From: a virus
Strand: one strand, 5' to 3'
IMG/VR virus record: IMGVR_UViG_3300027754_000129
Coordinates: 1 to 52,193 of that record
DNA: 52,193 bases
This document shows positions 1 through 52,193 of this stretch, one piece after another. The notes below the pieces were generated by a model, which saw only the letters and a program-made list of their open reading frames with translations, ran no database searches and was not told the origin of the DNA. A program made the position numbers and the translations under genes. How positions within the stretch are numbered: position 1 is the stretch's first letter; each line of letters begins with the position of its first letter.

Positions 1-2
1 AT

Positions 3-215
3 CAAGAAGCGGCTAGAGAGATTTGGAATATGGAAAGTCTATATGAATTTAAAAACTTTAATTTAGATAATATTTTTTACATAAATTGTACTATGAATAT
101 TGATGGAGATAATAAAAAGTTTTCATACATAAACAGAAACGCTGTACCTAGCGGTTTAAATCCAGGTGAATTTTCAGAGTTTATAGAAGCGTCATTACCA
201 AAAAGTATTGGTTAA
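3..215 (+). CDS. Partial CDS, C-terminal end of an unrecognised protein
   Basis: The frame is open from the first bases of the window (QEAAREIWNME...) to a TAA at 213-215, so this is probably the end of a gene that begins upstream. An ATG at 30 would give a 61-residue product, but no promoter or leader precedes it. I see no known motif in the 70 visible residues. It is followed by a 28-base AT-rich gap and the next + strand gene, so the two are likely co-transcribed. Confidence 0.6.
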   Translation, partial: QEAAREIWNMESLYEFKNFNLDNIFYINCTMNIDGDNKKFSYINRNAVPSGLNPGEFSEFIEASLPKSIG

Positions 216-243
216 TAAATAAAATTAATAAAACAAAACAAAT

Positions 244-1146
244 ATGAAAAAGAAAGAATTTTTAACAGAAGCAAAAAGAAAAGCAATTATTTCCGATAAA
301 GAAAAAGCAATTATTGAATCATTTGCAAAAACATTCAACAAAATCAAACGTATTGATGAAAATGAAATAAATGAATTTGAAGAATTAAATTCGGTGTATT
401 CTAGACAACAACAATACGGTATCAATCCAGAAATCGACCCAGAAGATTTAAGTAGTTTAAATACTTATAAAGTTGAAGTTATTGGTAAAGAAGCTGAAAA
501 AGATGGTGGTTATAAACATAGTTGGGTTTATGAAATTGAAGCTAATAGCCCAGAAGAAGCTGAAGCAAAGGCTGCTGATGATTTTAATGAAGAAATGCGT
601 TTAAGTGATATTTATTTATTCTCAGCAAAAGTTATATCAAACCCTACCGATAATGATGTTGTTCAAGGTAGAGGTATTAAATTAGCTGAATATGATGGTA
701 ATGAAGGTGGTAATGAACAATCAGTTATACCTAATGAAATATTTGAAATGGAAGAATTTGAAATAGAACAATGGGATGTAGTAGAATTTAACTACGGTAA
801 AGACAATTCAATACTAGAAATTGAATTTACATATACCGAAACAGAAACTGCTTGTTTCTATTTAAAAGCTATTTTTAATTTTTATTATAAAATTACTGGT
901 TCATATAGACGAGCAACATGGGGTTATTATGGTGGTAGTCCAGAAGAATATCCAGAAGAAGAATTTATTCCAGATTTACAAGAAATTGTGTATGTTGAAT
1001 GTACTACTGGAAAAGAATATAAATTAACTGAAGAAATGAAAGAAATAGTAATACCACAAGTTATTGAAGCTTTTGATGGGATAGAAGAGAAAGTTTCTGT
1101 AAAACTTTGGGACGAAGTACATTCTTGGGGTCCAGATGGAGATTAA
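244..1146 (+). CDS. Hypothetical acidic protein, 300 aa
   Basis: Long uninterrupted frame with phage-typical codon use. The product is very acidic (many Glu/Asp, with runs such as SPEEAEAKAADDFNEEM near residues 99-114 and PEEYPEEEF near 238-246). It has no signal peptide or membrane segment. I do not recognise the family. A promoter-driven small gene and terminator follow directly, so this gene probably ends an operon entering from the left. Confidence 0.8.
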   Translation: MKKKEFLTEAKRKAIISDKEKAIIESFAKTFNKIKRIDENEINEFEELNSVYSRQQQYGINPEIDPEDLSSLNTYKVEVIGKEAEKDGGYKHSWVYEIEANSPEEAEAKAADDFNEEMRLSDIYLFSAKVISNPTDNDVVQGRGIKLAEYDGNEGGNEQSVIPNEIFEMEEFEIEQWDVVEFNYGKDNSILEIEFTYTETETACFYLKAIFNFYYKITGSYRRATWGYYGGSPEEYPEEEFIPDLQEIVYVECTTGKEYKLTEEMKEIVIPQVIEAFDGIEEKVSVKLWDEVHSWGPDGD

Positions 1147-1154
1147 TAAAACAC

Positions 1155-1185
1155 TTGACAAATTGAAAATAAGTTCGTACATTTG
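1155..1185 (+). promoter_or_regulatory. Bacteroidota-type promoter
   Basis: TTG(ACA) at 1155-1157, a 20-nt spacer, then TACATTTG at 1178-1185. This matches the TTTG / TAnnTTTG pattern of Bacteroidota sigma-A promoters. It drives the short unit that ends at the 1363-1393 terminator. Confidence 0.75.
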
Positions 1186-1238
1186 CAATATAAATTAAAA
1201 CTTTTAGTAAAAACAACATATTTAATATAAAAAACAAA

Positions 1239-1337
1239 ATGAGAACAATTAACATACATATGATTTCGATTTCGAATTGGAGACGCAATAGTCACCATAA
1301 CGGTCAAGGTATGTTTAATGACATAATCGAGTGGTAA
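1239..1337 (+). CDS. Putative 32-aa peptide in an isolated short transcription unit
   Basis: ATG at 1239 to TAA at 1337 encodes a small, basic/aromatic peptide (…SNWRRNSHHNGQG…). It lies between its own promoter and a strong terminator, with a predicted transcript of about 200 nt. There is no family match and no ribosome-binding motif, as is usual for this host group. The unit could equally be a small regulatory RNA in which the frame is incidental. In favour of a real peptide are the AAAACAAA leader before the ATG and the absence of other genes in the unit. Confidence 0.45.
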   Translation: MRTINIHMISISNWRRNSHHNGQGMFNDIIEW

Positions 1338-1362
1338 AACACTCCAGATAATATTAACAAAG

Positions 1363-1393
1363 AAGCCTTAGACCAAAATCTAAGGCTTTTTTT
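1363..1393 (+). terminator. Strong intrinsic terminator
   Basis: AAGCCTTAGA (1363-1372), loop CCAAAA, TCTAAGGCTT (1379-1388), followed by a T tract to 1393. The 10-bp stem is perfect. Confidence 0.93.
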
Positions 1394-1406
1394 ATGCTTA
1401 TAAGTT

Positions 1407-1598
1407 ATGGAAGAATTAAATAAAAAATGTAGTACATGTTGTCTGATTAAAACTTTAAGTGAATTTAATTATGATAAAAGAGCTAAAGATGGTAGGACTA
1501 GTAATTGTTGTATATGTTCTAATATTAGAAATAAAAAATATAGGGAAGAAAATAAAGAAAAAGAAAAAGGTAATGTGTTTATATTTGCAGTTATTTAA
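1407..1598 (+). pseudogene. Truncated HNH-type endonuclease, N-terminal zinc ribbon only (63 aa)
   Basis: The product begins with KKCSTCCLIKTLSEF and continues to a second C..C pair (NCCICSNIRNKKYREEN). This is the N-terminal zinc-binding knuckle and basic repeat that precede the HNH domain in many phage homing endonucleases. The frame stops soon after the KEK-rich linker, and no D-H…N catalytic region follows, so I call it a broken gene. The KKYREENKEK linker resembles the basic repeats of the HNH gene at 23711-24322. It sits alone between a terminator and a promoter. Confidence 0.65.
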
Positions 1599-1607
1599 TA
1601 TTTATTG

Positions 1608-1645
1608 TTAGCCAAATGTTTATGTTATACTATAGATTTGGCTAA
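1608..1645. repeat. Perfect 10-bp inverted repeat
   Basis: TTAGCCAAAT (1608-1617) and ATTTGGCTAA (1636-1645) with an 18-nt loop. There is no T tract, so it is a weak terminator candidate at best. It could be an operator or the scar of the truncated endonuclease insertion just upstream. Confidence 0.5.
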
Positions 1646-1671
1646 TGATAATAAATAATTTTATTGAAATA

Positions 1672-1702
1672 TTGTTTTTAAATTAATTTATAAGTATATT
1701 TG
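1672..1702 (+). promoter_or_regulatory. Bacteroidota-type promoter with ultra-short leader
   Basis: TTG at 1672-1674, a 20-nt spacer, TATATTTG at 1695-1702. The ATG of the kinase/phosphoesterase gene is at 1707, only four bases after the -7 box, so the mRNA is probably leaderless or nearly so. Confidence 0.8.
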
Positions 1703-1706
1703 TTAA

Positions 1707-2663
1707 ATGAAAAATACGATAACAAAAACATTACTAGAAAACTACATTAGAGAAACATTAATGGGGCAAGGGATTATTAATAGTTTAGATGTTGCTGTAA
1801 CAAAACCTAAACAAGAATTAATAATACTAAGAGGTATTCCAGGCTCTGGCAAATCAACAAAAGCTAAATCTTTGGCTGGTAGCGGTAAAATACATTCAAC
1901 TGATGATGTCATTGATTCCAGTGGTGATTATAGAGAATTCTTTGCTAAAATGATAGCAAATAAAGACTTTACGCCATTAAGCAACGCTCATGAAACAAAT
2001 TTAAAAAATGCTATCAAGTCTATGGAAGCTGGTATATCGCCTGTTATAATAGACAATACCAACATAAAACAAAACGAATCAAAAGCTTATGTTGTTGCTG
2101 CTTTGAAAATGGGTTATGCTGATAATAATATTAAATTCATTGATATTGGCACAGCTGGTTTAGAAGCTGCTGAATTAGCTAAAAGAAACACCCATGGCGT
2201 TCCATTAGAGAAGATTGAGGCTATGATTGCAAGTCATACAGCACAAGGGCCACTTACGCTTAAAAGTGTTCTTAATTCAAGCGATATGTATAAACCAACA
2301 AGTGTTTCATATTCTGCTGTTGTATTGGATGATAAATCTAGAACTGCCTTATTAGAAAAAGTTGGTAAGTTAATTCCATCCGACTTTAAAGTTATTGCGC
2401 ATCATATGACAATAAACATGGGTCCGCTTAAAGATAAGTCTGGTTTAGATAAAGATGTTACATTAACGGTTACTGAAATTGGTTTATCTGATATGGCAAT
2501 GGCTGTAAAAGTTGAAGGTTATAAAAGTGAAAATGCTATACCGCATATTACGATAGCTGTAAATCAAAAAGGTGGTAAACCATTTATGAGTAATAACATT
2601 AAAGAATGGTATCCAATTGAAAATTTTAAATTAAACGGTAAAGTTACTGAAGTTAAAAACTAA
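1707..2663 (+). CDS. Polynucleotide kinase / 2H cyclic-phosphodiesterase fusion (RNA end-healing), 318 aa
   Basis: Residues about 38-50 (LIILRGIPGSGKSTKAK) are a Walker A loop of the PNK/zeta-toxin type, followed by an ATDD-like segment (HSTDDV) and DNTNIKQNE, as in 5'-OH kinases. The C-terminal third holds two H-x-T motifs (HHMTINMG and PHITIAV), the signature of 2H phosphoesterases. The pair therefore looks like the kinase and cyclic-phosphodiesterase modules of yeast-type tRNA ligase without the ligase domain. Two ligase genes follow at 3523 and 4728. The first 20 residues (…LLENYIRETLMG) form an amphipathic tag like those of several other proteins here. Domain functions are family knowledge; the pathway role is inference. 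Confidence 0.8.
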   Translation: MKNTITKTLLENYIRETLMGQGIINSLDVAVTKPKQELIILRGIPGSGKSTKAKSLAGSGKIHSTDDVIDSSGDYREFFAKMIANKDFTPLSNAHETNLKNAIKSMEAGISPVIIDNTNIKQNESKAYVVAALKMGYADNNIKFIDIGTAGLEAAELAKRNTHGVPLEKIEAMIASHTAQGPLTLKSVLNSSDMYKPTSVSYSAVVLDDKSRTALLEKVGKLIPSDFKVIAHHMTINMGPLKDKSGLDKDVTLTVTEIGLSDMAMAVKVEGYKSENAIPHITIAVNQKGGKPFMSNNIKEWYPIENFKLNGKVTEVKN

Positions 2664-2668
2664 TAGTT

Positions 2669-3061
2669 ATGTATGAAAAAATGTCAGCTTGCGTTGTTTT
2701 GATAAATGACGATGGTTTAGTGTTAGGTGTTTCTAGAAAAAATAACCATGAAGATTTTGGTCTTGTTGGTGGGGCTATGGATGCTGAAGATAATGGTGAC
2801 CCTATAAATACTGCAATTAGGGAATGTAAAGAAGAAACTGGATTAGATATACATGATTTAAAAATGGTTTTTGCTATACATAAGGGTGGCAATATGGGTT
2901 TCACTTATTTGGCTAAATATAGTGGTGAGATAAATCATAATGAACCGCATGTTGTTCGTTGGTTACCATTTAAAACATTATTTAATGGTAGTTTTGGCAG
3001 ATACAATCAATTGGTCGCTGAATCATTAGATGATATGTGTGTTAAATATGTTTTGGAATAA
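2669..3061 (+). CDS. Nudix hydrolase, 130 aa
   Basis: Residues about 35-63 hold a Nudix box: GGAMDAE… then REcKEETGLDI. The spacing between the conserved Gly/Glu part and the REUXEE part is about three residues longer than the canonical G-x5-E-x7-REUXEEXGU, a small insertion. The N-terminal strand (ACVVLINDDGLVLGVSRK) is typical. The substrate is unknown. It lies 5 bases after the kinase/phosphoesterase gene and shares its operon, so a role in nucleotide or RNA-cap/NAD-cap metabolism is possible but unproven. Confidence 0.88.
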   Translation: MYEKMSACVVLINDDGLVLGVSRKNNHEDFGLVGGAMDAEDNGDPINTAIRECKEETGLDIHDLKMVFAIHKGGNMGFTYLAKYSGEINHNEPHVVRWLPFKTLFNGSFGRYNQLVAESLDDMCVKYVLE

Positions 3062-3062
3062 T

Positions 3063-3176
3063 ATGAAAAAGTTATTTAGTAAAATAGATGAAGCAACATT
3101 TGCGTATTTGCGCATAATAGGTTTTAGTTTAATAATAATTACAATTTTAGTTTTAATAAAAAATTATGAAAAATAA
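3063..3176 (+). CDS. Small single-pass membrane protein, 37 aa
   Basis: ATG at 3063, just after the Nudix stop, to TAA at 3176. Residues about 17-32 (RIIGFSLIIITILVLI) form one transmembrane helix. The 3' end overlaps the next gene's ATG at 3166 in another frame, which suggests coupled translation. Too small to place in a family. Confidence 0.6.
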   Translation: MKKLFSKIDEATFAYLRIIGFSLIIITILVLIKNYEK

Positions 3177-3522
3177 GATAAAAGATAGACACTTGGATTT
3201 AAGTGCAAAGTTAATTGAAATGGGTAATGCGTTAATAACCGAAGGTAAAGAAAAAAAAGACTATAGCATATCACAAATTGGTTTTTTTATGGTTTTTATA
3301 GGTGGGTTATTACTTAATGAAGAAGACATATATTTGTTTGGTGAGTTATGTTCTATGTTTTCTGCTAAAAAAATAATCGATACTTTAGCTTATAAGTCAT
3401 TAAATATTAGTGATTTACTAAATGGTTCTAGTATTGATGAGACATATGATGAATTTATAAAGAGAATAAATAAACTTAGAGACAAAGACAACGATATAGA
3501 TAGCGATAAATTATCAGAATAA
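3166..3522 (+). CDS. Hypothetical protein, 118 aa
   Basis: Continuous frame overlapping the preceding small membrane gene and ending directly before the ligase ATG at 3523. The sequence is mostly helical, with a hydrophobic stretch (IGFFMVFIGGLLL) around residues 43-55 that could be a buried helix or a membrane segment, and an acidic C-terminus. I do not recognise it. Its tight position in the RNA-repair operon suggests co-expression with the ligase. Confidence 0.75.
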   Translation: MKNKIKDRHLDLSAKLIEMGNALITEGKEKKDYSISQIGFFMVFIGGLLLNEEDIYLFGELCSMFSAKKIIDTLAYKSLNISDLLNGSSIDETYDEFIKRINKLRDKDNDIDSDKLSE

Positions 3523-4638
3523 ATGTTAGCGATACAAAAGTATATTAAAAAAAATGGAATAGAAAAAGCTATTTCTAATTTTAAATTAAAGACTCGCGAA
3601 TACGACCACAAAATATTATTAAAGTATGACCAATTAGTGTGTCCAACACTTATGGGGTTACCAGAAATGAAAGATTGTCGTGGTATCATACTTGAGAAAA
3701 ATACATTTAAGGTTATGTCATTAGCTTTTAAAAAGTTTTTTAATCTAGGTGAGAGTAATGCTGATAAAGTAGATATGGATACCGCATGTGTGTTAGAAAA
3801 ACTAGACGGTACTCTAATTCAATTATATTGGGATTGGGTTGATGGAAAATGGTATGCAGGTACTACAGGAACTGCAAATGGTGAGGGTAATGTTAATAAT
3901 AAAGTTGGTAGAACCTTTAATGATTTATTTTTTGATACTATTAAAAAATATCCTTCATTTGATGTTAATTTATTAGACCGTGAATATTGTTTTGTTTTTG
4001 AGCTAACAACACCCTATAATATTGTTGTTAAACCACATTCTGAATCATCGGTTACTTTATTAACTGTTAGAAATTTAGAAACACTTAAAGAGATGCCACG
4101 TAAAAAGTTAATTGCGTTAGGTAACTTTTTAAAGATACCAGTTGTTAAATCTTTTGATTTAAACACCAAAGAAACTAGTGACATAATAAAAACATTTGAA
4201 AATATGCCATGGACTGAAGAAGGGTATGTAATGGTTGATGCTAAATTCAATAGAGTTAAGATTAAAAACCCAGCATATCTTGCTATGCATTATTTAAAAG
4301 GAAAAACCGCTGAGCATAATATATTAACTATCATAAAAGCTAATGAAATTGAAGAATTCATTGCCACTTTTGCTGAAAGAAAAGAAGAGATTTATCAACT
4401 AAAAGAAAATTATGATAAGTTGATTAGTAAATTAAACCTTATTTGGGATGAATTGAAACCATATAAATTAAATGATATGGATAAAAAGAATTATGCTGTT
4501 AAAGTATTTGAAATTTGTGATAAACATAATTTAAAAGAATTTAGTAGTTTATACTTTTATTTGATTGACAATAAGGTTAATTCAGTTGAAGAATATATAC
4601 TAAAATATGATGATAAAAAACTTTATAAAATACTTTAA
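3523..4638 (+). CDS. RNA ligase, T4 Rnl1-like, 371 aa
   Basis: Nucleotidyltransferase motif I is LEKLDGTL at about residues 89-96, with the adenylated lysine in K-L-D-G. It is preceded by the RDCRGIILE strand seen in Rnl1 enzymes. Motif IV is EEGYVMVD and motif V is VKIKNPAYL. The length agrees with T4 RNA ligase 1 (374 aa). It seals 3'-OH and 5'-phosphate RNA ends, typically in broken tRNA anticodon loops. The ATG follows the upstream stop with no gap. Together with the kinase/phosphoesterase at 1707 it forms a heal-and-seal pair. Confidence 0.88.
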   Translation: MLAIQKYIKKNGIEKAISNFKLKTREYDHKILLKYDQLVCPTLMGLPEMKDCRGIILEKNTFKVMSLAFKKFFNLGESNADKVDMDTACVLEKLDGTLIQLYWDWVDGKWYAGTTGTANGEGNVNNKVGRTFNDLFFDTIKKYPSFDVNLLDREYCFVFELTTPYNIVVKPHSESSVTLLTVRNLETLKEMPRKKLIALGNFLKIPVVKSFDLNTKETSDIIKTFENMPWTEEGYVMVDAKFNRVKIKNPAYLAMHYLKGKTAEHNILTIIKANEIEEFIATFAERKEEIYQLKENYDKLISKLNLIWDELKPYKLNDMDKKNYAVKVFEICDKHNLKEFSSLYFYLIDNKVNSVEEYILKYDDKKLYKIL

Positions 4639-4727
4639 TATTGAAAACTTAGACTATGTGACAGGCGATTTTGGTAAAAAAGTTTCTGAAAATAAAACAG
4701 TTTATTAATTTATATAAAACATTAAGT

Positions 4728-5771
4728 ATGAAAAAAACAATTAAATATCCAAGTATTGGCCAATTCAGGGAAGTTGTTACTAACGTAAATAAACATTTTA
4801 CATATATTGGTCTTGATGATAATGGTGATGCAGTTTATGATGATACGATACCTAAACCAACAATTAGTTTTAAGGGTACTGTAAAGCTTCATGGAACAAA
4901 TGCTTCTATATGTTTTAACAACATTGGTGGGTTTTGGGTTCAATCTCGTGAGAATATAATAACACCAACATCCGACAATGCTGGGTTTGCTTTCTTTGCT
5001 GAATCAAAAAAAGATATTTTAATACATATGTGTAAACATATTGCTAAATTTAATAAAATAGATTTGGATAACAATACTGTTTCCATTTATGGTGAATGGG
5101 TTGGTAAAGGAATACAAAAAGGTGTTGGGATATGTAATCTACCAAAATCATTTTTTATATTTGGTGCTAAGGTTACACCGCATTGTGAAACTGAAGAAGA
5201 ATTAAAAGCTAACCCATCTTATTGGGTTGTATCATCGTTTTTAAGGTCGTTAGAAGATAGAATATATAATATAGAGGACTATCAACAGTTTTTTATTAGT
5301 GTTGATTTTAATGACTTACAATCATCTCAAGATAAACTAGCTGAATTAACTATTGACGTTGAAAAAGAATGTCCTGTTGCTAAGTCATTTGGGTATAGTG
5401 GAGTTGGTGAGGGTATTGTTTGGGTAGGTGAGTTTGAAGATAGTATTTATAGGTTCAAAATTAAGGGTGAAAAGCATAGTACATCAAAGGTTAAAGTTTT
5501 AGCTTCTGTTGATACTGAAAAATTAGATAATATAAAAGAGTTTGTTGATTATGCTGTGACTGAAAATCGTTTTAATCAAGCATTGGAGAATATATTTCCA
5601 AATAATGAACCTATTGATGTTAAAAAACTTGGCGATGTGTTAAGATGGGTTGTAAATGATATAATAAAAGAAGAAATGGATACAATGGTTAAGAACAACA
5701 TTGAACCTAAAGAAGTAAATAAATTTATTTCTGAGAAAACTAGAAAAATGTTCTTTAATTTAAAAATTTAA
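4728..5771 (+). CDS. RNA ligase, Rnl2/DRB0094-like, 347 aa
   Basis: Motif I is TVKLHGTNAS with the catalytic Lys in KLHGTN. SREN follows as in Rnl2 enzymes, then IYGEWVGKG (motif III), EGIVWVGE (motif IV) and FKIKGEKHS (motif V). I chose ATG 4728 (MKKTIKYPSIGQF) rather than an in-frame TTG at 4671, because it has the usual A-rich leader and starts close to the expected fold. T4 Rnl2 is 334 aa. This second, different ligase suggests work on nicked double-stranded RNA or other RNA ends. The C-terminal 100 residues are helical and may be the Rnl2-type accessory domain. Confidence 0.87.
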   Translation: MKKTIKYPSIGQFREVVTNVNKHFTYIGLDDNGDAVYDDTIPKPTISFKGTVKLHGTNASICFNNIGGFWVQSRENIITPTSDNAGFAFFAESKKDILIHMCKHIAKFNKIDLDNNTVSIYGEWVGKGIQKGVGICNLPKSFFIFGAKVTPHCETEEELKANPSYWVVSSFLRSLEDRIYNIEDYQQFFISVDFNDLQSSQDKLAELTIDVEKECPVAKSFGYSGVGEGIVWVGEFEDSIYRFKIKGEKHSTSKVKVLASVDTEKLDNIKEFVDYAVTENRFNQALENIFPNNEPIDVKKLGDVLRWVVNDIIKEEMDTMVKNNIEPKEVNKFISEKTRKMFFNLKI

Positions 5772-5778
5772 TAAAACT

Positions 5779-5982
5779 ATGATAGTAAGAAGAGTATTTA
5801 GACTTAAAGCTGACGCAGAAGTTGGTAAAGGTATGCCACTTAAAAAGGGACAAGAATTAGAAATAGTAACTGATGTTGTATATGTTAATGGAAATATGGT
5901 TCCACCAGCAATGCAACCATTGTTTTATTGTTGGATAGTTAATAATCCAAGCTTATTTGATGATGTGACTAAAAATTGGTAA
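5779..5982 (+). CDS. Hypothetical protein, 67 aa
   Basis: Short frame starting 7 bases after the ligase stop. The product has a beta-rich look (MIVRRVFRLKADAEVGKGM…ELEIVTDVVYVNG), like a small barrel or SH3-like fold. No motif is recognised. It is co-directional and closely packed with its neighbours. Confidence 0.7.
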   Translation: MIVRRVFRLKADAEVGKGMPLKKGQELEIVTDVVYVNGNMVPPAMQPLFYCWIVNNPSLFDDVTKNW

Positions 5983-5983
5983 T

Positions 5984-6211
5984 ATGAATGATGATTTTAT
6001 AATAAGAACTGGAAAGTATGCTGGTAAAACATTATTATGGGTTGAAGAATTTGATTCTGATTATTTAGATTGGGTTAAAGAAAACAGACCAGAAATGTTA
6101 AAAGAGGTAAAAGATTCCCCCAAAAAATCAAAAAACGAATCGGAATTACCAGATTCTATTGTTTCAGCTATTAAACCAAACATGAATTTTGATAATGAAA
6201 AACACGCATAA
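5984..6211 (+). CDS. ExoX C-terminal-like / DUF3820-type small protein, 75 aa
   Basis: Residues 6-32 (IIRTGKYAGKTL…EEFDSDYLDWV) match the short F/I-GKYkGkT-x-x-x-x-x-x-D-x-x-YL-x-W module found alone in phages and at the C-terminus of some DnaQ-type exonucleases. No nuclease motif is present, so the function is unknown. The C-terminal half is a charged, probably disordered tail. The gene starts one base after the previous stop. Confidence 0.6.
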   Translation: MNDDFIIRTGKYAGKTLLWVEEFDSDYLDWVKENRPEMLKEVKDSPKKSKNESELPDSIVSAIKPNMNFDNEKHA

Positions 6212-6223
6212 TGTGTGACACAT
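6211..6223. repeat. Short palindrome after 5984 gene
   Basis: ATGTG-TGA-CACAT is a perfect 5-bp inverted repeat, and another ATGTG follows at 6225-6229. There is no T tract. It may be a protein-binding site or mRNA end structure. The rest of the gap to 6323 holds only the remains of a hydrophobic reading frame (about 6258-6350) without a start codon. Confidence 0.35.
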
Positions 6224-6323
6224 AATGTGTTATTAATATATAAAAAAAAGTAGATAATCAAATATTATAGGTATTTTATTAACAAATGTTTTTTCTATTG
6301 TTGGAACTATTATTGGTGTTAGA

Positions 6324-6647
6324 TTATTTATAAAAATGATTATTATCTTTTAATATCGTTACTGTTTCATCTATTTTTTTACAATCATTCAAAAAAGACA
6401 TTACATCTGAATCATCAAGACTGCGCCATTCATTTTCGGCTTGTGTTTTATTTTGATGTTTTCTATGTAACCATTTTTCTATTTTTAGATAGTTTTCAGA
6501 TTTGTAACTATTGATTAATTGTAACTTAGATTGATTACCTGTTGATAATTGTTTTAATCGTTTTTCTGGTGTGTTTTTTGTAACACCTATTTTATAATAT
6601 TCGTTTCCATTAATATCCACTGATAAAATTAAATAAACATATCCCAT
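6324..6647 (-). CDS. GIY-YIG family (T5orf172-like) endonuclease, about 107 aa
   Basis: The start MGYVYLI (CAT at 6645-6647) gives the classic opening of a GIY-YIG domain; the frame extends back to 6692 but adds only a hydrophobic stretch. YYKIGVTKN-PEKRLKQLSTGN is the T5orf172 version of the fold, with Arg in KRLKQLSTG, and a later Glu/Asn pair (QAENEW) supplies the metal site. It is on the opposite strand to its neighbours, which is typical of an inserted free-standing homing endonuclease. Confidence 0.8.
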   Translation of the reverse strand: MGYVYLILSVDINGNEYYKIGVTKNTPEKRLKQLSTGNQSKLQLINSYKSENYLKIEKWLHRKHQNKTQAENEWRSLDDSDVMSFLNDCKKIDETVTILKDNNHFYK

Positions 6648-6704
6648 AAATAATAATAAACAAAAAATGATAATTTGTAAATAATTAACCATAATTTATT
6701 AAAA

Positions 6705-6902
6705 ATGAGCGAATTTAAATTTGAACTAGGAAAAGATTACTATCTAGAAAAAGGTTTGATAGTATATACTGAAAGCTATTTAATCAGTCGAGGTACATGC
6801 TGTGGTAGTGATAATGGTTGTAGACATTGCCCTTTTGACCCAATTCACACCAAAGGTAATAAAAACATAAAAAAAGATTTGGGTAAAAACTTGTATGATT
6901 AA
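6705..6902 (+). CDS. DUF5522-like cysteine-rich protein, 65 aa
   Basis: Residues about 22-46 (YTESYLISRGTCCGSD… and GCRHCPFDP) match the small CC-G-x-GCRHCP family known from Bacteroidota and other bacteria (DUF5522). The four cysteines and one histidine suggest a zinc or iron-sulfur site. No function is known. A related gene is common in Flavobacterium-type chromosomes, so this may be host-derived. Confidence 0.75.
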   Translation: MSEFKFELGKDYYLEKGLIVYTESYLISRGTCCGSDNGCRHCPFDPIHTKGNKNIKKDLGKNLYD

Positions 6903-6925
6903 AAAGAAAACGGTATATTGACTTT

Positions 6926-7075
6926 ATGAAAAAAAGAATATTACAACGTATCGCAGATAGTATATGTATTGTTTGCGAAAACTCAAAATCTGAACAGGAA
7001 TTCAGATATTGGTTTAATTTGGGTATTAATTTAAATGCGTATCTAGTTGTTTATCACGATATTTATTTAGATTGA
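6926..7075 (+). CDS. Hypothetical protein, 49 aa
   Basis: ATG at 6926 after a short A-rich leader, TGA at 7075. The product has a C-x-x-C pair (CIVC at residues 14-17) and an aromatic C-terminus. I do not recognise it. It lies between the DUF5522 gene and a promoter, and carries normal codon use, so it is probably real. Confidence 0.5.
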   Translation: MKKRILQRIADSICIVCENSKSEQEFRYWFNLGINLNAYLVVYHDIYLD

Positions 7076-7085
7076 AAAAAAAAAC

Positions 7086-7116
7086 TTGCATATATTAAAA
7101 ATAAAGAATATATTTG
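7086..7116 (+). promoter_or_regulatory. Bacteroidota-type promoter
   Basis: TTG 7086-7088, 20-nt spacer, TATATTTG 7109-7116, upstream of the gene at 7152. Confidence 0.8.
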
Positions 7117-7151
7117 CATTATTAATTTAATTTAAAAATAAAAAAAAAAAC

Positions 7152-7616
7152 ATGAAAAGTTCAAAACAAATCAAATCATTAATCCTTAAAAGAGGAAACA
7201 AATTAACAAACGCTGAAATGGTAGTAAAATTAGGTGTACCTACAATGACATTTGCTGGTGTATTAGCTGCTATGAAAAGAAAAGGTGAAATAAGTAATGA
7301 TTTTTTGAAAACAGATTTGGTTAAATCTAACAAAACAAAAAACACTAACCCTTCTGTTGATAATAAAGTATTAACAATTAACTTTTCAAAAGTTGCTGTT
7401 ATTAAGAAAAGTGAATTGAATCATCAATTACGTAATCGTATAGCTGAGCAAAATGATAGCCTTATTACTGGTAGAAGTTTTTATGAGGCAAATGCTTTTG
7501 AAAGAGTAATTGAAAACGACCATTCATATCCAAGAGGTTTGACTGAAAAATCTTTATCTAGAATTAATGGTTTAGGTAAAGTTTTTGGTAAATGTAATTA
7601 TATTGAGATAATTTAA
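7152..7616 (+). CDS. Hypothetical protein with possible N-terminal helix-turn-helix, 154 aa
   Basis: Residues about 17-47 (KLTNAEMVVKLGVP… AAMKRKGEI) could form a winged helix or HTH, with the GVPTMTFAGVLAAM part as recognition helix. The rest is unrecognised. It is a single-gene unit with its own promoter (7086-7116) and a strong terminator (7622-7648), so it is regulated separately from its neighbours. A DNA-binding role is inference. Confidence 0.7.
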   Translation: MKSSKQIKSLILKRGNKLTNAEMVVKLGVPTMTFAGVLAAMKRKGEISNDFLKTDLVKSNKTKNTNPSVDNKVLTINFSKVAVIKKSELNHQLRNRIAEQNDSLITGRSFYEANAFERVIENDHSYPRGLTEKSLSRINGLGKVFGKCNYIEII

Positions 7617-7621
7617 TAAGG

Positions 7622-7648
7622 TATGGCCGATAGTCTCGGCCATATTTT
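7622..7648 (+). terminator. Intrinsic terminator
   Basis: TATGGCCGA (7622-7630), loop TAGTC, TCGGCCATA (7636-7644), then TTTT. The 9-bp stem is perfect and unusually GC-rich for this genome. Confidence 0.9.
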
Positions 7649-7715
7649 ACTTAAATTATTATAGTAAATAATTGTTTTCAATGGTGTTTTTAATATATTT
7701 ATATCTAAAAACCAT

Positions 7716-7928
7716 ATGAAAAACAAAATAAGAGAAAAATTAGCAATATTGGTTGAGAATAAACCTTATGGTCAAGAAGGTATCAGCAAAAAAGTTGGTG
7801 AATTAACACTCCAGAAATAAAAATTAATTGCTCAAAGAGATGAGATTACCAAACAAATAAAACTAATAAACGCTGAGATTAATAAATGGAAGACAGAAAT
7901 ATCTCCTAATCAAATCTCAATGTTTTAA
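7716..7928 (+). pseudogene. Small coiled-coil gene interrupted by an in-frame TAA
   Basis: ATG 7716 opens a frame of 34 codons ending in TAA at 7818-7820 (…GELTLQK). The same frame then continues for 35 sense codons (KLIAQRDEITKQI…) to TAA at 7926-7928. Both halves are Lys/Glu/Ile-rich and join as one helical protein if the stop is ignored. A CAA-to-TAA change would explain it. The alternatives are a genuine 34-aa product or translational readthrough. Confidence 0.55.
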
Positions 7929-7937
7929 TTAAAAAAA

Positions 7938-7968
7938 TTGAAATCTATTTAAAAATTGTGTATATTTG
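7938..7968 (+). promoter_or_regulatory. Bacteroidota-type promoter
   Basis: TTG 7938-7940, 20-nt spacer, TATATTTG 7961-7968. The leader (7969-8048) contains a short GGTT…AACC hairpin (about 7990-8012) ahead of the lipoprotein gene. Confidence 0.8.
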
Positions 7969-8048
7969 CATTTCTTAAATATTTATAAAAGGTTGTGGTT
8001 CCTTAAAAACCAACAAATAATTTTTATTAATTTTAAAAAACAAAAAAG

Positions 8049-8219
8049 ATGAAAAAAACAATTTTAGCAATTGGGTTAATGGTAGCGCTAGCTTCATGTG
8101 GTTCTGTTGCGGAACACGAAGGTCCTGCGGTTGATACTACTGCTGTAGTTGCTGTTGATTCAGCTGCTGTTGTTATTGCTGATTCTACTGCTGTAGATTC
8201 TGCTAACATAGCAAAATAA
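8049..8219 (+). CDS. Small lipoprotein, 56 aa
   Basis: Signal peptide MKKTILAIGLMVALASC with lipobox LASC (Cys17). The mature part is short and very low in complexity, with repeated AVDSA/ADSTAVDSA units (Ala, Val, Asp, Ser, Thr only), so it is probably an extended, disordered surface or periplasmic tether. It has its own promoter and terminator. A role in superinfection exclusion or envelope modification is possible for phage lipoproteins but is only a guess. Confidence 0.8.
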   Translation: MKKTILAIGLMVALASCGSVAEHEGPAVDTTAVVAVDSAAVVIADSTAVDSANIAK

Positions 8220-8224
8220 TTATT

Positions 8225-8258
8225 AATAAGTAGTGTGTTAATTCGCACTACTTATTTT
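8225..8258 (+). terminator. Intrinsic terminator
   Basis: ATAAGTAGTGTG and CGCACTACTTAT pair (one G-T) around loop TTAATT, followed by TTTT. Confidence 0.92.
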
Positions 8259-8324
8259 TAATAAAATAAAAATCAAATAAATAATTCTGTTATTTGATTA
8301 TACTTAAATAAACCAATATGGATA

Positions 8325-9125
8325 GTGACGAACATAATAGACAGAAAAGTATTAGGAACAGTTTGTCTAATAATTGCAACTTTTCTAAACCCATTTGGGT
8401 TCGACATATTGGTTTTCAAACTGACAGAATTAACAAACAATTATTGGAGTACAATGTACATTCTTTATGGATTGGCATTGGTATCTTTTTCTTTATCTTA
8501 TCTATTCTTTAAGTTAAACAAAAAAATAATTGGAAATACGCTAGTAACAATAGCAATGTTTTTAAACCCACTGGGTTATGATTTAGTGTTATATTCTATT
8601 ACTTTATTGACCAATAACTATTGGATAACAATAAGTATTATGTATGTCTTATCAGCGATATTTTTTGGTTTATTCATTTTTTTATATGGGTTAAACCCTA
8701 TAAAACAAACACATAATAAAATAAAAGCAAACTTTAATAAAATGGGAAAAACGTTTGATGAGTTATATAATGACTTTTTTAATAAAGGTGGTGATAAAAA
8801 GAGTAGAAAGATTGATTCGTTAAGAACTAAAATAACTGACTCTAGTGATGTTGAAAAAGAGATTAAAGATTTGGGTAAACCAGATAAGATTGATTTCTAT
8901 AATGATGGGCATTTGTTTTTTGAGAAAAGAATATGGCATACTAAAAATGGTGATATCGTTAAAATAATTGTAAGTGATGAACCAACATTAAACATGTTAT
9001 CGTTTAAAGAAAAATCATTAGATGAAAAATTAGCAGATGCTGTTGAGAATGAAAATTATGAAAAGGCGTGTCATTTACGTGATTTAATTAACATAGAAAA
9101 GACTAAGAAAATTAAAAAAAGTTAA
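8325..9125 (+). CDS. Membrane protein with duplicated TM hairpin and C-terminal UVR motif, 266 aa
   Basis: The frame starts at GTG 8325. The first half holds four hydrophobic segments arranged as two similar repeats of about 57 residues (…IATFLNPFGFDILVF…TNNYW and …IAMFLNPLGYDLVLY…TNNYW), an internal duplication. The soluble C-terminal half ends with DEKLADAVENENYEKACHL, a UvrB/UvrC-type UVR motif that in ClpC/McsA/UvrB mediates protein-protein contacts. It has no other nuclease or protease domain. The function is unknown; a membrane-tethered adaptor is one possibility. Its end overlaps by 4 bases with the opposite-strand HNH gene. Confidence 0.75.
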   Translation: MTNIIDRKVLGTVCLIIATFLNPFGFDILVFKLTELTNNYWSTMYILYGLALVSFSLSYLFFKLNKKIIGNTLVTIAMFLNPLGYDLVLYSITLLTNNYWITISIMYVLSAIFFGLFIFLYGLNPIKQTHNKIKANFNKMGKTFDELYNDFFNKGGDKKSRKIDSLRTKITDSSDVEKEIKDLGKPDKIDFYNDGHLFFEKRIWHTKNGDIVKIIVSDEPTLNMLSFKEKSLDEKLADAVENENYEKACHLRDLINIEKTKKIKKS

Positions 9126-9526
9126 TTATCTTTTTTAATGACACGATTTACATAACCACATAATGGTTGAAAATTGGTGTAATGGTTAAGCCTAATAATA
9201 TCGTCTTGAGTAATAGCATTAACTAGTGGTTCTATATGGTCAATATCCCAACCATAGTTAATAGTACCATTATACAGTCCTTTATTTTCCCATGTCATCC
9301 ATACTTGACCATTTTCGGTTAAATTATTAGGTGATGACCATTGTTTTTCTAAATGAATCTTAAATTCTTCAAAAGAGCACCCAAGTATTTCTTGTGTTTT
9401 GCTAGTTTTTTTATAACCATTACGTGTAAAACTATTACCAATTAATGTTCTAATTCTAATAGATAAACCAAATAATATATCAATACATTTACGATTTTTC
9501 ACGTATTCTTTTTGTTTTTTATTCAT
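9122..9526 (-). CDS. HNH homing endonuclease, about 134 aa
   Basis: The start MNKKQKEYVK (CAT 9524-9526) is preferred; the frame can extend to 9550. WDIDHIEPL and the later LNHYTNFQPLCGYVNR form the HNH site (D-H … N … H/N). It is a clear paralogue of the - strand gene at 23711-24322: both share ILGCSFEEFK and end in YVNR..K+DN. Its position in opposite orientation, wedged between two genes, marks it as a free-standing mobile endonuclease. Confidence 0.87.
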   Translation of the reverse strand: MNKKQKEYVKNRKCIDILFGLSIRIRTLIGNSFTRNGYKKTSKTQEILGCSFEEFKIHLEKQWSSPNNLTENGQVWMTWENKGLYNGTINYGWDIDHIEPLVNAITQDDIIRLNHYTNFQPLCGYVNRVIKKDN

Positions 9527-9548
9527 ATTTATAATAAAAATAGATATC

Positions 9549-10934
9549 ATGATAAAAAAATTGTTGAATGAGTCATTATTAAGCGTTTATAGGAATGAAA
9601 AATTAAATGAAGGGGCAAAAGACCACCCAGATGCAATAGCTTCTTGTGTGTCTCCTGAGCAATTAGCAAAAGAAATGAATGCTGAATTAAATAGGAAACA
9701 AACTGGTGAAAAAGAAAGAGTTGCCTTGGGAACAAAAAAGGTAATATATCATCAAAAACATATAGAAAATTATTTAACTAAAGTTGATGGTGAGTATGAT
9801 GTTTTCAGATTAAATCCACCAGAAAAAACAAGTACTGGTAAAATAAGCAAAAAACCTAGGAAAGTTAATTATAATCTTATTATAGGTTCATATAATAAAG
9901 AGTTAGGGTTTATACCTAGCGAAGCTGGTTTGAAACTTGGATATGTAAGTGGTGAAAACACTCCTACAGATACTGCAATGGCTGAAACAGCTGTTTTAAA
10001 TGTTGAAAAGTTTAAAAACTTAATAAGTAAAGAACCTAGTAAGATATTTGATAGAAACCCTAAAATGGAGAAAAGTGATAAAGGAAGAAATCAATATACT
10101 ATAAACACTGGACTACCAGCAATAAAAGGAATCATTTTTGATGAAGATGATAATGAATTCAAACATATAAACACATGTCCAGGTGCTGGTGAATGTCAAT
10201 TGGTGTGTTACGCTAGAGGTGGTTTTTATGGTATGAACGATGGTAAGATTATAAAATTAATTAGACGACTTAATCTGCTTTGGAATAATCCTAAACGTTA
10301 TTATCAATTAGTTATGGAAGAGTTAATTAGTGCTGCTAGTTCAAAACAAACACCTAAAGCATCATGGGATTTTAATGATATTGATGATGTTACTACTAAA
10401 AATGAAGGTCCACAATTAGTTATAAGATGGAATGATGCTGGTGATTTTTTTGATGAAACATATTTTAAAATAGCTATGTCTGCAACAAAACAATTAGTTA
10501 AGTTAGGGTATGATGTTAAATCTTATGCATATACCAAACAAGCAAAATATATAGATTTAGCTGGTGAAACTATGGTTATGAATTTTTCTAAAGGGTCTAT
10601 ATCTAGTGAATTAGAAAAAGTTGATTTAGAAAAAGTTAAATTTTCAGATATAGTACCAGAAGATTTATTCAAACAAGTATTCGTTTATAAAGGGCCACAT
10701 ATACAAGTAGATAATGATGACTTACCAATTTTCAAACAAGGTGGAAAAGAATTATTAAGACAACTAATGGCAAAAGAATATAATATTCCGATTGATAGGT
10801 TAAAGTATCAATATGAATTACCACCAAAAGAAAGTGATAAATTTAAATATGATGTAATTGTGTTGCCTAAAGGGGATAGTGACATAAGTGCTCAAAGAAA
10901 TGACGTACATAAAACATTTTTATTAGTACATTAA
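9549..10934 (+). CDS. GP88-like protein with Cys cluster, 461 aa
   Basis: Central motif CPGAGECQLVCYARGGFYG (residues about 215-233) matches the C-x5-C-x3-CYA cluster of the phage/plasmid GP88 family (mycobacteriophage gp88-like), thought to bind a metal or iron-sulfur centre. The conserved WNDAGDFFD and SYAYTKQ segments follow. The N-terminus (MIKKLLNESLLSVYRNEKLNEG) is an extra amphipathic leader ending in LNEG that resembles capsid-targeting peptides. The biochemical activity is unknown. The gene ends at a strong bidirectional terminator. Confidence 0.72.
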   Translation: MIKKLLNESLLSVYRNEKLNEGAKDHPDAIASCVSPEQLAKEMNAELNRKQTGEKERVALGTKKVIYHQKHIENYLTKVDGEYDVFRLNPPEKTSTGKISKKPRKVNYNLIIGSYNKELGFIPSEAGLKLGYVSGENTPTDTAMAETAVLNVEKFKNLISKEPSKIFDRNPKMEKSDKGRNQYTINTGLPAIKGIIFDEDDNEFKHINTCPGAGECQLVCYARGGFYGMNDGKIIKLIRRLNLLWNNPKRYYQLVMEELISAASSKQTPKASWDFNDIDDVTTKNEGPQLVIRWNDAGDFFDETYFKIAMSATKQLVKLGYDVKSYAYTKQAKYIDLAGETMVMNFSKGSISSELEKVDLEKVKFSDIVPEDLFKQVFVYKGPHIQVDNDDLPIFKQGGKELLRQLMAKEYNIPIDRLKYQYELPPKESDKFKYDVIVLPKGDSDISAQRNDVHKTFLLVH

Positions 10935-10935
10935 T

Positions 10936-10966
10936 AAAAAAAGGAGCCATTGAGCTCCTTTTTTAT
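10936..10966. terminator. Bidirectional terminator between convergent genes
   Basis: AAAAAAGGAGC (10937-10947) and GCTCCTTTTTT (10954-10964) around loop CATTGA. Read on either strand it is a GC-containing stem followed by a T run, so it ends both the GP88-like gene and the opposite-strand gene at 10968-11105. Confidence 0.9.
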
Positions 10967-10967
10967 T

Positions 10968-11105
10968 TCATCCTTGTCCTCTATTCAATTTTTTATAATT
11001 TTTAGAAGTTTTTAAATTAGACGTTGTTTTCTTTGAGTGAACATTCGGTCTTTTTTTGCTAGCCTTTTTTAATCTAGTCCCTGTTGTAGATGTTTGTTTT
11101 GCCAT
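10968..11105 (-). CDS. Small, highly basic phage protein, 45 aa
   Basis: Reading from CAT 11103-11105 the product is MAKQTSTTGTRLKKASKKRP followed by NVHSKKTTSNLKTSKNYKK and a C-terminal GQG. I recall this (K/R)RP-x-V-H-S/A-K…SKNYKK…GQG pattern from small conserved proteins in many large phages. About a third of the residues are Lys/Arg, so nucleic-acid binding or DNA packaging/condensation is plausible. It is one of very few - strand genes here that is not an endonuclease or lipoprotein. Confidence 0.75.
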   Translation of the reverse strand: MAKQTSTTGTRLKKASKKRPNVHSKKTTSNLKTSKNYKKLNRGQG

Positions 11106-11128
11106 AATAACTTTTTCCTTATAAATAC

Positions 11129-11159
11129 TTGTATTTTAAAATTTTTAGTGGTATATTTG
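11129..11159 (+). promoter_or_regulatory. Bacteroidota-type promoter
   Basis: TTG 11129-11131, 20-nt spacer, TATATTTG 11152-11159; ATG follows at 11176. Confidence 0.8.
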
Positions 11160-11175
11160 TTAAAAATTAAATGTT

Positions 11176-11430
11176 ATGCAAAATACAATCTACATTGATA
11201 TTAATACTGAAAGAGAAAGACAGGTTTTAATTGGTAAAGGACCTGACACTGAACAACCTGCGACACCAGAAGATGCTAAAGAGATGGTTGTTATAGATAT
11301 TGCTACCATATGTGAAGGTCTTTGTGAATTAATTCATGTAGCTGACCAGAACGGATATGGTTCAAAAGAAGACTTTGTTAGAGTATCAATCGAAAAATTA
11401 AATGCTTTATTAGTTGATAGCGATAAATAA
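11176..11430 (+). CDS. Hypothetical protein, 84 aa
   Basis: Compact, acidic product beginning MQNTIYIDINTERERQVLIG, with ITERERQ-like and PEDAKEMV segments that I recall from small phage proteins of unknown function. It probably has an alpha/beta fold. It is the first gene behind a clear promoter. Confidence 0.75.
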   Translation: MQNTIYIDINTERERQVLIGKGPDTEQPATPEDAKEMVVIDIATICEGLCELIHVADQNGYGSKEDFVRVSIEKLNALLVDSDK

Positions 11431-11504
11431 TTTATTGATTAATTTTTTTAATTTAAATGTAATTATGGATTAGATTAGTTATATTTATAATTAAAAAAAA
11501 GAGT

Positions 11505-11972
11505 ATGGAATTAGTTACAACTTATTTATGTAAAACTAGTGATATAGGTGTTCATTCTAATATGTTTGGCGGTAATTTGGTTTCATTGATTGACCAAAGC
11601 AGTGCAGCATATGCTGCACAAATATGTGACTCGCCTAGAATGGTTACTTTATCTATTAGTGAAATGTTTTTTAAAAAACCGATTAAGGTCGGTAATATTA
11701 TCAAAATATATGCCAATGTGGTTAAGTTTGGTAATACTTCAATAACTCTTTATATTGAATTAAGAAAACATAACGTATATACAGGTGAACAAGAAGTTGC
11801 AATGAGCACGACTATCGTATTTGTTAGAATAGATGATGAGGGTAGACCCATTCCTATATCTGAAAAAGTTAAAGATAGATATTTTAGTCGTGTTAAAAAG
11901 TTTGGTAAGGGTTTGCTAAGTATGGAAGAAAAAAAAACAGAAACTTATGAGCAAGCCGAATCCAAAAATTAA
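11505..11972 (+). CDS. Acyl-CoA thioesterase-like hotdog protein, 155 aa
   Basis: DIGVHSNMFGGNLVSLIDQSS at residues about 13-33 is the hotdog-fold signature of the YciA/BACH acyl-CoA hydrolase family (usually D-x-N-x-x-G-x-x-x-GG-x-x-x-x-x-x-D). The later VGNIIKIYANVVKFGNTSI and AMSTTIVFVRID strands complete the fold. It would hydrolyse acyl-CoA in the cytoplasm. Such a gene is rare in phages and probably host-derived; a membrane-lipid or acyl-signal role is inference. The C-terminus overlaps the next gene by 26 bases in a different frame. Confidence 0.82.
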   Translation: MELVTTYLCKTSDIGVHSNMFGGNLVSLIDQSSAAYAAQICDSPRMVTLSISEMFFKKPIKVGNIIKIYANVVKFGNTSITLYIELRKHNVYTGEQEVAMSTTIVFVRIDDEGRPIPISEKVKDRYFSRVKKFGKGLLSMEEKKTETYEQAESKN

Positions 11973-12183
11973 ATTTAATGGGGGTAACCCAGTTGCTATA
12001 TGCAATAGATGTAGCGTAATTATGTGCTACGTTAATTGTGGTGAAAATTCTGGTGAATTTTGTAAAATTATAGATATAAATCAAGTTAACGGTGTCGATG
12101 TGATATCAACACCTATAGGTAAAAAACCACCAGCATTTTGTAATAGCTGTAATGAATTATTAAACTACTCACTAAATGAATAA
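11947..12183 (+). CDS. Zinc-ribbon protein, 78 aa
   Basis: Residues 8-28 (IKFNGGNPVAICNRCSVIMC) contain a C-x-x-C knuckle and a second CNSC pair near residue 66, giving a four-Cys zinc site. The GG-x-x-A-x-LCNxC opening is shared with the proteins at 38511 and 41201. It starts inside the thioesterase gene and overlaps the next gene by 8 bases. The function is unknown. Confidence 0.75.
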   Translation: MSKPNPKIKFNGGNPVAICNRCSVIMCYVNCGENSGEFCKIIDINQVNGVDVISTPIGKKPPAFCNSCNELLNYSLNE

Positions 12184-12376
12184 TGAAAAGAAACCAGAAC
12201 AAATAGCTGCTGAGGAAAAAGCAATGGCTATTATTAAATCTTGCACTATGTGTGAGCATTTTAAAAATGCAACACAATATATTGAATTATTTAATAAACA
12301 GTTTAAAGATGTTGATGCTTATTATGTATTAACTTTCGAGTTAGAAGAAAAAAGAAAAGAATTAAATTGTAGGTGA
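12176..12376 (+). CDS. Hypothetical helical protein, 66 aa
   Basis: Starts within the preceding gene's last codons (overlap 12176-12183). The product is mostly helical with one C-x-x-C (SCTMCEHF, residues 22-29) and a charged C-terminal helix. No family recognised. It is translationally coupled to the zinc-ribbon gene and lies just upstream of the DHFR gene. Confidence 0.65.
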   Translation: MNNEKKPEQIAAEEKAMAIIKSCTMCEHFKNATQYIELFNKQFKDVDAYYVLTFELEEKRKELNCR

Positions 12377-12409
12377 TTACACTTATTAATAAAACAAAAA
12401 ATAGTTTTA

Positions 12410-12910
12410 ATGATTAATATAATAGTTGCAGCATCCACCAATATGGTTATTGGTAAAAATGTCGATTTGCCATGGAATTTACCGTCTGATTTAAAATACT
12501 TCAAAAAAATAACAGAAGGTAAAAGAGTTATCATGGGTAAGAACACATGGAATAGCCTTCCAGAAAAGTTTAGACCACTTCCAAACAGAGAAAATATTGT
12601 TGTTAGCAAAACCAGTAATGGTATGGAATTAAAAGGCGCTTTAGTTGTTGATGATTTAGATGTTATCTTAAAAACGTTTAGCGAATCAAATGAAGATACT
12701 TTTGTTATTGGTGGTGCTCAAATATATAAAGAAGCATTTAAATATGCTCAAAGGCTATATCTAACCCAAATTTATAGCTATGTTGATGGTGATGCTTACT
12801 TAGAAGGTTTAGACCCTATTGATTGGACACTAATCAGTACTAGTGATGTGAAAGTAGAAAACGGTTATAAATTTAGATTCGAAGTATATCAAAAAAAAGT
12901 TGCGATTTAA
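12410..12910 (+). CDS. folA: Dihydrofolate reductase, 166 aa
   Basis: Full-length DHFR: NIIVAASTNMVIGKN at the N-terminus, the substrate-site segment DLPWNLPSDLKYFKK with the acidic Asp, the NADPH loop VIMGKNTWNSLP, and FVIGGAQIY. The length is typical of bacterial enzymes (about 160 aa). It reduces dihydrofolate to tetrahydrofolate, feeding thymidylate synthesis. With dCMP deaminase (16092) and PRPP synthetase (17733) it points to phage control of the dNTP pool; no thymidylate synthase is visible in the window. Confidence 0.95.
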   Translation: MINIIVAASTNMVIGKNVDLPWNLPSDLKYFKKITEGKRVIMGKNTWNSLPEKFRPLPNRENIVVSKTSNGMELKGALVVDDLDVILKTFSESNEDTFVIGGAQIYKEAFKYAQRLYLTQIYSYVDGDAYLEGLDPIDWTLISTSDVKVENGYKFRFEVYQKKVAI

Positions 12911-12930
12911 AAAACATTATTGTATCTTTG
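12900..12930 (+). promoter_or_regulatory. Bacteroidota-type promoter
   Basis: TTG 12900-12902 (inside the end of folA), 20-nt spacer, TATCTTTG 12923-12930; gene start at 12949. Confidence 0.75.
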
Positions 12931-12948
12931 CTTTATATTAATTAGTAA

Positions 12949-13263
12949 ATGACAGTAGAAAGAAAAAAAGCCGAGTTAAAACCTGTTAATAAGTTAGAAC
13001 CTAAAAAAAGAACACTGGAACCTGAAAAGATAATTGTTCCAGAGCAACAAATCGTTGAAGAAATCATACAAGAAATTGAAGTTAAAGAAATAAAACCAAA
13101 GGTTAAAGCCATTGAGCATAAATATGTTAGGTTATCAATGGATGCTAAGATGGATGAGCGAAAAGATTTTGTTGAAAAGGTTAAGAATGGTGAGTTACGA
13201 TTTGCGTATTATGCGATAGACAATGATAAGGGATATCATTATTACATAGTAATTAAAAAATAA
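12949..13263 (+). CDS. Hypothetical protein with charged N-terminus, 104 aa
   Basis: The first 55 residues are a Lys/Glu/Pro/Ile-rich low-complexity stretch (EEIIQEIEVKEIKPKV), probably disordered or coiled. The second half (LSMDAKMDERKDFVEKVKNG…YYAIDNDKGYHYYIVIKK) looks like a small folded alpha/beta domain. No match is recognised. It heads the operon that contains the AAA ATPase at 13896. Confidence 0.72.
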   Translation: MTVERKKAELKPVNKLEPKKRTLEPEKIIVPEQQIVEEIIQEIEVKEIKPKVKAIEHKYVRLSMDAKMDERKDFVEKVKNGELRFAYYAIDNDKGYHYYIVIKK

Positions 13264-13280
13264 ACAAATAAAATTAAATT

Positions 13281-13871
13281 ATGAAGTTAGAACAAGTACA
13301 CAATAAATTAGATGAGCTACTTAAAAACCCTAAATCTAAAAATTTTTTAAATCACCTTGTTAAAAGTTATTTACCAGTAACTAACACTAAAAAAGTTATG
13401 GTAAAGCCAAGTTCTGATTTTAAATGTGCTATTAGTGGTGTTGATTTAATATCTGTTAATGAGATTATTGATGAACTTAATGTTATTAATTCTAAAACTA
13501 AACCAGACACTAATTTAACGCCATCAATTAAAACTACTTTTGATGAGAATGGTGATTTTACAATTGAAACATTAGAGATAATTGGTGATAAAAAAATTGG
13601 TGTTACAGGTAAAGATACTAGAACCTATATGTCAATACAAACTTGCCAAGAATTTTTTAAATGGGTAACTATTAAAGTTCTTGAAGGTGATAAACACATT
13701 AATTGGTTAATGGCATCAATTAAACATTCTAATTCTGTTAAGAAACCAGAAGTTAAAAAAGAAGTTAAAAAAACGCCTGAAAAAAATGATGGAAGAGCAA
13801 AGTATCAAATTGGTGATTTGAATGATTCGTTATATAAGCTTAAAATTAAATTAGAAAAAGAAGGTAAATAA
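13281..13871 (+). CDS. Hypothetical protein, 196 aa
   Basis: Alpha/beta-looking protein without recognised motifs. A Lys/Pro-rich linker (KKPEVKKEVKKTPEK) near residues 153-167 joins a main domain to a short C-terminal helix (DLNDSLYKLKIKLEKEG). It sits directly before the AAA ATPase (25-base gap) and may be its partner or substrate adaptor, but that is based on position only. Confidence 0.75.
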   Translation: MKLEQVHNKLDELLKNPKSKNFLNHLVKSYLPVTNTKKVMVKPSSDFKCAISGVDLISVNEIIDELNVINSKTKPDTNLTPSIKTTFDENGDFTIETLEIIGDKKIGVTGKDTRTYMSIQTCQEFFKWVTIKVLEGDKHINWLMASIKHSNSVKKPEVKKEVKKTPEKNDGRAKYQIGDLNDSLYKLKIKLEKEGK

Positions 13872-13895
13872 ATTTAATAACTAATAATTAACAAT

Positions 13896-15206
13896 ATGTC
13901 AAAAAAAAATAAAACAGATGGAGTAGTTAGGGCATCAGATAGTCTAATAAAAAAAGAATTTATTGGTCTTACGATTGAGGAATTAAGAAACATGAATAAT
14001 ATTGACCTTAATGATGATTATGGTGATGATGATGATGACGATGATTATGTTTGTCAAAGTCACACAGAAGAAATAAGTTACATAGAATTTGCTATAATTA
14101 ATGCTTATCTTCATGATACCTTCAGAAATAAATCTAAACAAATCATCACAACTAATTATGGTCAAGTTGATGGTATTGGAAGGGTTAATTTTGGCGGTGC
14201 TTTTGACCTTACATCATCCTATTGGTTTTCTGTTAAATTTGATAATGATGACAATGAATACATAATACAAACCAAGATGTTTTTGGATAATAGAAACGAA
14301 CTTGTTAATCAATTACATATTAGCGCTAAAAAAGGCATGGTCATTTCAAAATTTGAAAATATGTACAAAAAGATTAAGAATATTTCTTTTAATAATTCAG
14401 AATACAAAGGTAAATGTGTTAAAGTTAAATTAAGAGAAGGAAGATTTAGAGGTATTGAAATTATTGACATTGAAGAGTCTAAAAATGAACTGATTTTAAA
14501 TGATGTACAATTAAAATTCATTGAGCATTTTATTAATCGTGTTGGTAGAGGTGGAAACGCTAGATACCTATTGAATGGTGAGCCTGGAACAGGTAAGACC
14601 GAAACGATACGAGAAATGGCTCGTAAACTTATACCTAATGTAACATTCATCATACCAGACTTTGAAAATACAGATGATTTGACTAGTATCATGGAAGCAT
14701 GTGAGATATTTGAAAACGCTGTTATTGTAATGGATGATATCGACTTATATCTAGGTTCACGTGACAATGGTAGTTATACTCGTTTATTAGGACAATTCTT
14801 ATCATTTTTTGATGGTGTTAAGAAACGTAAAATCAGTCTATTAGCGTCTACTAATGATAAAGGTTTGGTTGATAAAGCAGCTGAAAGACCAGGTAGGTTT
14901 AACTTTACATTAGATTATTCTTTCTTAGATGATAAACAAATTGTTAAAGTTTGTGATATTCATTTGCCTGAACAATGGAGAATAAAAGAAGTTTATGATG
15001 CGTTATCTGGTACTATAAACGGCAAGAAGGTTAAGATTACTGGTGCGTTTATTGCGAACTTAGCTGATAATATAAGAGAAATGTCAGAGGATGATTCTGA
15101 ATGGGGTGTTTCTGATACTATAAGCCTTATAAATGAATCATACAAAGGGTTTTACTCATCACAAGTTGAAAAAGAAAAACAAACAATTGGATTTAATTTA
15201 AAATAA
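13896..15206 (+). CDS. AAA+ ATPase, 436 aa
   Basis: Walker A GEPGTGKT (about residues 228-235), Walker B VIVMDDIDLY, sensor 1 LLASTND, and an arginine-finger region AAERPGRF, as in Cdc48/FtsH-type AAA domains. An Asp-rich tract (DDYGDDDDDDDYV) lies near residues 38-50, and the rest of the first 200 residues form an unrecognised substrate domain. No protease or helicase domain is fused. It may be an unfoldase or remodeller acting on phage or host complexes. Confidence 0.85.
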   Translation: MSKKNKTDGVVRASDSLIKKEFIGLTIEELRNMNNIDLNDDYGDDDDDDDYVCQSHTEEISYIEFAIINAYLHDTFRNKSKQIITTNYGQVDGIGRVNFGGAFDLTSSYWFSVKFDNDDNEYIIQTKMFLDNRNELVNQLHISAKKGMVISKFENMYKKIKNISFNNSEYKGKCVKVKLREGRFRGIEIIDIEESKNELILNDVQLKFIEHFINRVGRGGNARYLLNGEPGTGKTETIREMARKLIPNVTFIIPDFENTDDLTSIMEACEIFENAVIVMDDIDLYLGSRDNGSYTRLLGQFLSFFDGVKKRKISLLASTNDKGLVDKAAERPGRFNFTLDYSFLDDKQIVKVCDIHLPEQWRIKEVYDALSGTINGKKVKITGAFIANLADNIREMSEDDSEWGVSDTISLINESYKGFYSSQVEKEKQTIGFNLK

Positions 15207-15207
15207 C

Positions 15208-15501
15208 ATGAAAAAATTATTATTTGCTCTTATATTATTTACATCTTGCGATAAAGATGTTATAAAAGGTTGTATTAGATGTGAACAACAAAAGTATTTG
15301 TTACTAAATGGTTATACAGAATATGTTTATGATGGTGAATATCCAAAAATTAGTGAAGGTTGTGATAAAACAGCTCAACAATTGGTTGATACTATAGCAC
15401 ATATACCAACAGTTGTCTTAAATAGGTCATACGAGAGATATGAATTAGATTCCACAACGTTAAAGATGTATAAAATAACCACTAGATGTTATGAAAAATA
15501 A
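15208..15501 (+). CDS. Lipoprotein, 97 aa
   Basis: MKKLLFALILFTSC is a lipoprotein signal peptide with lipobox FTSC. The mature domain has four further cysteines (GCIRC, SEGC, TTRC), suggesting disulfides in the periplasm. The gene starts one base after the AAA ATPase stop and overlaps the next secreted-protein gene by 11 bases, so the two exported proteins are likely produced together. Confidence 0.78.
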   Translation: MKKLLFALILFTSCDKDVIKGCIRCEQQKYLLLNGYTEYVYDGEYPKISEGCDKTAQQLVDTIAHIPTVVLNRSYERYELDSTTLKMYKITTRCYEK

Positions 15502-16090
15502 ATATATTATAATCACGGCAATATGTGTGATGTCACCAATGTTATTGTTGGCTCAAAGTTTTGAAGATTACGTAATAAACAAAGTCAATGAATATAGGAA
15601 GAGTAATGAATTAGCTGAATTAAAAAAATCAGAGGATTATCTTAATTATGATAATATAGAATATTGTTTTGATGTGTCTGAGACAACTGATAGTAATGAA
15701 ATAGATAAACTATATGATAATTATTTTAACAATAATGAAATAAATAATTCTGAGTATTGTATTGCCTATAATGATGGTGGAACTACTTTTAATGATAGGA
15801 GAACAATTAGGGTTAATATGAAAAAATACCCTAATTTTACACCAACAGATTATGAGTTTGATGATGTGATTAATGGTAAATTAGTTTTAAGAGAATTAAT
15901 GAAAGATACTAGTTTTGTTAAGGTATTAAACTTAGGTTCAGATACATCATTAAATAGGTATATATCAGTTGGAAACGCATATTGTATACAAGATGTTAAA
16001 AAAGTAAAAGTTAATAGATTCTGGACTTTATATGATTTCGAGTGTATATATGTAATTAACATAATATTATACGTAAAAAGAATAAATTAA
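15491..16090 (+). CDS. Secreted protein of unknown function, 199 aa
   Basis: N-terminal signal peptide (IIITAICVMSPMLLLAQS; probable cleavage after LLAQ). The start of the mature part (FEDYVINKVNEYRKSNEL) resembles the first helix of CAP/SCP domains, but the catalytic-site histidines of that family are not evident, so I do not assign it. Three cysteines. It ends one base before the dCMP deaminase gene. Confidence 0.65.
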   Translation: MKNKYIIITAICVMSPMLLLAQSFEDYVINKVNEYRKSNELAELKKSEDYLNYDNIEYCFDVSETTDSNEIDKLYDNYFNNNEINNSEYCIAYNDGGTTFNDRRTIRVNMKKYPNFTPTDYEFDDVINGKLVLRELMKDTSFVKVLNLGSDTSLNRYISVGNAYCIQDVKKVKVNRFWTLYDFECIYVINIILYVKRIN

Positions 16091-16091
16091 A

Positions 16092-16529
16092 ATGATGTCC
16101 AATTGGGATTTAAAATTCATTGATTTATCCAAGCTGGTTTCTACTTGGAGTAAAGACACTAATTCAAAAGTTGGTGCAGTAATAGTAGATGATGACAATA
16201 TTGTGCTTTCAATGGGGTATAATGGGTTCCCTAGAGGCTGTGACGATTCAATAGAAACTAGGTATGATAAACCAACCAAGTATTTGTTTACCGAACATGC
16301 TGAAAGAAATGCTTTATATCATGCAGCTAGACATGGTGTTAGCCTTAAAGATTGTACAATATATGTAACAATGTTTTGTTGTTCTGATTGCGCTAGAGGT
16401 ATAATACAAAGCGGTATTAAAAAAGTGGTTGCACCAACACCAGATGTTGACCATGAGAAATGGGGTATACATTTTAAAGCAGCGATACAGATGTTAGAAG
16501 AGGCTAATGTAGAAATGAAATTTATTTAA
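16092..16529 (+). CDS. Deoxycytidylate (dCMP) deaminase, 145 aa
   Basis: Zinc site HAERNAL (H-A-E) and CCSDC (C-x-x-C), with the Asn/Gly-rich substrate segment GYNGFPRGCDD typical of dCMP deaminases. The usual PC-x-x-C has Cys in place of Pro here. It converts dCMP to dUMP for thymidylate synthesis. Two possible ATGs lie in a row (16092, 16095). It belongs to the same nucleotide-metabolism block as DHFR and PRPP synthetase. Confidence 0.93.
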   Translation: MMSNWDLKFIDLSKLVSTWSKDTNSKVGAVIVDDDNIVLSMGYNGFPRGCDDSIETRYDKPTKYLFTEHAERNALYHAARHGVSLKDCTIYVTMFCCSDCARGIIQSGIKKVVAPTPDVDHEKWGIHFKAAIQMLEEANVEMKFI

Positions 16530-16530
16530 A

Positions 16531-16728
16531 ATGTTAGAATTTAAAAATCCCATACCAGTAATTGTTGAAGACACTAAAGAAGGGTTTGCAATATATGTTA
16601 CCAATGGTGGTACATTTGAAAATGATATTTGGTGTGTTGTCTTATGTGATGGTGGTTTTGTTAAACATTACAGGTCTGACCAAATTAAAATATATCATAA
16701 CTTAACGTTTGATATCAAAAAAAAATAA
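16531..16728 (+). CDS. Hypothetical protein, 65 aa
   Basis: Starts one base after the deaminase stop. The short, beta-rich product (IPVIVEDTKEGFAIYVTNGG) resembles small phage proteins of unknown function with an SH3-like or Sm-like look. No catalytic motif. Confidence 0.7.
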   Translation: MLEFKNPIPVIVEDTKEGFAIYVTNGGTFENDIWCVVLCDGGFVKHYRSDQIKIYHNLTFDIKKK

Positions 16729-16796
16729 ATATTATTTGTTAATAAGGATAATATTTAGTAATTTCGTATAATTAATAATTAAAAAAAAACAAAAAC

Positions 16797-17159
16797 ATGG
16801 CTGAACACTATTTATTTAATGGGAAAATTAAACAAATTAGCGAAACACAAAGTTTTTCTAATTTTAGAAAAAGAGAATTTGTAGTTACTGAAACTGACAA
16901 TCAATATCCTAGCGATATTAAGTTTGAATTTATTGGCGATAACGCAGATGTTATGGACAATTATAATGTTAACGATTCAGTAACTGTTGCGTTTGTGCTT
17001 AAGGGTAACGAATACAATGGTAAGTATTATACAAATCTTAGAGCAATCGCTATAGGGCCATTGGCTTCTAGCGAAGATAATAAAAAACAAGAAACAGAAA
17101 CCAAAGGTAAAGGAAAACAAACCTTACCAAAAGTAACTGATTATGATTTACCGTTTTAA
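16797..17159 (+). CDS. DUF3127-like single-strand DNA-binding protein, 120 aa
   Basis: The first 85 residues have the OB-fold pattern of DUF3127 (NGKIKQISETQSFSNFRKR-FVV, then FEFIGDNADVMDNYNVNDSV). The C-terminus is a charged linker ending DYDLPF, the acidic-hydrophobic tip used by bacterial SSB to recruit partners. It therefore probably coats single-stranded DNA and docks replication or repair proteins. Upstream, TTG (about 16739) and TAATTTCG (about 16760-16767) form an imperfect promoter. Confidence 0.83.
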   Translation: MAEHYLFNGKIKQISETQSFSNFRKREFVVTETDNQYPSDIKFEFIGDNADVMDNYNVNDSVTVAFVLKGNEYNGKYYTNLRAIAIGPLASSEDNKKQETETKGKGKQTLPKVTDYDLPF

Positions 17160-17161
17160 TT

Positions 17162-17521
17162 ATGAGTTTAATAACTTTCAAACTAACAGAAACCCACTTA
17201 AAGCTTTTAAAGCATTTAAGATGGAGTATAAACGCAAATGGATTTATTAGTGGTGTTGAGGATGAATCTGAACATCAAGCGCCATTTGGTGAAAATAATT
17301 TATATGATGCCATGGACCTTATACTTAGTGGTAAGCCTTCAGATTTTGACCCATTTAATACAGAAGAAACTAAACAATATTCTGATGAACAGAAAGCTGA
17401 ATGGGATAAATTATATGCTGAACTTGCAACTGCTTTAGATATTATTTTATTTAACGGTCATTTTGAAGTTGGGACTTATGTGACTCAATATCACAATAGG
17501 AACTGGAAAGGTATAAAATAA
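17162..17521 (+). CDS. Conserved-looking hypothetical phage protein, 119 aa
   Basis: MSLITFKLTETHLKLLKHLR opens a helical domain; a DPFNTEETKQYSDEQ stretch and an aromatic C-terminus follow. I recall similar proteins in large phages but no function. It is adjacent to the SSB-like gene with a 2-base gap, so it is probably co-expressed with replication genes. Confidence 0.75.
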   Translation: MSLITFKLTETHLKLLKHLRWSINANGFISGVEDESEHQAPFGENNLYDAMDLILSGKPSDFDPFNTEETKQYSDEQKAEWDKLYAELATALDIILFNGHFEVGTYVTQYHNRNWKGIK

Positions 17522-17528
17522 AAATTGT

Positions 17529-17699
17529 ATGGTGAAAGTTAAATTATCTTTGATTTTTATATTGGTGTTTTTATCATTATCTTTATTAAAATATTTTCTT
17601 TCATCATATGAAATGTTTTCATACTTATTGACATGCATGTCAATCTCTAGTTTTATTGGTATAGTTATTTTTCTTTGGTTTAAGTTAAAGAAAAAATAG
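17529..17699 (+). CDS. Small membrane protein with two TM helices, 56 aa
   Basis: ATG 17529 to TAG 17699. Two hydrophobic segments (LSLIFILVFLSLSLL and ISSFIGIVIFLWF) separated by a short polar loop, ending in KLKKK. It fits the gap between two genes and keeps the same direction. The function is unknown; holin-like shape is not specific enough to assign. Confidence 0.6.
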   Translation: MVKVKLSLIFILVFLSLSLLKYFLSSYEMFSYLLTCMSISSFIGIVIFLWFKLKKK

Positions 17700-17732
17700 T
17701 TCTTATTTATTAATGTTTTTTAAAAATTAAAT

Positions 17733-18734
17733 ATGGTTAATTCAATGTTATTCTGTCTTGATGGCAGAGAATACTTAGCAAATAATATAATTTCATTTGT
17801 TAATGATTACACTCCATCAACATCATCACAAGAAAATGTTATCGAACTAGGTTGTCTAAGAAACCAAAAGTTTTCTGATGGTGAACTATGTGTTGATTTT
17901 ATCGATTCCGTTAGAGGTAAACGCATTTATATTCTATCTAGCCCAAATACATCAGATGAGATTATGAAATTAAATCTTGCAATAGATGCTGCTAAACGTG
18001 GTGCTGCTAAAGAGATAATTGCTGTAATACCTTACTTTCCTTATACTCGTCAAGATAAGAAAGACCAATCACGTGGACCTATTGGTGCTAAAGTTGTTGC
18101 TGAGATGATTGAACATCGTGGTGCTACATCAGTTATAACATATGATTTACACGCTGACCAGATACAGGGGTTTTTTAACATTCCAGTTACACATATTGAA
18201 GGTAAAAATGTATTTGATGATTATATCTATCTATTATTAAATGATAGGTCAAATGACATTATTTTATGTGGTCCAGATGCTGGTTCTGGTAAACGTGTTA
18301 AACGAATGAAAGACCAAATATTTGATAGGTATGGTGTTAATCTTAACTATATTATGTTAGATAAGACAAGGAAAGAAGCTAATGTAGTTGATGAAATGGT
18401 TATAATTGGTGATGTAACAAATAAAGATGTTATTATTTTGGATGACATAGTTGATACTGCTGGTACATTATGTAAAGCTGCTGAAGTTTTGATTAATTCT
18501 GGCGCTAAAAGTGTTAGAGCAATTATTAGTCATGGCGTTTTATCTGGACCTGCTTATAACAGGATAGATGATTCGATGTTAACTGAATTAATTATTAGTG
18601 ATTCGTTAGAATCTATGATACATGAAAAAATAATAGTTGCTAGTGTTGCTAAACAAATAGGTATTGCTATTGCTGCTAGTAATAAGGGATTGAGTTATGA
18701 AGGGTTGAGAACTAGTAAAAAAATAATGTCATAA
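17733..18734 (+). CDS. prs: Ribose-phosphate pyrophosphokinase (PRPP synthetase), 333 aa
   Basis: Recognisable Prs: RQDKKDQSRGPIGAK (catalytic flexible-loop region), YDLHADQIQGFF, the PRPP-binding loop VIILDDIVDTAGTL, and ISHGVLSGPA. The length is slightly above the usual 315. It makes PRPP from ATP and ribose-5-phosphate for nucleotide and NAD synthesis. Phages that encode Prs often pair it with NadV to rebuild NAD+ after host NAD-depleting defence; NadV is not in this window. Confidence 0.94.
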   Translation: MVNSMLFCLDGREYLANNIISFVNDYTPSTSSQENVIELGCLRNQKFSDGELCVDFIDSVRGKRIYILSSPNTSDEIMKLNLAIDAAKRGAAKEIIAVIPYFPYTRQDKKDQSRGPIGAKVVAEMIEHRGATSVITYDLHADQIQGFFNIPVTHIEGKNVFDDYIYLLLNDRSNDIILCGPDAGSGKRVKRMKDQIFDRYGVNLNYIMLDKTRKEANVVDEMVIIGDVTNKDVIILDDIVDTAGTLCKAAEVLINSGAKSVRAIISHGVLSGPAYNRIDDSMLTELIISDSLESMIHEKIIVASVAKQIGIAIAASNKGLSYEGLRTSKKIMS

Positions 18735-18748
18735 ATAATAAAGAATAT

Positions 18749-20323
18749 ATGAAGTTTAAAAAATTAAGCGAAAGAGACGTAGAATACATAAAAAAAGTGT
18801 ATAACGAAAAAAATGGTATGTCTTGGGAGAAAAGAGCTGCTAAATTAGGTGATGAATTCGGTGTTAGTGAAAGAACCATTAGAAAATGGTGTTCTGAAAA
18901 ATTAAACCTTAAAGAAAAAGAAGATGTTATTTCAGAACAATATTCAATGGCTCAAAATAGAACATTTGATACTAATAAAAAAAGATTCATCATTACATGG
19001 GCTCAAAATAACACACCAGTTAATTATGGGTTATTTAAAAATATCGAAGCATATGCAAAACATATCGATGCATCTATCCATGTTATATTAGGTAGATATA
19101 AAAACCCAACTAGCGTATTTGAAGATGTTGCTGAAGAATCATGGGTTGATGAGATTACACCATATGCTGATGCTAATAGACATGATATACATAAGTATGT
19201 TAGTATTATGGGTGATGTTAAGATTCAACCAACAGCTGTTAATCCAATGACAGGTATGCAAGCATTGAGTGGTATTAACACATGTGTTTTTGGTGCGCCA
19301 AAAGTTCAATTAGAAATGATTCCAGTTTTAGATGGTAATGTACCTAAAATGATGGTAACAACTGGTGCTTTAACTGAAAAAAACTATACCGATTCTAAAT
19401 CTGGTAAAGTTGGTGATTTCCATCATACTTTTGGTTTCTGTGTTGTAGAAATTAAAAACGATGATGTTTTCTTTGTTAGACAAGTTACTGCTGATGACAA
19501 AACTGGTTCGTTCAGTGATTTATATAATAGAGTAGATAAAGGTAAGGTTAGCAGAGTAGATAGTATTGCAGCAGTTGTGTTAGGTGATTTGCATTTAGGT
19601 CATCACGATGAAGAAGTTATTACAACAACATTCGATGAATTATTAAATAATCTAACACCATCAAATGTTGTGTTGCATGATGTATTTGACGGACATTCTA
19701 TTAGTCATCACGAAGCTAAAGATGCGTTTCAATTATATAAACGAGAGAAAGATGGAACCAATTCAGTTAAACTTGAAGTTGATAACATGTTAAAATGGTT
19801 GGAAAAAGTTGAAAAGTATAATGTTACTATTGTTAGAAGTAATCATGATGATTTTATTGATAGATGGCTTATTAATAACGATTGGAAGAAAAACATAAAG
19901 AACGCTTTAGAGTATATTGAATATTCACATGCGATATTAAAAGGTGATGCACCAAAAGGTATTATACCCTATTTGATTGAGAAAAGATTTCCTAAGATGA
20001 AAACACTTGATAGAAGTGCTTCTTTCATAGTTAAAGGTTGGGAATTAGGTCAGCATGGAGATGTTGGTGCTAATGGAAGTCGTGGGTCTTTATTACAATT
20101 CCGTAAACTTAATACCAAATGTGTTGTAGGTCATTATCATAGCCCAGGCCGTAAAGATGGTGGTTTAGCCGTAGGTACATCTACAAAGCTAAGAGTTGGT
20201 TATAACATAGGACCAAGTTCATGGCTACAATCACATGTTATAATACATAATGATGGTAGAGCGCAACATATAAATTTTTTAACAGATAAAGATGGTAAAT
20301 CTTATTTTACAACATTTAAATAA
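18749..20323 (+). CDS. HTH + metallophosphoesterase protein (T5 A1-like?), 524 aa
   Basis: The N-terminal 55 residues look like an HTH (…WEKRAAKLGDEFGVSERTI). The C-terminal half carries calcineurin-type metal motifs in order: GDLHLGHHD, HDVFDGHS, RSNHDD, GQHGD and GHYHSPG. This combination reminds me of the T5 A1 pre-early protein family, tied to host DNA degradation and takeover; that link is from memory and unproven here. It would be a cytoplasmic nuclease or phosphatase. A clean terminator follows at 20328-20348. Confidence 0.75.
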   Translation: MKFKKLSERDVEYIKKVYNEKNGMSWEKRAAKLGDEFGVSERTIRKWCSEKLNLKEKEDVISEQYSMAQNRTFDTNKKRFIITWAQNNTPVNYGLFKNIEAYAKHIDASIHVILGRYKNPTSVFEDVAEESWVDEITPYADANRHDIHKYVSIMGDVKIQPTAVNPMTGMQALSGINTCVFGAPKVQLEMIPVLDGNVPKMMVTTGALTEKNYTDSKSGKVGDFHHTFGFCVVEIKNDDVFFVRQVTADDKTGSFSDLYNRVDKGKVSRVDSIAAVVLGDLHLGHHDEEVITTTFDELLNNLTPSNVVLHDVFDGHSISHHEAKDAFQLYKREKDGTNSVKLEVDNMLKWLEKVEKYNVTIVRSNHDDFIDRWLINNDWKKNIKNALEYIEYSHAILKGDAPKGIIPYLIEKRFPKMKTLDRSASFIVKGWELGQHGDVGANGSRGSLLQFRKLNTKCVVGHYHSPGRKDGGLAVGTSTKLRVGYNIGPSSWLQSHVIIHNDGRAQHINFLTDKDGKSYFTTFK

Positions 20324-20327
20324 AATT

Positions 20328-20348
20328 AGGGCTAATGCCCTTTTTTTA
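20328..20348 (+). terminator. Intrinsic terminator
   Basis: AGGGC-TAAT-GCCCT followed by TTTTTT. Short but GC-rich stem; it ends the prs/metallophosphoesterase unit. Confidence 0.85.
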
Positions 20349-20380
20349 TTTGGTTTATTGAATAATTAAAAGTATATTTG
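20349..20380 (+). promoter_or_regulatory. Bacteroidota-type promoter
   Basis: TTTG 20349-20352, 20-nt spacer, TATATTTG 20373-20380, immediately after a terminator. It drives the translation-related block from 20402. Confidence 0.82.
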
Positions 20381-20401
20381 TAAAATAAAATAAGATATTA
20401 T

Positions 20402-20752
20402 ATGGATAAGGACATTATTACTTTTGAAGAATTTTTAGAGATTGAAAGTAAATTAGAAATTAAAATTGGCCAAATAATTGGGGTTAAAAAAATACCTAAG
20501 AGCAAAGATTTAATAATATTAACTGTAATGTTTGGAAACAGTGCGGATGATATTAAAACAGTTGTGACAAATTTAGGTAAATATTTTGACTCAAATTCTT
20601 TTATTGATGTAATTGTACCGTTTATAACCAACTTAAAACCAATGACAATAATGGGTGTTGAAAGCCAAGCTATGGTAATGGTTGGTACATTGTTGGCTGG
20701 TGGTTTGGAATTGAAAATGACCCAGTATAGTTTAGGTACTAAATTATTATAA
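20402..20752 (+). CDS. tRNA-binding (EMAPII/MetG-C type) OB-fold protein, 116 aa
   Basis: LEIKIGQIIGVKKIPKSKDL… and FITNLKPMTIMGVESQAMVM are the two signature blocks of the EMAPII/Arc1p/MetRS C-terminal tRNA-binding domain (normally R/K-VG-I…HP-AD-KL… NL-P-k-MRG-ESqGM). It is free-standing at 116 aa, like CsaA or Trbp111, which bind tRNA non-specifically. It is the first gene of a block with Smr, IF-3 and RNA-repair-type HAD genes, suggesting a tRNA/translation role. Confidence 0.85.
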   Translation: MDKDIITFEEFLEIESKLEIKIGQIIGVKKIPKSKDLIILTVMFGNSADDIKTVVTNLGKYFDSNSFIDVIVPFITNLKPMTIMGVESQAMVMVGTLLAGGLELKMTQYSLGTKLL

Positions 20753-20753
20753 T

Positions 20754-20972
20754 ATGAAATTAGATTTACATGGTTTAAAACATAGCGAAGTATCAAATAA
20801 AGTTGATTCTTTTATTTGGGATGCCATACAAAGAAACATGTATGAAGTAGAAATCATAACTGGAAACTCTATTGAAATGAAAAATATTGTTCGTGAATGT
20901 GTTAATGATTATGGTTTTTCTTGTACACAAGCTTATCTTAACTCTGGTACTTTAATAATAGCATTGGTTTAA
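20754..20972 (+). CDS. Free-standing Smr domain protein, 72 aa
   Basis: LDLHGLKHSEVSNKVDSFI and the ITGNS…MKNIVRECVNDYGF region match the Smr (small MutS-related) domain: LDLHG motif, then a TG-x-G-like loop (here TGNS, a variant). Stand-alone Smr proteins such as SmrB cut mRNA at collided ribosomes; others are DNA nicking enzymes. The neighbouring translation genes favour an RNA or ribosome role. Starts one base after the preceding stop. Confidence 0.8.
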   Translation: MKLDLHGLKHSEVSNKVDSFIWDAIQRNMYEVEIITGNSIEMKNIVRECVNDYGFSCTQAYLNSGTLIIALV

Positions 20973-21217
20973 TGTGGTATGTTTATATAGTAGAATGTTC
21001 TGATGGCACACTGTACACTGGAATCACTACTGATGTAAATAAACGTATTAAGGCGCACAATAAAGGTAAAGGTGCTAAATACACTAGTACAAGAAAACCA
21101 GTTGTTCTAAGAGCTTTATTTGAAACCATAGATAGGAGTAGTGCTAGTAAAGAAGAGTATCGTATAAAACAATTAAGTAGAGAGGCTAAATTAAAATTGT
21201 GTGATATTTATGGTTAA
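20972..21217 (+). CDS. GIY-YIG nuclease, YhbQ/UPF0213-like, 81 aa
   Basis: MWYVYIVECSDGTLYTGITT followed by VNKRIKAHNKGKGAKYT and KEEYRIKQLSR gives a complete small GIY-YIG domain (GIY = VYIVE…YTG, catalytic Arg in KRIKAHN, Glu in SKEEYRIK). This subfamily occurs as host chromosomal genes and in phages. Its ATG overlaps the Smr gene's stop. It is co-directional with its neighbours, so it may be a functional operon member rather than a homing element. Confidence 0.87.
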   Translation: MWYVYIVECSDGTLYTGITTDVNKRIKAHNKGKGAKYTSTRKPVVLRALFETIDRSSASKEEYRIKQLSREAKLKLCDIYG

Positions 21218-21228
21218 AATATATAACC

Positions 21229-21396
21229 ATGGAAAAAATAAGAAGAATTGATTTAGGTGAATACATAATCGATATTGAATATAATGAAAAAACTGGTTTA
21301 CTAGATGTTACTATTTTAGATGAATTAGAGAATATAATTGAAAGCATTACTATTACGAATGATAATGACGATGATGTTGACCCAACACTTAATTAA
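21229..21396 (+). CDS. Hypothetical acidic protein, 55 aa
   Basis: ATG 21229 to TAA 21396. A beta-hairpin-like start (RRIDLGEYIIDIEYNEKTG) and an Asp/Asn-rich tail (TNDNDDDVDPTLN). It lies between the GIY-YIG and IF-3 genes in the same direction with short gaps. No family recognised. Confidence 0.6.
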   Translation: MEKIRRIDLGEYIIDIEYNEKTGLLDVTILDELENIIESITITNDNDDDVDPTLN

Positions 21397-21411
21397 TAGT
21401 ATAAATAATAA

Positions 21412-21906
21412 ATGGCTAAAAAGAAAAAAGAACACCTATTAAATAGAGAGATTAGACTATCTGAAGTTAGATTACCTGAAGAAGGTGTTATTAGATTATC
21501 TGAAGCATTAAGATTAGCTGAAGAACAAGATATGGATTTGGTTCTAATGTCTGAGAATAATGGTATTGGTATTTGCCGTATTATGAACTATGAAAAGTTT
21601 ATATATGAAAAAAATAAAAAGCCAAAAAACAAAGCATTGGATGTTAAAGAGATTAAGTTAGGACCAAACACTGCTGAAAATGATTTGACTTATCGCGCCA
21701 AACATATTATTGAGTTTCTAAAAAAAGGTCATAAGGTTAAGATAACATTACAATTTAGAGGTCGTGAAATGATGCATATTGATAAGGGTAAGGCTCTTAT
21801 GCTTAAATTAATTGTTTCTGTTGAAGAATATGGTCTTGCTGAGGGTTTACCAAACATGGAAGGTAAGAAATTAATAGGGTTTATTAAACCAAAACCTAAA
21901 AAATAA
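21412..21906 (+). CDS. infC: Translation initiation factor IF-3, 164 aa
   Basis: Both IF-3 domains are visible: the N-terminal part (REIRLSEVRLPEEGVIRLSE… and YEKFIYEKNKKPKNK linker) and the C-terminal part (VKEIKLGPNTAENDLTYRAK, then GHKVKITLQFRGREMMH). The family length is about 170-180 aa. IF-3 controls start-codon and initiator-tRNA selection and ribosome dissociation. A phage-encoded copy is uncommon and could bias host ribosomes to phage mRNAs, including leaderless ones; that effect is inference. Confidence 0.94.
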   Translation: MAKKKKEHLLNREIRLSEVRLPEEGVIRLSEALRLAEEQDMDLVLMSENNGIGICRIMNYEKFIYEKNKKPKNKALDVKEIKLGPNTAENDLTYRAKHIIEFLKKGHKVKITLQFRGREMMHIDKGKALMLKLIVSVEEYGLAEGLPNMEGKKLIGFIKPKPKK

Positions 21907-21914
21907 CGTTCTAT

Positions 21915-22232
21915 ATGTTAAAGACAAGACATGGCAAATTAGTGGAGAAGATTAAGGTTGAGTTAAATGAAAGTAACCCCAACATAGATGTTATACTTAA
22001 TCATATATATCAATATGAAAAAGATAATCTAGATACCATTAATAAACTAAAAAGAGAAAAGGTTTTAGATGTCAAAAGAATAAATGGAGCTTTAAGGCAA
22101 ACCATAAATATACATGGTCCAATAACTAAAGAATTAATTGGTTCTGCAACAAAACGTATAATTGGTACCTTATTAAAAGATAAACCAAAAATTAATATAT
22201 TTAAAAAGTTTTTAAAATGGATAAAACCTTAA
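21915..22232 (+). CDS. Hypothetical protein, 105 aa
   Basis: Helical, basic product with a KRING-x-LRQTIN-x-HGPIT segment (residues about 54-71) that I recall from small phage proteins of unknown function. It overlaps the following HAD gene by 16 bases and follows IF-3 by 8, so it belongs to the same operon. Confidence 0.72.
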   Translation: MLKTRHGKLVEKIKVELNESNPNIDVILNHIYQYEKDNLDTINKLKREKVLDVKRINGALRQTINIHGPITKELIGSATKRIIGTLLKDKPKINIFKKFLKWIKP

Positions 22233-22747
22233 ACAAAACAAAGTTATCAATATTTGATTTTGATGATACTTTAGTAAACACACCGTTACCAGACTATGGT
22301 GAGATAAAATATAAAGAAGTTACTGGTAAAGAGTGGCCACATCAAGGATGGTGGAGCAAAAAAGAATCATTGGATACTGATATTTTTGATATGCCATTAA
22401 ATAAAGATGTTCATTCTGATTATCTAAAAGAAAAAAGTAATCCAGAAACAGTTGTTGTTATGTTAACTGGTCGTATGTTTAAACTGGCTGATTACGTTAA
22501 AAAGATTTTAGATGAAAATGGTTTACAGTTTGATGAATACCGTTATAATATGGGTGGTAGCACAGATAAGTCAAAAATGAAAACTATGGAACAATTGCTA
22601 GAGAAATATCCAAATGTGGTTGAGATAGAACAATGGGACGACAGACTGGAACACATACCAACATTTGAAGATTGGGGTAAAAAACAATGTTTAAGTGGTA
22701 GATTAAAAGATTATAGCATAAACGTTGTTGTAAGCGATAATAAATAA
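22217..22747 (+). CDS. HAD phosphatase of the 'Swiss Army Knife' RNA-repair type, 176 aa
   Basis: Motif I IFDFDDTLVNTPLPD (nucleophile Asp), then WWSKKESLDT, motif II MLTGR and a WDDRLEH acidic motif. The NTPLP…WW…SL combination matches the HAD domain of SAK-type RNA repair proteins, which removes 3'-phosphates so that a ligase can act. It could supply the 3'-phosphatase step missing from the kinase/phosphoesterase at 1707. The substrate assignment is inference. Confidence 0.78.
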   Translation: MDKTLNKTKLSIFDFDDTLVNTPLPDYGEIKYKEVTGKEWPHQGWWSKKESLDTDIFDMPLNKDVHSDYLKEKSNPETVVVMLTGRMFKLADYVKKILDENGLQFDEYRYNMGGSTDKSKMKTMEQLLEKYPNVVEIEQWDDRLEHIPTFEDWGKKQCLSGRLKDYSINVVVSDNK

Positions 22748-22767
22748 TTAATGGGTTTATTTGTTTT

Positions 22768-23280
22768 ATGCTTGAATCAATAAAAGAAAAGTTAAGAACT
22801 CTTAATTGTGGACCTGACTTAGATGTGATATTTTGTTTTATGGAAAGCACTGGTATTAATTTTATTGATACAAACATACATGGACCATATGCAATCGCAA
22901 CATTTTATGGTATATATTTAGATATTGATAAAATTATTAATCGTTTTGGTTGTTATATGGTTTCATACATTCTTTTACACGAGATAGGTCATTTCAAAAG
23001 AATTTCAAAAATGGGTAAAACATATGTTCTATCAATGTTATCAGATGATGATTTTTATGTATTCTCTGACCATATGGTTGAAGAAGAAATGATTGCTGAT
23101 AGATACGCTGTTTTTGTTTATAATGAATTAACAAAAAATAAATTATCTAGGGAAATCACACAACAATTAAATTTTAAAGTTAATAGAGATGAATTTGTTC
23201 TTAGTAATACACGTTTATTTGGTGAGATTAAAAATAATGAAAAGAGTTACATGGAGTTTTTAAATAATTTTATTGAATAA
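22768..23280 (+). CDS. HExxH metallopeptidase-like protein, 170 aa
   Basis: LLHEIGHFKRI (residues about 71-81) is an HExxH zinc motif, and EEEMIADRYAV downstream gives the third-ligand E-x-x-AD helix seen in M48/ImmA-IrrE-like peptidases. There is no signal peptide or membrane segment, so it should act in the cytoplasm. The target is unknown. IrrE-type peptidases usually cleave repressors, which would fit phage regulation, but this is a guess. Confidence 0.7.
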   Translation: MLESIKEKLRTLNCGPDLDVIFCFMESTGINFIDTNIHGPYAIATFYGIYLDIDKIINRFGCYMVSYILLHEIGHFKRISKMGKTYVLSMLSDDDFYVFSDHMVEEEMIADRYAVFVYNELTKNKLSREITQQLNFKVNRDEFVLSNTRLFGEIKNNEKSYMEFLNNFIE

Positions 23281-23282
23281 AA

Positions 23283-23705
23283 ATGGATAAGATAATCGAA
23301 ATTGTTGAGAGTAAAAAAATACTTAATTTTTGGGAATTGGTTGAGTATATGAAACTAGCTAACTATAGTGAAATTGAAAGTATTATGACTTCAATGAAAC
23401 TATTTGATGGTAAGGTATGGGAATATGTTATTGGTGCAAATGTTTCAAACAAAGAATCATTTATACAAGACCAAGATAGTTTATTGGTTGAGATAATGAT
23501 AATGACCAATTATTCTGAAAAAATGCATATACCAATCTATAAATCGTATATGAAAACAAGAAAGTATGAAGAGATACCAGAATTAGAAAAAAACATAAAA
23601 ACTGTTAATATTATGTTAACAACAGAGTTGGGAATGCAATTCTTTATTGATGAATTAGAAAAATACAAAGAATTGTTTGAACAATTCATAATTAAAAAAT
23701 ATTAA
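23283..23705 (+). CDS. Hypothetical helical protein, 140 aa
   Basis: Starts 2 bases after the peptidase stop. Predominantly helical with many Met/Ile/Glu residues (ESIMTSMKLFDGKVWEYV). No motif is recognised. Close linkage suggests it may work with, or be cleaved by, the peptidase. An opposite-strand HNH gene begins 5 bases downstream. Confidence 0.7.
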   Translation: MDKIIEIVESKKILNFWELVEYMKLANYSEIESIMTSMKLFDGKVWEYVIGANVSNKESFIQDQDSLLVEIMIMTNYSEKMHIPIYKSYMKTRKYEEIPELEKNIKTVNIMLTTELGMQFFIDELEKYKELFEQFIIKKY

Positions 23706-23710
23706 AATGA

Positions 23711-24322
23711 TTAATTATCTCTTTTAACAAATCTATTAACATAACTACATAAAGGCTGAAGATTGGTGTAATAATTAAGTCTATATACATCATCTTCAGT
23801 CTTTGCTGTTATTATGGGTATTATATGGTCAATATCCCATGTCTTGTTTGGTTCAACAATACCATCTTTAGGGTTACCATAATTATCCCAATTCATCCAT
23901 GGTTCCCATAATAATTCTAAATGTTGTTTAAATTCTTCGAAAGAACATCCTAAAATTTTATAAGTGTTTGATTTTTTTAAATAACCATTTTTACTAATAA
24001 TATTACTTATTGAAGTTCTTAAATTTGATTTTAATTTAAAATTTATATCAGTTGAACGTTTATTTTTATTATAATTAGAAATTTTATAATTATTATTTTC
24101 TTTCCATTTATCTCTAGATTTTTTAACTTTATCTTTATTATTTTTTCGATATTCACTCGAATATAATCTCATTTTTTCTTTTTCTTCTTCAGTTAAAATT
24201 TTCTTAGTTCTAGCTTTTTGATAATTTAATTCTTTTTCTTTGTTTTTTATATAATACTCTTTACGATATTCTTTAATTTTATCTTTATTATTTTCTCTAT
24301 ATTCTTTACGTTTATTTTCCAT
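23711..24322 (-). CDS. HNH homing endonuclease with basic repeat N-terminus, 203 aa
   Basis: The C-terminal half has ILGCSFEEFKQHLELLW, WDIDHIIPI and LNYYTNLQPLCSYVNR, the same HNH layout as the paralogue at 9122-9526. The N-terminal half is a run of YR-x-NNKDK/EYRKEYY repeats typical of the DNA-binding linker of HNH homing enzymes; the usual N-terminal Cys knuckle is absent. It overlaps by 11 bases the ribbon-helix-helix gene that precedes it on the same strand. Confidence 0.85.
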   Translation of the reverse strand: MENKRKEYRENNKDKIKEYRKEYYIKNKEKELNYQKARTKKILTEEEKEKMRLYSSEYRKNNKDKVKKSRDKWKENNNYKISNYNKNKRSTDINFKLKSNLRTSISNIISKNGYLKKSNTYKILGCSFEEFKQHLELLWEPWMNWDNYGNPKDGIVEPNKTWDIDHIIPIITAKTEDDVYRLNYYTNLQPLCSYVNRFVKRDN

Positions 24323-24473
24323 TTTTAATTATTAATTTACCTTCTATATCCATTTTCATTAGATATTTTATTCTTGCGGATAATGTCATATAGTTATCTT
24401 CTGCTTTTTGGTTGAATCTAGATTTAAGTTCTTCGTCTATTCTCATTATAAGTGTTTTCTCTTGTTTATTCAT
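24312..24473 (-). CDS. Ribbon-helix-helix (CopG/Arc-type) protein, 53 aa
   Basis: Read from CAT 24471-24473: MNKQEKTLIMRIDEELKSRF then a QKAEDNYMTLSARIKYLMK helix pair. The KTLIMRIDEELKSRF strand-helix start is the RHH pattern. Its 3' end overlaps the start of the HNH gene, so the two form an operon, probably regulator plus endonuclease. A perfect palindrome (24481-24492) lies between its promoter and ATG and may be its operator. Confidence 0.75.
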   Translation of the reverse strand: MNKQEKTLIMRIDEELKSRFNQKAEDNYMTLSARIKYLMKMDIEGKLIIKNGK

Positions 24474-24480
24474 GTTTTAC

Positions 24481-24492
24481 TTGTATATACAA
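24481..24492. promoter_or_regulatory. Perfect 12-bp palindrome, candidate RHH operator
   Basis: TTGTATATACAA lies directly between the -7 box of the reverse promoter and the RHH start codon. A self-regulating RHH protein would bind such a site. Position and symmetry are seen; function is inferred. Confidence 0.5.
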
Positions 24493-24523
24493 TAAATATA
24501 CATAAATTAAATAAAAAGTCAAG
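24493..24523 (-). promoter_or_regulatory. Reverse promoter for RHH-HNH pair
   Basis: On the - strand: TTG(AC) at 24523-24521, a 20-nt spacer, TATATTTA at 24500-24493 (last base differs from consensus). Confidence 0.6.
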
Positions 24524-24538
24524 TTTTATCAAAATAAA

Positions 24539-24569
24539 TTGTATATTTATAAATAAATTAGTATATTTG
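24539..24569 (+). promoter_or_regulatory. Promoter of RNase R gene, leaderless
   Basis: TTG 24539-24541, 20-nt spacer, TATATTTG 24562-24569. The ATG is at 24574, four bases after the -7 box. Confidence 0.83.
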
Positions 24570-24573
24570 TATT

Positions 24574-26571
24574 ATGAAAGAAGAAAAACAAATCAAGTTA
24601 GGAGATATAGTAGAGGGTAAGATTAGTATGAATACTAGTGGAACTGCTTATTTTGTTAATCCAAATTTAAAAAAAGACATTTATTTAAGTAAAAATAATG
24701 TAAACAAAGCGTTACACTTAGATACTGTAAAAATTAAAATAATTAGAGGTAATGGCCGTAATATTGAAGGTCAAGTAGTTGAGATAGTAGAAAGATTCAG
24801 GACTGAATTTGTGGGTACTATACAACTAAGTGAAAGATATGCATTTTTCGTACCAGATAGCAATAAATTACCAGTAGATTTCTTTATCCCTTTATCTAAA
24901 ACGCTAGATGCTAAAAATGGTCAAAAAGTTGTTGTTAGACTTACCGAATGGAAACATGAAGCCAAAAACCCTAATGGAGTTGTTGTTAAAATAATTGGTG
25001 ATTCTGGTGAACATGAGACAGAAATACATAGTATCCTTGAAGAGTATGGTTTACCATATGATTTTACTGAAGATATTATTGCTGAGGCAGATGCTATACC
25101 TACAGAAATAACACAAGATGAGATAGATAAGCGTAGAGATATGAGAAACATACTTACATTCACAATTGACCCACATGACGCTAAAGATTTTGATGATGCT
25201 TTGAGTGTTGAATGGGTAAATGGTGAATTATTTGTTGGTGTTCATATTGCTGATGTATCTCATTATTTAATTCCAGAAACTGATTTAGATAAAGAAGCAT
25301 ATTCTAGAGGAACTAGTGTTTATCTTGTTGATAGATGTGTCCCTATGCTTCCAGAGAACTTGTCTAATGTACTTTGTTCACTAAGACCTAACGAAGATAA
25401 GCTTTGCTTTTCAGCCGTCTTTAAACTTGACCATAATGGTAATGTATTAGAAGAGTGGTTTGGTAGAACTGTTATCAATTCTGACCATAGGTTTACATAT
25501 GAAGAAGCACAAGCAATAATTGAGGTGGGTAAACTACCTAAAGATGCTATCGCTGAAGGTGAAATCTTAATATTTGAAAAATCTGGGTTAGGTTCTGTTG
25601 TTGGATGGGATAAAGCAACCAATTTAGGTAAAGCTATGTTGAATTTAGATAAGATTGCGAAGAAAATGCGTAAGGTACGTTTACAAAAAGGTTCTATCTC
25701 ATTTGATAAACATGAAGTTAAGTTTAAATTGGACGAAAATAACAAACCAGTTGACATACTATTCAAAGTAGGTAAAGATTCTAATAAACTTATTGAAGAA
25801 TATATGTTATTAGCTAATAGACGTGTTGCTCAATATGTTAATAGCCGTCAATATCCAATGGTTAATAGAGCACATGAAAAACCTAATGAAGAAAAGTTAA
25901 CAAATCTTAAAACGTTTATAACTCAATTCGGGTATAACATTAAAATAGATACGCCAGAAGAAACAACCAAAACACTTAATCAGTTATTGATAGATATAAA
26001 AGGTAAACCTGAAGAGGATATGATTGCAAATTTGGTTGTCAGGACTATGCAAAAAGCTAATTACGCCACCACCAATATTGGACATTATGGTTTAGGTTTT
26101 AAAAATTATGCGCATTTCACATCACCAATAAGAAGATATCCAGATGTTATCGTACATAGATTACTTAATTCTTATCTTGAGAATGGTTCTAAATTTGCTC
26201 CAAACATATCAAAACTAGAAGCTAATTGTAATTACTTATCTGAAAGAGAAAAGAAAGCTCAAAAAGCTGAACGAGATTCAATCAAATATATGCAATGTAT
26301 CTATATGACAGATAGAGTTGGTAAGATTTATAAAGGAATGGTTACGTCAGTAGCTGAATACGGATTATTTGTTACTATAGATGAAAATGGTTGTGATTGT
26401 TTGATAAGGTTAAGTAGTATTACTGGCACATGGAGTGCAGATATTAATAACTATTGTATCAGAGAATATAACACAAACAACACAATTAGATTAGGTGACC
26501 AAATTACAGTTGTTATTAGCAAAGTAGATGTTGAAAAGAAAAACATTGATGCAACTATAATTAATTTATAA
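24574..26571 (+). CDS. rnr: Ribonuclease R, 665 aa
   Basis: Domain order: two N-terminal cold-shock/OB domains (AYFVNPNLKKDIYLSKNNVN; YAFFVPDSNKLPVDFFIP), the RNB catalytic domain with TIDPHDAKDFDDALSV (the Asp cluster of RNase II/R), GVHIADVSHYL and SPIRRYPDVIVHRLL, and a C-terminal S1 domain (YKGMVTSVAEYGLFVTI). It degrades structured RNA 3' to 5' and, with SmpB, clears mRNA from stalled ribosomes. It is slightly shorter than host enzymes (about 700-800 aa). It has its own promoter with almost no leader. Confidence 0.94.
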   Translation: MKEEKQIKLGDIVEGKISMNTSGTAYFVNPNLKKDIYLSKNNVNKALHLDTVKIKIIRGNGRNIEGQVVEIVERFRTEFVGTIQLSERYAFFVPDSNKLPVDFFIPLSKTLDAKNGQKVVVRLTEWKHEAKNPNGVVVKIIGDSGEHETEIHSILEEYGLPYDFTEDIIAEADAIPTEITQDEIDKRRDMRNILTFTIDPHDAKDFDDALSVEWVNGELFVGVHIADVSHYLIPETDLDKEAYSRGTSVYLVDRCVPMLPENLSNVLCSLRPNEDKLCFSAVFKLDHNGNVLEEWFGRTVINSDHRFTYEEAQAIIEVGKLPKDAIAEGEILIFEKSGLGSVVGWDKATNLGKAMLNLDKIAKKMRKVRLQKGSISFDKHEVKFKLDENNKPVDILFKVGKDSNKLIEEYMLLANRRVAQYVNSRQYPMVNRAHEKPNEEKLTNLKTFITQFGYNIKIDTPEETTKTLNQLLIDIKGKPEEDMIANLVVRTMQKANYATTNIGHYGLGFKNYAHFTSPIRRYPDVIVHRLLNSYLENGSKFAPNISKLEANCNYLSEREKKAQKAERDSIKYMQCIYMTDRVGKIYKGMVTSVAEYGLFVTIDENGCDCLIRLSSITGTWSADINNYCIREYNTNNTIRLGDQITVVISKVDVEKKNIDATIINL

Positions 26572-26597
26572 TTAAATAAAAAAAATATTAATTATTG

Positions 26598-26629
26598 TTT
26601 GGATTTATAATAAAATAATAGTAAATTTG
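26598..26629 (+). promoter_or_regulatory. Bacteroidota-type promoter
   Basis: TTTG 26598-26601, 20-nt spacer, TAAATTTG 26622-26629; gene start at 26642. Confidence 0.78.
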
Positions 26630-26641
26630 TAAAAAAAAGTT

Positions 26642-26965
26642 ATGAAAGAAAAAAAAGGTAAAAAAAATACTGGCAATGAACGTAAATTAAGGCATTTACC
26701 TAGCCTAGTATTATTAAATTCTGAAGGTAATATACTTAAAGTTTTTAAAACAGAAGATAAAGAGTTCATTATATTAGATGAACAAAAAGAAATAATTGCG
26801 ACATTAAGTAGTGATGAACTATTTTATTTTTCTCGTGGTGAATTAAAATTAGTTGATTCTATTGGTAAAATATTTGATTATACTACTTTTGTTAGTGATA
26901 TGAAACCAAAATTAAGTGTAGTAGATGAATTTATAGGCATCGATAAAACAAGTTCTACCAATTAG
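26642..26965 (+). CDS. Hypothetical protein, 107 aa
   Basis: A very basic first 20 residues (KEKKGKKNTGNERKLRH) followed by a beta-rich region (LVLLNSEGNILKVFKTEDKEFIILDE split across residues 22-47) and an acidic end. No family recognised. First gene behind its promoter, next to a small membrane protein gene. Confidence 0.72.
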   Translation: MKEKKGKKNTGNERKLRHLPSLVLLNSEGNILKVFKTEDKEFIILDEQKEIIATLSSDELFYFSRGELKLVDSIGKIFDYTTFVSDMKPKLSVVDEFIGIDKTSSTN

Positions 26966-26968
26966 ATT

Positions 26969-27334
26969 ATGAAAAAAGAAAAAAGAAAAGCAATTGATGG
27001 TAAATTAATTAGTGCGAGTAAAACTAGTCCAGGATATTTTAAATATCAATTTACTATCAGAGAATCTGATGGTACAACTAATATAATACCAGCATATGGA
27101 AAAGATATGAGTGATGCCCTTGAACGATTAGTTTGGTCTGAACGTTTAGATAAAGTTAATAATAATAAAACGTTCAATATTTTTTTGTTATGTGCTTGGT
27201 TAACTAGTATTATAATTCCATCGATTATAGCCAGCATAAAAAATGAACCATTTTGGATTGTGATATCGATGTGTTTCTCTATAATTTTGGGTATTTTAAC
27301 AGTTAGGTTTTATAAATATTTTAATAAAAAATAA
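26969..27334 (+). CDS. Membrane protein with two C-terminal TM helices, 121 aa
   Basis: A soluble N-terminal part of about 60 residues (FKYQFTIRESDGTTNIIPAY) is followed by two hydrophobic helices (FLLCAWLTSIIIPSIIASI; PFWIVISMCFSIILGILTV) and a short basic end. This layout suggests a cytoplasmic domain anchored in the inner membrane. Unrecognised. Confidence 0.73.
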   Translation: MKKEKRKAIDGKLISASKTSPGYFKYQFTIRESDGTTNIIPAYGKDMSDALERLVWSERLDKVNNNKTFNIFLLCAWLTSIIIPSIIASIKNEPFWIVISMCFSIILGILTVRFYKYFNKK

Positions 27335-27335
27335 A

Positions 27336-27497
27336 ATGAAAGAAGAAAAAGAAAAAGAACTTGAAATCGGAAGGGTTGTATTAGGTGGTTTCATAGTACA
27401 TTGGGAGTATAGTAAAGAAGATAATTCAGTTTTCATTAAATTAACAGACCAAGATGATAAATTAATCCATGGTATGTTACACACTAAATCAAAATAA
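27336..27497 (+). CDS. Hypothetical protein, 53 aa
   Basis: ATG 27336, one base after the previous stop. Lys/Glu-rich start, then a beta-rich section (GRVVLGGFIVHWEYSKED). No motif. Tight spacing on both sides supports it as a real gene. Confidence 0.6.
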   Translation: MKEEKEKELEIGRVVLGGFIVHWEYSKEDNSVFIKLTDQDDKLIHGMLHTKSK

Positions 27498-27501
27498 TAA
27501 T

Positions 27502-27846
27502 ATGAAAAGTTTTATAATGTTATTGGTTTTATTATTAACATATAATTTATATGGACAAAATAATAAACCTATAAAGGATATAAGGTATTATAATTCTTTA
27601 GAATGGAAAAATGATAATAGTTTAAAAGTCTATATTGATTGTACTTATACATTACCATTAGAAAATAAAATTGTTAATAAAAAACCTTTTAACTATGTTT
27701 ATATTTCACCATATAGATATAACTATCAATATCTGAATTATTATAGATATTATAACCCATATGGATATGATATGGGTTATAATAGAGTATACTATATGCC
27801 ATTAAGAATTGATAGATATCATAATCACCATAATAGACATAGATAA
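27502..27846 (+). CDS. Secreted Tyr/Asn-rich protein, 114 aa
   Basis: I chose ATG 27502 (MKSFIMLLVLLLTYNLYGQ), which gives a clean signal peptide. An upstream in-frame start at 27469 would bury it. The mature C-terminal part is extremely rich in Tyr, Asn and Arg (YRYNYQYLNYYRYYNPYGYD) and ends in His/Arg (YHNHHNRHR). Such composition suggests a sticky or metal-binding extracytoplasmic tail. No family known to me. Confidence 0.65.
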   Translation: MKSFIMLLVLLLTYNLYGQNNKPIKDIRYYNSLEWKNDNSLKVYIDCTYTLPLENKIVNKKPFNYVYISPYRYNYQYLNYYRYYNPYGYDMGYNRVYYMPLRIDRYHNHHNRHR

Positions 27847-27871
27847 GATTAAAAAATTAATAAAATACGCT

Positions 27872-28030
27872 ATGAACGACAAATTAAAATCAAATTTAAT
27901 ACTATTAAGAACATTTATTTTACAAATGTTATTAGGTTATATGTTAATAAATGTACCATGCTTAATGTTATTAGTTGTTACACTACTTACATTATTATTT
28001 GTATATCAGACGATACTAGAAAAACTTTAA
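27872..28030 (+). CDS. Small membrane protein, 52 aa
   Basis: The start at ATG 27872 (MNDKLKSNLILLRTFI) is preferred over a start at 27809 inside the preceding gene. Two hydrophobic stretches (LLRTFILQMLLGYMLINV; LMLLVVTLLTLLFVY) fill the protein. It follows the secreted-protein gene and ends before a promoter. Confidence 0.5.
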   Translation: MNDKLKSNLILLRTFILQMLLGYMLINVPCLMLLVVTLLTLLFVYQTILEKL

Positions 28031-28069
28031 TGTGGACCGTATAAGGTCAATAAAATAAAAATAATAGTT

Positions 28070-28100
28070 TTGGATAATTAAAAAGTATTTTATATATTTG
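28070..28100 (+). promoter_or_regulatory. Promoter of the DUF6745-like operon
   Basis: TTG 28070-28072, 20-nt spacer, TATATTTG 28093-28100; gene start at 28129. A small GACC…GGTC hairpin lies at about 28034-28048 without a T tract. Confidence 0.8.
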
Positions 28101-28128
28101 CATTATAAATCAATTAATATAATAAACA

Positions 28129-29136
28129 ATGAAAACAAAATTAACAAAAAAAGAGGAACAATTAACAGATGTTGTTAGAGAAGAATGGCTTAATTTAGCA
28201 TTCAATGAAAACACTAAAGGTATTAATACTAAATTGTATGAAACAGGTATTGAATGGCTTTATAAAAGATTTCTAAACCTACCAAAGCCTGAAATTGTTT
28301 ATTGTGATGGATTAATTGAAGCTGTTATTAAAATAACATTGGTAAAAGATTTCAATAAAGAAATTAGTGATTATGACCCTAAAATGATTGAGGATTATAA
28401 TAACAATACCTTACCAAAAGATTTTATGACTAAGTTCAAAGAGAACTATAATCTTAAATCAACTTATTGTGGTTGGTCCAATTTTGGTTGGGTTTCTTTT
28501 TATGATTATTTTACAAGGATAAAAGTTATCAATCATGATGATTTTAATAATTACATCCAAATTATTAAATCAAATGTTTTTGAATCTTTTGAATTTGAAA
28601 ATGTTGTATTTGCTGTTCAACCACCATCTGTAATAAATATAAATGATAGTGGTCAGTTACATAATACATCGGGATGTGCATTATCTTTTAACGATGGTTC
28701 TGAATTTTATTTTATCAATGGTCGTGAAATTGATAAGAAATTAGTTAATGGTGATTTTACCAAAGAAGATTTCTTAAACGAAACCAATGAGGATACAAGA
28801 GGCGCTATGTTTGAAATTATCGAATCTAGAGATGAAGGTTCTATGATGGAATTTTTAGAAGCTTATGAGTATGGTAGAGATGAGATAACCCATACAAATG
28901 GAGATGTTGAAACTCTTATCTTATATAGAACAAAAGAAACTTTTCCTGAATTAAAAGATATTAATGGTGATAGTGATGTTCCATTATGTTGGTTAAAGTT
29001 AGTATGTCCATCTACAGGTCAGAATTATTTGATATCAACAGATTCAACATTTAAAACACCTATTGAGGCTGCTAAATATCATAGACCAGAAGAAGTTCCT
29101 TTTGATTTGGCTTATTCTTGGTTCAGTAGAAATTAA
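28129..29136 (+). CDS. DUF6745-like protein lacking its internal repeat block, 335 aa
   Basis: Features I associate with DUF6745 proteins appear in order: VREEWLNLAF near the N-terminus; IVYCDGLIEAV; the aromatic block GWSNFGWVSFYDYF; VVFAVQPPSVININDSGQLH followed by NTSGCALSFNDGSEFYFING (the 'RP…D..GRLH…GPA..Y.DG…Y..hG' core); NEDTRGAMFEIIE; and PIEAAKYH near the end. In actinobacterial homologues, as I remember them, a long DSLRDSLWDSL-type repeat lies between the CD-x-P/L block and the GW block. Here that position holds a short non-repeat linker, and the repeats are separate genes downstream. The function is unknown. Confidence 0.7.
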   Translation: MKTKLTKKEEQLTDVVREEWLNLAFNENTKGINTKLYETGIEWLYKRFLNLPKPEIVYCDGLIEAVIKITLVKDFNKEISDYDPKMIEDYNNNTLPKDFMTKFKENYNLKSTYCGWSNFGWVSFYDYFTRIKVINHDDFNNYIQIIKSNVFESFEFENVVFAVQPPSVININDSGQLHNTSGCALSFNDGSEFYFINGREIDKKLVNGDFTKEDFLNETNEDTRGAMFEIIESRDEGSMMEFLEAYEYGRDEITHTNGDVETLILYRTKETFPELKDINGDSDVPLCWLKLVCPSTGQNYLISTDSTFKTPIEAAKYHRPEEVPFDLAYSWFSRN

Positions 29137-29149
29137 TATAAGATAAATT

Positions 29150-29347
29150 ATGAAACTAGGTAAACCATTGGTATATGAATTTTTACCATATATTCGTGCT
29201 GATATACAATGTGAAATTGGTGATTTAATAAATGATAATGTTGATATCTTAATAAATGCTACTGCAAGCTCAGAAATATATGATTGTTTTACCGAATTTA
29301 TTGTGGTTGAACTACTATTACCAATAGAATATTCTATATTTGAATAA
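29150..29347 (+). CDS. Small protein sharing the (M)xLGKP start of the repeat genes, 65 aa
   Basis: Begins MKLGKPLVYEFLPYIRADIQ. The M-x-LGKP opening is shared with the tandem repeat genes at 29838-30841, but the remainder is only faintly repetitive (…INDNVDILINATASSEI) and acidic. It may be a diverged or capping member of that family. It lies between the DUF6745-like gene (13-base gap) and a new promoter. Confidence 0.6.
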   Translation: MKLGKPLVYEFLPYIRADIQCEIGDLINDNVDILINATASSEIYDCFTEFIVVELLLPIEYSIFE

Positions 29348-29351
29348 TAAT

Positions 29352-29382
29352 TTGCTTTTTATATTAATAATTAATATATTTG
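29352..29382 (+). promoter_or_regulatory. Bacteroidota-type promoter
   Basis: TTG 29352-29354, 20-nt spacer, TATATTTG 29375-29382; it drives the gene at 29421 and probably the repeat genes after it. Confidence 0.82.
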
Positions 29383-29420
29383 TATTATAAATAAATTTAA
29401 TAATTAAATAAAAAAAAACC

Positions 29421-29807
29421 ATGGAAAAGTTAATTTTTACAAATGAGTTTAATGCTCACCAAGGCGACTGCCAATTACATTCAATCTCCAAATTACCAAC
29501 AACAGCAAAAAAAGTTCAAAAAACTTTCTTCGCAAAATCAGAAAAATCTGGTCATGCTCATGCTCTATGTGGTGACTATGAATTATTTGAAGATGAAAAA
29601 GGTTCAAGATTTATTGTGGTAGGTCATGATGGTGCAACACTTAATCATACAGGTTATAAAAATCTTACAAAAGAATATTGGGATACCAATAAAGTATTGC
29701 CTGTGGCTGACCATAAACCAACCCTTTTAAAAATGGGTATCTATCATGTGGGTATTCAAAGAAGAATAAATCCTTACAAAGCTGTTTGGGAGCGTGTACG
29801 TGACTAA
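29421..29807 (+). CDS. Conserved protein with HQGD…GHAHALCGD motifs, 128 aa
   Basis: Segments AHQGDCQLHSI, KSGHAHALCGDYELFED, DGATLNHT and HKPTLLKMGIYHVGIQRR resemble a family I recall next to DUF6745-type genes in other bacteria (HQGD-v-l… GH-x-H… at-lxH… p-x-L-x-pG-y-x-v-x-x-QREY-p). The conserved His and Cys residues suggest a metal site, perhaps in a cupin-like or beta-barrel fold. The activity is unknown. It precedes the five repeat genes. Confidence 0.65.
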   Translation: MEKLIFTNEFNAHQGDCQLHSISKLPTTAKKVQKTFFAKSEKSGHAHALCGDYELFEDEKGSRFIVVGHDGATLNHTGYKNLTKEYWDTNKVLPVADHKPTLLKMGIYHVGIQRRINPYKAVWERVRD

Positions 29808-29837
29808 TTCAATAAATAATAAATAATAAATAATATT

Positions 29838-30026
29838 ATGATTCTAGGTAAACCAGTAAGTGATTCAGTAAGTGATTCAATATGGAATTCAGTAAATATT
29901 TCAGTAGATAACTTAGTATGGAATTCAGTAAGTATCTCAATATGGAATTCAGTAAATGATTCAGTAAATAATTCAGTATGTGATTCAGTATGTAATTCAG
30001 TAGGTAATTCAATAGAAGATAAATAA
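29838..30026 (+). CDS. Tetrapeptide-repeat protein A, 62 aa
   Basis: After MILGKPV the whole protein is 13 four-residue units of the type x-[DN]-S-[VI] (SDSV SDSI WNSV NISV DNLV …) ending in EDK. The codons form an approximate 12-bp repeat (such as tcagtatggaat). Ser and Val every four residues could form a regular solenoid or an extended strand. It starts 30 bases after the HQGD gene and is the first of five tandem paralogues. Confidence 0.8.
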   Translation: MILGKPVSDSVSDSIWNSVNISVDNLVWNSVSISIWNSVNDSVNNSVCDSVCNSVGNSIEDK

Positions 30027-30027
30027 T

Positions 30028-30237
30028 ATGATAGGTAAACCAATAAACATCTCAGTACATGACTCAGTAAGGAATTCAGTGGATAACTTAGTATGGAATT
30101 CAGTAAGTGATTCAGTAGAGAACTTAGTAAGTACCTCAGTATGGAACTCAGTATGGGGCTCAGTATGGAAATTAGTAAAAGCTCCAATATATGACTTTGT
30201 AAGTAACTCAGTAAAGCAATCATTAACTAATAAATAA
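30028..30237 (+). CDS. Tetrapeptide-repeat protein B, 69 aa
   Basis: Opens MIGKPI and continues with 15 tetrads (NISV HDSV RNSV DNLV WNSV …), ending in TNK. It starts one base after gene A. The aromatic Trp units recur irregularly (WNSV, WGSV, WKLV). Late tetrads (KAPI, YDFV, KQSL) are more degenerate than the first ten. Confidence 0.8.
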   Translation: MIGKPINISVHDSVRNSVDNLVWNSVSDSVENLVSTSVWNSVWGSVWKLVKAPIYDFVSNSVKQSLTNK

Positions 30238-30241
30238 TATT

Positions 30242-30442
30242 ATGACACTAGGTAAACCAGTAAGTGATTCATTACATAACTTAACATATAACTCAGTATG
30301 GTTCTCAGTAGATAAATCAGTAAGGGGTTCAGTAAATAATTCACTCTGCAATTCAGTGGAGAATTTAATGTGGGATTCAATAGATAATACAGTATGGTTT
30401 CCAGTAAGAAATTTAATAGGTATATCAATATATGATAAATAA
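30242..30442 (+). CDS. Tetrapeptide-repeat protein C, 66 aa
   Basis: MTLGKPV followed by about 14 tetrads (SDSL HNLT YNSV WFSV DKSV RGSV …) and a YDK end. More substituted than A and B at the Ser position (WFPV, RNLI). Its last codons overlap the ATG of gene D at 30432, so translation may be coupled. Confidence 0.8.
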   Translation: MTLGKPVSDSLHNLTYNSVWFSVDKSVRGSVNNSLCNSVENLMWDSIDNTVWFPVRNLIGISIYDK

Positions 30443-30632
30443 TATCACTCTAGGTAAACCAGTAAATATTTCAGTATATAACTCAGTATATGATTCAGTA
30501 CATAATTCAGTAAGTATTTCAATAAGTGATTCAATAAATAATTCAATAATTGATTCAATAAATAATTCAGTATTCAATACAGTAAATACTTCAGTATGGA
30601 ATTTAGTAAGTGGTTCAATAAATAAGAAATAA
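30432..30632 (+). CDS. Tetrapeptide-repeat protein D, 66 aa
   Basis: MINNITLGKPV then 13 tetrads (NISV YNSV YDSV HNSV SISI SDSI …), ending in NKK. The start overlaps gene C by 11 bases; an N-terminal extension of four residues comes from that overlap. Ile replaces Val in the middle tetrads. Same head and tail layout as the other paralogues. Confidence 0.8.
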   Translation: MINNITLGKPVNISVYNSVYDSVHNSVSISISDSINNSIIDSINNSVFNTVNTSVWNLVSGSINKK

Positions 30633-30640
30633 ATAATATT

Positions 30641-30841
30641 ATGATTCTAGGTAAAATAATATTCAAACAAATAGATAAATCAATATCTGATTCAACATAT
30701 AAATTAGTACATGACTCAGTAAGTAATTCAATATGGGATTCAGTAAGTGTATCAATAAGTAACCCACTATGGAACTCAGTAAGTCTATCAATAAGTAACT
30801 CAGTAGGACTATACACATATAAATCAATATATAATAAATAA
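30641..30841 (+). CDS. Tetrapeptide-repeat protein E, 66 aa
   Basis: MILGKIIFKQI then 13 tetrads (DKSI SDST YKLV HDSV SNSI WDSV …), ending in YNK. The head is the most diverged (KIIFKQI for KPV). It is the last of the series; the gene at 30861 is unrelated. Confidence 0.78.
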   Translation: MILGKIIFKQIDKSISDSTYKLVHDSVSNSIWDSVSVSISNPLWNSVSLSISNSVGLYTYKSIYNK

Positions 30842-30860
30842 TATGAAATAATAAACGAAG

Positions 30861-31172
30861 ATGAAAGATTTAAAACACATTAAAAGATTTAACGAACATC
30901 AAGAAAACTTTAATATATCTGATGTTAGTGATAGTAAATTTGAAATGATAGGCCCAGATATGGATGAGATTTTGGATGGTATAAACTTTATGAATCAAAA
31001 TTATGATGATTCTGTTAAATTAAAACCTATGGATTGGTCACTATTAGTTTCAGATAACTATTCCGTTTTTGTGAAATTTGAACCAGAAGGTGATGAAAAT
31101 AAACACATCAGATTTATGAATGATATGTTATCTGAAAATAATTTTGATTGTAAGTTATACAAGACTAAATAA
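30861..31172 (+). CDS. Hypothetical protein with KHIKRFNEH leader, 103 aa
   Basis: The N-terminus MKDLKHIKRFNEHQEN is a basic amphipathic stretch with a FNE-type end, one of several such leaders in this window. The rest (…IRFMNDMLSENNFDCKLYK) is an unrecognised small alpha/beta domain. It ends 5 bases before the structured-RNA cluster, so read-through transcription into the RNAs is likely. Confidence 0.7.
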   Translation: MKDLKHIKRFNEHQENFNISDVSDSKFEMIGPDMDEILDGINFMNQNYDDSVKLKPMDWSLLVSDNYSVFVKFEPEGDENKHIRFMNDMLSENNFDCKLYKTK

Positions 31173-31177
31173 AATAT

Positions 31178-31295
31178 GGTCAGGTAGCTCTAATGGTTAA
31201 GAGCAGGTGGTGAGGGAAATGTATTGATACCCAACCCATCGGACACAGCTAATACAAGTAAAGTGTAAATACAGGTTCGAATCCTTGTTCTGACA
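31178..31295 (+). ncRNA. tRNA-like RNA 1 with expanded anticodon and variable regions
   Basis: Acceptor strands GGTCAGG (31178-31184) and TCTGACA (31289-31295; first pair mismatched), D arm GCTC-TAATGGTTAA-GAGC (31187... to 31204), and T arm with ACAGG/CTTGT around TTCGAATC. GGTGG (31206-31210) pairs with CCATC (31236-31240), but the enclosed loop is 25 nt instead of 7. About 30 nt follow before the T arm, including ACAC…GTGT. At 118 nt it is about 40 longer than a normal tRNA. A canonical anticodon cannot be assigned. Confidence 0.6.
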
Positions 31296-31300
31296 ACTAA

Positions 31301-31373
31301 ATACCGATGGAGTCCTAAGACAGAAATGTTAAAGAAGATACGCAAGTCCTCGTGAAAGTAAAGGCATCAGTAT
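31301..31373 (+). ncRNA. Structured RNA element closed by a 9-nt stem
   Basis: ATACCGATG (31301-31309) pairs with CATCAGTAT (31365-31373) with one C-A mismatch, enclosing 55 nt. The size is tRNA-like (73 nt) and it sits between two tRNA-like elements, but it has no TTCGA T-loop. AGTCCT occurs twice inside. The class is unknown. Confidence 0.4.
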
Positions 31374-31378
31374 TTCAT

Positions 31379-31463
31379 AGTCAGGTGGCAGAAGTTGGAA
31401 ACGCTCAAGAGGGGTTAGTGTGTGGAGCACGCTTGGTTATTGGTTCGAATCCAATCCTGATTA
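31379..31463 (+). ncRNA. tRNA-like RNA 2 with abnormal anticodon region
   Basis: Acceptor AGTCAGG/CCTGATT (31379-31385 / 31456-31462; one G-T) and discriminator A; a T arm ATTGG-TTCGAAT-CCAAT (31439-31455) that is perfect; a D-arm-like GCAGAAGTTGGAAACGC as in Leu tRNAs. The region between has AGTGTG-TGGAG-CACGCT instead of a standard 5-bp/7-nt anticodon arm. If GTGGAGC is taken as a loop, the anticodon would be GGA, but the geometry then requires an oversized D-side loop. Total length 85 nt. Confidence 0.62.
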
Positions 31464-31473
31464 CGCAAAAAAC

Positions 31474-31523
31474 ATATGGTAGAGTTTCCTTACCCTTTAA
31501 AGGATGGGTTTTATAAACCATAT
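31474..31523 (+). ncRNA. Short closed stem-loop with competing hairpins
   Basis: ATATGG (31474-31479) pairs with CCATAT (31518-31523). Inside, TCCTT/AAGGA, ACCC/GGGT and GGTTT-TAT-AAACC are mutually exclusive pairings. It may be part of a larger RNA or a switch. Confidence 0.35.
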
Positions 31524-31653
31524 AATAACAACTAAAAATGTGTAGGTATAAGAAGCTGGGGGAGCAGTGATGCATAAGGGTTCACACTAAGTATCTCCCT
31601 AATGGTGTGAGAAGCAATAGTCAGATTCCTGATAAATTATATCAGTTGTTATT
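31524..31653 (+). ncRNA. Structured RNA with pseudoknot
   Basis: AATAACAACT (31524-31533) and AGTTGTTATT (31644-31653) form a perfect 10-bp closing stem over 110 nt. Inside, TTCACAC pairs with GTGTGAG, and CTCCC in that hairpin's loop can pair with GGGAG upstream, giving a pseudoknot. No reading frame of note. The RNA class is not recognised. Confidence 0.5.
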
Positions 31654-31658
31654 TTTTT
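31629..31658 (+). terminator. Terminator at the end of the RNA cluster
   Basis: CTGATA-AATTA-TATCAG (31629-31645), then TTGTTATTTTTTTA. It competes with the closing stem of the preceding RNA for part of its sequence. Confidence 0.65.
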
Positions 31659-31686
31659 ATATGAATATTTTAAGTAACTTAGTAAT

Positions 31687-31899
31687 ATGGAAAATGAATT
31701 AATAGAACTTCTTAAAGAAGTATTGGCGTTACACGGAATAAAACAAGAAGGTTATACTAACGGATTATTAGATAGGGGTGTTGTATATACTGAAACCGAC
31801 AATAAAACAATATACGCCAATTATGTTAGACAAGATATGATGAATGATTTAGATAATAGAATAATGAAAGTAATGAAAAATTATGAAAAAATTTATTAA
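31687..31899 (+). CDS. Hypothetical protein, 70 aa
   Basis: Helical N-terminus (ENELIELLKEVLALHGIK) and a Tyr-rich middle. The C-terminus overlaps the following small gene by 17 bases. Similar small proteins are common in large phages, but no function is known to me. Confidence 0.68.
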   Translation: MENELIELLKEVLALHGIKQEGYTNGLLDRGVVYTETDNKTIYANYVRQDMMNDLDNRIMKVMKNYEKIY

Positions 31900-32035
31900 A
31901 ATACTTGTTGATAACGATATTAAAGATGCTGAAGTTATCCAAGATAATCACTTCCTAGGTGGTTATAAAGTTATTTATGATAATATCATAACATCAATTA
32001 ACCTAGTTAAGATTATACCAAATGATGATAAGTAA
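31883..32035 (+). CDS. Hypothetical protein, 50 aa
   Basis: ATG 31883 lies within the end of the previous gene. The product (MKKFIKILVDNDIKDAEVIQ…) is a small beta/alpha unit without motifs. The overlap suggests coupled translation. It is followed by a promoter at 32052. Confidence 0.6.
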   Translation: MKKFIKILVDNDIKDAEVIQDNHFLGGYKVIYDNIITSINLVKIIPNDDK

Positions 32036-32051
32036 AATTATTCATTATTAT

Positions 32052-32082
32052 TTGGTCTAATAGATAATAATTAGTATATTTG
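32052..32082 (+). promoter_or_regulatory. Bacteroidota-type promoter
   Basis: TTG 32052-32054, 20-nt spacer, TATATTTG 32075-32082; gene start at 32103. Confidence 0.82.
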
Positions 32083-32102
32083 TAGAAGATAAAAAATAAG
32101 TT

Positions 32103-32219
32103 ATGAAAAGAAGTACATATGATTTCCTTAGTAATTTGGCTTTGAATGTTGCAATAGTTATGGCTTGTTTAGCAACCATCAGTAAATTATTGGTGATGTT
32201 TAAAATAATACCAGCATAA
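32103..32219 (+). CDS. Small membrane protein, 38 aa
   Basis: Single hydrophobic segment (LALNVAIVMACLATISKLLV) in a 38-residue product, first gene behind a clear promoter. The promoter supports translation, but the size prevents family assignment. Confidence 0.58.
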   Translation: MKRSTYDFLSNLALNVAIVMACLATISKLLVMFKIIPA

Positions 32220-32222
32220 AGT

Positions 32223-32462
32223 ATGATACCAAAAGACAAAGCCAAAGAATTAGTTAATAAAATTTATTACACACTACCAAATAATGGTCATGTTAATCAG
32301 GGTATTAATAGTTGTGCTAGTAGATATGATGAAGCTAAAAAATGTGCAATAATAGCTGTTAATGAAATTTTAGATGTTGATTGTCATGATATGTCAGAAG
32401 AACTATTTGACAAACATATTGAATATTATACTCAAGTTCTAACAGAAATAGAAAAATCATGA
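32223..32462 (+). CDS. Hypothetical protein, 79 aa
   Basis: Starts 3 bases after the preceding stop. Helical (KDKAKELVNKIYYTLPNNGH; DEAKKCAIIAVNEILD). I recall similar 'AKELV-x-K…AK-x-CA-x-I-x-V-x-EI' proteins in Bacteroidota phages and prophages, function unknown. Its stop overlaps the next ATG (ATGA). Confidence 0.72.
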   Translation: MIPKDKAKELVNKIYYTLPNNGHVNQGINSCASRYDEAKKCAIIAVNEILDVDCHDMSEELFDKHIEYYTQVLTEIEKS

Positions 32463-32626
32463 AAGTATCTTTTGATGGATTGAGAAGAAAGTTGTTAATG
32501 AATTACAATTCTCTCACAAAAAAATTAAACAATAATATTAGTGATTGTGGATATGAAATTGATTCAGATTATAATGCATCAATCAATATTTTACATAGAG
32601 GAGCCACAGTCCCTTTATCCAAATAA
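32459..32626 (+). pseudogene. Chimeric microprotein ending in a TnpB C-terminus, 55 aa
   Basis: Residues 1-27 (MKVSFDGLRRKLLMNYNSLT…) look like the start of a common phage protein. From residue 28 on, SDCGYEIDSDYNASINILHR is the end of an IS200/IS605-family TnpB: the last zinc-knuckle CGY, the catalytic-motif region D-x-D-x-NA, and INIL-x-RG. The upstream RuvC parts are absent, so no nuclease activity is possible. It overlaps the previous gene by 4 bases. It appears to be a deletion or recombination product joining a phage gene to a transposon remnant. Confidence 0.75.
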
Positions 32627-32703
32627 ACTATAATTTATATAAATTTATATGAATTTAGTAACTGTGGGTTATTAAGGGAGAATGTTTAATCGGAGAACTG
32701 AAC
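32602..32703 (+). ncRNA. Omega-RNA-like 3' segment of an IS200/IS605 remnant
   Basis: Directly overlapping the TnpB tail: CACAGT (32605-32610) pairs with ACTGTG (32661-32666), and CCCTT (32611-32615) with AAGGG (32674-32678), which gives a pseudoknot. It ends in CGGAGAACTGAAC. TnpB guide RNAs arise from exactly this place (3' end of tnpB plus right end). The region after 32703 would be the guide position. Expression and activity are unknown. Confidence 0.6.
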
Positions 32704-32771
32704 AAAAATTTTAAAATAAAAAGAAGGGTGGTTTTTTATCATTTTAATCTATTTATATATAAAATAAAACA

Positions 32772-33683
32772 ATGAAATATATGAGAAATTTTATTAAAAC
32801 AACAATACGAGAGTTTTTGAATAAAGAACATAATAATAGAAGTGTTAAATCTATTATGAAAAAGTATAAAAAAGATACTAAATATAATATTGAAAATAGT
32901 TTGGGTAATTGTTCATTTTTTACAAAAGATGTGATTAATTGGGCTAAAAAAAATGGATTAAAAGCAGATTATGTATATATGCCAATGTCTGAAGAATATA
33001 GAAGTAAACATAAAATAGGAAAAGATTTTGGTGGTGATGATTCCGACTGGGAAGACCACATTGTTCCTATGATTGATGGGAAAATAATTGATTTTACATA
33101 TACTAATGAAGGTGTTTCACATAAAGTTAGAAAAGTAAATACCATTCCACCAATGATAGTTAATTATGGCAAGTCTCTGTTTGAACCAAACGGTATGTAT
33201 GGTAGATTTGGGTATACTAAACCAGAAATAAATACTGAATACGGTAATTCAAAGGATATAAACCAATTTCAAGTATCTAAACCAAAGTTAAAAACTTTAC
33301 AAGAATCAATAGATAAAACTGCTGGTGTATGGGTAACAGATGAAAAATTTGAAGATGGTACTGATTTTAAAATTAAATTTAAAGTTAGTGATATTATAGA
33401 ATTGGCAAAAAACAAACCAGTAAAAGAAGTAAACCCAAAGTCAATAGATTATGATTTTAGTGGTAGAAAAGAAGATGAAGGTGAAACCAATAAACGAGTT
33501 ATGGATGCAAATTTATCTTACCCAATATTAGTTGTTCAAAATGATAAAGGTAAAATATTCGGAATGCTAGACGGAACACATAGATTACAAAAAGCATTAA
33601 CAATGAAGTTAGATAAAATTAAAATTAAAATTTTTAACAAAGAAGAACTATTACCTTTTAAAGTAGAAGAGTTTAAATATTAA
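32772..33683 (+). CDS. Cys-peptidase-like / ParB-like fusion with leader tag, 303 aa
   Basis: Leader MKYMRNFIKTTIREFLNKEH matches the tag shared by other proteins here. The first domain has GNCSFFTKDVINWAK and later DHIVPMIDGKIIDFT, a Cys…His…Asp arrangement like papain/NlpC-type or transglutaminase folds. The C-terminal 120 residues contain YPILVVQNDKGKIFGMLDGT then HRLQKAL, resembling the ParB/sulfiredoxin nucleotide-binding core (G-x-HR-x-x-A). The combination suggests a toxin or effector that could be packaged, but activity is inferred only. Confidence 0.55.
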   Translation: MKYMRNFIKTTIREFLNKEHNNRSVKSIMKKYKKDTKYNIENSLGNCSFFTKDVINWAKKNGLKADYVYMPMSEEYRSKHKIGKDFGGDDSDWEDHIVPMIDGKIIDFTYTNEGVSHKVRKVNTIPPMIVNYGKSLFEPNGMYGRFGYTKPEINTEYGNSKDINQFQVSKPKLKTLQESIDKTAGVWVTDEKFEDGTDFKIKFKVSDIIELAKNKPVKEVNPKSIDYDFSGRKEDEGETNKRVMDANLSYPILVVQNDKGKIFGMLDGTHRLQKALTMKLDKIKIKIFNKEELLPFKVEEFKY

Positions 33684-33688
33684 AAAAT

Positions 33689-33820
33689 ATGGAAAAAGAA
33701 CTAACAATTGAACGTAAAGTTATAGAAGGTGTTGAGCATTTTGACTACATCTTAAAATATTACTTAGGTGAAGAAGATTTTAAAAAGTATGTCATTGATG
33801 GTGCGGAGATTGTTCCTTAA
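33689..33820 (+). CDS. Hypothetical protein, 43 aa
   Basis: ATG 33689 to TAA 33820, 5 bases after the previous stop. Acidic (ELTIERKVIEGVEHFDYILK). Ends 3 bases before the first attC-like repeat, so it may belong to a cassette. No motif. Confidence 0.55.
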   Translation: MEKELTIERKVIEGVEHFDYILKYYLGEEDFKKYVIDGAEIVP

Positions 33821-33823
33821 AAT

Positions 33824-33923
33824 GGCTTATAACGATTGGGTGTATGAGAAGGTTTGCTTGTAGAAACTTTAAAATTAACCACTACCGTTGATAGCAAACT
33901 TTCTTATACACCTTGTTATATGC
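33824..33923 (+). repeat. attC-like imperfect inverted repeat, copy 1
   Basis: Outer arms TTATAAC (33827-33833) and GTTATA (33915-33920); inner arms GGTGTATGAGAAGGTTTGCT (33839-33858) and AGCAAACTTTCTTATACACC (33893-33912), 18 of 20 pairing; a variable 34-nt loop. The layout (short core sites RYYYAAC-like / GTTRRRY-like, long imperfect hairpin, variable centre) is that of integron attC sites, though the cores differ from consensus. A second copy lies at 34902-34997. Confidence 0.62.
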
Positions 33924-34038
33924 AGTGCGGATTTAACCTACAAACTTTGATACGAGAGATAAACCTTTTTCTTTTATTTTTTGTGGGTGGAAATTTAAAA
34001 TTTGAATATTTTTATATAAAAGAAAACTATTTATTATT

Positions 34039-34851
34039 ATGGAACTAAGAAATTTTATAAAGACCGCTATACGAGAATATTTGAATGAACAACAGATATT
34101 GAAAGAAAATAACAATTTAGATGACATTGATATTAGTAAATTACTTAATAAGTTTATTTCTGACCCAGTAGAATTAATGCGAATACTCAATGTTAGTACA
34201 GTTGATTTGTTTTCACCAGAACAATCAATGAAACTAACATTATTTGCCGCTAAATTTAAAGATGGTTTATATAATCACTGGGCAGAAATACATAAAAACT
34301 TAACAGCAACTATTGATGGTATGGATGTATCAAAACACCTTAAACAATTAATATATCCAACAGACGTTACATACTTAATAAAAGATACTGATAATTTTTT
34401 AAAAAAATTAGAAAATAGAGTTAAACAAAGAAAAAATACTGCAATGAAACAAGATGATTATTCCAATCCATATGGTCGAGTTTGGGATGAAATAACGCCT
34501 TTATCTGTTGTTGAAGATTCATTAAAAAACCCAAATACCAAATATAATTACACTCAATATGAATATGCACAAGCAGATTTAGACTTACAACTTATAAAAT
34601 TAATTAGAAGTGGAAATTTAGAAGTAAAAACATCAGCAAGTGAAGGTTTTAACAATGAAATTATAGATATTTTAAAAAATGGATTAAAAGGTGAAGAATT
34701 ATTAAATCTAATTCATATTTCAGATTTAAGAAGATTTGTTGAAAAATTTTGGAGAAAAAATAAAAAAGATATTGAGATTAAATATATTGATGCAAAAAAC
34801 AAAGGAGCTAATCAGATATTAGTTAACACAATTGAAGGGCTGAAAAAATAA
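34039..34851 (+). CDS. Hypothetical protein between attC-like sites, with leader tag, 270 aa
   Basis: Leader MELRNFIKTAIREYLNEQQI is almost the same as that of the gene at 32772 (RNFIKT-x-IRE-x-LN-x-E), while the rest is unrelated: a helical region (TLFAAKFKDGLYNHWAEIHK), then a Lys-rich C-terminus. No known motif. The two attC-like repeats flank this single gene in the same orientation, as in a gene cassette. Confidence 0.75.
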   Translation: MELRNFIKTAIREYLNEQQILKENNNLDDIDISKLLNKFISDPVELMRILNVSTVDLFSPEQSMKLTLFAAKFKDGLYNHWAEIHKNLTATIDGMDVSKHLKQLIYPTDVTYLIKDTDNFLKKLENRVKQRKNTAMKQDDYSNPYGRVWDEITPLSVVEDSLKNPNTKYNYTQYEYAQADLDLQLIKLIRSGNLEVKTSASEGFNNEIIDILKNGLKGEELLNLIHISDLRRFVEKFWRKNKKDIEIKYIDAKNKGANQILVNTIEGLKK

Positions 34852-34901
34852 AACAAAAAGATTATAACCACGAAACTTAATACGAAGGACAAACGTAGCA
34901 T

Positions 34902-34997
34902 CGCATATAACGATTGGGTGTATGAGAAGGTTTGCTTAGATGAACTTTCAAACTACAACTGCTGATAGCAAACTTTCTTATACACCTTGTTATACAC
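34902..34997 (+). repeat. attC-like imperfect inverted repeat, copy 2
   Basis: ATATAAC (34905-34911) / GTTATAC (34989-34995); arms GGTGTATGAGAAGGTTTGCT (34917-34936) and AGCAAACTTTCTTATACACC (34967-34986), both identical to copy 1. The central loop differs in sequence and length from copy 1. Arm conservation with a diverged loop is the pattern expected of recombination sites. Confidence 0.62.
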
Positions 34998-35083
34998 AGT
35001 ACGGTAAAATCATACAAATGCTTGATTGAACCACTAAACAAAAACTTTTAAAAACCTGAATATTTATATATAAAAGTAAAACT

Positions 35084-35704
35084 ATGAGTGAAGATATACG
35101 TAAAATAATAGATAAGGTTAAAAACTTTAAACAATTTATGAACGAAGGCGTTAATAATGTAATTTTTTATCATAATAGTGATTACGATTTTGAAAATTTT
35201 TTAATACAAAAAAAAGAAGATAAATTAAAAAGAGATTACTTGTTTTTTTCTAATGAAAGAAATACATTTATAGATAGAAAATATACATACACCGTAGAAT
35301 TAAAGTTTAATTCGGATAAAATATTCAACTGTTATAAACATATAAATAGTTTTGGTTTAAAATATACATTGGCTAAACATGAAAACAATATTAAAAATAT
35401 GTTTAGTAAAAATATTGATTATTTTTATGAAGAATGGATAAAAGTTGGTGTAGATTCACCAGATGAAGTTTTGGAATATTTTATTAGTGAAGGTGGTGAT
35501 GAAAATGATAAAGTTGGATTATTGTTTTATTTTTTAACAAAATGGAATGATTCGTGGGTTATTATTGAAACTGATATATTCTTAAAATATATCGAATCTA
35601 AAGGTTTTACTGGATTTGTTACGCAAGAAGAAGGTCTTTTAAACTTAGGATTAAAAGATGATTTTAATGCTGTTATTATCAAAAAGGAAGAGATGTGGGG
35701 TTAA
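35084..35704 (+). CDS. ADP-ribosyltransferase-like protein with leader tag, 206 aa
   Basis: Leader VKNFKQFMNEG resembles T4 capsid-targeting peptides (M-K-x-x-x-x-FIAEA). Then VIFYHNSDYDFENFLI, LFFSNERNTF, YTYTVELKFNSDKIFNCY and ESKGFTGFVTQEEG…DDFNAVIIKKEEM follow the order of strands in ART-like toxins (YHGT-like start, FF/YFS strand, late glutamate region). A clear catalytic R/H-Y-E triad is not certain. It may be a head-packaged modifier like T4 Alt; this is inference. Confidence 0.5.
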   Translation: MSEDIRKIIDKVKNFKQFMNEGVNNVIFYHNSDYDFENFLIQKKEDKLKRDYLFFSNERNTFIDRKYTYTVELKFNSDKIFNCYKHINSFGLKYTLAKHENNIKNMFSKNIDYFYEEWIKVGVDSPDEVLEYFISEGGDENDKVGLLFYFLTKWNDSWVIIETDIFLKYIESKGFTGFVTQEEGLLNLGLKDDFNAVIIKKEEMWG

Positions 35705-35763
35705 ATTCTTTTTGTTTTTAATCACAAAATACAAATCGAAGAACTGAACTAAGGCATGGAGCA

Positions 35764-35818
35764 TAACTACTTGCTATACGAACTTTTAATTGTATAAAAA
35801 ATGAAAGTTATTAAAAAA
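35764..35818 (+). repeat. Direct repeat copy 1 (leader plus first codons)
   Basis: TAACTACTTGCTATACGAAC followed by TTTTAATTGTATAAAAAATG and AAAGTTATTAAAAA. A near-identical copy is at 39509-39563. It includes the start codon and first codons (MKVI-K) of the gene at 35801. Just upstream, AATCGAAGAACTGAAC (35734-35749) resembles the end of the omega-RNA-like segment (AATCGGAGAACTGAAC, ending at 32703). Confidence 0.75.
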
Positions 35819-36091
35819 CAGTTAGATGACCATACAATCAAAATTATGGTTATCTCTCATAGATTTAAAGATTTCCCAAATATTGTTTGCTCTGGTTCAA
35901 AGATATATCAACTACCTTGTCAAATAAGTAAGAAATCATTCCCATTAAAAGAATTATTACCAAAATATCATCAAGGTTCTATTGTTTATATAATTAACTC
36001 CAAAAGAATTAATTCTAAAACACTTAAAATTAATAGTTTAAGGGTTAATGAAGAATTTATTTTATATAAAACTGAAACTTGTCCATTTTAA
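35801..36091 (+). CDS. Hypothetical protein, 96 aa
   Basis: Starts inside the duplicated leader, so its MKVIKKQ start is shared with the gene at 39546. The product is basic and beta-rich (DDHTIKIMVISHRFKDFPN). The function is unknown. It precedes a promoter at 36095. Confidence 0.7.
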   Translation: MKVIKKQLDDHTIKIMVISHRFKDFPNIVCSGSKIYQLPCQISKKSFPLKELLPKYHQGSIVYIINSKRINSKTLKINSLRVNEEFILYKTETCPF

Positions 36092-36094
36092 CAT

Positions 36095-36125
36095 TTGATT
36101 ATCTAAATTATTATTCATATCTTTG
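36095..36125 (+). promoter_or_regulatory. Bacteroidota-type promoter
   Basis: TTG 36095-36097, 20-nt spacer, TATCTTTG 36118-36125. About 55 bases around it are nearly identical to the promoter at 37595-37625. Confidence 0.8.
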
Positions 36126-36140
36126 ATAAAAAAATAAATT

Positions 36141-36440
36141 ATGAGAGGTTTTATAGATAAAAGAGAAAAGGGGTGGTTTGTTGCGTATGTTGCACTATCC
36201 AATCTGGCTGATGGAACTATCATAAAAGAACTTCCATTACATCCTGAAACTATTCAAGAATTTAAAGAATTGTCGGAAAGGTTTGATAATTTAGAGGCGA
36301 GGATATTTGAGAATCCTAAAGTTGATTTTACGATTATAGAAGAATGTTCTAATTATGATGGAAAACACTTTAGTAAGGATTGTAATTGTAAAGAAGGGTT
36401 CGTTCAATATGCAAATATTAAGATAAGTGATAAATTTTAA
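36141..36440 (+). CDS. Hypothetical protein, 99 aa
   Basis: Aromatic N-terminal strand segment (EKGWFVAYVALSNLADGT), a helical middle, and a Cys-containing end (DCNCKEGF). No family recognised. First gene behind its promoter, followed by the membrane AAA gene. Confidence 0.7.
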   Translation: MRGFIDKREKGWFVAYVALSNLADGTIIKELPLHPETIQEFKELSERFDNLEARIFENPKVDFTIIEECSNYDGKHFSKDCNCKEGFVQYANIKISDKF

Positions 36441-36471
36441 TGAGGATAAAAAGAAATAAATAAAAAATATT

Positions 36472-37539
36472 ATGGGTGTTTGGAATTTAATTGGTGTCAT
36501 TGGTGGATTGTTAGTATCAATATGGGCATTTTTACGGTATATTATATCTCAGAATATACGATTGGATGATAATTTAAGCAAAAGTTTAATGCCATCAATA
36601 CTATCTGCAAAATATAAGTTTGAGATTAATAACGAAATAAGTGTGAATAAGAAGTACCCAACAACCTATTCTTCATTTGCTATTCTTAATGGTGCTTTAG
36701 TTTATTTTACTAGAAGTGAAAGATTGCTTAATGCTGGCTGGCAATCAAAAGAAACGATATCTGAATTGTACTATTTCAGATGGCATCGTAAAAGGATAAG
36801 GTCTTTTATTAATAGTATTGTAAATGCAAGAGAACATGTTAACGTAATGGCGTTAGCTCCATGGGGTTCTGATAAATTAGGTCAGTTATCTACTGCTGAA
36901 AAACCAATGGTATATATAAACAAGGACCAATATGAACCAATAGAAAAGGATATAATTAGTATATTAACTAGTGGTAAAGGTAAATCAAGTGCTTTATTGT
37001 ATGGAAAACCAGGTACTGGTAAAACTAGGTTAATAAAATATTTTTCCTTGAAATATAATCTACCTATATATTCTATATTCTTGAATCCAGAATACAATAA
37101 CTTGGATATACTAGTTATGTTTAACGATATACCAGAAAAATGTATAGTATTATTTGAAGATTTTGATAACTATTTTAATAAAAGAGAGTGTATAATGAAA
37201 AACAACGAGGTTAAATTCACATTTGATTCATTGTTAAGTGTTCTAGATGGTGTTTATAATGAATACAATCAAGTATTTTTTTTCATGACATGTAATGATA
37301 TTGATAAAATTGATGTTTCAATCAAAGATAGACCATCAAGGATGAAGTTTGTTACTGAAATTACTGGACCTAATTATAGTAATAGGTTATCTATATTAGA
37401 AGGTAATACAGAATTAGCTGAAATTACTGAAGGGATGACAACTGATAGAGTGTTTTTTGTTAAATCTTTGTCTAATTCGCACACTAATGATGAAATTATT
37501 CGTAAATTAGTAAAACAAAATGAAACCATTGAAAGTTAA
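36472..37539 (+). CDS. Membrane-anchored Bcs1-like AAA ATPase, 355 aa
   Basis: One N-terminal transmembrane helix (LIGVIGGLLVSIWAFLRYII), a middle region with FTRSERLLNAGWQSK and YYFRWHRKRI like the Bcs1-specific domain, then the AAA core: Walker A GKPGTGKT, Walker B VLFEDFD, sensor 1 FMTCND and an RPSRM arginine finger. Mitochondrial Bcs1 moves folded proteins across membranes; bacterial and phage relatives are uncharacterised, some near defence genes. Acting at the inner membrane is inferred from the TM helix. Confidence 0.82.
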   Translation: MGVWNLIGVIGGLLVSIWAFLRYIISQNIRLDDNLSKSLMPSILSAKYKFEINNEISVNKKYPTTYSSFAILNGALVYFTRSERLLNAGWQSKETISELYYFRWHRKRIRSFINSIVNAREHVNVMALAPWGSDKLGQLSTAEKPMVYINKDQYEPIEKDIISILTSGKGKSSALLYGKPGTGKTRLIKYFSLKYNLPIYSIFLNPEYNNLDILVMFNDIPEKCIVLFEDFDNYFNKRECIMKNNEVKFTFDSLLSVLDGVYNEYNQVFFFMTCNDIDKIDVSIKDRPSRMKFVTEITGPNYSNRLSILEGNTELAEITEGMTTDRVFFVKSLSNSHTNDEIIRKLVKQNETIES

Positions 37540-37549
37540 ATGAATTAAT

Positions 37550-37591
37550 GATATATTAACCACCGTAAGATATAAATTTAAAAAATTTTAA
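37550..37591 (+). pseudogene. Duplicated 3' end of the gene at 38846
   Basis: The 42 bases encode DILTTVRYKFKKF-stop and match the last codons of the gene at 38846-39124 (DILTSVRYQFKKL-stop) at about 36 of 42 bases. No start or upstream coding part remains. It marks a recombination or gene-replacement event upstream of the 37595 promoter. Confidence 0.65.
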
Positions 37592-37594
37592 CAT

Positions 37595-37625
37595 TTGGAT
37601 ATCTCAATTATTATTCATATATTTG
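37595..37625 (+). promoter_or_regulatory. Bacteroidota-type promoter
   Basis: TTG 37595-37597, 20-nt spacer, TATATTTG 37618-37625; near-copy of the 36095-36125 promoter region, so probably duplicated. Confidence 0.82.
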
Positions 37626-37639
37626 ATAAAAAATAAGTT

Positions 37640-38116
37640 ATGAAACCAATCAAGGAAATAATAATCTCCAAAGGTAAGCGAGCTAAACTAGGTCCAGTTC
37701 ATACGATGAACATCACAATAGGGGATTTAATGGAATGTGTTTTTCCTAAGGCTGGTAATGAATTTGGATATCTTGGATATGCTTATTATAATGTAAAACA
37801 AGATGGTTCAATATCCAAACAATCAGAACTCTTAAAAGAATTCTTTATTGAAGTTGATAAGGTTGCTAGACCAAAATGGTGTCCAAAATTTGTATTAAGG
37901 TTGCTTAAATTATTTGGTAATGATAACTCTATTGTTAGGGTAAGAAATAGGAGATTGCATGATTTATTTAACAAGATAATAAAAGGAATACAGATAACTG
38001 ACACTAAATGGAAATATGATTCATTTAGAATATATGGACACTTTACTAAAGAATTAGATGAATTGGCTAAAGCGACTTGTATAAAAATTGAAACTGATTA
38101 TAATAATAAATTATGA
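37640..38116 (+). CDS. Hypothetical protein, 158 aa
   Basis: Basic alpha/beta protein with a WCPKFVLRLLKLFGNDNSIV helix and an RNRRLHDLF segment. I recall similar phage proteins of unknown function. Its TGA overlaps the ATG of the next small gene. Confidence 0.72.
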   Translation: MKPIKEIIISKGKRAKLGPVHTMNITIGDLMECVFPKAGNEFGYLGYAYYNVKQDGSISKQSELLKEFFIEVDKVARPKWCPKFVLRLLKLFGNDNSIVRVRNRRLHDLFNKIIKGIQITDTKWKYDSFRIYGHFTKELDELAKATCIKIETDYNNKL

Positions 38117-38274
38117 CTGTAAAAAACTTAATAGATATATTATCTAAAATTGATGGGGATAAAATTATTATAATGACTGAACCAGATGGTATAGGTTGGA
38201 CCAATATAGGTAAAATAATTGAAGATGAATGCCAAGTTAAAATAATAGAAGATGATAATGAATTATTCCACTAA
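38113..38274 (+). CDS. Hypothetical protein, 53 aa
   Basis: ATGA overlap with the preceding gene. The product (TVKNLIDILSKIDGDKIIIM…GWTNIG) resembles small phage/bacterial proteins in which a helix is followed by a beta-hairpin (the 'L-x-x-LPDD-x-x-V' type). Acidic C-terminus. Function unknown. Confidence 0.65.
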   Translation: MTVKNLIDILSKIDGDKIIIMTEPDGIGWTNIGKIIEDECQVKIIEDDNELFH

Positions 38275-38286
38275 AATATAAATAAA

Positions 38287-38508
38287 ATGAGAATTTATCA
38301 ATTAAAAACAGCAAAAGAGTTCATGGAAAGATATGAACAAGGTTACAGTACAGAAGATTTAATGCAAATGTACGCAGAAGATGTAGCGAAAAGATTTGCT
38401 GCTGAATGTGTAAATGAAGCACTTGGAAATAAGATGGAAGTATCAAACTCTTTGCATCACGCAATTGAAGGAAAGTACAAATCTATTATTTGGAAGAATG
38501 AAGATTAG
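38287..38508 (+). CDS. Hypothetical helical protein, 73 aa
   Basis: KTAKEFMERYEQGYSTEDLM opens an all-helical product with an AEDVAKRFAAECVNEAL helix. No motif known. It sits in the small-gene accessory block, 2 bases before a zinc-ribbon gene. Confidence 0.7.
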   Translation: MRIYQLKTAKEFMERYEQGYSTEDLMQMYAEDVAKRFAAECVNEALGNKMEVSNSLHHAIEGKYKSIIWKNED

Positions 38509-38510
38509 TT

Positions 38511-38834
38511 ATGGAACCAATACACAAATTTAACAACGGAGATGGTGCAACGCTCTGCAACATCTGTAATACAATCATTACACCTTTCCTTACCGATGAA
38601 TTATACTGTGATAAACATAAAAATATGGATAAAAAAGACATAATTGAAGTTGCGAATAGTTTTTTATCTTATGAAGAAATGTATGAATTACTGAATAATG
38701 GTGATTTTTCATTTTTAAGTAGGGAATTGAACACAAATAGATACCCACAAATTGAATGGATGATTGAATATTTTGAAAATAAAGAAGACTATGAAAAATG
38801 TGATTTTTTATCCAAATTACAAATACCAAACTAA
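38511..38834 (+). CDS. Zinc-knuckle protein with variable C-terminus, copy 1, 107 aa
   Basis: The first 42 residues (KFNNGDGATLCNICNTIITP, then LTDELYCDKHKNMDK) hold C-x-x-C…C-x-x-H and are nearly identical to residues 1-41 of the protein at 41201. The rest (SYEEMYELLNNGDFSFLS…) is different. This is a shared N-terminal zinc module joined to unrelated tails. Confidence 0.78.
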   Translation: MEPIHKFNNGDGATLCNICNTIITPFLTDELYCDKHKNMDKKDIIEVANSFLSYEEMYELLNNGDFSFLSRELNTNRYPQIEWMIEYFENKEDYEKCDFLSKLQIPN

Positions 38835-38845
38835 AAAATTAAATT

Positions 38846-39124
38846 ATGGAAATTAGAATAGTAAAAACCTCAGTTCAAAGTGAGAATACAGAACCAAAAG
38901 ATGTTAATTACCCAAATGATACTTGGTGTGTGGATGGACGTATATACAGAAATGGTGATGGTGGATTAAATCTATGGTTCAAAGAAATTGAGAGGGTAAA
39001 ACCAGATATTATCTATTTGTATGAAATATCATCATGGAATGATAAAATTGTAAATGGAGATAACGAAGAAGATTGGATTGATGATATATTAACCAGCGTA
39101 AGATATCAATTTAAAAAATTATAA
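38846..39124 (+). CDS. Hypothetical protein, 92 aa
   Basis: Trp-containing acidic product (PNDTWCVDGRIYRNGDGG…) without known motif. Its last 14 codons are duplicated as a remnant at 37550-37591, which implies rearrangement. The gap to 39243 holds only a 22-codon frame (39157-39225) and nothing else of note. Confidence 0.68.
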   Translation: MEIRIVKTSVQSENTEPKDVNYPNDTWCVDGRIYRNGDGGLNLWFKEIERVKPDIIYLYEISSWNDKIVNGDNEEDWIDDILTSVRYQFKKL

Positions 39125-39243
39125 AATGACAATATTAGAAAAATAGAAAAATCAAAATGCAAATTTCATTTAAGCGTATGTTAGCAGATGTAATTTTATC
39201 CCTTTTGAGCGTGGGATGCTCGTAAATATAAATAACTAATAAA

Positions 39244-39501
39244 ATGATTGGACAACTTGCAAAACTTACAAAAAAACAAACAAACAGAGAATATTTTAGC
39301 AATATTCCAGTGGGAACATTTTTCATAATAACAGATAGCCACAACAATATGCCAGCCTATGAATTAACTGGATATTTCATTGGGATAATGCCAAATATAC
39401 TATCAGATGGCACACCGCACTTTACTGGTTATATTGAAAGAGGTAGTTGGGAATTAGTAGGGAATATTGCTGACAATATCGGTGCGGTGGCGGTCTTTTA
39501 A
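39244..39501 (+). CDS. Hypothetical protein, 85 aa
   Basis: Beta-rich (FSNIPVGTFFIITDSHNNMP; GYIERGSWELVGN). No family recognised. It ends at the start of the second copy of the direct repeat, so it may have arrived as part of a cassette. Confidence 0.66.
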   Translation: MIGQLAKLTKKQTNREYFSNIPVGTFFIITDSHNNMPAYELTGYFIGIMPNILSDGTPHFTGYIERGSWELVGNIADNIGAVAVF

Positions 39502-39508
39502 TGGCTGC

Positions 39509-39563
39509 TAACTACTTGCTATACGAACTTTAAATTGTATAAAAAATGAAAGTTATTGAAAAA
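39509..39563 (+). repeat. Direct repeat copy 2 (leader plus first codons)
   Basis: TAACTACTTGCTATACGAAC, TTTAAATTGTATAAAAAATG, AAAGTTATTGAAAAA: matches 35764-35818 with very few differences, again covering the start codon of the following gene (39546). Confidence 0.75.
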
Positions 39564-39686
39564 CTATCTAAAACTATTTTTGTTAAAGGGCATTCTATGA
39601 ATAAAGGTAAATCATTAAGTGATAAACATAAACAAAATTTATCATTAAGTCATATTGGTAGAACTTATAAAAAAAGAAAAAAATGA
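39546..39686 (+). CDS. NUMOD3-type microprotein, 46 aa
   Basis: The core GKSLSDKHKQNLSLSHIGR is a NUMOD3 motif, the DNA-binding repeat normally found beside GIY-YIG or HNH homing endonucleases. No nuclease domain is present. The first codons come from the duplicated leader. It is either a broken homing-endonuclease gene or an independent small DNA-binding protein. Its TGA overlaps the next ATG. Confidence 0.7.
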   Translation: MKVIEKLSKTIFVKGHSMNKGKSLSDKHKQNLSLSHIGRTYKKRKK

Positions 39687-40015
39687 CAAAAACTATGAAA
39701 TATTGGGATTATAAAGGTTGGGTTGGAGTAGAAAATTACGACCAAGAAATTTGGAATTTTCGACTTCACATTGAAATAAATAAATGTTCGGCTAGATTAT
39801 TTAAAAAATATAAGATAAATGCAAATTCAATTAGATGTTCACCCGAACTATTTGAGTTACTTAAAACACTTGAGTATTTTGATAAAAATTTACACTATTT
39901 ATGTGGAAGATATAAAATCTTTAGTTCACTTAATGTTAAAAAAAATGAGTTAGTTATTTTTAATACTGATAATTTTGATATAAAAGAAACACTAAAAATT
40001 AAAAATTATGTGTAA
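39683..40015 (+). CDS. Hypothetical protein, 110 aa
   Basis: Overlaps the NUMOD3 gene by 4 bases and the next gene by 8. Trp/Tyr-rich start (MKYWDYKGWVGVENYDQEIW) and a helix-strand end. No motif recognised. Confidence 0.66.
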   Translation: MTKTMKYWDYKGWVGVENYDQEIWNFRLHIEINKCSARLFKKYKINANSIRCSPELFELLKTLEYFDKNLHYLCGRYKIFSSLNVKKNELVIFNTDNFDIKETLKIKNYV

Positions 40016-40643
40016 TATTTGTGAGTTAAATAAGTTTAATATGTCTGTGAAAATATGTCGAAAAATAAAAGAATTAAAAACTAATATCTTTAAAAAAACT
40101 AGTATTGAAATCCCTTATGATGTTGTTATTAAAGATTGGGATTTTGATGACCCATATGGTATGTTTTGCCAGTTTTGTAAAGTAATTTATATTAATAAAA
40201 ACATTGTTAATAATGATAAATTATTTGAAAAAGTTATATACCATGAATTTCTTCATTTATATCTACAAGTTGATACAAAATTATTTTATAATGTTTTTAG
40301 GGATAGATTTACATCAACTTATTTCTTTTACTTAAATAAATATTGTGATAAATACCAAGTGGTAACAATATATCCATATTGTGATATTTGGGTTAAATTT
40401 AAACAAACCAATACTGAGGGAATTAGAAACCAAAAGTTATTACAAAAAAATAAATCATTATCTAATAATTACGGACAATTTGAAATGTTATCAGAGTTTA
40501 TTATACATAATTCTGATTATTATTACCAATGTGATTTTAATGATGAAATTTTCGAGGATAAAATTTTACTAGAAATGAATAAATTTGTGTTTAATTTAAT
40601 TTTAGAGAATATAAATAAACATACTCAAGCCGTTAAAAACTAA
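40008..40643 (+). CDS. HExxH metalloprotease-like protein, 211 aa
   Basis: KVIYHEFLHLYLQVD (residues about 76-90) is an HExxH zinc motif; a later FEMLSEFIIH could supply the third ligand. The N-terminus has CNIC and further Cys residues (FCQFCK), possibly a second metal site. No secretion signal. A SprT-like or anti-defence protease is possible, but family assignment is not secure. Confidence 0.6.
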   Translation: MCNICELNKFNMSVKICRKIKELKTNIFKKTSIEIPYDVVIKDWDFDDPYGMFCQFCKVIYINKNIVNNDKLFEKVIYHEFLHLYLQVDTKLFYNVFRDRFTSTYFFYLNKYCDKYQVVTIYPYCDIWVKFKQTNTEGIRNQKLLQKNKSLSNNYGQFEMLSEFIIHNSDYYYQCDFNDEIFEDKILLEMNKFVFNLILENINKHTQAVKN

Positions 40644-40646
40644 AAA

Positions 40647-40874
40647 ATGGAAGAAATTTACACAAATATCGTTTATCAAAAACCAGTTCCAGTCACTGAG
40701 TTTAAACCAACATCACCAATGATGAACCCAATCACTTATGAATTAATCAATCCAGAATTATGGGAAGATGGGTTATATTTATCACCAAATTTAATGGATG
40801 AAAATCTAAAAATAAATATGGTTTATGAGATAAAGGATAAAAAAGTGGTTAGAGTATATAAATCGAAGGTATAA
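40647..40874 (+). CDS. Hypothetical protein, 75 aa
   Basis: Pro-rich first half (YQKPVPVTEFKPTSPMMNP) and an acidic middle. No motif. The 60 bases after it contain GGTTATAACTAATGGCTAAC, a sequence similar to the TAAC-rich ends of the repeats at 35764 and 39509. Confidence 0.65.
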   Translation: MEEIYTNIVYQKPVPVTEFKPTSPMMNPITYELINPELWEDGLYLSPNLMDENLKINMVYEIKDKKVVRVYKSKV

Positions 40875-40934
40875 TGTAGTATTGGTTATAACTAATGGCT
40901 AACCGCTATATAAATCTAAATAAACAAAACTAAT

Positions 40935-41195
40935 ATGAAAACTAAAGAAGAAATAGAACAGTTAGCTGAAAAAGATTTTAATGATAGACAAAAGATAGGT
41001 CATTATGAATTATCGGATTTAAAAAGTACTGATTACTATTATGATGGTTTCTCCAATGGCTACACTCAATGTCAAGAAGATATATCTAAACTTTTAGAAA
41101 AAGCCATTGAATTTGGTTATCAATTAAGAAATAATAATAAACCAATAAATAGTGGAATTGATTGGGTTAAAGAATTTAACTCATTAAATAAATAA
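40935..41195 (+). CDS. Hypothetical protein, 86 aa
   Basis: KEEIEQLAEKDFNDRQKIGH and YDGFSNGYTQCQEDI form helices that I recall from small Bacteroidota phage/prophage proteins (YxxGF-x-x-GY-x-x-x). Function unknown. Followed by the second zinc-knuckle gene after 5 bases. Confidence 0.7.
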   Translation: MKTKEEIEQLAEKDFNDRQKIGHYELSDLKSTDYYYDGFSNGYTQCQEDISKLLEKAIEFGYQLRNNNKPINSGIDWVKEFNSLNK

Positions 41196-41200
41196 TCATT

Positions 41201-41461
41201 ATGGAACCAAAACATAAGTTAAATTCAGGAATGGGAGCCACGCTATGCAACATCTGTAATGTAATCATTACACCTTTCCTTACCGATGAATTATATTGTG
41301 ATAAACATAAAAATATGGATAAAGATGAAATAATTGCAATTCAAAAAGAATTGATTGATTTGCTAATGAGTCAAGTAATAGACCTATCAATGATGTCTAA
41401 AATAGAATTGGGTGATGATGTACTTGATGAGATTAAAAGACTTAAAAAACTACTAGAATAA
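41201..41461 (+). CDS. Zinc-knuckle protein with variable C-terminus, copy 2, 86 aa
   Basis: Residues 1-41 (GATLCNICNVIITPFLTDEL then YCDKHKNMDKDEII) are almost identical to the protein at 38511, DNA included (for example 41228-41325 versus 38538-38635). The C-terminus is a different acidic coiled helix (MSKIELGDDVLDEIKRLKKL). Confidence 0.78.
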   Translation: MEPKHKLNSGMGATLCNICNVIITPFLTDELYCDKHKNMDKDEIIAIQKELIDLLMSQVIDLSMMSKIELGDDVLDEIKRLKKLLE

Positions 41462-41464
41462 AAT

Positions 41465-42184
41465 ATGAAAACACCTATACAACAAGCGATTGATAAGTTA
41501 ATAGATTTAGCTTATCAGATGGGAACTGATGATGAAGTTTTAGATTCATTTAGTGCTGGCGAAAAGAGAGGTTATCTTGATTCGGCTAGTGAGTTACATA
41601 AATTTTTAGAATTAGAAAAATATACTATAATAATGGCGAATAGAGAAGGTGTTGATATGTGTGTTGATAATAAACCTTATATAATTATGGAACTTTCTGG
41701 ATACACAATGTCTGAACTTATTGAATTAAGAAATAATATATCAAATTACATCCTAAATAAGGAAGATGGGTTTCTATATATTAATAGAATTCATTCTTAT
41801 GGTAGAAGTCACGATGTTATATCTTCAAATTTACAATCAGCTATGGAGTTATGTGACAGATATACAGGTGATGATGGTATAGCTGAGTTATATACAAATA
41901 ATCCTGAGGCGACAGGTTATGTTTATGGTGGAATATATTTAATTAATTCAAAGGAAGAATATGATAAATGGGTGGAATATAAAACATTAAAATCTCTGAT
42001 TAGAGAGGCTGAAGATACTATTAAAAAATGGGAAAATAGAGGAAATGTGTCATTCTATTCAAGACCAAGATTTGAACCATCTATTACTAATGAGGAGTTA
42101 AATGATTATATAGAACAATTAAATAAACTTGAGAAAGAAGTTGTTGAACCTAAATTAATTGATGGTTCTGATGATTTATTGTAG
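41465..42184 (+). CDS. Hypothetical protein, 239 aa
   Basis: Begins with a helix like that of the 40935 protein (QQAIDKLIDLAYQMGTDDEV…GEKRGYLDSA), then an unrecognised alpha/beta region and a long coiled helix near the end (SLIREAEDTIKKWENRG). It could be a multi-part protein built from small phage modules. No catalytic motif. Confidence 0.72.
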   Translation: MKTPIQQAIDKLIDLAYQMGTDDEVLDSFSAGEKRGYLDSASELHKFLELEKYTIIMANREGVDMCVDNKPYIIMELSGYTMSELIELRNNISNYILNKEDGFLYINRIHSYGRSHDVISSNLQSAMELCDRYTGDDGIAELYTNNPEATGYVYGGIYLINSKEEYDKWVEYKTLKSLIREAEDTIKKWENRGNVSFYSRPRFEPSITNEELNDYIEQLNKLEKEVVEPKLIDGSDDLL

Positions 42185-42225
42185 ATATAATTGGATTTAT
42201 AAATTGGTTCTAAATAAAAATATAT

Positions 42226-42438
42226 ATGGAGTTTCATAAAAGAAAATCAGTAATTACAGAATTAAAACCTTTCTGTCATTTATCAGGTGAAGATGATTAT
42301 ATTGAAGTTACCGAATGGAGTAATGGTGAAGGTCTTGATATTAATGTATCAGATAAAATTGGTAATCAAACAATTTCTATAACATACGGTGAATATGATG
42401 CGTTAAAGAAAGTAATTAAGTTTCTTAATAAACAATAG
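42226..42438 (+). CDS. Hypothetical protein, 70 aa
   Basis: Beta-rich acidic product (EVTEWSNGEGLDINVSDKIG) ending in a helix (YDALKKVIKFLNKQ), a layout I recall in several small phage proteins of unknown function. Confidence 0.7.
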   Translation: MEFHKRKSVITELKPFCHLSGEDDYIEVTEWSNGEGLDINVSDKIGNQTISITYGEYDALKKVIKFLNKQ

Positions 42439-42473
42439 TAATATTTAATACTAACCATTAAAATAATAAAAAT

Positions 42474-42719
42474 ATGACTAAAATGCCATTTAAACCATAT
42501 CCAGTAAAAATATTACATGGATATCTTAGTAATGAATTAGATTATAAGTATGGTGTTATATTAGATTGTGATGTTGAACAACAATACCCATTCTTTGTTA
42601 AGTTATTTAAACACAAACCAGAACTGGAGGATTGTTGCAATATTAGCAGCCATGCTAGTGGCCAATCGCTTGATGAAGAATGGTTAGACTACTCAGGATT
42701 TGAAAAACTAATAGAGTAA
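42474..42719 (+). CDS. Hypothetical protein, 81 aa
   Basis: MTKMPFKPYPVKILHGYLSN start; two adjacent Cys and a His (DCCNISSHASG) could form a metal site. It is the last gene of the accessory block and converges with the - strand lipoprotein gene. Confidence 0.68.
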   Translation: MTKMPFKPYPVKILHGYLSNELDYKYGVILDCDVEQQYPFFVKLFKHKPELEDCCNISSHASGQSLDEEWLDYSGFEKLIE

Positions 42720-42732
42720 TTATAACTTGTTA

Positions 42733-42918
42733 CTAATTTGATATACGCTCACTAAGGTCCTTAGATATGTCAATGTTGTTCTCATTGTGAATAGCATCAA
42801 GCCATTTCTCAGCCTCGTCAAAACTTTTAGGCACATATGATTGTTGAATACAAGTAGTTTTTTTATTAGCTGTGCAAGATGCAAGTAAAATGAATGTTAA
42901 TAATGCAATTTTTTTCAT
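42733..42918 (-). CDS. Small lipoprotein, 61 aa
   Basis: Start MKKIALLTFILLASC (CAT 42916-42918) gives a lipoprotein signal with lipobox LASC; the frame extends further upstream to 42954 but without a better start. The mature part is about 46 residues (TANKKTTCIQQSYVPKSFDE…). It is one of only a few - strand genes and is divergent from the HAD-SmpB-sigma block. Confidence 0.72.
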   Translation of the reverse strand: MKKIALLTFILLASCTANKKTTCIQQSYVPKSFDEAEKWLDAIHNENNIDISKDLSERISN

Positions 42919-42970
42919 AATATCTTTTATATTAAAATATGTAAAATACAGCAAAAATCAACATTTTAAT

Positions 42971-42987
42971 GTTAACACAACGTTAAC
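42971..42987. promoter_or_regulatory. Paired GTTAAC sites in a divergent intergenic region
   Basis: GTTAAC-ACAAC-GTTAAC, two palindromic hexamers 11 bases apart centre to centre (one helical turn), between the divergent lipoprotein and HAD genes. A candidate operator; no clear - strand -7 box was found. Confidence 0.4.
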
Positions 42988-43020
42988 AAATTATTATATT
43001 AAAAAACATATTTAAATAAA

Positions 43021-43052
43021 TTTGTTTTGATAACTTATTTTATATATCTTTG
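43021..43052 (+). promoter_or_regulatory. Promoter of the HAD-SmpB-sigma block
   Basis: TTTG 43021-43024, 20-nt spacer, TATCTTTG 43045-43052. It has the extended -33 form (AATTTGTTTT…AACTTATTTTA) shared by promoters further right. Confidence 0.78.
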
Positions 43053-43071
43053 ACCTTATAAATTTTATAAT

Positions 43072-43440
43072 ATGAATAAAGTGTTTTTAATTGATATCGA
43101 TGGGACAATATGTGAAGATATCAAAAATGAGGAATCTCATTTATTCCCAACAGCTAAAGTCTATGCGGACTCGCTTAATATCATCAATAAATGGTATGAT
43201 GAAGGTAATGTAATTACTTTCTTTACAGCTAGAGAAAGCAAAGATAGACAAGTAACCGAAACATGGTTAAAAGAAAATGGTTTTAAATACCATGGACTAG
43301 TTATGGATAAACCTAGAATAAAAGATGGACAAGAATATGTTTGGATTGATAACAGAAAAGTTAGAGCCATAACATATCTAGGCACTTGGTCCGAACTAAA
43401 AGAAGTTCAAGCAAACATACAAGTTTTTGATAATGAGTAA
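43072..43440 (+). CDS. HAD-superfamily phosphatase, 122 aa
   Basis: LIDIDGTICED (motif I, Asp nucleophile), FFTARESKDRQVTETWLKEN (motif II region with T-A-R) and a late WIDNRKVRA acidic segment. This resembles small nucleotidase-like HAD proteins common in phages. The substrate is unknown. Its last codons overlap the SmpB ATG (43433). Confidence 0.82.
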   Translation: MNKVFLIDIDGTICEDIKNEESHLFPTAKVYADSLNIINKWYDEGNVITFFTARESKDRQVTETWLKENGFKYHGLVMDKPRIKDGQEYVWIDNRKVRAITYLGTWSELKEVQANIQVFDNE

Positions 43441-43876
43441 ACAAATATGTGTTAATAAGAAAGCCTTTTTTGAGTATGAAATACTTGAGAAACATATTGC
43501 TGGTATCCAATTGGTTGGCTCTGAAGTTAAATCCGTTAAGAATGGTAAAGTATCTATCGTTGAAGCATATTGCTTCATAAATGATAATGAATTGTTTATT
43601 AAAGGAATGCATATCACCGAACATAAAGAAGGTGGTAAGTATAATAACCATAAACCAATTAGAGATAGGAAACTGCTTATGAAAAAGAAAGAAATCATTA
43701 AATTACATGAAAATGTTTCTCAAAAAGGCTTGACTATTATACCATTAGAGGTTATAATATCAAAAACAGGCTTCATTAAAATCCAAATTGCTTTAGGTAA
43801 AGGTAAAAACCAATACGATAAAAAACAAACAATTAAACTTCGTGATTTAGATAGAGAATTAAAAAATAATATCTAA
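43433..43876 (+). CDS. smpB: SmpB, tmRNA-binding protein, 147 aa
   Basis: NKKAFFEYEILEKHIAGIQL then GSEVKSVKNGKVSIVEAYCF is the SmpB barrel signature, and the C-terminal tail GKGKNQYDKKQTIKLRDLDR is the decoding-centre tail. The length fits the family (about 150). I chose ATG 43433; a TTG two codons earlier is possible. SmpB delivers tmRNA to stalled ribosomes and recruits RNase R, also encoded here (24574). No tmRNA gene was recognised in the window. Confidence 0.93.
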   Translation: MSKQICVNKKAFFEYEILEKHIAGIQLVGSEVKSVKNGKVSIVEAYCFINDNELFIKGMHITEHKEGGKYNNHKPIRDRKLLMKKKEIIKLHENVSQKGLTIIPLEVIISKTGFIKIQIALGKGKNQYDKKQTIKLRDLDRELKNNI

Positions 43877-43926
43877 ATCACTACCACCCATATTTTAATA
43901 ACTAACTAAAAAAAATAATAAATCTT

Positions 43927-44799
43927 ATGAAAAGCTTTAAAATAGTTGCTAGACCAACAAATAGAGAAAATGACTCATTTAAACAATACCTAAAAAATAT
44001 ATCATCTATTGATATGTTATCTAGAGAAGAAGAAACTGAATTGGCCTTAAAATCATCATCAGGTGATGAAAAAGCTATAAATGAATTGGTTAGAAGAAAC
44101 TTAAGATTCGTTGTTAGCGTTGCCAAATCATATGCTTCAGCATCAAACCCATTAGAAGATTTAGTTAATGAAGGTAATGTTGGTCTTATAATAGCCGCCA
44201 AAAAGTTTAAACCAAATATGGATGCTAAATTCATATCATATGCTGTTTGGTGGGTTAGAAAAGTAATAATGGAATACCTATCTAAACACGGTAGAACAGT
44301 TCGTATCCCAGCTAATAAACTAAATAGCCTATCTAAATTAGATAAGAAATTTAATGAACTAGAACAAAGAGAAGGCAGAATAATAGATATCAACGAAGTT
44401 ATTAACGAACTATCTGGTGAACTACCTAATGATAGCCTAGAATTCTTAATACTATTAAATTCATATAACATGGATTCATTAGATAGAGAAATTGGTGGTG
44501 ATGATAATACAACAACATTAGGCGATTTAATTACCAGCGATTCATATAAAGATACTGACCACCTAGTTAATGATAACGACATCAAAAATGAAATCGGTAA
44601 ACTAGTTAATAAACTTAATGATAAAGAAAAAAGAATCATTATAGCATCATATGGATTAGATGGTAGCTCACCAATGACATTGGGTGAAATAGGTGAAGAA
44701 ATGGGTGTTACTCGTGAAAGAATACGTCAAATAAAAGATACTATACTTAGAAAACTTAAATCTAAAATAGTAAATTCTAATTTAGTATATCAACTATAA
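43927..44799 (+). CDS. Primary-type sigma factor (RpoD/SigA-like), 290 aa
   Basis: Region 1.2/2: SFKQYLKNISSIDMLSREEE, NLRFVVSVAKSYASASNPLE, EDLVNEGNVGLIIAAKKF, FISYAVWWVRKVIMEYLSKH. Region 3 follows RIPANKLN, and region 4 contains MTLGEIGEEMGVTRERIRQI. The size (about 290 aa) and sequence are those of Bacteroidota RpoD rather than of phage T4 gp55 types. It would direct host RNA polymerase, probably to promoters of the TTTG/TAnnTTTG form seen throughout the window. It likely competes with or replaces the host sigma. Confidence 0.93.
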   Translation: MKSFKIVARPTNRENDSFKQYLKNISSIDMLSREEETELALKSSSGDEKAINELVRRNLRFVVSVAKSYASASNPLEDLVNEGNVGLIIAAKKFKPNMDAKFISYAVWWVRKVIMEYLSKHGRTVRIPANKLNSLSKLDKKFNELEQREGRIIDINEVINELSGELPNDSLEFLILLNSYNMDSLDREIGGDDNTTTLGDLITSDSYKDTDHLVNDNDIKNEIGKLVNKLNDKEKRIIIASYGLDGSSPMTLGEIGEEMGVTRERIRQIKDTILRKLKSKIVNSNLVYQL

Positions 44800-44804
44800 G
44801 GTTT

Positions 44805-44833
44805 ATGTACACAATCGTGTACATATTTTTATA
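44805..44833 (+). terminator. Terminator containing the TGTACAC palindrome
   Basis: ATGTACAC-AATC-GTGTACAT (44805-44824) followed by ATTTTTATATTTTTTAT. The same palindrome with another loop is at 51478-51497. Confidence 0.75.
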
Positions 44834-44890
44834 TTTTTTATACTTTTTATGTCTTTTTAGATATTTATTATTATAAACCAAAATAAAACT

Positions 44891-45199
44891 ATGGAAAAAA
44901 AATATATAAAACAGATTCTTAGAGAAGCCCTTGATATAATAGGCGAAGCCAAAGAGGAAAAAAAGAAAAAAAATATTAAAAAAGATTACGTAGATATACA
45001 AAATGCCTTTAAAAAAGAATTATCACCTTCTCAAGTAGGGGTAATGAAAGATGCATTAGGGTGGGACGATGATGAAGAAGGAGCAAACAGGTCACTATTT
45101 GGTAAAATGCTACACCAAGATAAAAATGACAATGGTTCATACTACCAGTTTAATGATAAACAACTGGCAAAAATTAGAACATCGCTAAACCTTAAATAA
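44891..45199 (+). CDS. Small tagged protein, 102 aa
   Basis: Leader MEKKYIKQILREALDIIGEA is an amphipathic tag of the IRE/ILREAL type shared with other proteins here and resembling T4 internal-protein leaders. A KEEKKKKNIKKD basic stretch and an acidic region (WDDDEEGANRSLFGKML) follow. A head-internal or DNA-associated protein is plausible. It is ended by a terminator. Confidence 0.72.
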   Translation: MEKKYIKQILREALDIIGEAKEEKKKKNIKKDYVDIQNAFKKELSPSQVGVMKDALGWDDDEEGANRSLFGKMLHQDKNDNGSYYQFNDKQLAKIRTSLNLK

Positions 45200-45207
45200 T
45201 AAAACTT

Positions 45208-45236
45208 AAACCCTCGAAAAAATCGGGGGTTTTTTA
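45208..45236 (+). terminator. Intrinsic terminator
   Basis: AAACCCTCGA / TCGGGGGTTT around an A-rich loop, then TTTTTATT; one mismatch or wobble in the stem. Confidence 0.88.
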
Positions 45237-45254
45237 TTCCCCAAAAAAATAAAT

Positions 45255-45285
45255 TTGTTTTCTTAATTTATTTATTATACTTTTG
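45255..45285 (+). promoter_or_regulatory. Promoter (extended -33 class)
   Basis: TTG 45255-45257 in AAATTTGTTTT, 20-nt spacer, TACTTTTG 45278-45285; gene start at 45310. Confidence 0.8.
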
Positions 45286-45309
45286 CCATAAACATTAAAA
45301 CGATACACC

Positions 45310-45915
45310 ATGGCAGTAGAACTTAAAAAATTATCGAACTTAGAGTATAATGAACTAATTACTCTGGCAGTTATTGAAAGTGATGAGGACTTAACAAATA
45401 TCTTTAGAGATGATGTCCCATTATCATTTAATATATTAAGGTCAATTATCCAAAAAAATGAACTTAACCCACAAACCAAAGAACTATTAAAAGATATCTT
45501 TGAAGGTATTATATTAACAAGCAAACAGCTTATTGAAAAATATGTTAACCTAGGTGGGAAATCCATACAGAATACAATAGAACATATTATAGAAACAAAA
45601 ATCGAAGAACCAATAGTTGAAGAAATTAATAAACCAAAAAAGAAAGAAAAAACATTACCAAAATGGTATGGCAAACAAAGACTAGAAAAAGAAATTGCTG
45701 AACAAGGTGGTAAAGCAACACCAACACAAAGAGCAATGCTTGAATTAAATGAATTGAAAAATATTTATTCAAACCTATTGGCTAGAGGTATCAAAGATAT
45801 AGAAACTGGTACCAATTTATTATCTGATGAAGATTGTAGGAAAATAACATCAGTTATTAAAATAGCAAAAAGACAATTATCTGAAATTATTAAAAAAAAT
45901 AAAAACCTAGATTGA
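45310..45915 (+). CDS. Hypothetical protein, 201 aa
   Basis: N-terminal helical domain (ELKKLSNLEYNELITLAVIE), a Lys/Glu/Pro linker (KPKKKEKTLPKWYGKQRLEK) and a C-terminal coiled helix. The linker is compatible with two domains bridging partners. No family recognised. Single gene between promoters. Confidence 0.72.
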   Translation: MAVELKKLSNLEYNELITLAVIESDEDLTNIFRDDVPLSFNILRSIIQKNELNPQTKELLKDIFEGIILTSKQLIEKYVNLGGKSIQNTIEHIIETKIEEPIVEEINKPKKKEKTLPKWYGKQRLEKEIAEQGGKATPTQRAMLELNELKNIYSNLLARGIKDIETGTNLLSDEDCRKITSVIKIAKRQLSEIIKKNKNLD

Positions 45916-45919
45916 TAAT

Positions 45920-45949
45920 TTGTTTTATAACTTATTTTATTTAAATTTG
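45920..45949 (+). promoter_or_regulatory. Promoter (extended -33 class)
   Basis: TTG 45920-45922 in AATTTGTTTTATAACTTATT, 19-nt spacer, TAAATTTG 45942-45949; gene start at 45977. Confidence 0.78.
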
Positions 45950-45976
45950 CATTCTAATCATTAATAAATAACTAAA

Positions 45977-46501
45977 ATGGAAACTAATTTTTGGACACCC
46001 AAATCAATCTTTAAAGGTAAAAGAGCCGATGGCTCAAATTATAAAGTTGCTGAATGGGAATTCGGTAGTATAGGTAGCCTTACAAATGAAAACGATGGCG
46101 CTGGACTTGGTTTTATTATTGGACTATGCCTTTTCTTGCTTACACTATCAATAACAACACCATTATTATTATTATATTGTATATTCACCTATAATGGTAA
46201 AATACAAAAAGCTAGTGTGTTTGCTATAATTAGCGCATCCTATTTTCTATTCGATTTGCATAAAAAATGGGTTGTATATATTATGAATAATATCGCTTTT
46301 AAACCAGAAACATTAAAAATGTTAACTGCAATAACAATTGCCAGTCTTGTTTGCCATATAGTATTAGTAGTAGCTGCTATAATAACAAAAGGTGATATGT
46401 ATGATGAACGAACATCAAAAGAAAATAAAGAAAAAAATACAATAATATTATTTTTTACTTTGCTCATTTCTTTTATTGTAACATATAATATATTTGCATA
46501 A
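45977..46501 (+). CDS. Membrane protein with about four TM segments, 174 aa
   Basis: Soluble N-terminal 45 residues, then hydrophobic segments (GLGFIIGLCLFLLTLSI…; ASVFAIISASYFLF; LTAITIASLVCHIVLVVAAI; TIILFFTLLISFIVTY). It is an inner-membrane protein of unknown role, a single gene behind its own promoter. Confidence 0.73.
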   Translation: METNFWTPKSIFKGKRADGSNYKVAEWEFGSIGSLTNENDGAGLGFIIGLCLFLLTLSITTPLLLLYCIFTYNGKIQKASVFAIISASYFLFDLHKKWVVYIMNNIAFKPETLKMLTAITIASLVCHIVLVVAAIITKGDMYDERTSKENKEKNTIILFFTLLISFIVTYNIFA

Positions 46502-46553
46502 TTCATTTATTGTTTTTATCTTTACGGAATAGAAACCAATTAACCTTAATATC

Positions 46554-46880
46554 ATGAGAAGAATATCTTATAGTAACGAAAATGAATTAGCCAAAACACA
46601 TCAAAAAGATTTGCTTAATTTTTTTGCTATGCTATACGCAGATGCTAGATTGAAAGACAAAACAATATTCGTTAATACAATAGAATATAAAGATGATGTT
46701 AAAACACCTACAATGATTAATGTTAAAATTAAATTCCAATCATTTAAAAAATCTGAACTAAATGGTAAAGTACTTAGTAAAGGTAGCTTTTATGAATGGT
46801 GTAGCTATAGAGCAAAATCATTCGTGTGTTCAAATAACTCAATTAAACTAATAGAGAACCCTACATTAATAAATGTTTAA
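46554..46880 (+). CDS. Hypothetical protein, 108 aa
   Basis: Starts MRRISYSNENELAKTHQKDL; alpha/beta pattern with a basic middle (NVKIKFQSFKKSELNGKVLS). Upstream TTTG…TATCTTTA (about 46508-46531) is a weak promoter candidate. No motif recognised. Confidence 0.7.
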   Translation: MRRISYSNENELAKTHQKDLLNFFAMLYADARLKDKTIFVNTIEYKDDVKTPTMINVKIKFQSFKKSELNGKVLSKGSFYEWCSYRAKSFVCSNNSIKLIENPTLINV

Positions 46881-46899
46881 CCAATAAACTAAAATAGCC

Positions 46900-47172
46900 A
46901 TGTTAAAAATAAGCCAAATAATCCCGAAAGAACAAAAAGATATTATAATAAACGCATTAACAATTCGTGAAATACAATTGAAAAAAGATGCATTGATATA
47001 TACTGGAGATGACCTGCAAGATATAAACTATGAATTGTTTGATATTAATACACTAAAAAAAATATTGCAATATGAAATTAATGTAGTATTAAATGATTTA
47101 CAATATGAACATTTTAGCTCTATAAATAAAGTAGATTTCCCAATATATGATGTAAACACAATTATTTTTTAA
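46900..47172 (+). CDS. Hypothetical protein, 90 aa
   Basis: Helical protein with LKISQIIPKEQKDIIINALT and a C-terminal strand. 19 bases after the previous gene, same operon. Family unknown. Confidence 0.7.
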   Translation: MLKISQIIPKEQKDIIINALTIREIQLKKDALIYTGDDLQDINYELFDINTLKKILQYEINVVLNDLQYEHFSSINKVDFPIYDVNTIIF

Positions 47173-47179
47173 ATAAATT

Positions 47180-47209
47180 TTGAAAATTGAATTATTATTC
47201 TTAAATTTG
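47180..47209 (+). promoter_or_regulatory. Bacteroidota-type promoter
   Basis: TTG 47180-47182, 19-nt spacer, TAAATTTG 47202-47209; gene start at 47232. Confidence 0.75.
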
Positions 47210-47231
47210 ATAAAAATTAAAACTAACCACT

Positions 47232-47576
47232 ATGAAAGACATCGTAACAACAATCCTAAATTTAGATGAAGTTTTTGAAAATATGAACATAGCAGAAACT
47301 ATTGAACTGCTTTCATCTATAAAAGAATCTAAAAAAGATTTGGAAAAACTAAAACGCAAAGTAGAAAGAACAATAGAGTTAAATCAGTATTTTGAAATCT
47401 CTAACGATGAAGAACAAAAAACATTATCTAAAATTGAAACACAATTACATTATATAGATATGAATATTAGAGTTCTGGAAAATGCCCTGCTTTGCCATGA
47501 AACAAAAATATTCCAAAAAAGAACTATATATGGTAAATTCGTAATGGACTTTAAATTTATTTTATCACTAAATTAA
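47232..47576 (+). CDS. Coiled-coil protein, 114 aa
   Basis: Nearly all helical with heptad-like Leu/Ile spacing (IELLSSIKESKKDLEKLKRK; ETQLHYIDMNIRVLENALL). Probably an elongated dimer. Function unknown. Single gene between two promoters. Confidence 0.7.
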   Translation: MKDIVTTILNLDEVFENMNIAETIELLSSIKESKKDLEKLKRKVERTIELNQYFEISNDEEQKTLSKIETQLHYIDMNIRVLENALLCHETKIFQKRTIYGKFVMDFKFILSLN

Positions 47577-47577
47577 T

Positions 47578-47607
47578 TTGTTTTCTAATTTATTATTCAT
47601 ACATTTG
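47578..47607 (+). promoter_or_regulatory. Promoter (extended -33 class)
   Basis: TTG 47578-47580 in AATTTGTTTTCTAATTTATT, 19-nt spacer, TACATTTG 47600-47607; gene start at 47635. Confidence 0.8.
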
Positions 47608-47634
47608 TTCAATAATCACTAATAACTAAAAACT

Positions 47635-47940
47635 ATGGCTAGAAAAACTAAAACATTCGATGTGATGACATTTAAAACATATGTTAATCAACAACTATCA
47701 AGAACAGATGATTATGCAACAGAAAGCTTTAAAAGTGGTCTATGTGTAACATTAGAAGAAGTATTACATAAAACTGGTAACTATAATGGATTTAATGATT
47801 TGTATTGGCTAGAAACTGGATATGACCAATGGAGAACAATAGGTAAAGAAATCGAAGTTTGGGAAGAAAAAAAAACATACATATACGGAACACCAGATTC
47901 CAAATATAAAGGAAATAAATACTCAAGAAGATACTACTAA
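47635..47940 (+). CDS. Conserved-looking hypothetical phage protein, 101 aa
   Basis: TFKTYVNQQLSRTDDYATES and GLCVTLEEVLHKTGNYNGF then YWLE form a pattern I recall from small proteins in many large phages (FKSGLCVTLE…YNGF-x-YL). The C-terminus is Lys/Tyr/Arg-rich. Function unknown. Confidence 0.78.
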   Translation: MARKTKTFDVMTFKTYVNQQLSRTDDYATESFKSGLCVTLEEVLHKTGNYNGFNDLYWLETGYDQWRTIGKEIEVWEEKKTYIYGTPDSKYKGNKYSRRYY

Positions 47941-47943
47941 TTT

Positions 47944-48150
47944 ATGATTGATATAATAGGTTACATCGGAACAATCCTTGTCTTAATATCCTTCGCTATG
48001 AAAGATATAAAGAAATTAAGAATCATAAACATAATAGCTTGTGTTATCTTTGTGTATTATAGCTACCTTATAAACGCTATGCCAAATATAATACTAAACA
48101 TACTTGTTATTATGCTTAACCTATACTACCTTATTAAAAAAGAAAATTAA
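47944..48150 (+). CDS. YgjV-like small membrane protein, 68 aa
   Basis: Begins IDIIGYIGTILVLISFAMKD and continues with a second hydrophobic segment (IINIIACVIFVYYSYL) and a third near the end. This resembles half of a YgjV/MtN3-like inner-membrane protein. Starts 3 bases after the previous stop. Substrate unknown. Confidence 0.68.
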   Translation: MIDIIGYIGTILVLISFAMKDIKKLRIINIIACVIFVYYSYLINAMPNIILNILVIMLNLYYLIKKEN

Positions 48151-48172
48151 TTAATTTTATACCCCTACAATT

Positions 48173-48439
48173 ATGGAAGCTATTTTCAATACCAAAACAA
48201 AACAATTAACAATAACTGGAACTGAAATAAAAGACTTTGATGAAATTGTCCCAAATGATGATGAACAAGATTATTGGAATTGTATATACGATAAATCAAA
48301 CGGAAACGCAATATACGATATAAACCTTTATATCTACCATAATCAATATAACCTGCAATTAGTTAACCTTATCGATAATAACGAAGGTGAAATAATAATG
48401 GGTCATGATTACCAAACAATACAATTAACAATAATATAA
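48173..48439 (+). CDS. Hypothetical protein, 88 aa
   Basis: Acidic, beta-rich (AIFNTKTKQLTITGTEIKDF; QLVNLIDNNEGEIIMG). No motif. Followed after 20 bases by the Api92-like gene. Confidence 0.68.
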   Translation: MEAIFNTKTKQLTITGTEIKDFDEIVPNDDEQDYWNCIYDKSNGNAIYDINLYIYHNQYNLQLVNLIDNNEGEIIMGHDYQTIQLTII

Positions 48440-48459
48440 ACAATTAAAATAAAAATACC

Positions 48460-49266
48460 ATGCCAAACCATGTAACAAATATCCTAAAAATAATTGGTGA
48501 TGAAAAAACCGTTAAAGAAATTATGGACTCACTTAAAAATGATGAATCTCCTTTGGACTTTAATAAAATACATAAAATGCCAGAAGAACTTAAAAATACT
48601 TCAAGCCCAGTTAATGTAGTAACAGAAAAAGAATATAAAAAAGAATTGAAAATATATAACGAGAAAAAAGAAAATGATACCCTTAAACATTGGGAAACAT
48701 TACCCATAACCGAAAAAATGCAACAAGACCTTATTAAAAAATATGGTACTGATAATTGGTACGATTGGGCAGTTAATAATTGGGGTACAAAATGGAACGC
48801 TTACGATGTTAATCCTATGTCAGAAAATCAAATCCAATTCTCAACTGCTTGGTCCACACCAACAATATTAATGGAAAGACTTTCTATGATTAACCCAGAT
48901 GTCGAAATCGAAGTTAGCTATGCCGATGAAGATACTGGTAGCAATGTTGGTATGTATAAATTAGTTGATGGTACATACACATTTACCAAAATACCAAAAC
49001 AAGGTAGTTTAGAAGCCATAGAAATGGCTATCGATATTAAAGGGGAAGATGAATACTTCTTTGATGAATACATCTCTTATATCGAAGAAAATGACCTTAA
49101 CCATGACCATACATTAAAAATAATTGAACTAGTTCATAAAAAAGGTAAACTATACGAAAGCTACCCAGTTCATATCCTTAATATATTAAAAGAAATGGCG
49201 CTGGATGATGAACAATATGAACGAGTTGCTGAAATACAAAAAATAATGGAAAAAACACAAATATAA
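48460..49266 (+). CDS. Api92-like (DUF1281-type) protein, 268 aa
   Basis: MPNHVTNILKIIGDEKTVKE… DFNKIHKMPEELK is the standard start of the Api92-like family; the conserved WAVNNWGTKWNAYD, FSTAWSTPTILMERLS and YADEDTGSNVG blocks follow in order. The family is widespread on phages and plasmids with a ferredoxin-like fold and no known function. The C-terminal 80 residues are an extra helical extension. It is ended by a strong terminator. Confidence 0.88.
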   Translation: MPNHVTNILKIIGDEKTVKEIMDSLKNDESPLDFNKIHKMPEELKNTSSPVNVVTEKEYKKELKIYNEKKENDTLKHWETLPITEKMQQDLIKKYGTDNWYDWAVNNWGTKWNAYDVNPMSENQIQFSTAWSTPTILMERLSMINPDVEIEVSYADEDTGSNVGMYKLVDGTYTFTKIPKQGSLEAIEMAIDIKGEDEYFFDEYISYIEENDLNHDHTLKIIELVHKKGKLYESYPVHILNILKEMALDDEQYERVAEIQKIMEKTQI

Positions 49267-49275
49267 TACAAATAC

Positions 49276-49310
49276 GAAATGACATATTAATCTATATGTC
49301 ATTTCTTTTT
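49276..49310 (+). terminator. Strong intrinsic terminator
   Basis: GAAATGACATAT (49276-49287), loop TAATCT, ATATGTCATTTC (49294-49305), then TTTTT. Perfect 12-bp stem. Confidence 0.92.
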
Positions 49311-49340
49311 ATATATACCTTAACCTAATAATATTATACC

Positions 49341-49547
49341 ATGAATAAGTTTTTGAAAAATGACCTAATTGAAATCCTGCAAAACCCTATGAACGTCACC
49401 ATAACAAAAGGTAATGTTAATGGATTCTCAATAGAAATAGAATTTATACAAGAAAGAATATTTGAAAGCTATCTGTATAAAGATAATGAACTTAAAAGAG
49501 ATAACGACCTTAAACATATTATAACCCTTATAAAAGAAAAAGTGTAA
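49341..49547 (+). CDS. Hypothetical protein, 68 aa
   Basis: Short alpha/beta product (NKFLKNDLIEILQNPMNVTI…) with a central IEIEFIQER strand. Lies alone between a terminator and a promoter. No family recognised. Confidence 0.66.
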   Translation: MNKFLKNDLIEILQNPMNVTITKGNVNGFSIEIEFIQERIFESYLYKDNELKRDNDLKHIITLIKEKV

Positions 49548-49553
49548 ATAAAT

Positions 49554-49584
49554 TTGTAACTTAATTTATTTATCCATACATTTA
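49554..49584 (+). promoter_or_regulatory. Promoter (extended -33 class)
   Basis: TTG 49554-49556, 20-nt spacer, TACATTTA 49577-49584 (last base differs); gene start at 49609. Confidence 0.68.
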
Positions 49585-49608
49585 TAAAAAAATATAAAAC
49601 TATATCCT

Positions 49609-50070
49609 ATGAACATATTTGCACTAGACGAAAATCCAAAAAAATGCGCAGAATATCACAACGATAAACATGTCGTTAAAATGATTCTTGAAACTGCTCA
49701 ACTACTTTGTGGTTCCCATTGGGTTAATGGGAATCAAGCACCTTATAAACTATCACATAAAAATCACCCATCAGCAATATGGACAAGAGAATGTATCGAA
49801 AACTATTCTTGGCTTTGTGAACTAGGTATCGAACTATCCAAAGAATATACACATAGATATAATAAAATACATAAATCACAAAATATCATAGAATGGTGTA
49901 TCGATAATAAACCAAATATAAAAAGTAATAAAACTATTACACCTTTCGCACTAGCTATGCCTATACATTGTAAACTAAATGACCCAGTAGAATCATATAG
50001 AGAATACTATAGAACTGAAAAAAAAGACCTAGCCAATTGGAAAAATAGACAAATACCATACTGGTTCTAA
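49609..50070 (+). CDS. Widespread phage protein of unknown function, 153 aa
   Basis: MNIFALDENPKKCAEYHNDK then HVVKMILETAQLLCGSH, HPSAIWTRECIENYSWL, and NWKNRQIPYWF at the end. I recognise this layout (NIF-x-LD-x-DP…A-x-x-H-x-DKHVVKM-x-LE-x-AQLL…HPSxxW…Y-x-W-L…W…R-x-x-PxWF) from a family present in many large phages. Conserved His, Asp and Trp suggest an enzyme or nucleic-acid binder. I do not know its activity. Confidence 0.85.
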   Translation: MNIFALDENPKKCAEYHNDKHVVKMILETAQLLCGSHWVNGNQAPYKLSHKNHPSAIWTRECIENYSWLCELGIELSKEYTHRYNKIHKSQNIIEWCIDNKPNIKSNKTITPFALAMPIHCKLNDPVESYREYYRTEKKDLANWKNRQIPYWF

Positions 50071-50088
50071 TTTATATAAATTAATAAT

Positions 50089-50250
50089 ATGGATACAATA
50101 TATACAATACTCATTATACTAGGTGCAACATTCTGCCCTATATTTACCCTAGCTGTTATAACATTTAAACTTAATATGAATGCTACCGCAATAATATTAC
50201 TCATTATGAGCCTAATCAAAAAATCAAACGATAATGATAATGATAAATAA
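50089..50250 (+). CDS. Small membrane protein, 53 aa
   Basis: ATG 50089. Two hydrophobic stretches (IYTILIILGATFCPIFTLAV; TAIILLIMSLI) and an Asn/Asp/Lys tail. Fits neatly between two genes in the same direction. Confidence 0.58.
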   Translation: MDTIYTILIILGATFCPIFTLAVITFKLNMNATAIILLIMSLIKKSNDNDNDK

Positions 50251-50270
50251 CTATTAACACATAAAACACT

Positions 50271-50531
50271 ATGAAAACATTAAACATAAACGGAAGATAT
50301 ATACAATATCAAATACACTCAAACGCAAATGAAATATATACAGAATATTGGACAGAATTCTATGAAGGTTATACCATAATACCATATAAACAATATCTGT
50401 TCTTTGGAAAACAATATGTACAATATAAACCAATTTACCTATTTACACTACATATCGATATAGAAGATAATATATACTCAGATGATGAAATTAATTCCCT
50501 TATCCAAAAATATATAAATAAAATAATATGA
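50271..50531 (+). CDS. Hypothetical protein, 86 aa
   Basis: Tyr/Ile-rich beta-type product (NGRYIQYQIHSNANEIYTEY). Its stop overlaps the ATG of the following secreted protein gene by 4 bases. Unrecognised. Confidence 0.66.
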   Translation: MKTLNINGRYIQYQIHSNANEIYTEYWTEFYEGYTIIPYKQYLFFGKQYVQYKPIYLFTLHIDIEDNIYSDDEINSLIQKYINKII

Positions 50532-50962
50532 AATATTTATACATAATACTAATAATAATTATACCCATTAAAGCATTCCCACAATGGAACTATGCAGAAT
50601 ATACCGATTCAATAGAAAATCAAAAATACTCAATAGCATATAATAAAAACCTTAGAATCGAAAAAACACATAACTTTATTACCCTATCAATCCTAGATAC
50701 AAACCTTTTAACTTATAATAGAAATGTTAAACTATCCTTTATATCAAATAACCTTATCCATTCTTTCATCACAACCTCTAAAATATATAAAGGTAATATG
50801 CTTATATCTTATAAACTAAATAATGAAATATACCTTAAATATTTTAAATATGCAGATAAAATAATAATACAAATAATTCCAGATAATTATAATAAAGCAA
50901 AAACATATATCTTCTATGCTAAAAATACACTAGATGCATATAACTTTATCGTAACACATTAA
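50528..50962 (+). CDS. Secreted protein, 144 aa
   Basis: Signal peptide MKYLYIILIIIIPIKAFPQ (likely cleavage after PQ or KA). The mature part is beta-rich with many Tyr/Asn/Ile residues (SIAYNKNLRIEKTHNFITLS). It is probably periplasmic or surface-exposed. Unknown family. Confidence 0.66.
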   Translation: MKYLYIILIIIIPIKAFPQWNYAEYTDSIENQKYSIAYNKNLRIEKTHNFITLSILDTNLLTYNRNVKLSFISNNLIHSFITTSKIYKGNMLISYKLNNEIYLKYFKYADKIIIQIIPDNYNKAKTYIFYAKNTLDAYNFIVTH

Positions 50963-50966
50963 AACA

Positions 50967-51260
50967 ATGATTGACTGGAATAACGTAAAACAAAATACCA
51001 ATATCAATATAATAATAATTGAAAATAATATACAATATAATCTAGTAGCCGAACTATTAGACTATGACTGGTCGCCACATAGAGAACCTCTACTAGCTAA
51101 CATTATTATCAAAGAAACTAATCAACAATTCTGTAACGTAGGTGATATACTCAAACTACCAATAATAACTAAACCAGATATACAATGCATCCTAGTAGCT
51201 CCAAAATATATGCTACCTAATAACCAAATTATTAAAACAATTAATATCACCCTGCAATAA
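50967..51260 (+). CDS. Hypothetical protein, 97 aa
   Basis: MIDWNNVKQNTNINIIIIEN; a beta-rich, probably small-barrel protein (LLDYDWSPHREPLLANIIIK). Four bases after the previous gene. No motif. Confidence 0.68.
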   Translation: MIDWNNVKQNTNINIIIIENNIQYNLVAELLDYDWSPHREPLLANIIIKETNQQFCNVGDILKLPIITKPDIQCILVAPKYMLPNNQIIKTINITLQ

Positions 51261-51269
51261 TTAATAAAC

Positions 51270-51461
51270 GTGAATATACTTCATAAATTCTTTATAATAT
51301 ATAATAATAAACCTTATAGAATTATGTTCGCACATATGTCAGATGATAAATACTATAAAACTTTTACCCATAAAGATATTATACAATCTGTAGAAATTTC
51401 ACAAGAAGAATACGCAGCAAATCTACTCGAATTTATCCTTACTAATAAAATTAGTACATAA
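51270..51461 (+). CDS. Hypothetical protein, 63 aa, GTG start
   Basis: Starts with GTG at 51270, 9 bases after the previous stop; no ATG is available in frame before residue 25. Aromatic N-terminal half (LHKFFIIYNNKPYRIMFAHM). It is the last gene before the long non-coding region. Confidence 0.58.
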   Translation: MNILHKFFIIYNNKPYRIMFAHMSDDKYYKTFTHKDIIQSVEISQEEYAANLLEFILTNKIST

Positions 51462-52193
51462 CTTAAATATTGAAAAATGTACACTTTTGTGTACATATTA
51501 AACCCATTTTTATATACCACTATTAATCAGATACATATAAAATATATATACTTTATTGTACTTATATTAGCACGTAGCTTTTTTTTATGAGTTTTTTAAT
51601 AAAAATGGGAAATTGTGGTAAAAAGTGGTAAATGATGTAAGAATTCTAATCGTAAAATAGGGAATGCTTTATATATGCCCATATAATAAGGGTTTAATGT
51701 GTTTGTAGTAGGGTAAAAGATAAATTTATATGAGTGTAAAATATAATAGACTATGATAAAATATAATAGACTATAATAAAATATTGGTAATAGGTTTATA
51801 CTATCCGTAAACTCTTAAGCAATTTTCCATTGGAAATTTTTGAGCATACATATCCCAGTGTTCTAAACGGAACATAATAACTCATAGTATCCTCTGTGGA
51901 ACAATTACTATTATATAGACAATAGTTTTCTACTCCATAACTTATACAGTTTTAGTTATAACGATTCACACTTTATTAATAGGGTATTCTACTATATACA
52001 CAAATGTGTACACAGGTACCAGATAACAAGCAATACAGCTGAAAATAATATTTTAATTTAAGTTTGCATATAATAAATTATTTAATTAATAATAGGGTAT
52101 AAGTTATCCATCATTATACTATCTGGTATAATACCATAGGGTATAATTAGGGTAAACGCTAATATAACCATAAAAATCCATATACGCAAATAA
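51462..52193. other. Repeat-rich non-coding region (possible origin or control region)
   Basis: More than 730 bases without a convincing gene. It contains ATGTACAC-TTTT-GTGTACAT (51478-51497), a tandem 20-bp-period repeat (51737-51786), the palindrome AATTTTCC-ATT-GGAAATTT (about 51821-51839), TGTTC-TAAACG-GAACA (about 51859-51874), GTGTACAC (about 52009-52016), and AGGGTAT/AGGGTATAA repeated near 51981, 52093 and 52138. TAAGTTTGCATA (about 52059-52070) resembles a -7 box. The window ends inside it. Confidence 0.6.
51737..51786 (+). repeat. Tandem 20-bp-period repeat
   Basis: TAAAATATAATAGACTAT at 51737-51754 and again at 51757-51774, followed by a partial third unit (TAAAATATT, from 51777). 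Iteron-like spacing of 20 bases, about two helical turns. Confidence 0.75.

Follow-up and report, generated by a model that had tools for sequence, protein, structure and literature searches.

The locus lies in a stretch of 52,193 nucleotides of viral DNA (IMG/VR record IMGVR_UViG_3300027754_000129), analysed whole and called the window here. A gene for a DUF6745 protein, the core, is followed by a small gene with an LGKP leader, a gene for a conserved HQGD...GHAH protein, and five tandem genes, A to E, whose products carry tetrapeptide repeats (Table 1). The core, the HQGD protein and the five repeat genes are open reading frames at the positions where the initial annotation had placed them. 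Genes A to E are separated by gaps of 1-8 bp, and C and D share an 11-bp overlap. Their products had been described as almost wholly x-[DN]-S-[VI] tetrads. The register is real: 54 of the 80 tetrads keep [ST][VIL] in register, 0 of 20,000 shuffles reached the observed tetrad score for any of the five genes, and the serine codon in clean units is TCA in 51 of 51 cases. The strict motif does not hold to that extent, as about one third of the tetrads violate it, often through replacement of S by L.

Table 1. Coordinates of features in the window and of the repeat-gene arrays in its closest relative, the jumbo virus G001
Feature	Coordinates	Strand	Basis
Window: promoter-like motif TTTG-N20-TAnnTTTG, upstream of core gene	28069..28100	+	Motif scan
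Window: core gene, divergent DUF6745, 335 aa, without cis repeat	28129..29136	+	ORF list, Pfam, family profile
Window: sixth small gene, M-x-LGKP leader, zero tetrads	29150..29347	+	ORF list, tetrad scoring
Window: promoter-like motif TTTG-N20-TAnnTTTG, upstream of HQGD gene	29351..29382	+	Motif scan
Window: HQGD...GHAH partner protein, 128 aa, phrog_27831 family	29421..29807	+	Family profile; all-beta model, pLDDT 85
Window: tetrad-repeat gene A, LGKPV leader, 12 in-register tetrads	29838..30026	+	ORF list, tetrad scoring
Window: tetrad-repeat gene B, 10 in-register tetrads	30028..30237	+	ORF list, tetrad scoring
Window: tetrad-repeat gene C, 10 in-register tetrads	30242..30442	+	ORF list, tetrad scoring
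Window: tetrad-repeat gene D, 13 in-register tetrads, overlaps end of C	30432..30632	+	ORF list, tetrad scoring
Window: tetrad-repeat gene E, 9 in-register tetrads	30641..30841	+	ORF list, tetrad scoring
Window: PRPP synthetase	17733-18734		Pfam
Window: IF-3	21412-21906		Pfam
Window: RNase R-like RNB nuclease	24574-26571		Pfam
Window: SmpB	43427-43876		Pfam
Window: sigma-70 factor	43927-44799		Pfam
G001: leader/tetrad genes	133772-137395
G001: leader/tetrad genes	148197-150772
G001: leader/tetrad genes	155639-160891

The motif TTTG-N20-TAnnTTTG, promoter-like and taken to be of the Bacteroidota type (the host group is likewise an assumption), occurs 27 times in the window against 12.7 expected from shuffles. 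It precedes the core and HQGD genes, and the window scan found none inside the A to E array, so these genes are probably co-transcribed with the HQGD gene. Elsewhere in the window, Pfam matches include IF-3, an RNase R-like RNB nuclease, SmpB, a sigma-70 factor and PRPP synthetase, and this translation and ribosome-rescue gene set is unusual. A tRNA-like sequence at 31176-31300 (GGTCAGGTAGCTC...GGTTCGAATCC...CTGAC) apparently contains an insertion; the only tRNA called by ARAGORN is a tRNA-Leu at 31379-31464. Two minus-strand open reading frames between plus-strand genes (9122-9550 and 23711-24322) have HNH-like motifs (WDIDHI...LQPLC) and, judged by eye, are perhaps homing endonucleases.

The initial annotation assigned the core to DUF6745 from its conserved blocks. 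By the Pfam model alone (PF20530) this assignment is missed, with 23.5 bits (E=3.9e-5) against a cut-off of 27. A family profile built from 44 relatives with the window left out matches residues 3-270 with E=4.7e-30, and the core homologue of G001, a 282-kb jumbo virus that is the closest relative of the window among the matches listed, is 77% identical and, at 27.9 bits, lies above the Pfam cut-off. By sequence, then, the window core is a divergent DUF6745 protein. It has the core domain and N-terminal part in common with other members (PF20530; phrog_31813), only a remnant of their GPA/WHG motif (GCA...DG...ING), and a short linker, at about residues 73-112, without a tetrad array. Used singly as a query against viral contigs, the window core retrieved no relatives, and an alignment of nine diverse cores yielded no usable conserved stretch. 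Both the DUF6745 and HQGD families are PHROGs without known function, and our literature search found no paper that mentions DUF6745, consistent with the earlier suggestion of an undescribed multi-component system.

The HQGD protein of the window is also divergent. On its own it reaches only E=0.016 against phrog_27831, of which 34 of 38 aligned members match the QGD family, and it matches a family profile built without it with E=1.3e-12. Invariant or near-invariant residues of the family are QGD, GHxH, a second and third His, and a final Asp. Among the matches listed, a QGD gene occurs within 300 bp of the DUF6745 gene, on the same strand and on either side, at 168 of 184 loci; the window has this neighbour as well. 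At one locus (L196:103-2103) a single protein comprises DUF6745, an alanine-rich repeat region and a QGD domain. The gene families and their linkage are thereby demonstrated, and the linkage and the fusion together are strong evidence that core and QGD share a joint function. Pairs of DUF6745 and QGD genes without tetrads occur in actinobacterial chromosomes, some of them beside STM4013-4015 genes. Nine actinobacterial DUF6745 loci are near genes of the STM4013-4015 type (L035, L065, L066, L083, L084, L089, L114, L127 and L128), as is the DUF6745 gene of a Streptomyces plasmid (L020). Neither fold search nor profile search found a PDB relative for the core or the predicted all-beta QGD protein, and the top matches of a fold search of BFVD were only DUF6745 members or unnamed proteins.

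Relatives were collected by scanning bacterial and viral collections with a DNA motif for H...GPA....DG.....WHG, which gave at least 120 loci in each. These scans favour members with the WHG motif, and many of the loci are metagenomic. Our own profile finds DUF6745 in 253 of the 261 collected sequences; L003 and L004 proved to be chance pattern matches without the module. The initial annotation had placed long repeats at the linker of homologues, a claim that would have fallen had none been found and that proved correct. About 70 DUF6745 proteins among the matches listed carry 6-69 tetrads of the form x-[DAGS]-[QSA]-[VL] in one block, in the linker that joins the helical N-terminal part to the core domain. 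In L199, for example, the tetrads occupy residues 80 to about 170. The tetrads of 57 distinct cis arrays begin with G, R or W (position 1) in 82% of cases and end with V or L (position 4) in 98%; most have D, A, S or G at position 2, and the residue at position 3 is Q, S or A. One locus, L191, has an [x][x]AT variant of the tetrad.

Many DUF6745 members thus carry the repeat in cis, whereas in the window it takes the form of separate genes, and the window is not alone in this. Among the matches listed, repeat-less cores in about 15 viral lineages adjoin tandem tetrad open reading frames of 50-130 aa. When the comparison is limited to viral loci with an intact core N-terminus, tandem tetrad genes accompany 25 of 46 listed cores without cis tetrads and 1 of 34 with them (Fisher p=4.4e-7). 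The sole locus that seemed to combine cis and trans repeats, L174, was rejected as an antisense artefact, and L220, one of the 25 trans loci, is actually a split cis gene. On a tree of 70 non-redundant cores, exchange between cis and trans is demonstrated at least six times. The near-exclusivity and the repeated switching support, at the level of sequence, the proposal that the repeat is supplied in trans; there is no direct evidence of physical contact between core and repeat. Neither form was found at 21 of the 46 listed viral loci without cis tetrads. One of these, L152, has small tandem genes with decayed repeats, and at such loci arrays may lie beyond the range that was fetched, as they do in G001.

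In G001, about 45 small LGK-leader/tetrad genes form three arrays (Table 1) that lie 11-38 kb from the core; the five genes of the window may therefore be only part of its repeat set. An unrelated 170-kb virus, G002, encodes two DUF6745 proteins, one QGD protein and a large mixed LGK-leader array of tetrad and non-tetrad genes, many of them joined by overlapping stop and start codons. Far from its arrays, at 61057-61205, G002 has a separate near-perfect 12-bp tandem repeat (TCTGTATCACTG). The recurrence of the split form and the near-constant HQGD partner go beyond the initial annotation, as does the counter-defence precedent for tetrapeptide repeats considered below.

Hypervariability of the arrays is demonstrated by pairs of near-identical contigs, whose differences fall solely or chiefly within tetrad genes. 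Over 9,605 bp, L166 and L170 have no mismatch, and all that separates them is one 12-bp deletion within a tetrad gene. L212 and L236 differ by five substitutions, by length changes of 12, 194 and 1 bp, and by little else. The pairs L187/L219 and L169/L219 have zero mismatches, with 146 and 182 bp gained or lost in or beside tetrad genes. Short-read assembly can err in repeats, which is a caveat for differences in array length. Within arrays, variation is confined to few sites. L163 (5537-7054, minus strand) has 41 units of 12 bp in which 10 of 12 bases are invariant; the exceptions are base 1, with A, G or T (encoding R, G or W), and base 5, with A or C (encoding D or A). L146, whose protein is 63% identical to that of L163, carries an array of 36 units; these belong to another type and vary only at bases 1-2. 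A constant framework with two highly diverse sites implies that those sites are selected for or targeted. The two-base variation of L163 is a possible sign of targeted diversification, and its pattern at bases 1 and 5 is unlike the random adenine replacement of a diversity-generating retroelement. Across all cis arrays the residues at position 1 follow one another in near-random order, and duplicated blocks are present in L163 and a few other arrays.

So, what might such a system do? The reading that we favour, tentatively and by analogy, is a tunable counter-defence system in which the specificity repeat has been split into a multigene repertoire. In such a system a single DUF6745 core and a single QGD/GHxH partner would act together with a set of tetrapeptide-repeat proteins that has diversified. 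Specificity, or 'tuning', is inferred to reside in the repeat; its array sits within the core in many relatives, and in the window lineage it would have split off as a tandem gene family, such that one core could work with many variants simultaneously. An inferred core-QGD complex, acting as effector or clamp, would pair with a repeat protein of suitable length and residues to neutralise a host or prophage defence, and repeat number and the two variable residues per tetrad would change fast through 12-bp gains and losses.

The counter-defence role is itself inferred, from the mycobacteriophage protein Tweety gp54. This protein has 40-48 tetrapeptides with variation restricted to two residues (PMC2884959), and a rise or fall in repeat number lets escape mutants overcome the defences of the prophages Phrann or MichelleMyBell (PMC9262239, PMC8549241) by a mechanism described as obscure (PMC8549241). 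The likeness lies in phage-borne 12-bp/4-aa units with a near-invariant framework, two variable residues and changes in copy number. Dedrick et al. 2017 is said to be the primary report on Tweety counter-defence. A long tetrapeptide array with two variable residues is thus found in both; the window spreads it across five genes, in more degenerate form. Tweety gp54, however, is a single gene with the repeat [GWQ][SY]AA and no QGD neighbour, and its flanking domains have no detectable homology to DUF6745 (E 0.2-0.5) and none to QGD. The functional analogy therefore rests on the repeat alone, and we do not class the DUF6745 system as a member of the Tweety gp54 type. Positional equivalence was also considered and rejected, since only WhiB genes were common (six open reading frames in five loci).

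A search with defence and anti-defence models gave no convincing match, the best for the core being a restriction enzyme model (E=0.001). Neighbours at the viral loci, among the matches listed, include DUF932 in 14, ERF in 9, YqaJ in 6 and gp32 in 5; they place the system among early and recombination genes, which fits counter-defence but does not prove it. The actinobacterial pairs without tetrads count against the counter-defence reading, which leaves them unexplained. A bolder formulation, which we consider somewhat unlikely, is that of a previously undescribed class in which a conserved effector pair, DUF6745 and QGD, would take its programming from tetrapeptide-repeat proteins that are hypervariable and interchangeable. 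The genome would encode these either in cis or as a library of up to about 45 genes, and the recognition code would comprise two residues per tetrad.

Several alternatives concern the repeat itself. The 12-bp units could be non-coding satellite DNA with chance open frames, and such units do leave other frames open, as in the 139-aa open reading frame on the minus strand opposite the start of the array (29804-30223). This is barely tenable: the LGKP leader is kept through different synonymous codons in the window, G001, G002 and the high-GC L242, 38 of 80 pairs of adjacent tetrad genes share an overlap of 1-4 bp, and the arrays replace an in-frame protein repeat. TALE repeats, which are helical, 34 aa long and read DNA by a known code, are likewise near-identical units with two variable residues each. 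With no homology claimed, tetrad positions 1 and 2 might similarly read a nucleic acid, glycan or peptide as a linear target, with trans arrays as a library of recognisers for a core-QGD effector. The two-site variation of L163 and L146 and the near-random order of G, R and W at position 1 would suit such a modular surface, yet we judge it unlikely, as there is neither a target nor binding data. In the AlphaFold2 model of L199, built with 45 sequences, the core reaches a pLDDT of about 95 and the tetrads only about 50-65, so the fold of the tetrads is not established, and a lag analysis of tetrad arrays found no periodicity that would indicate the coil geometry of a solenoid.

The same low confidence is what would be expected of a linker or scaffold that is disordered or phase-separates, in which W, R and Y would be stickers between spacers and which would set distance or assembly and not specificity. 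The composition is indeed rich in W, R and Y, and the Tweety authors remark on a resemblance to unstructured proteins (PMC2884959). Against this stand the near-constant position 3 within each array and the V or L at position 4, which suggest an ordered repeat, and a linker role strikes us as rather unlikely. Hypervariable arrays and large paralogue sets might also mark a component of the virion or of receptor binding that has diversified, with repeats doing the work of diversity-generating systems, and the Tweety repeat has been likened to Bordetella phage VR2 (PMC2884959). That seems very unlikely given that the recurrent identified neighbours are recombination and early genes with no tail gene among them, and that bacterial chromosomes also carry DUF6745-QGD pairs.

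Under the favoured reading of tunable counter-defence, the DUF6745 system may function as an adjustable weapon against bacterial anti-phage defences, a suggestion that comes from what has been published on Tweety gp54, an unrelated phage protein whose repeat is of the same kind (PMC2884959, PMC9262239, PMC8549241). So far Tweety gp54, whose counter-defence activity is tuned by the number of its repeats, has stood alone as a puzzle. Should DUF6745 systems act alike, the phenomenon would widen from one protein to a widespread family found across viruses and bacterial genomes, and the conserved, purifiable partner and the natural split versions would allow repeat and core to be mixed and tested separately. 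The variation of two sites in otherwise identical units would offer a clean system for studying how phage recognition diversifies.
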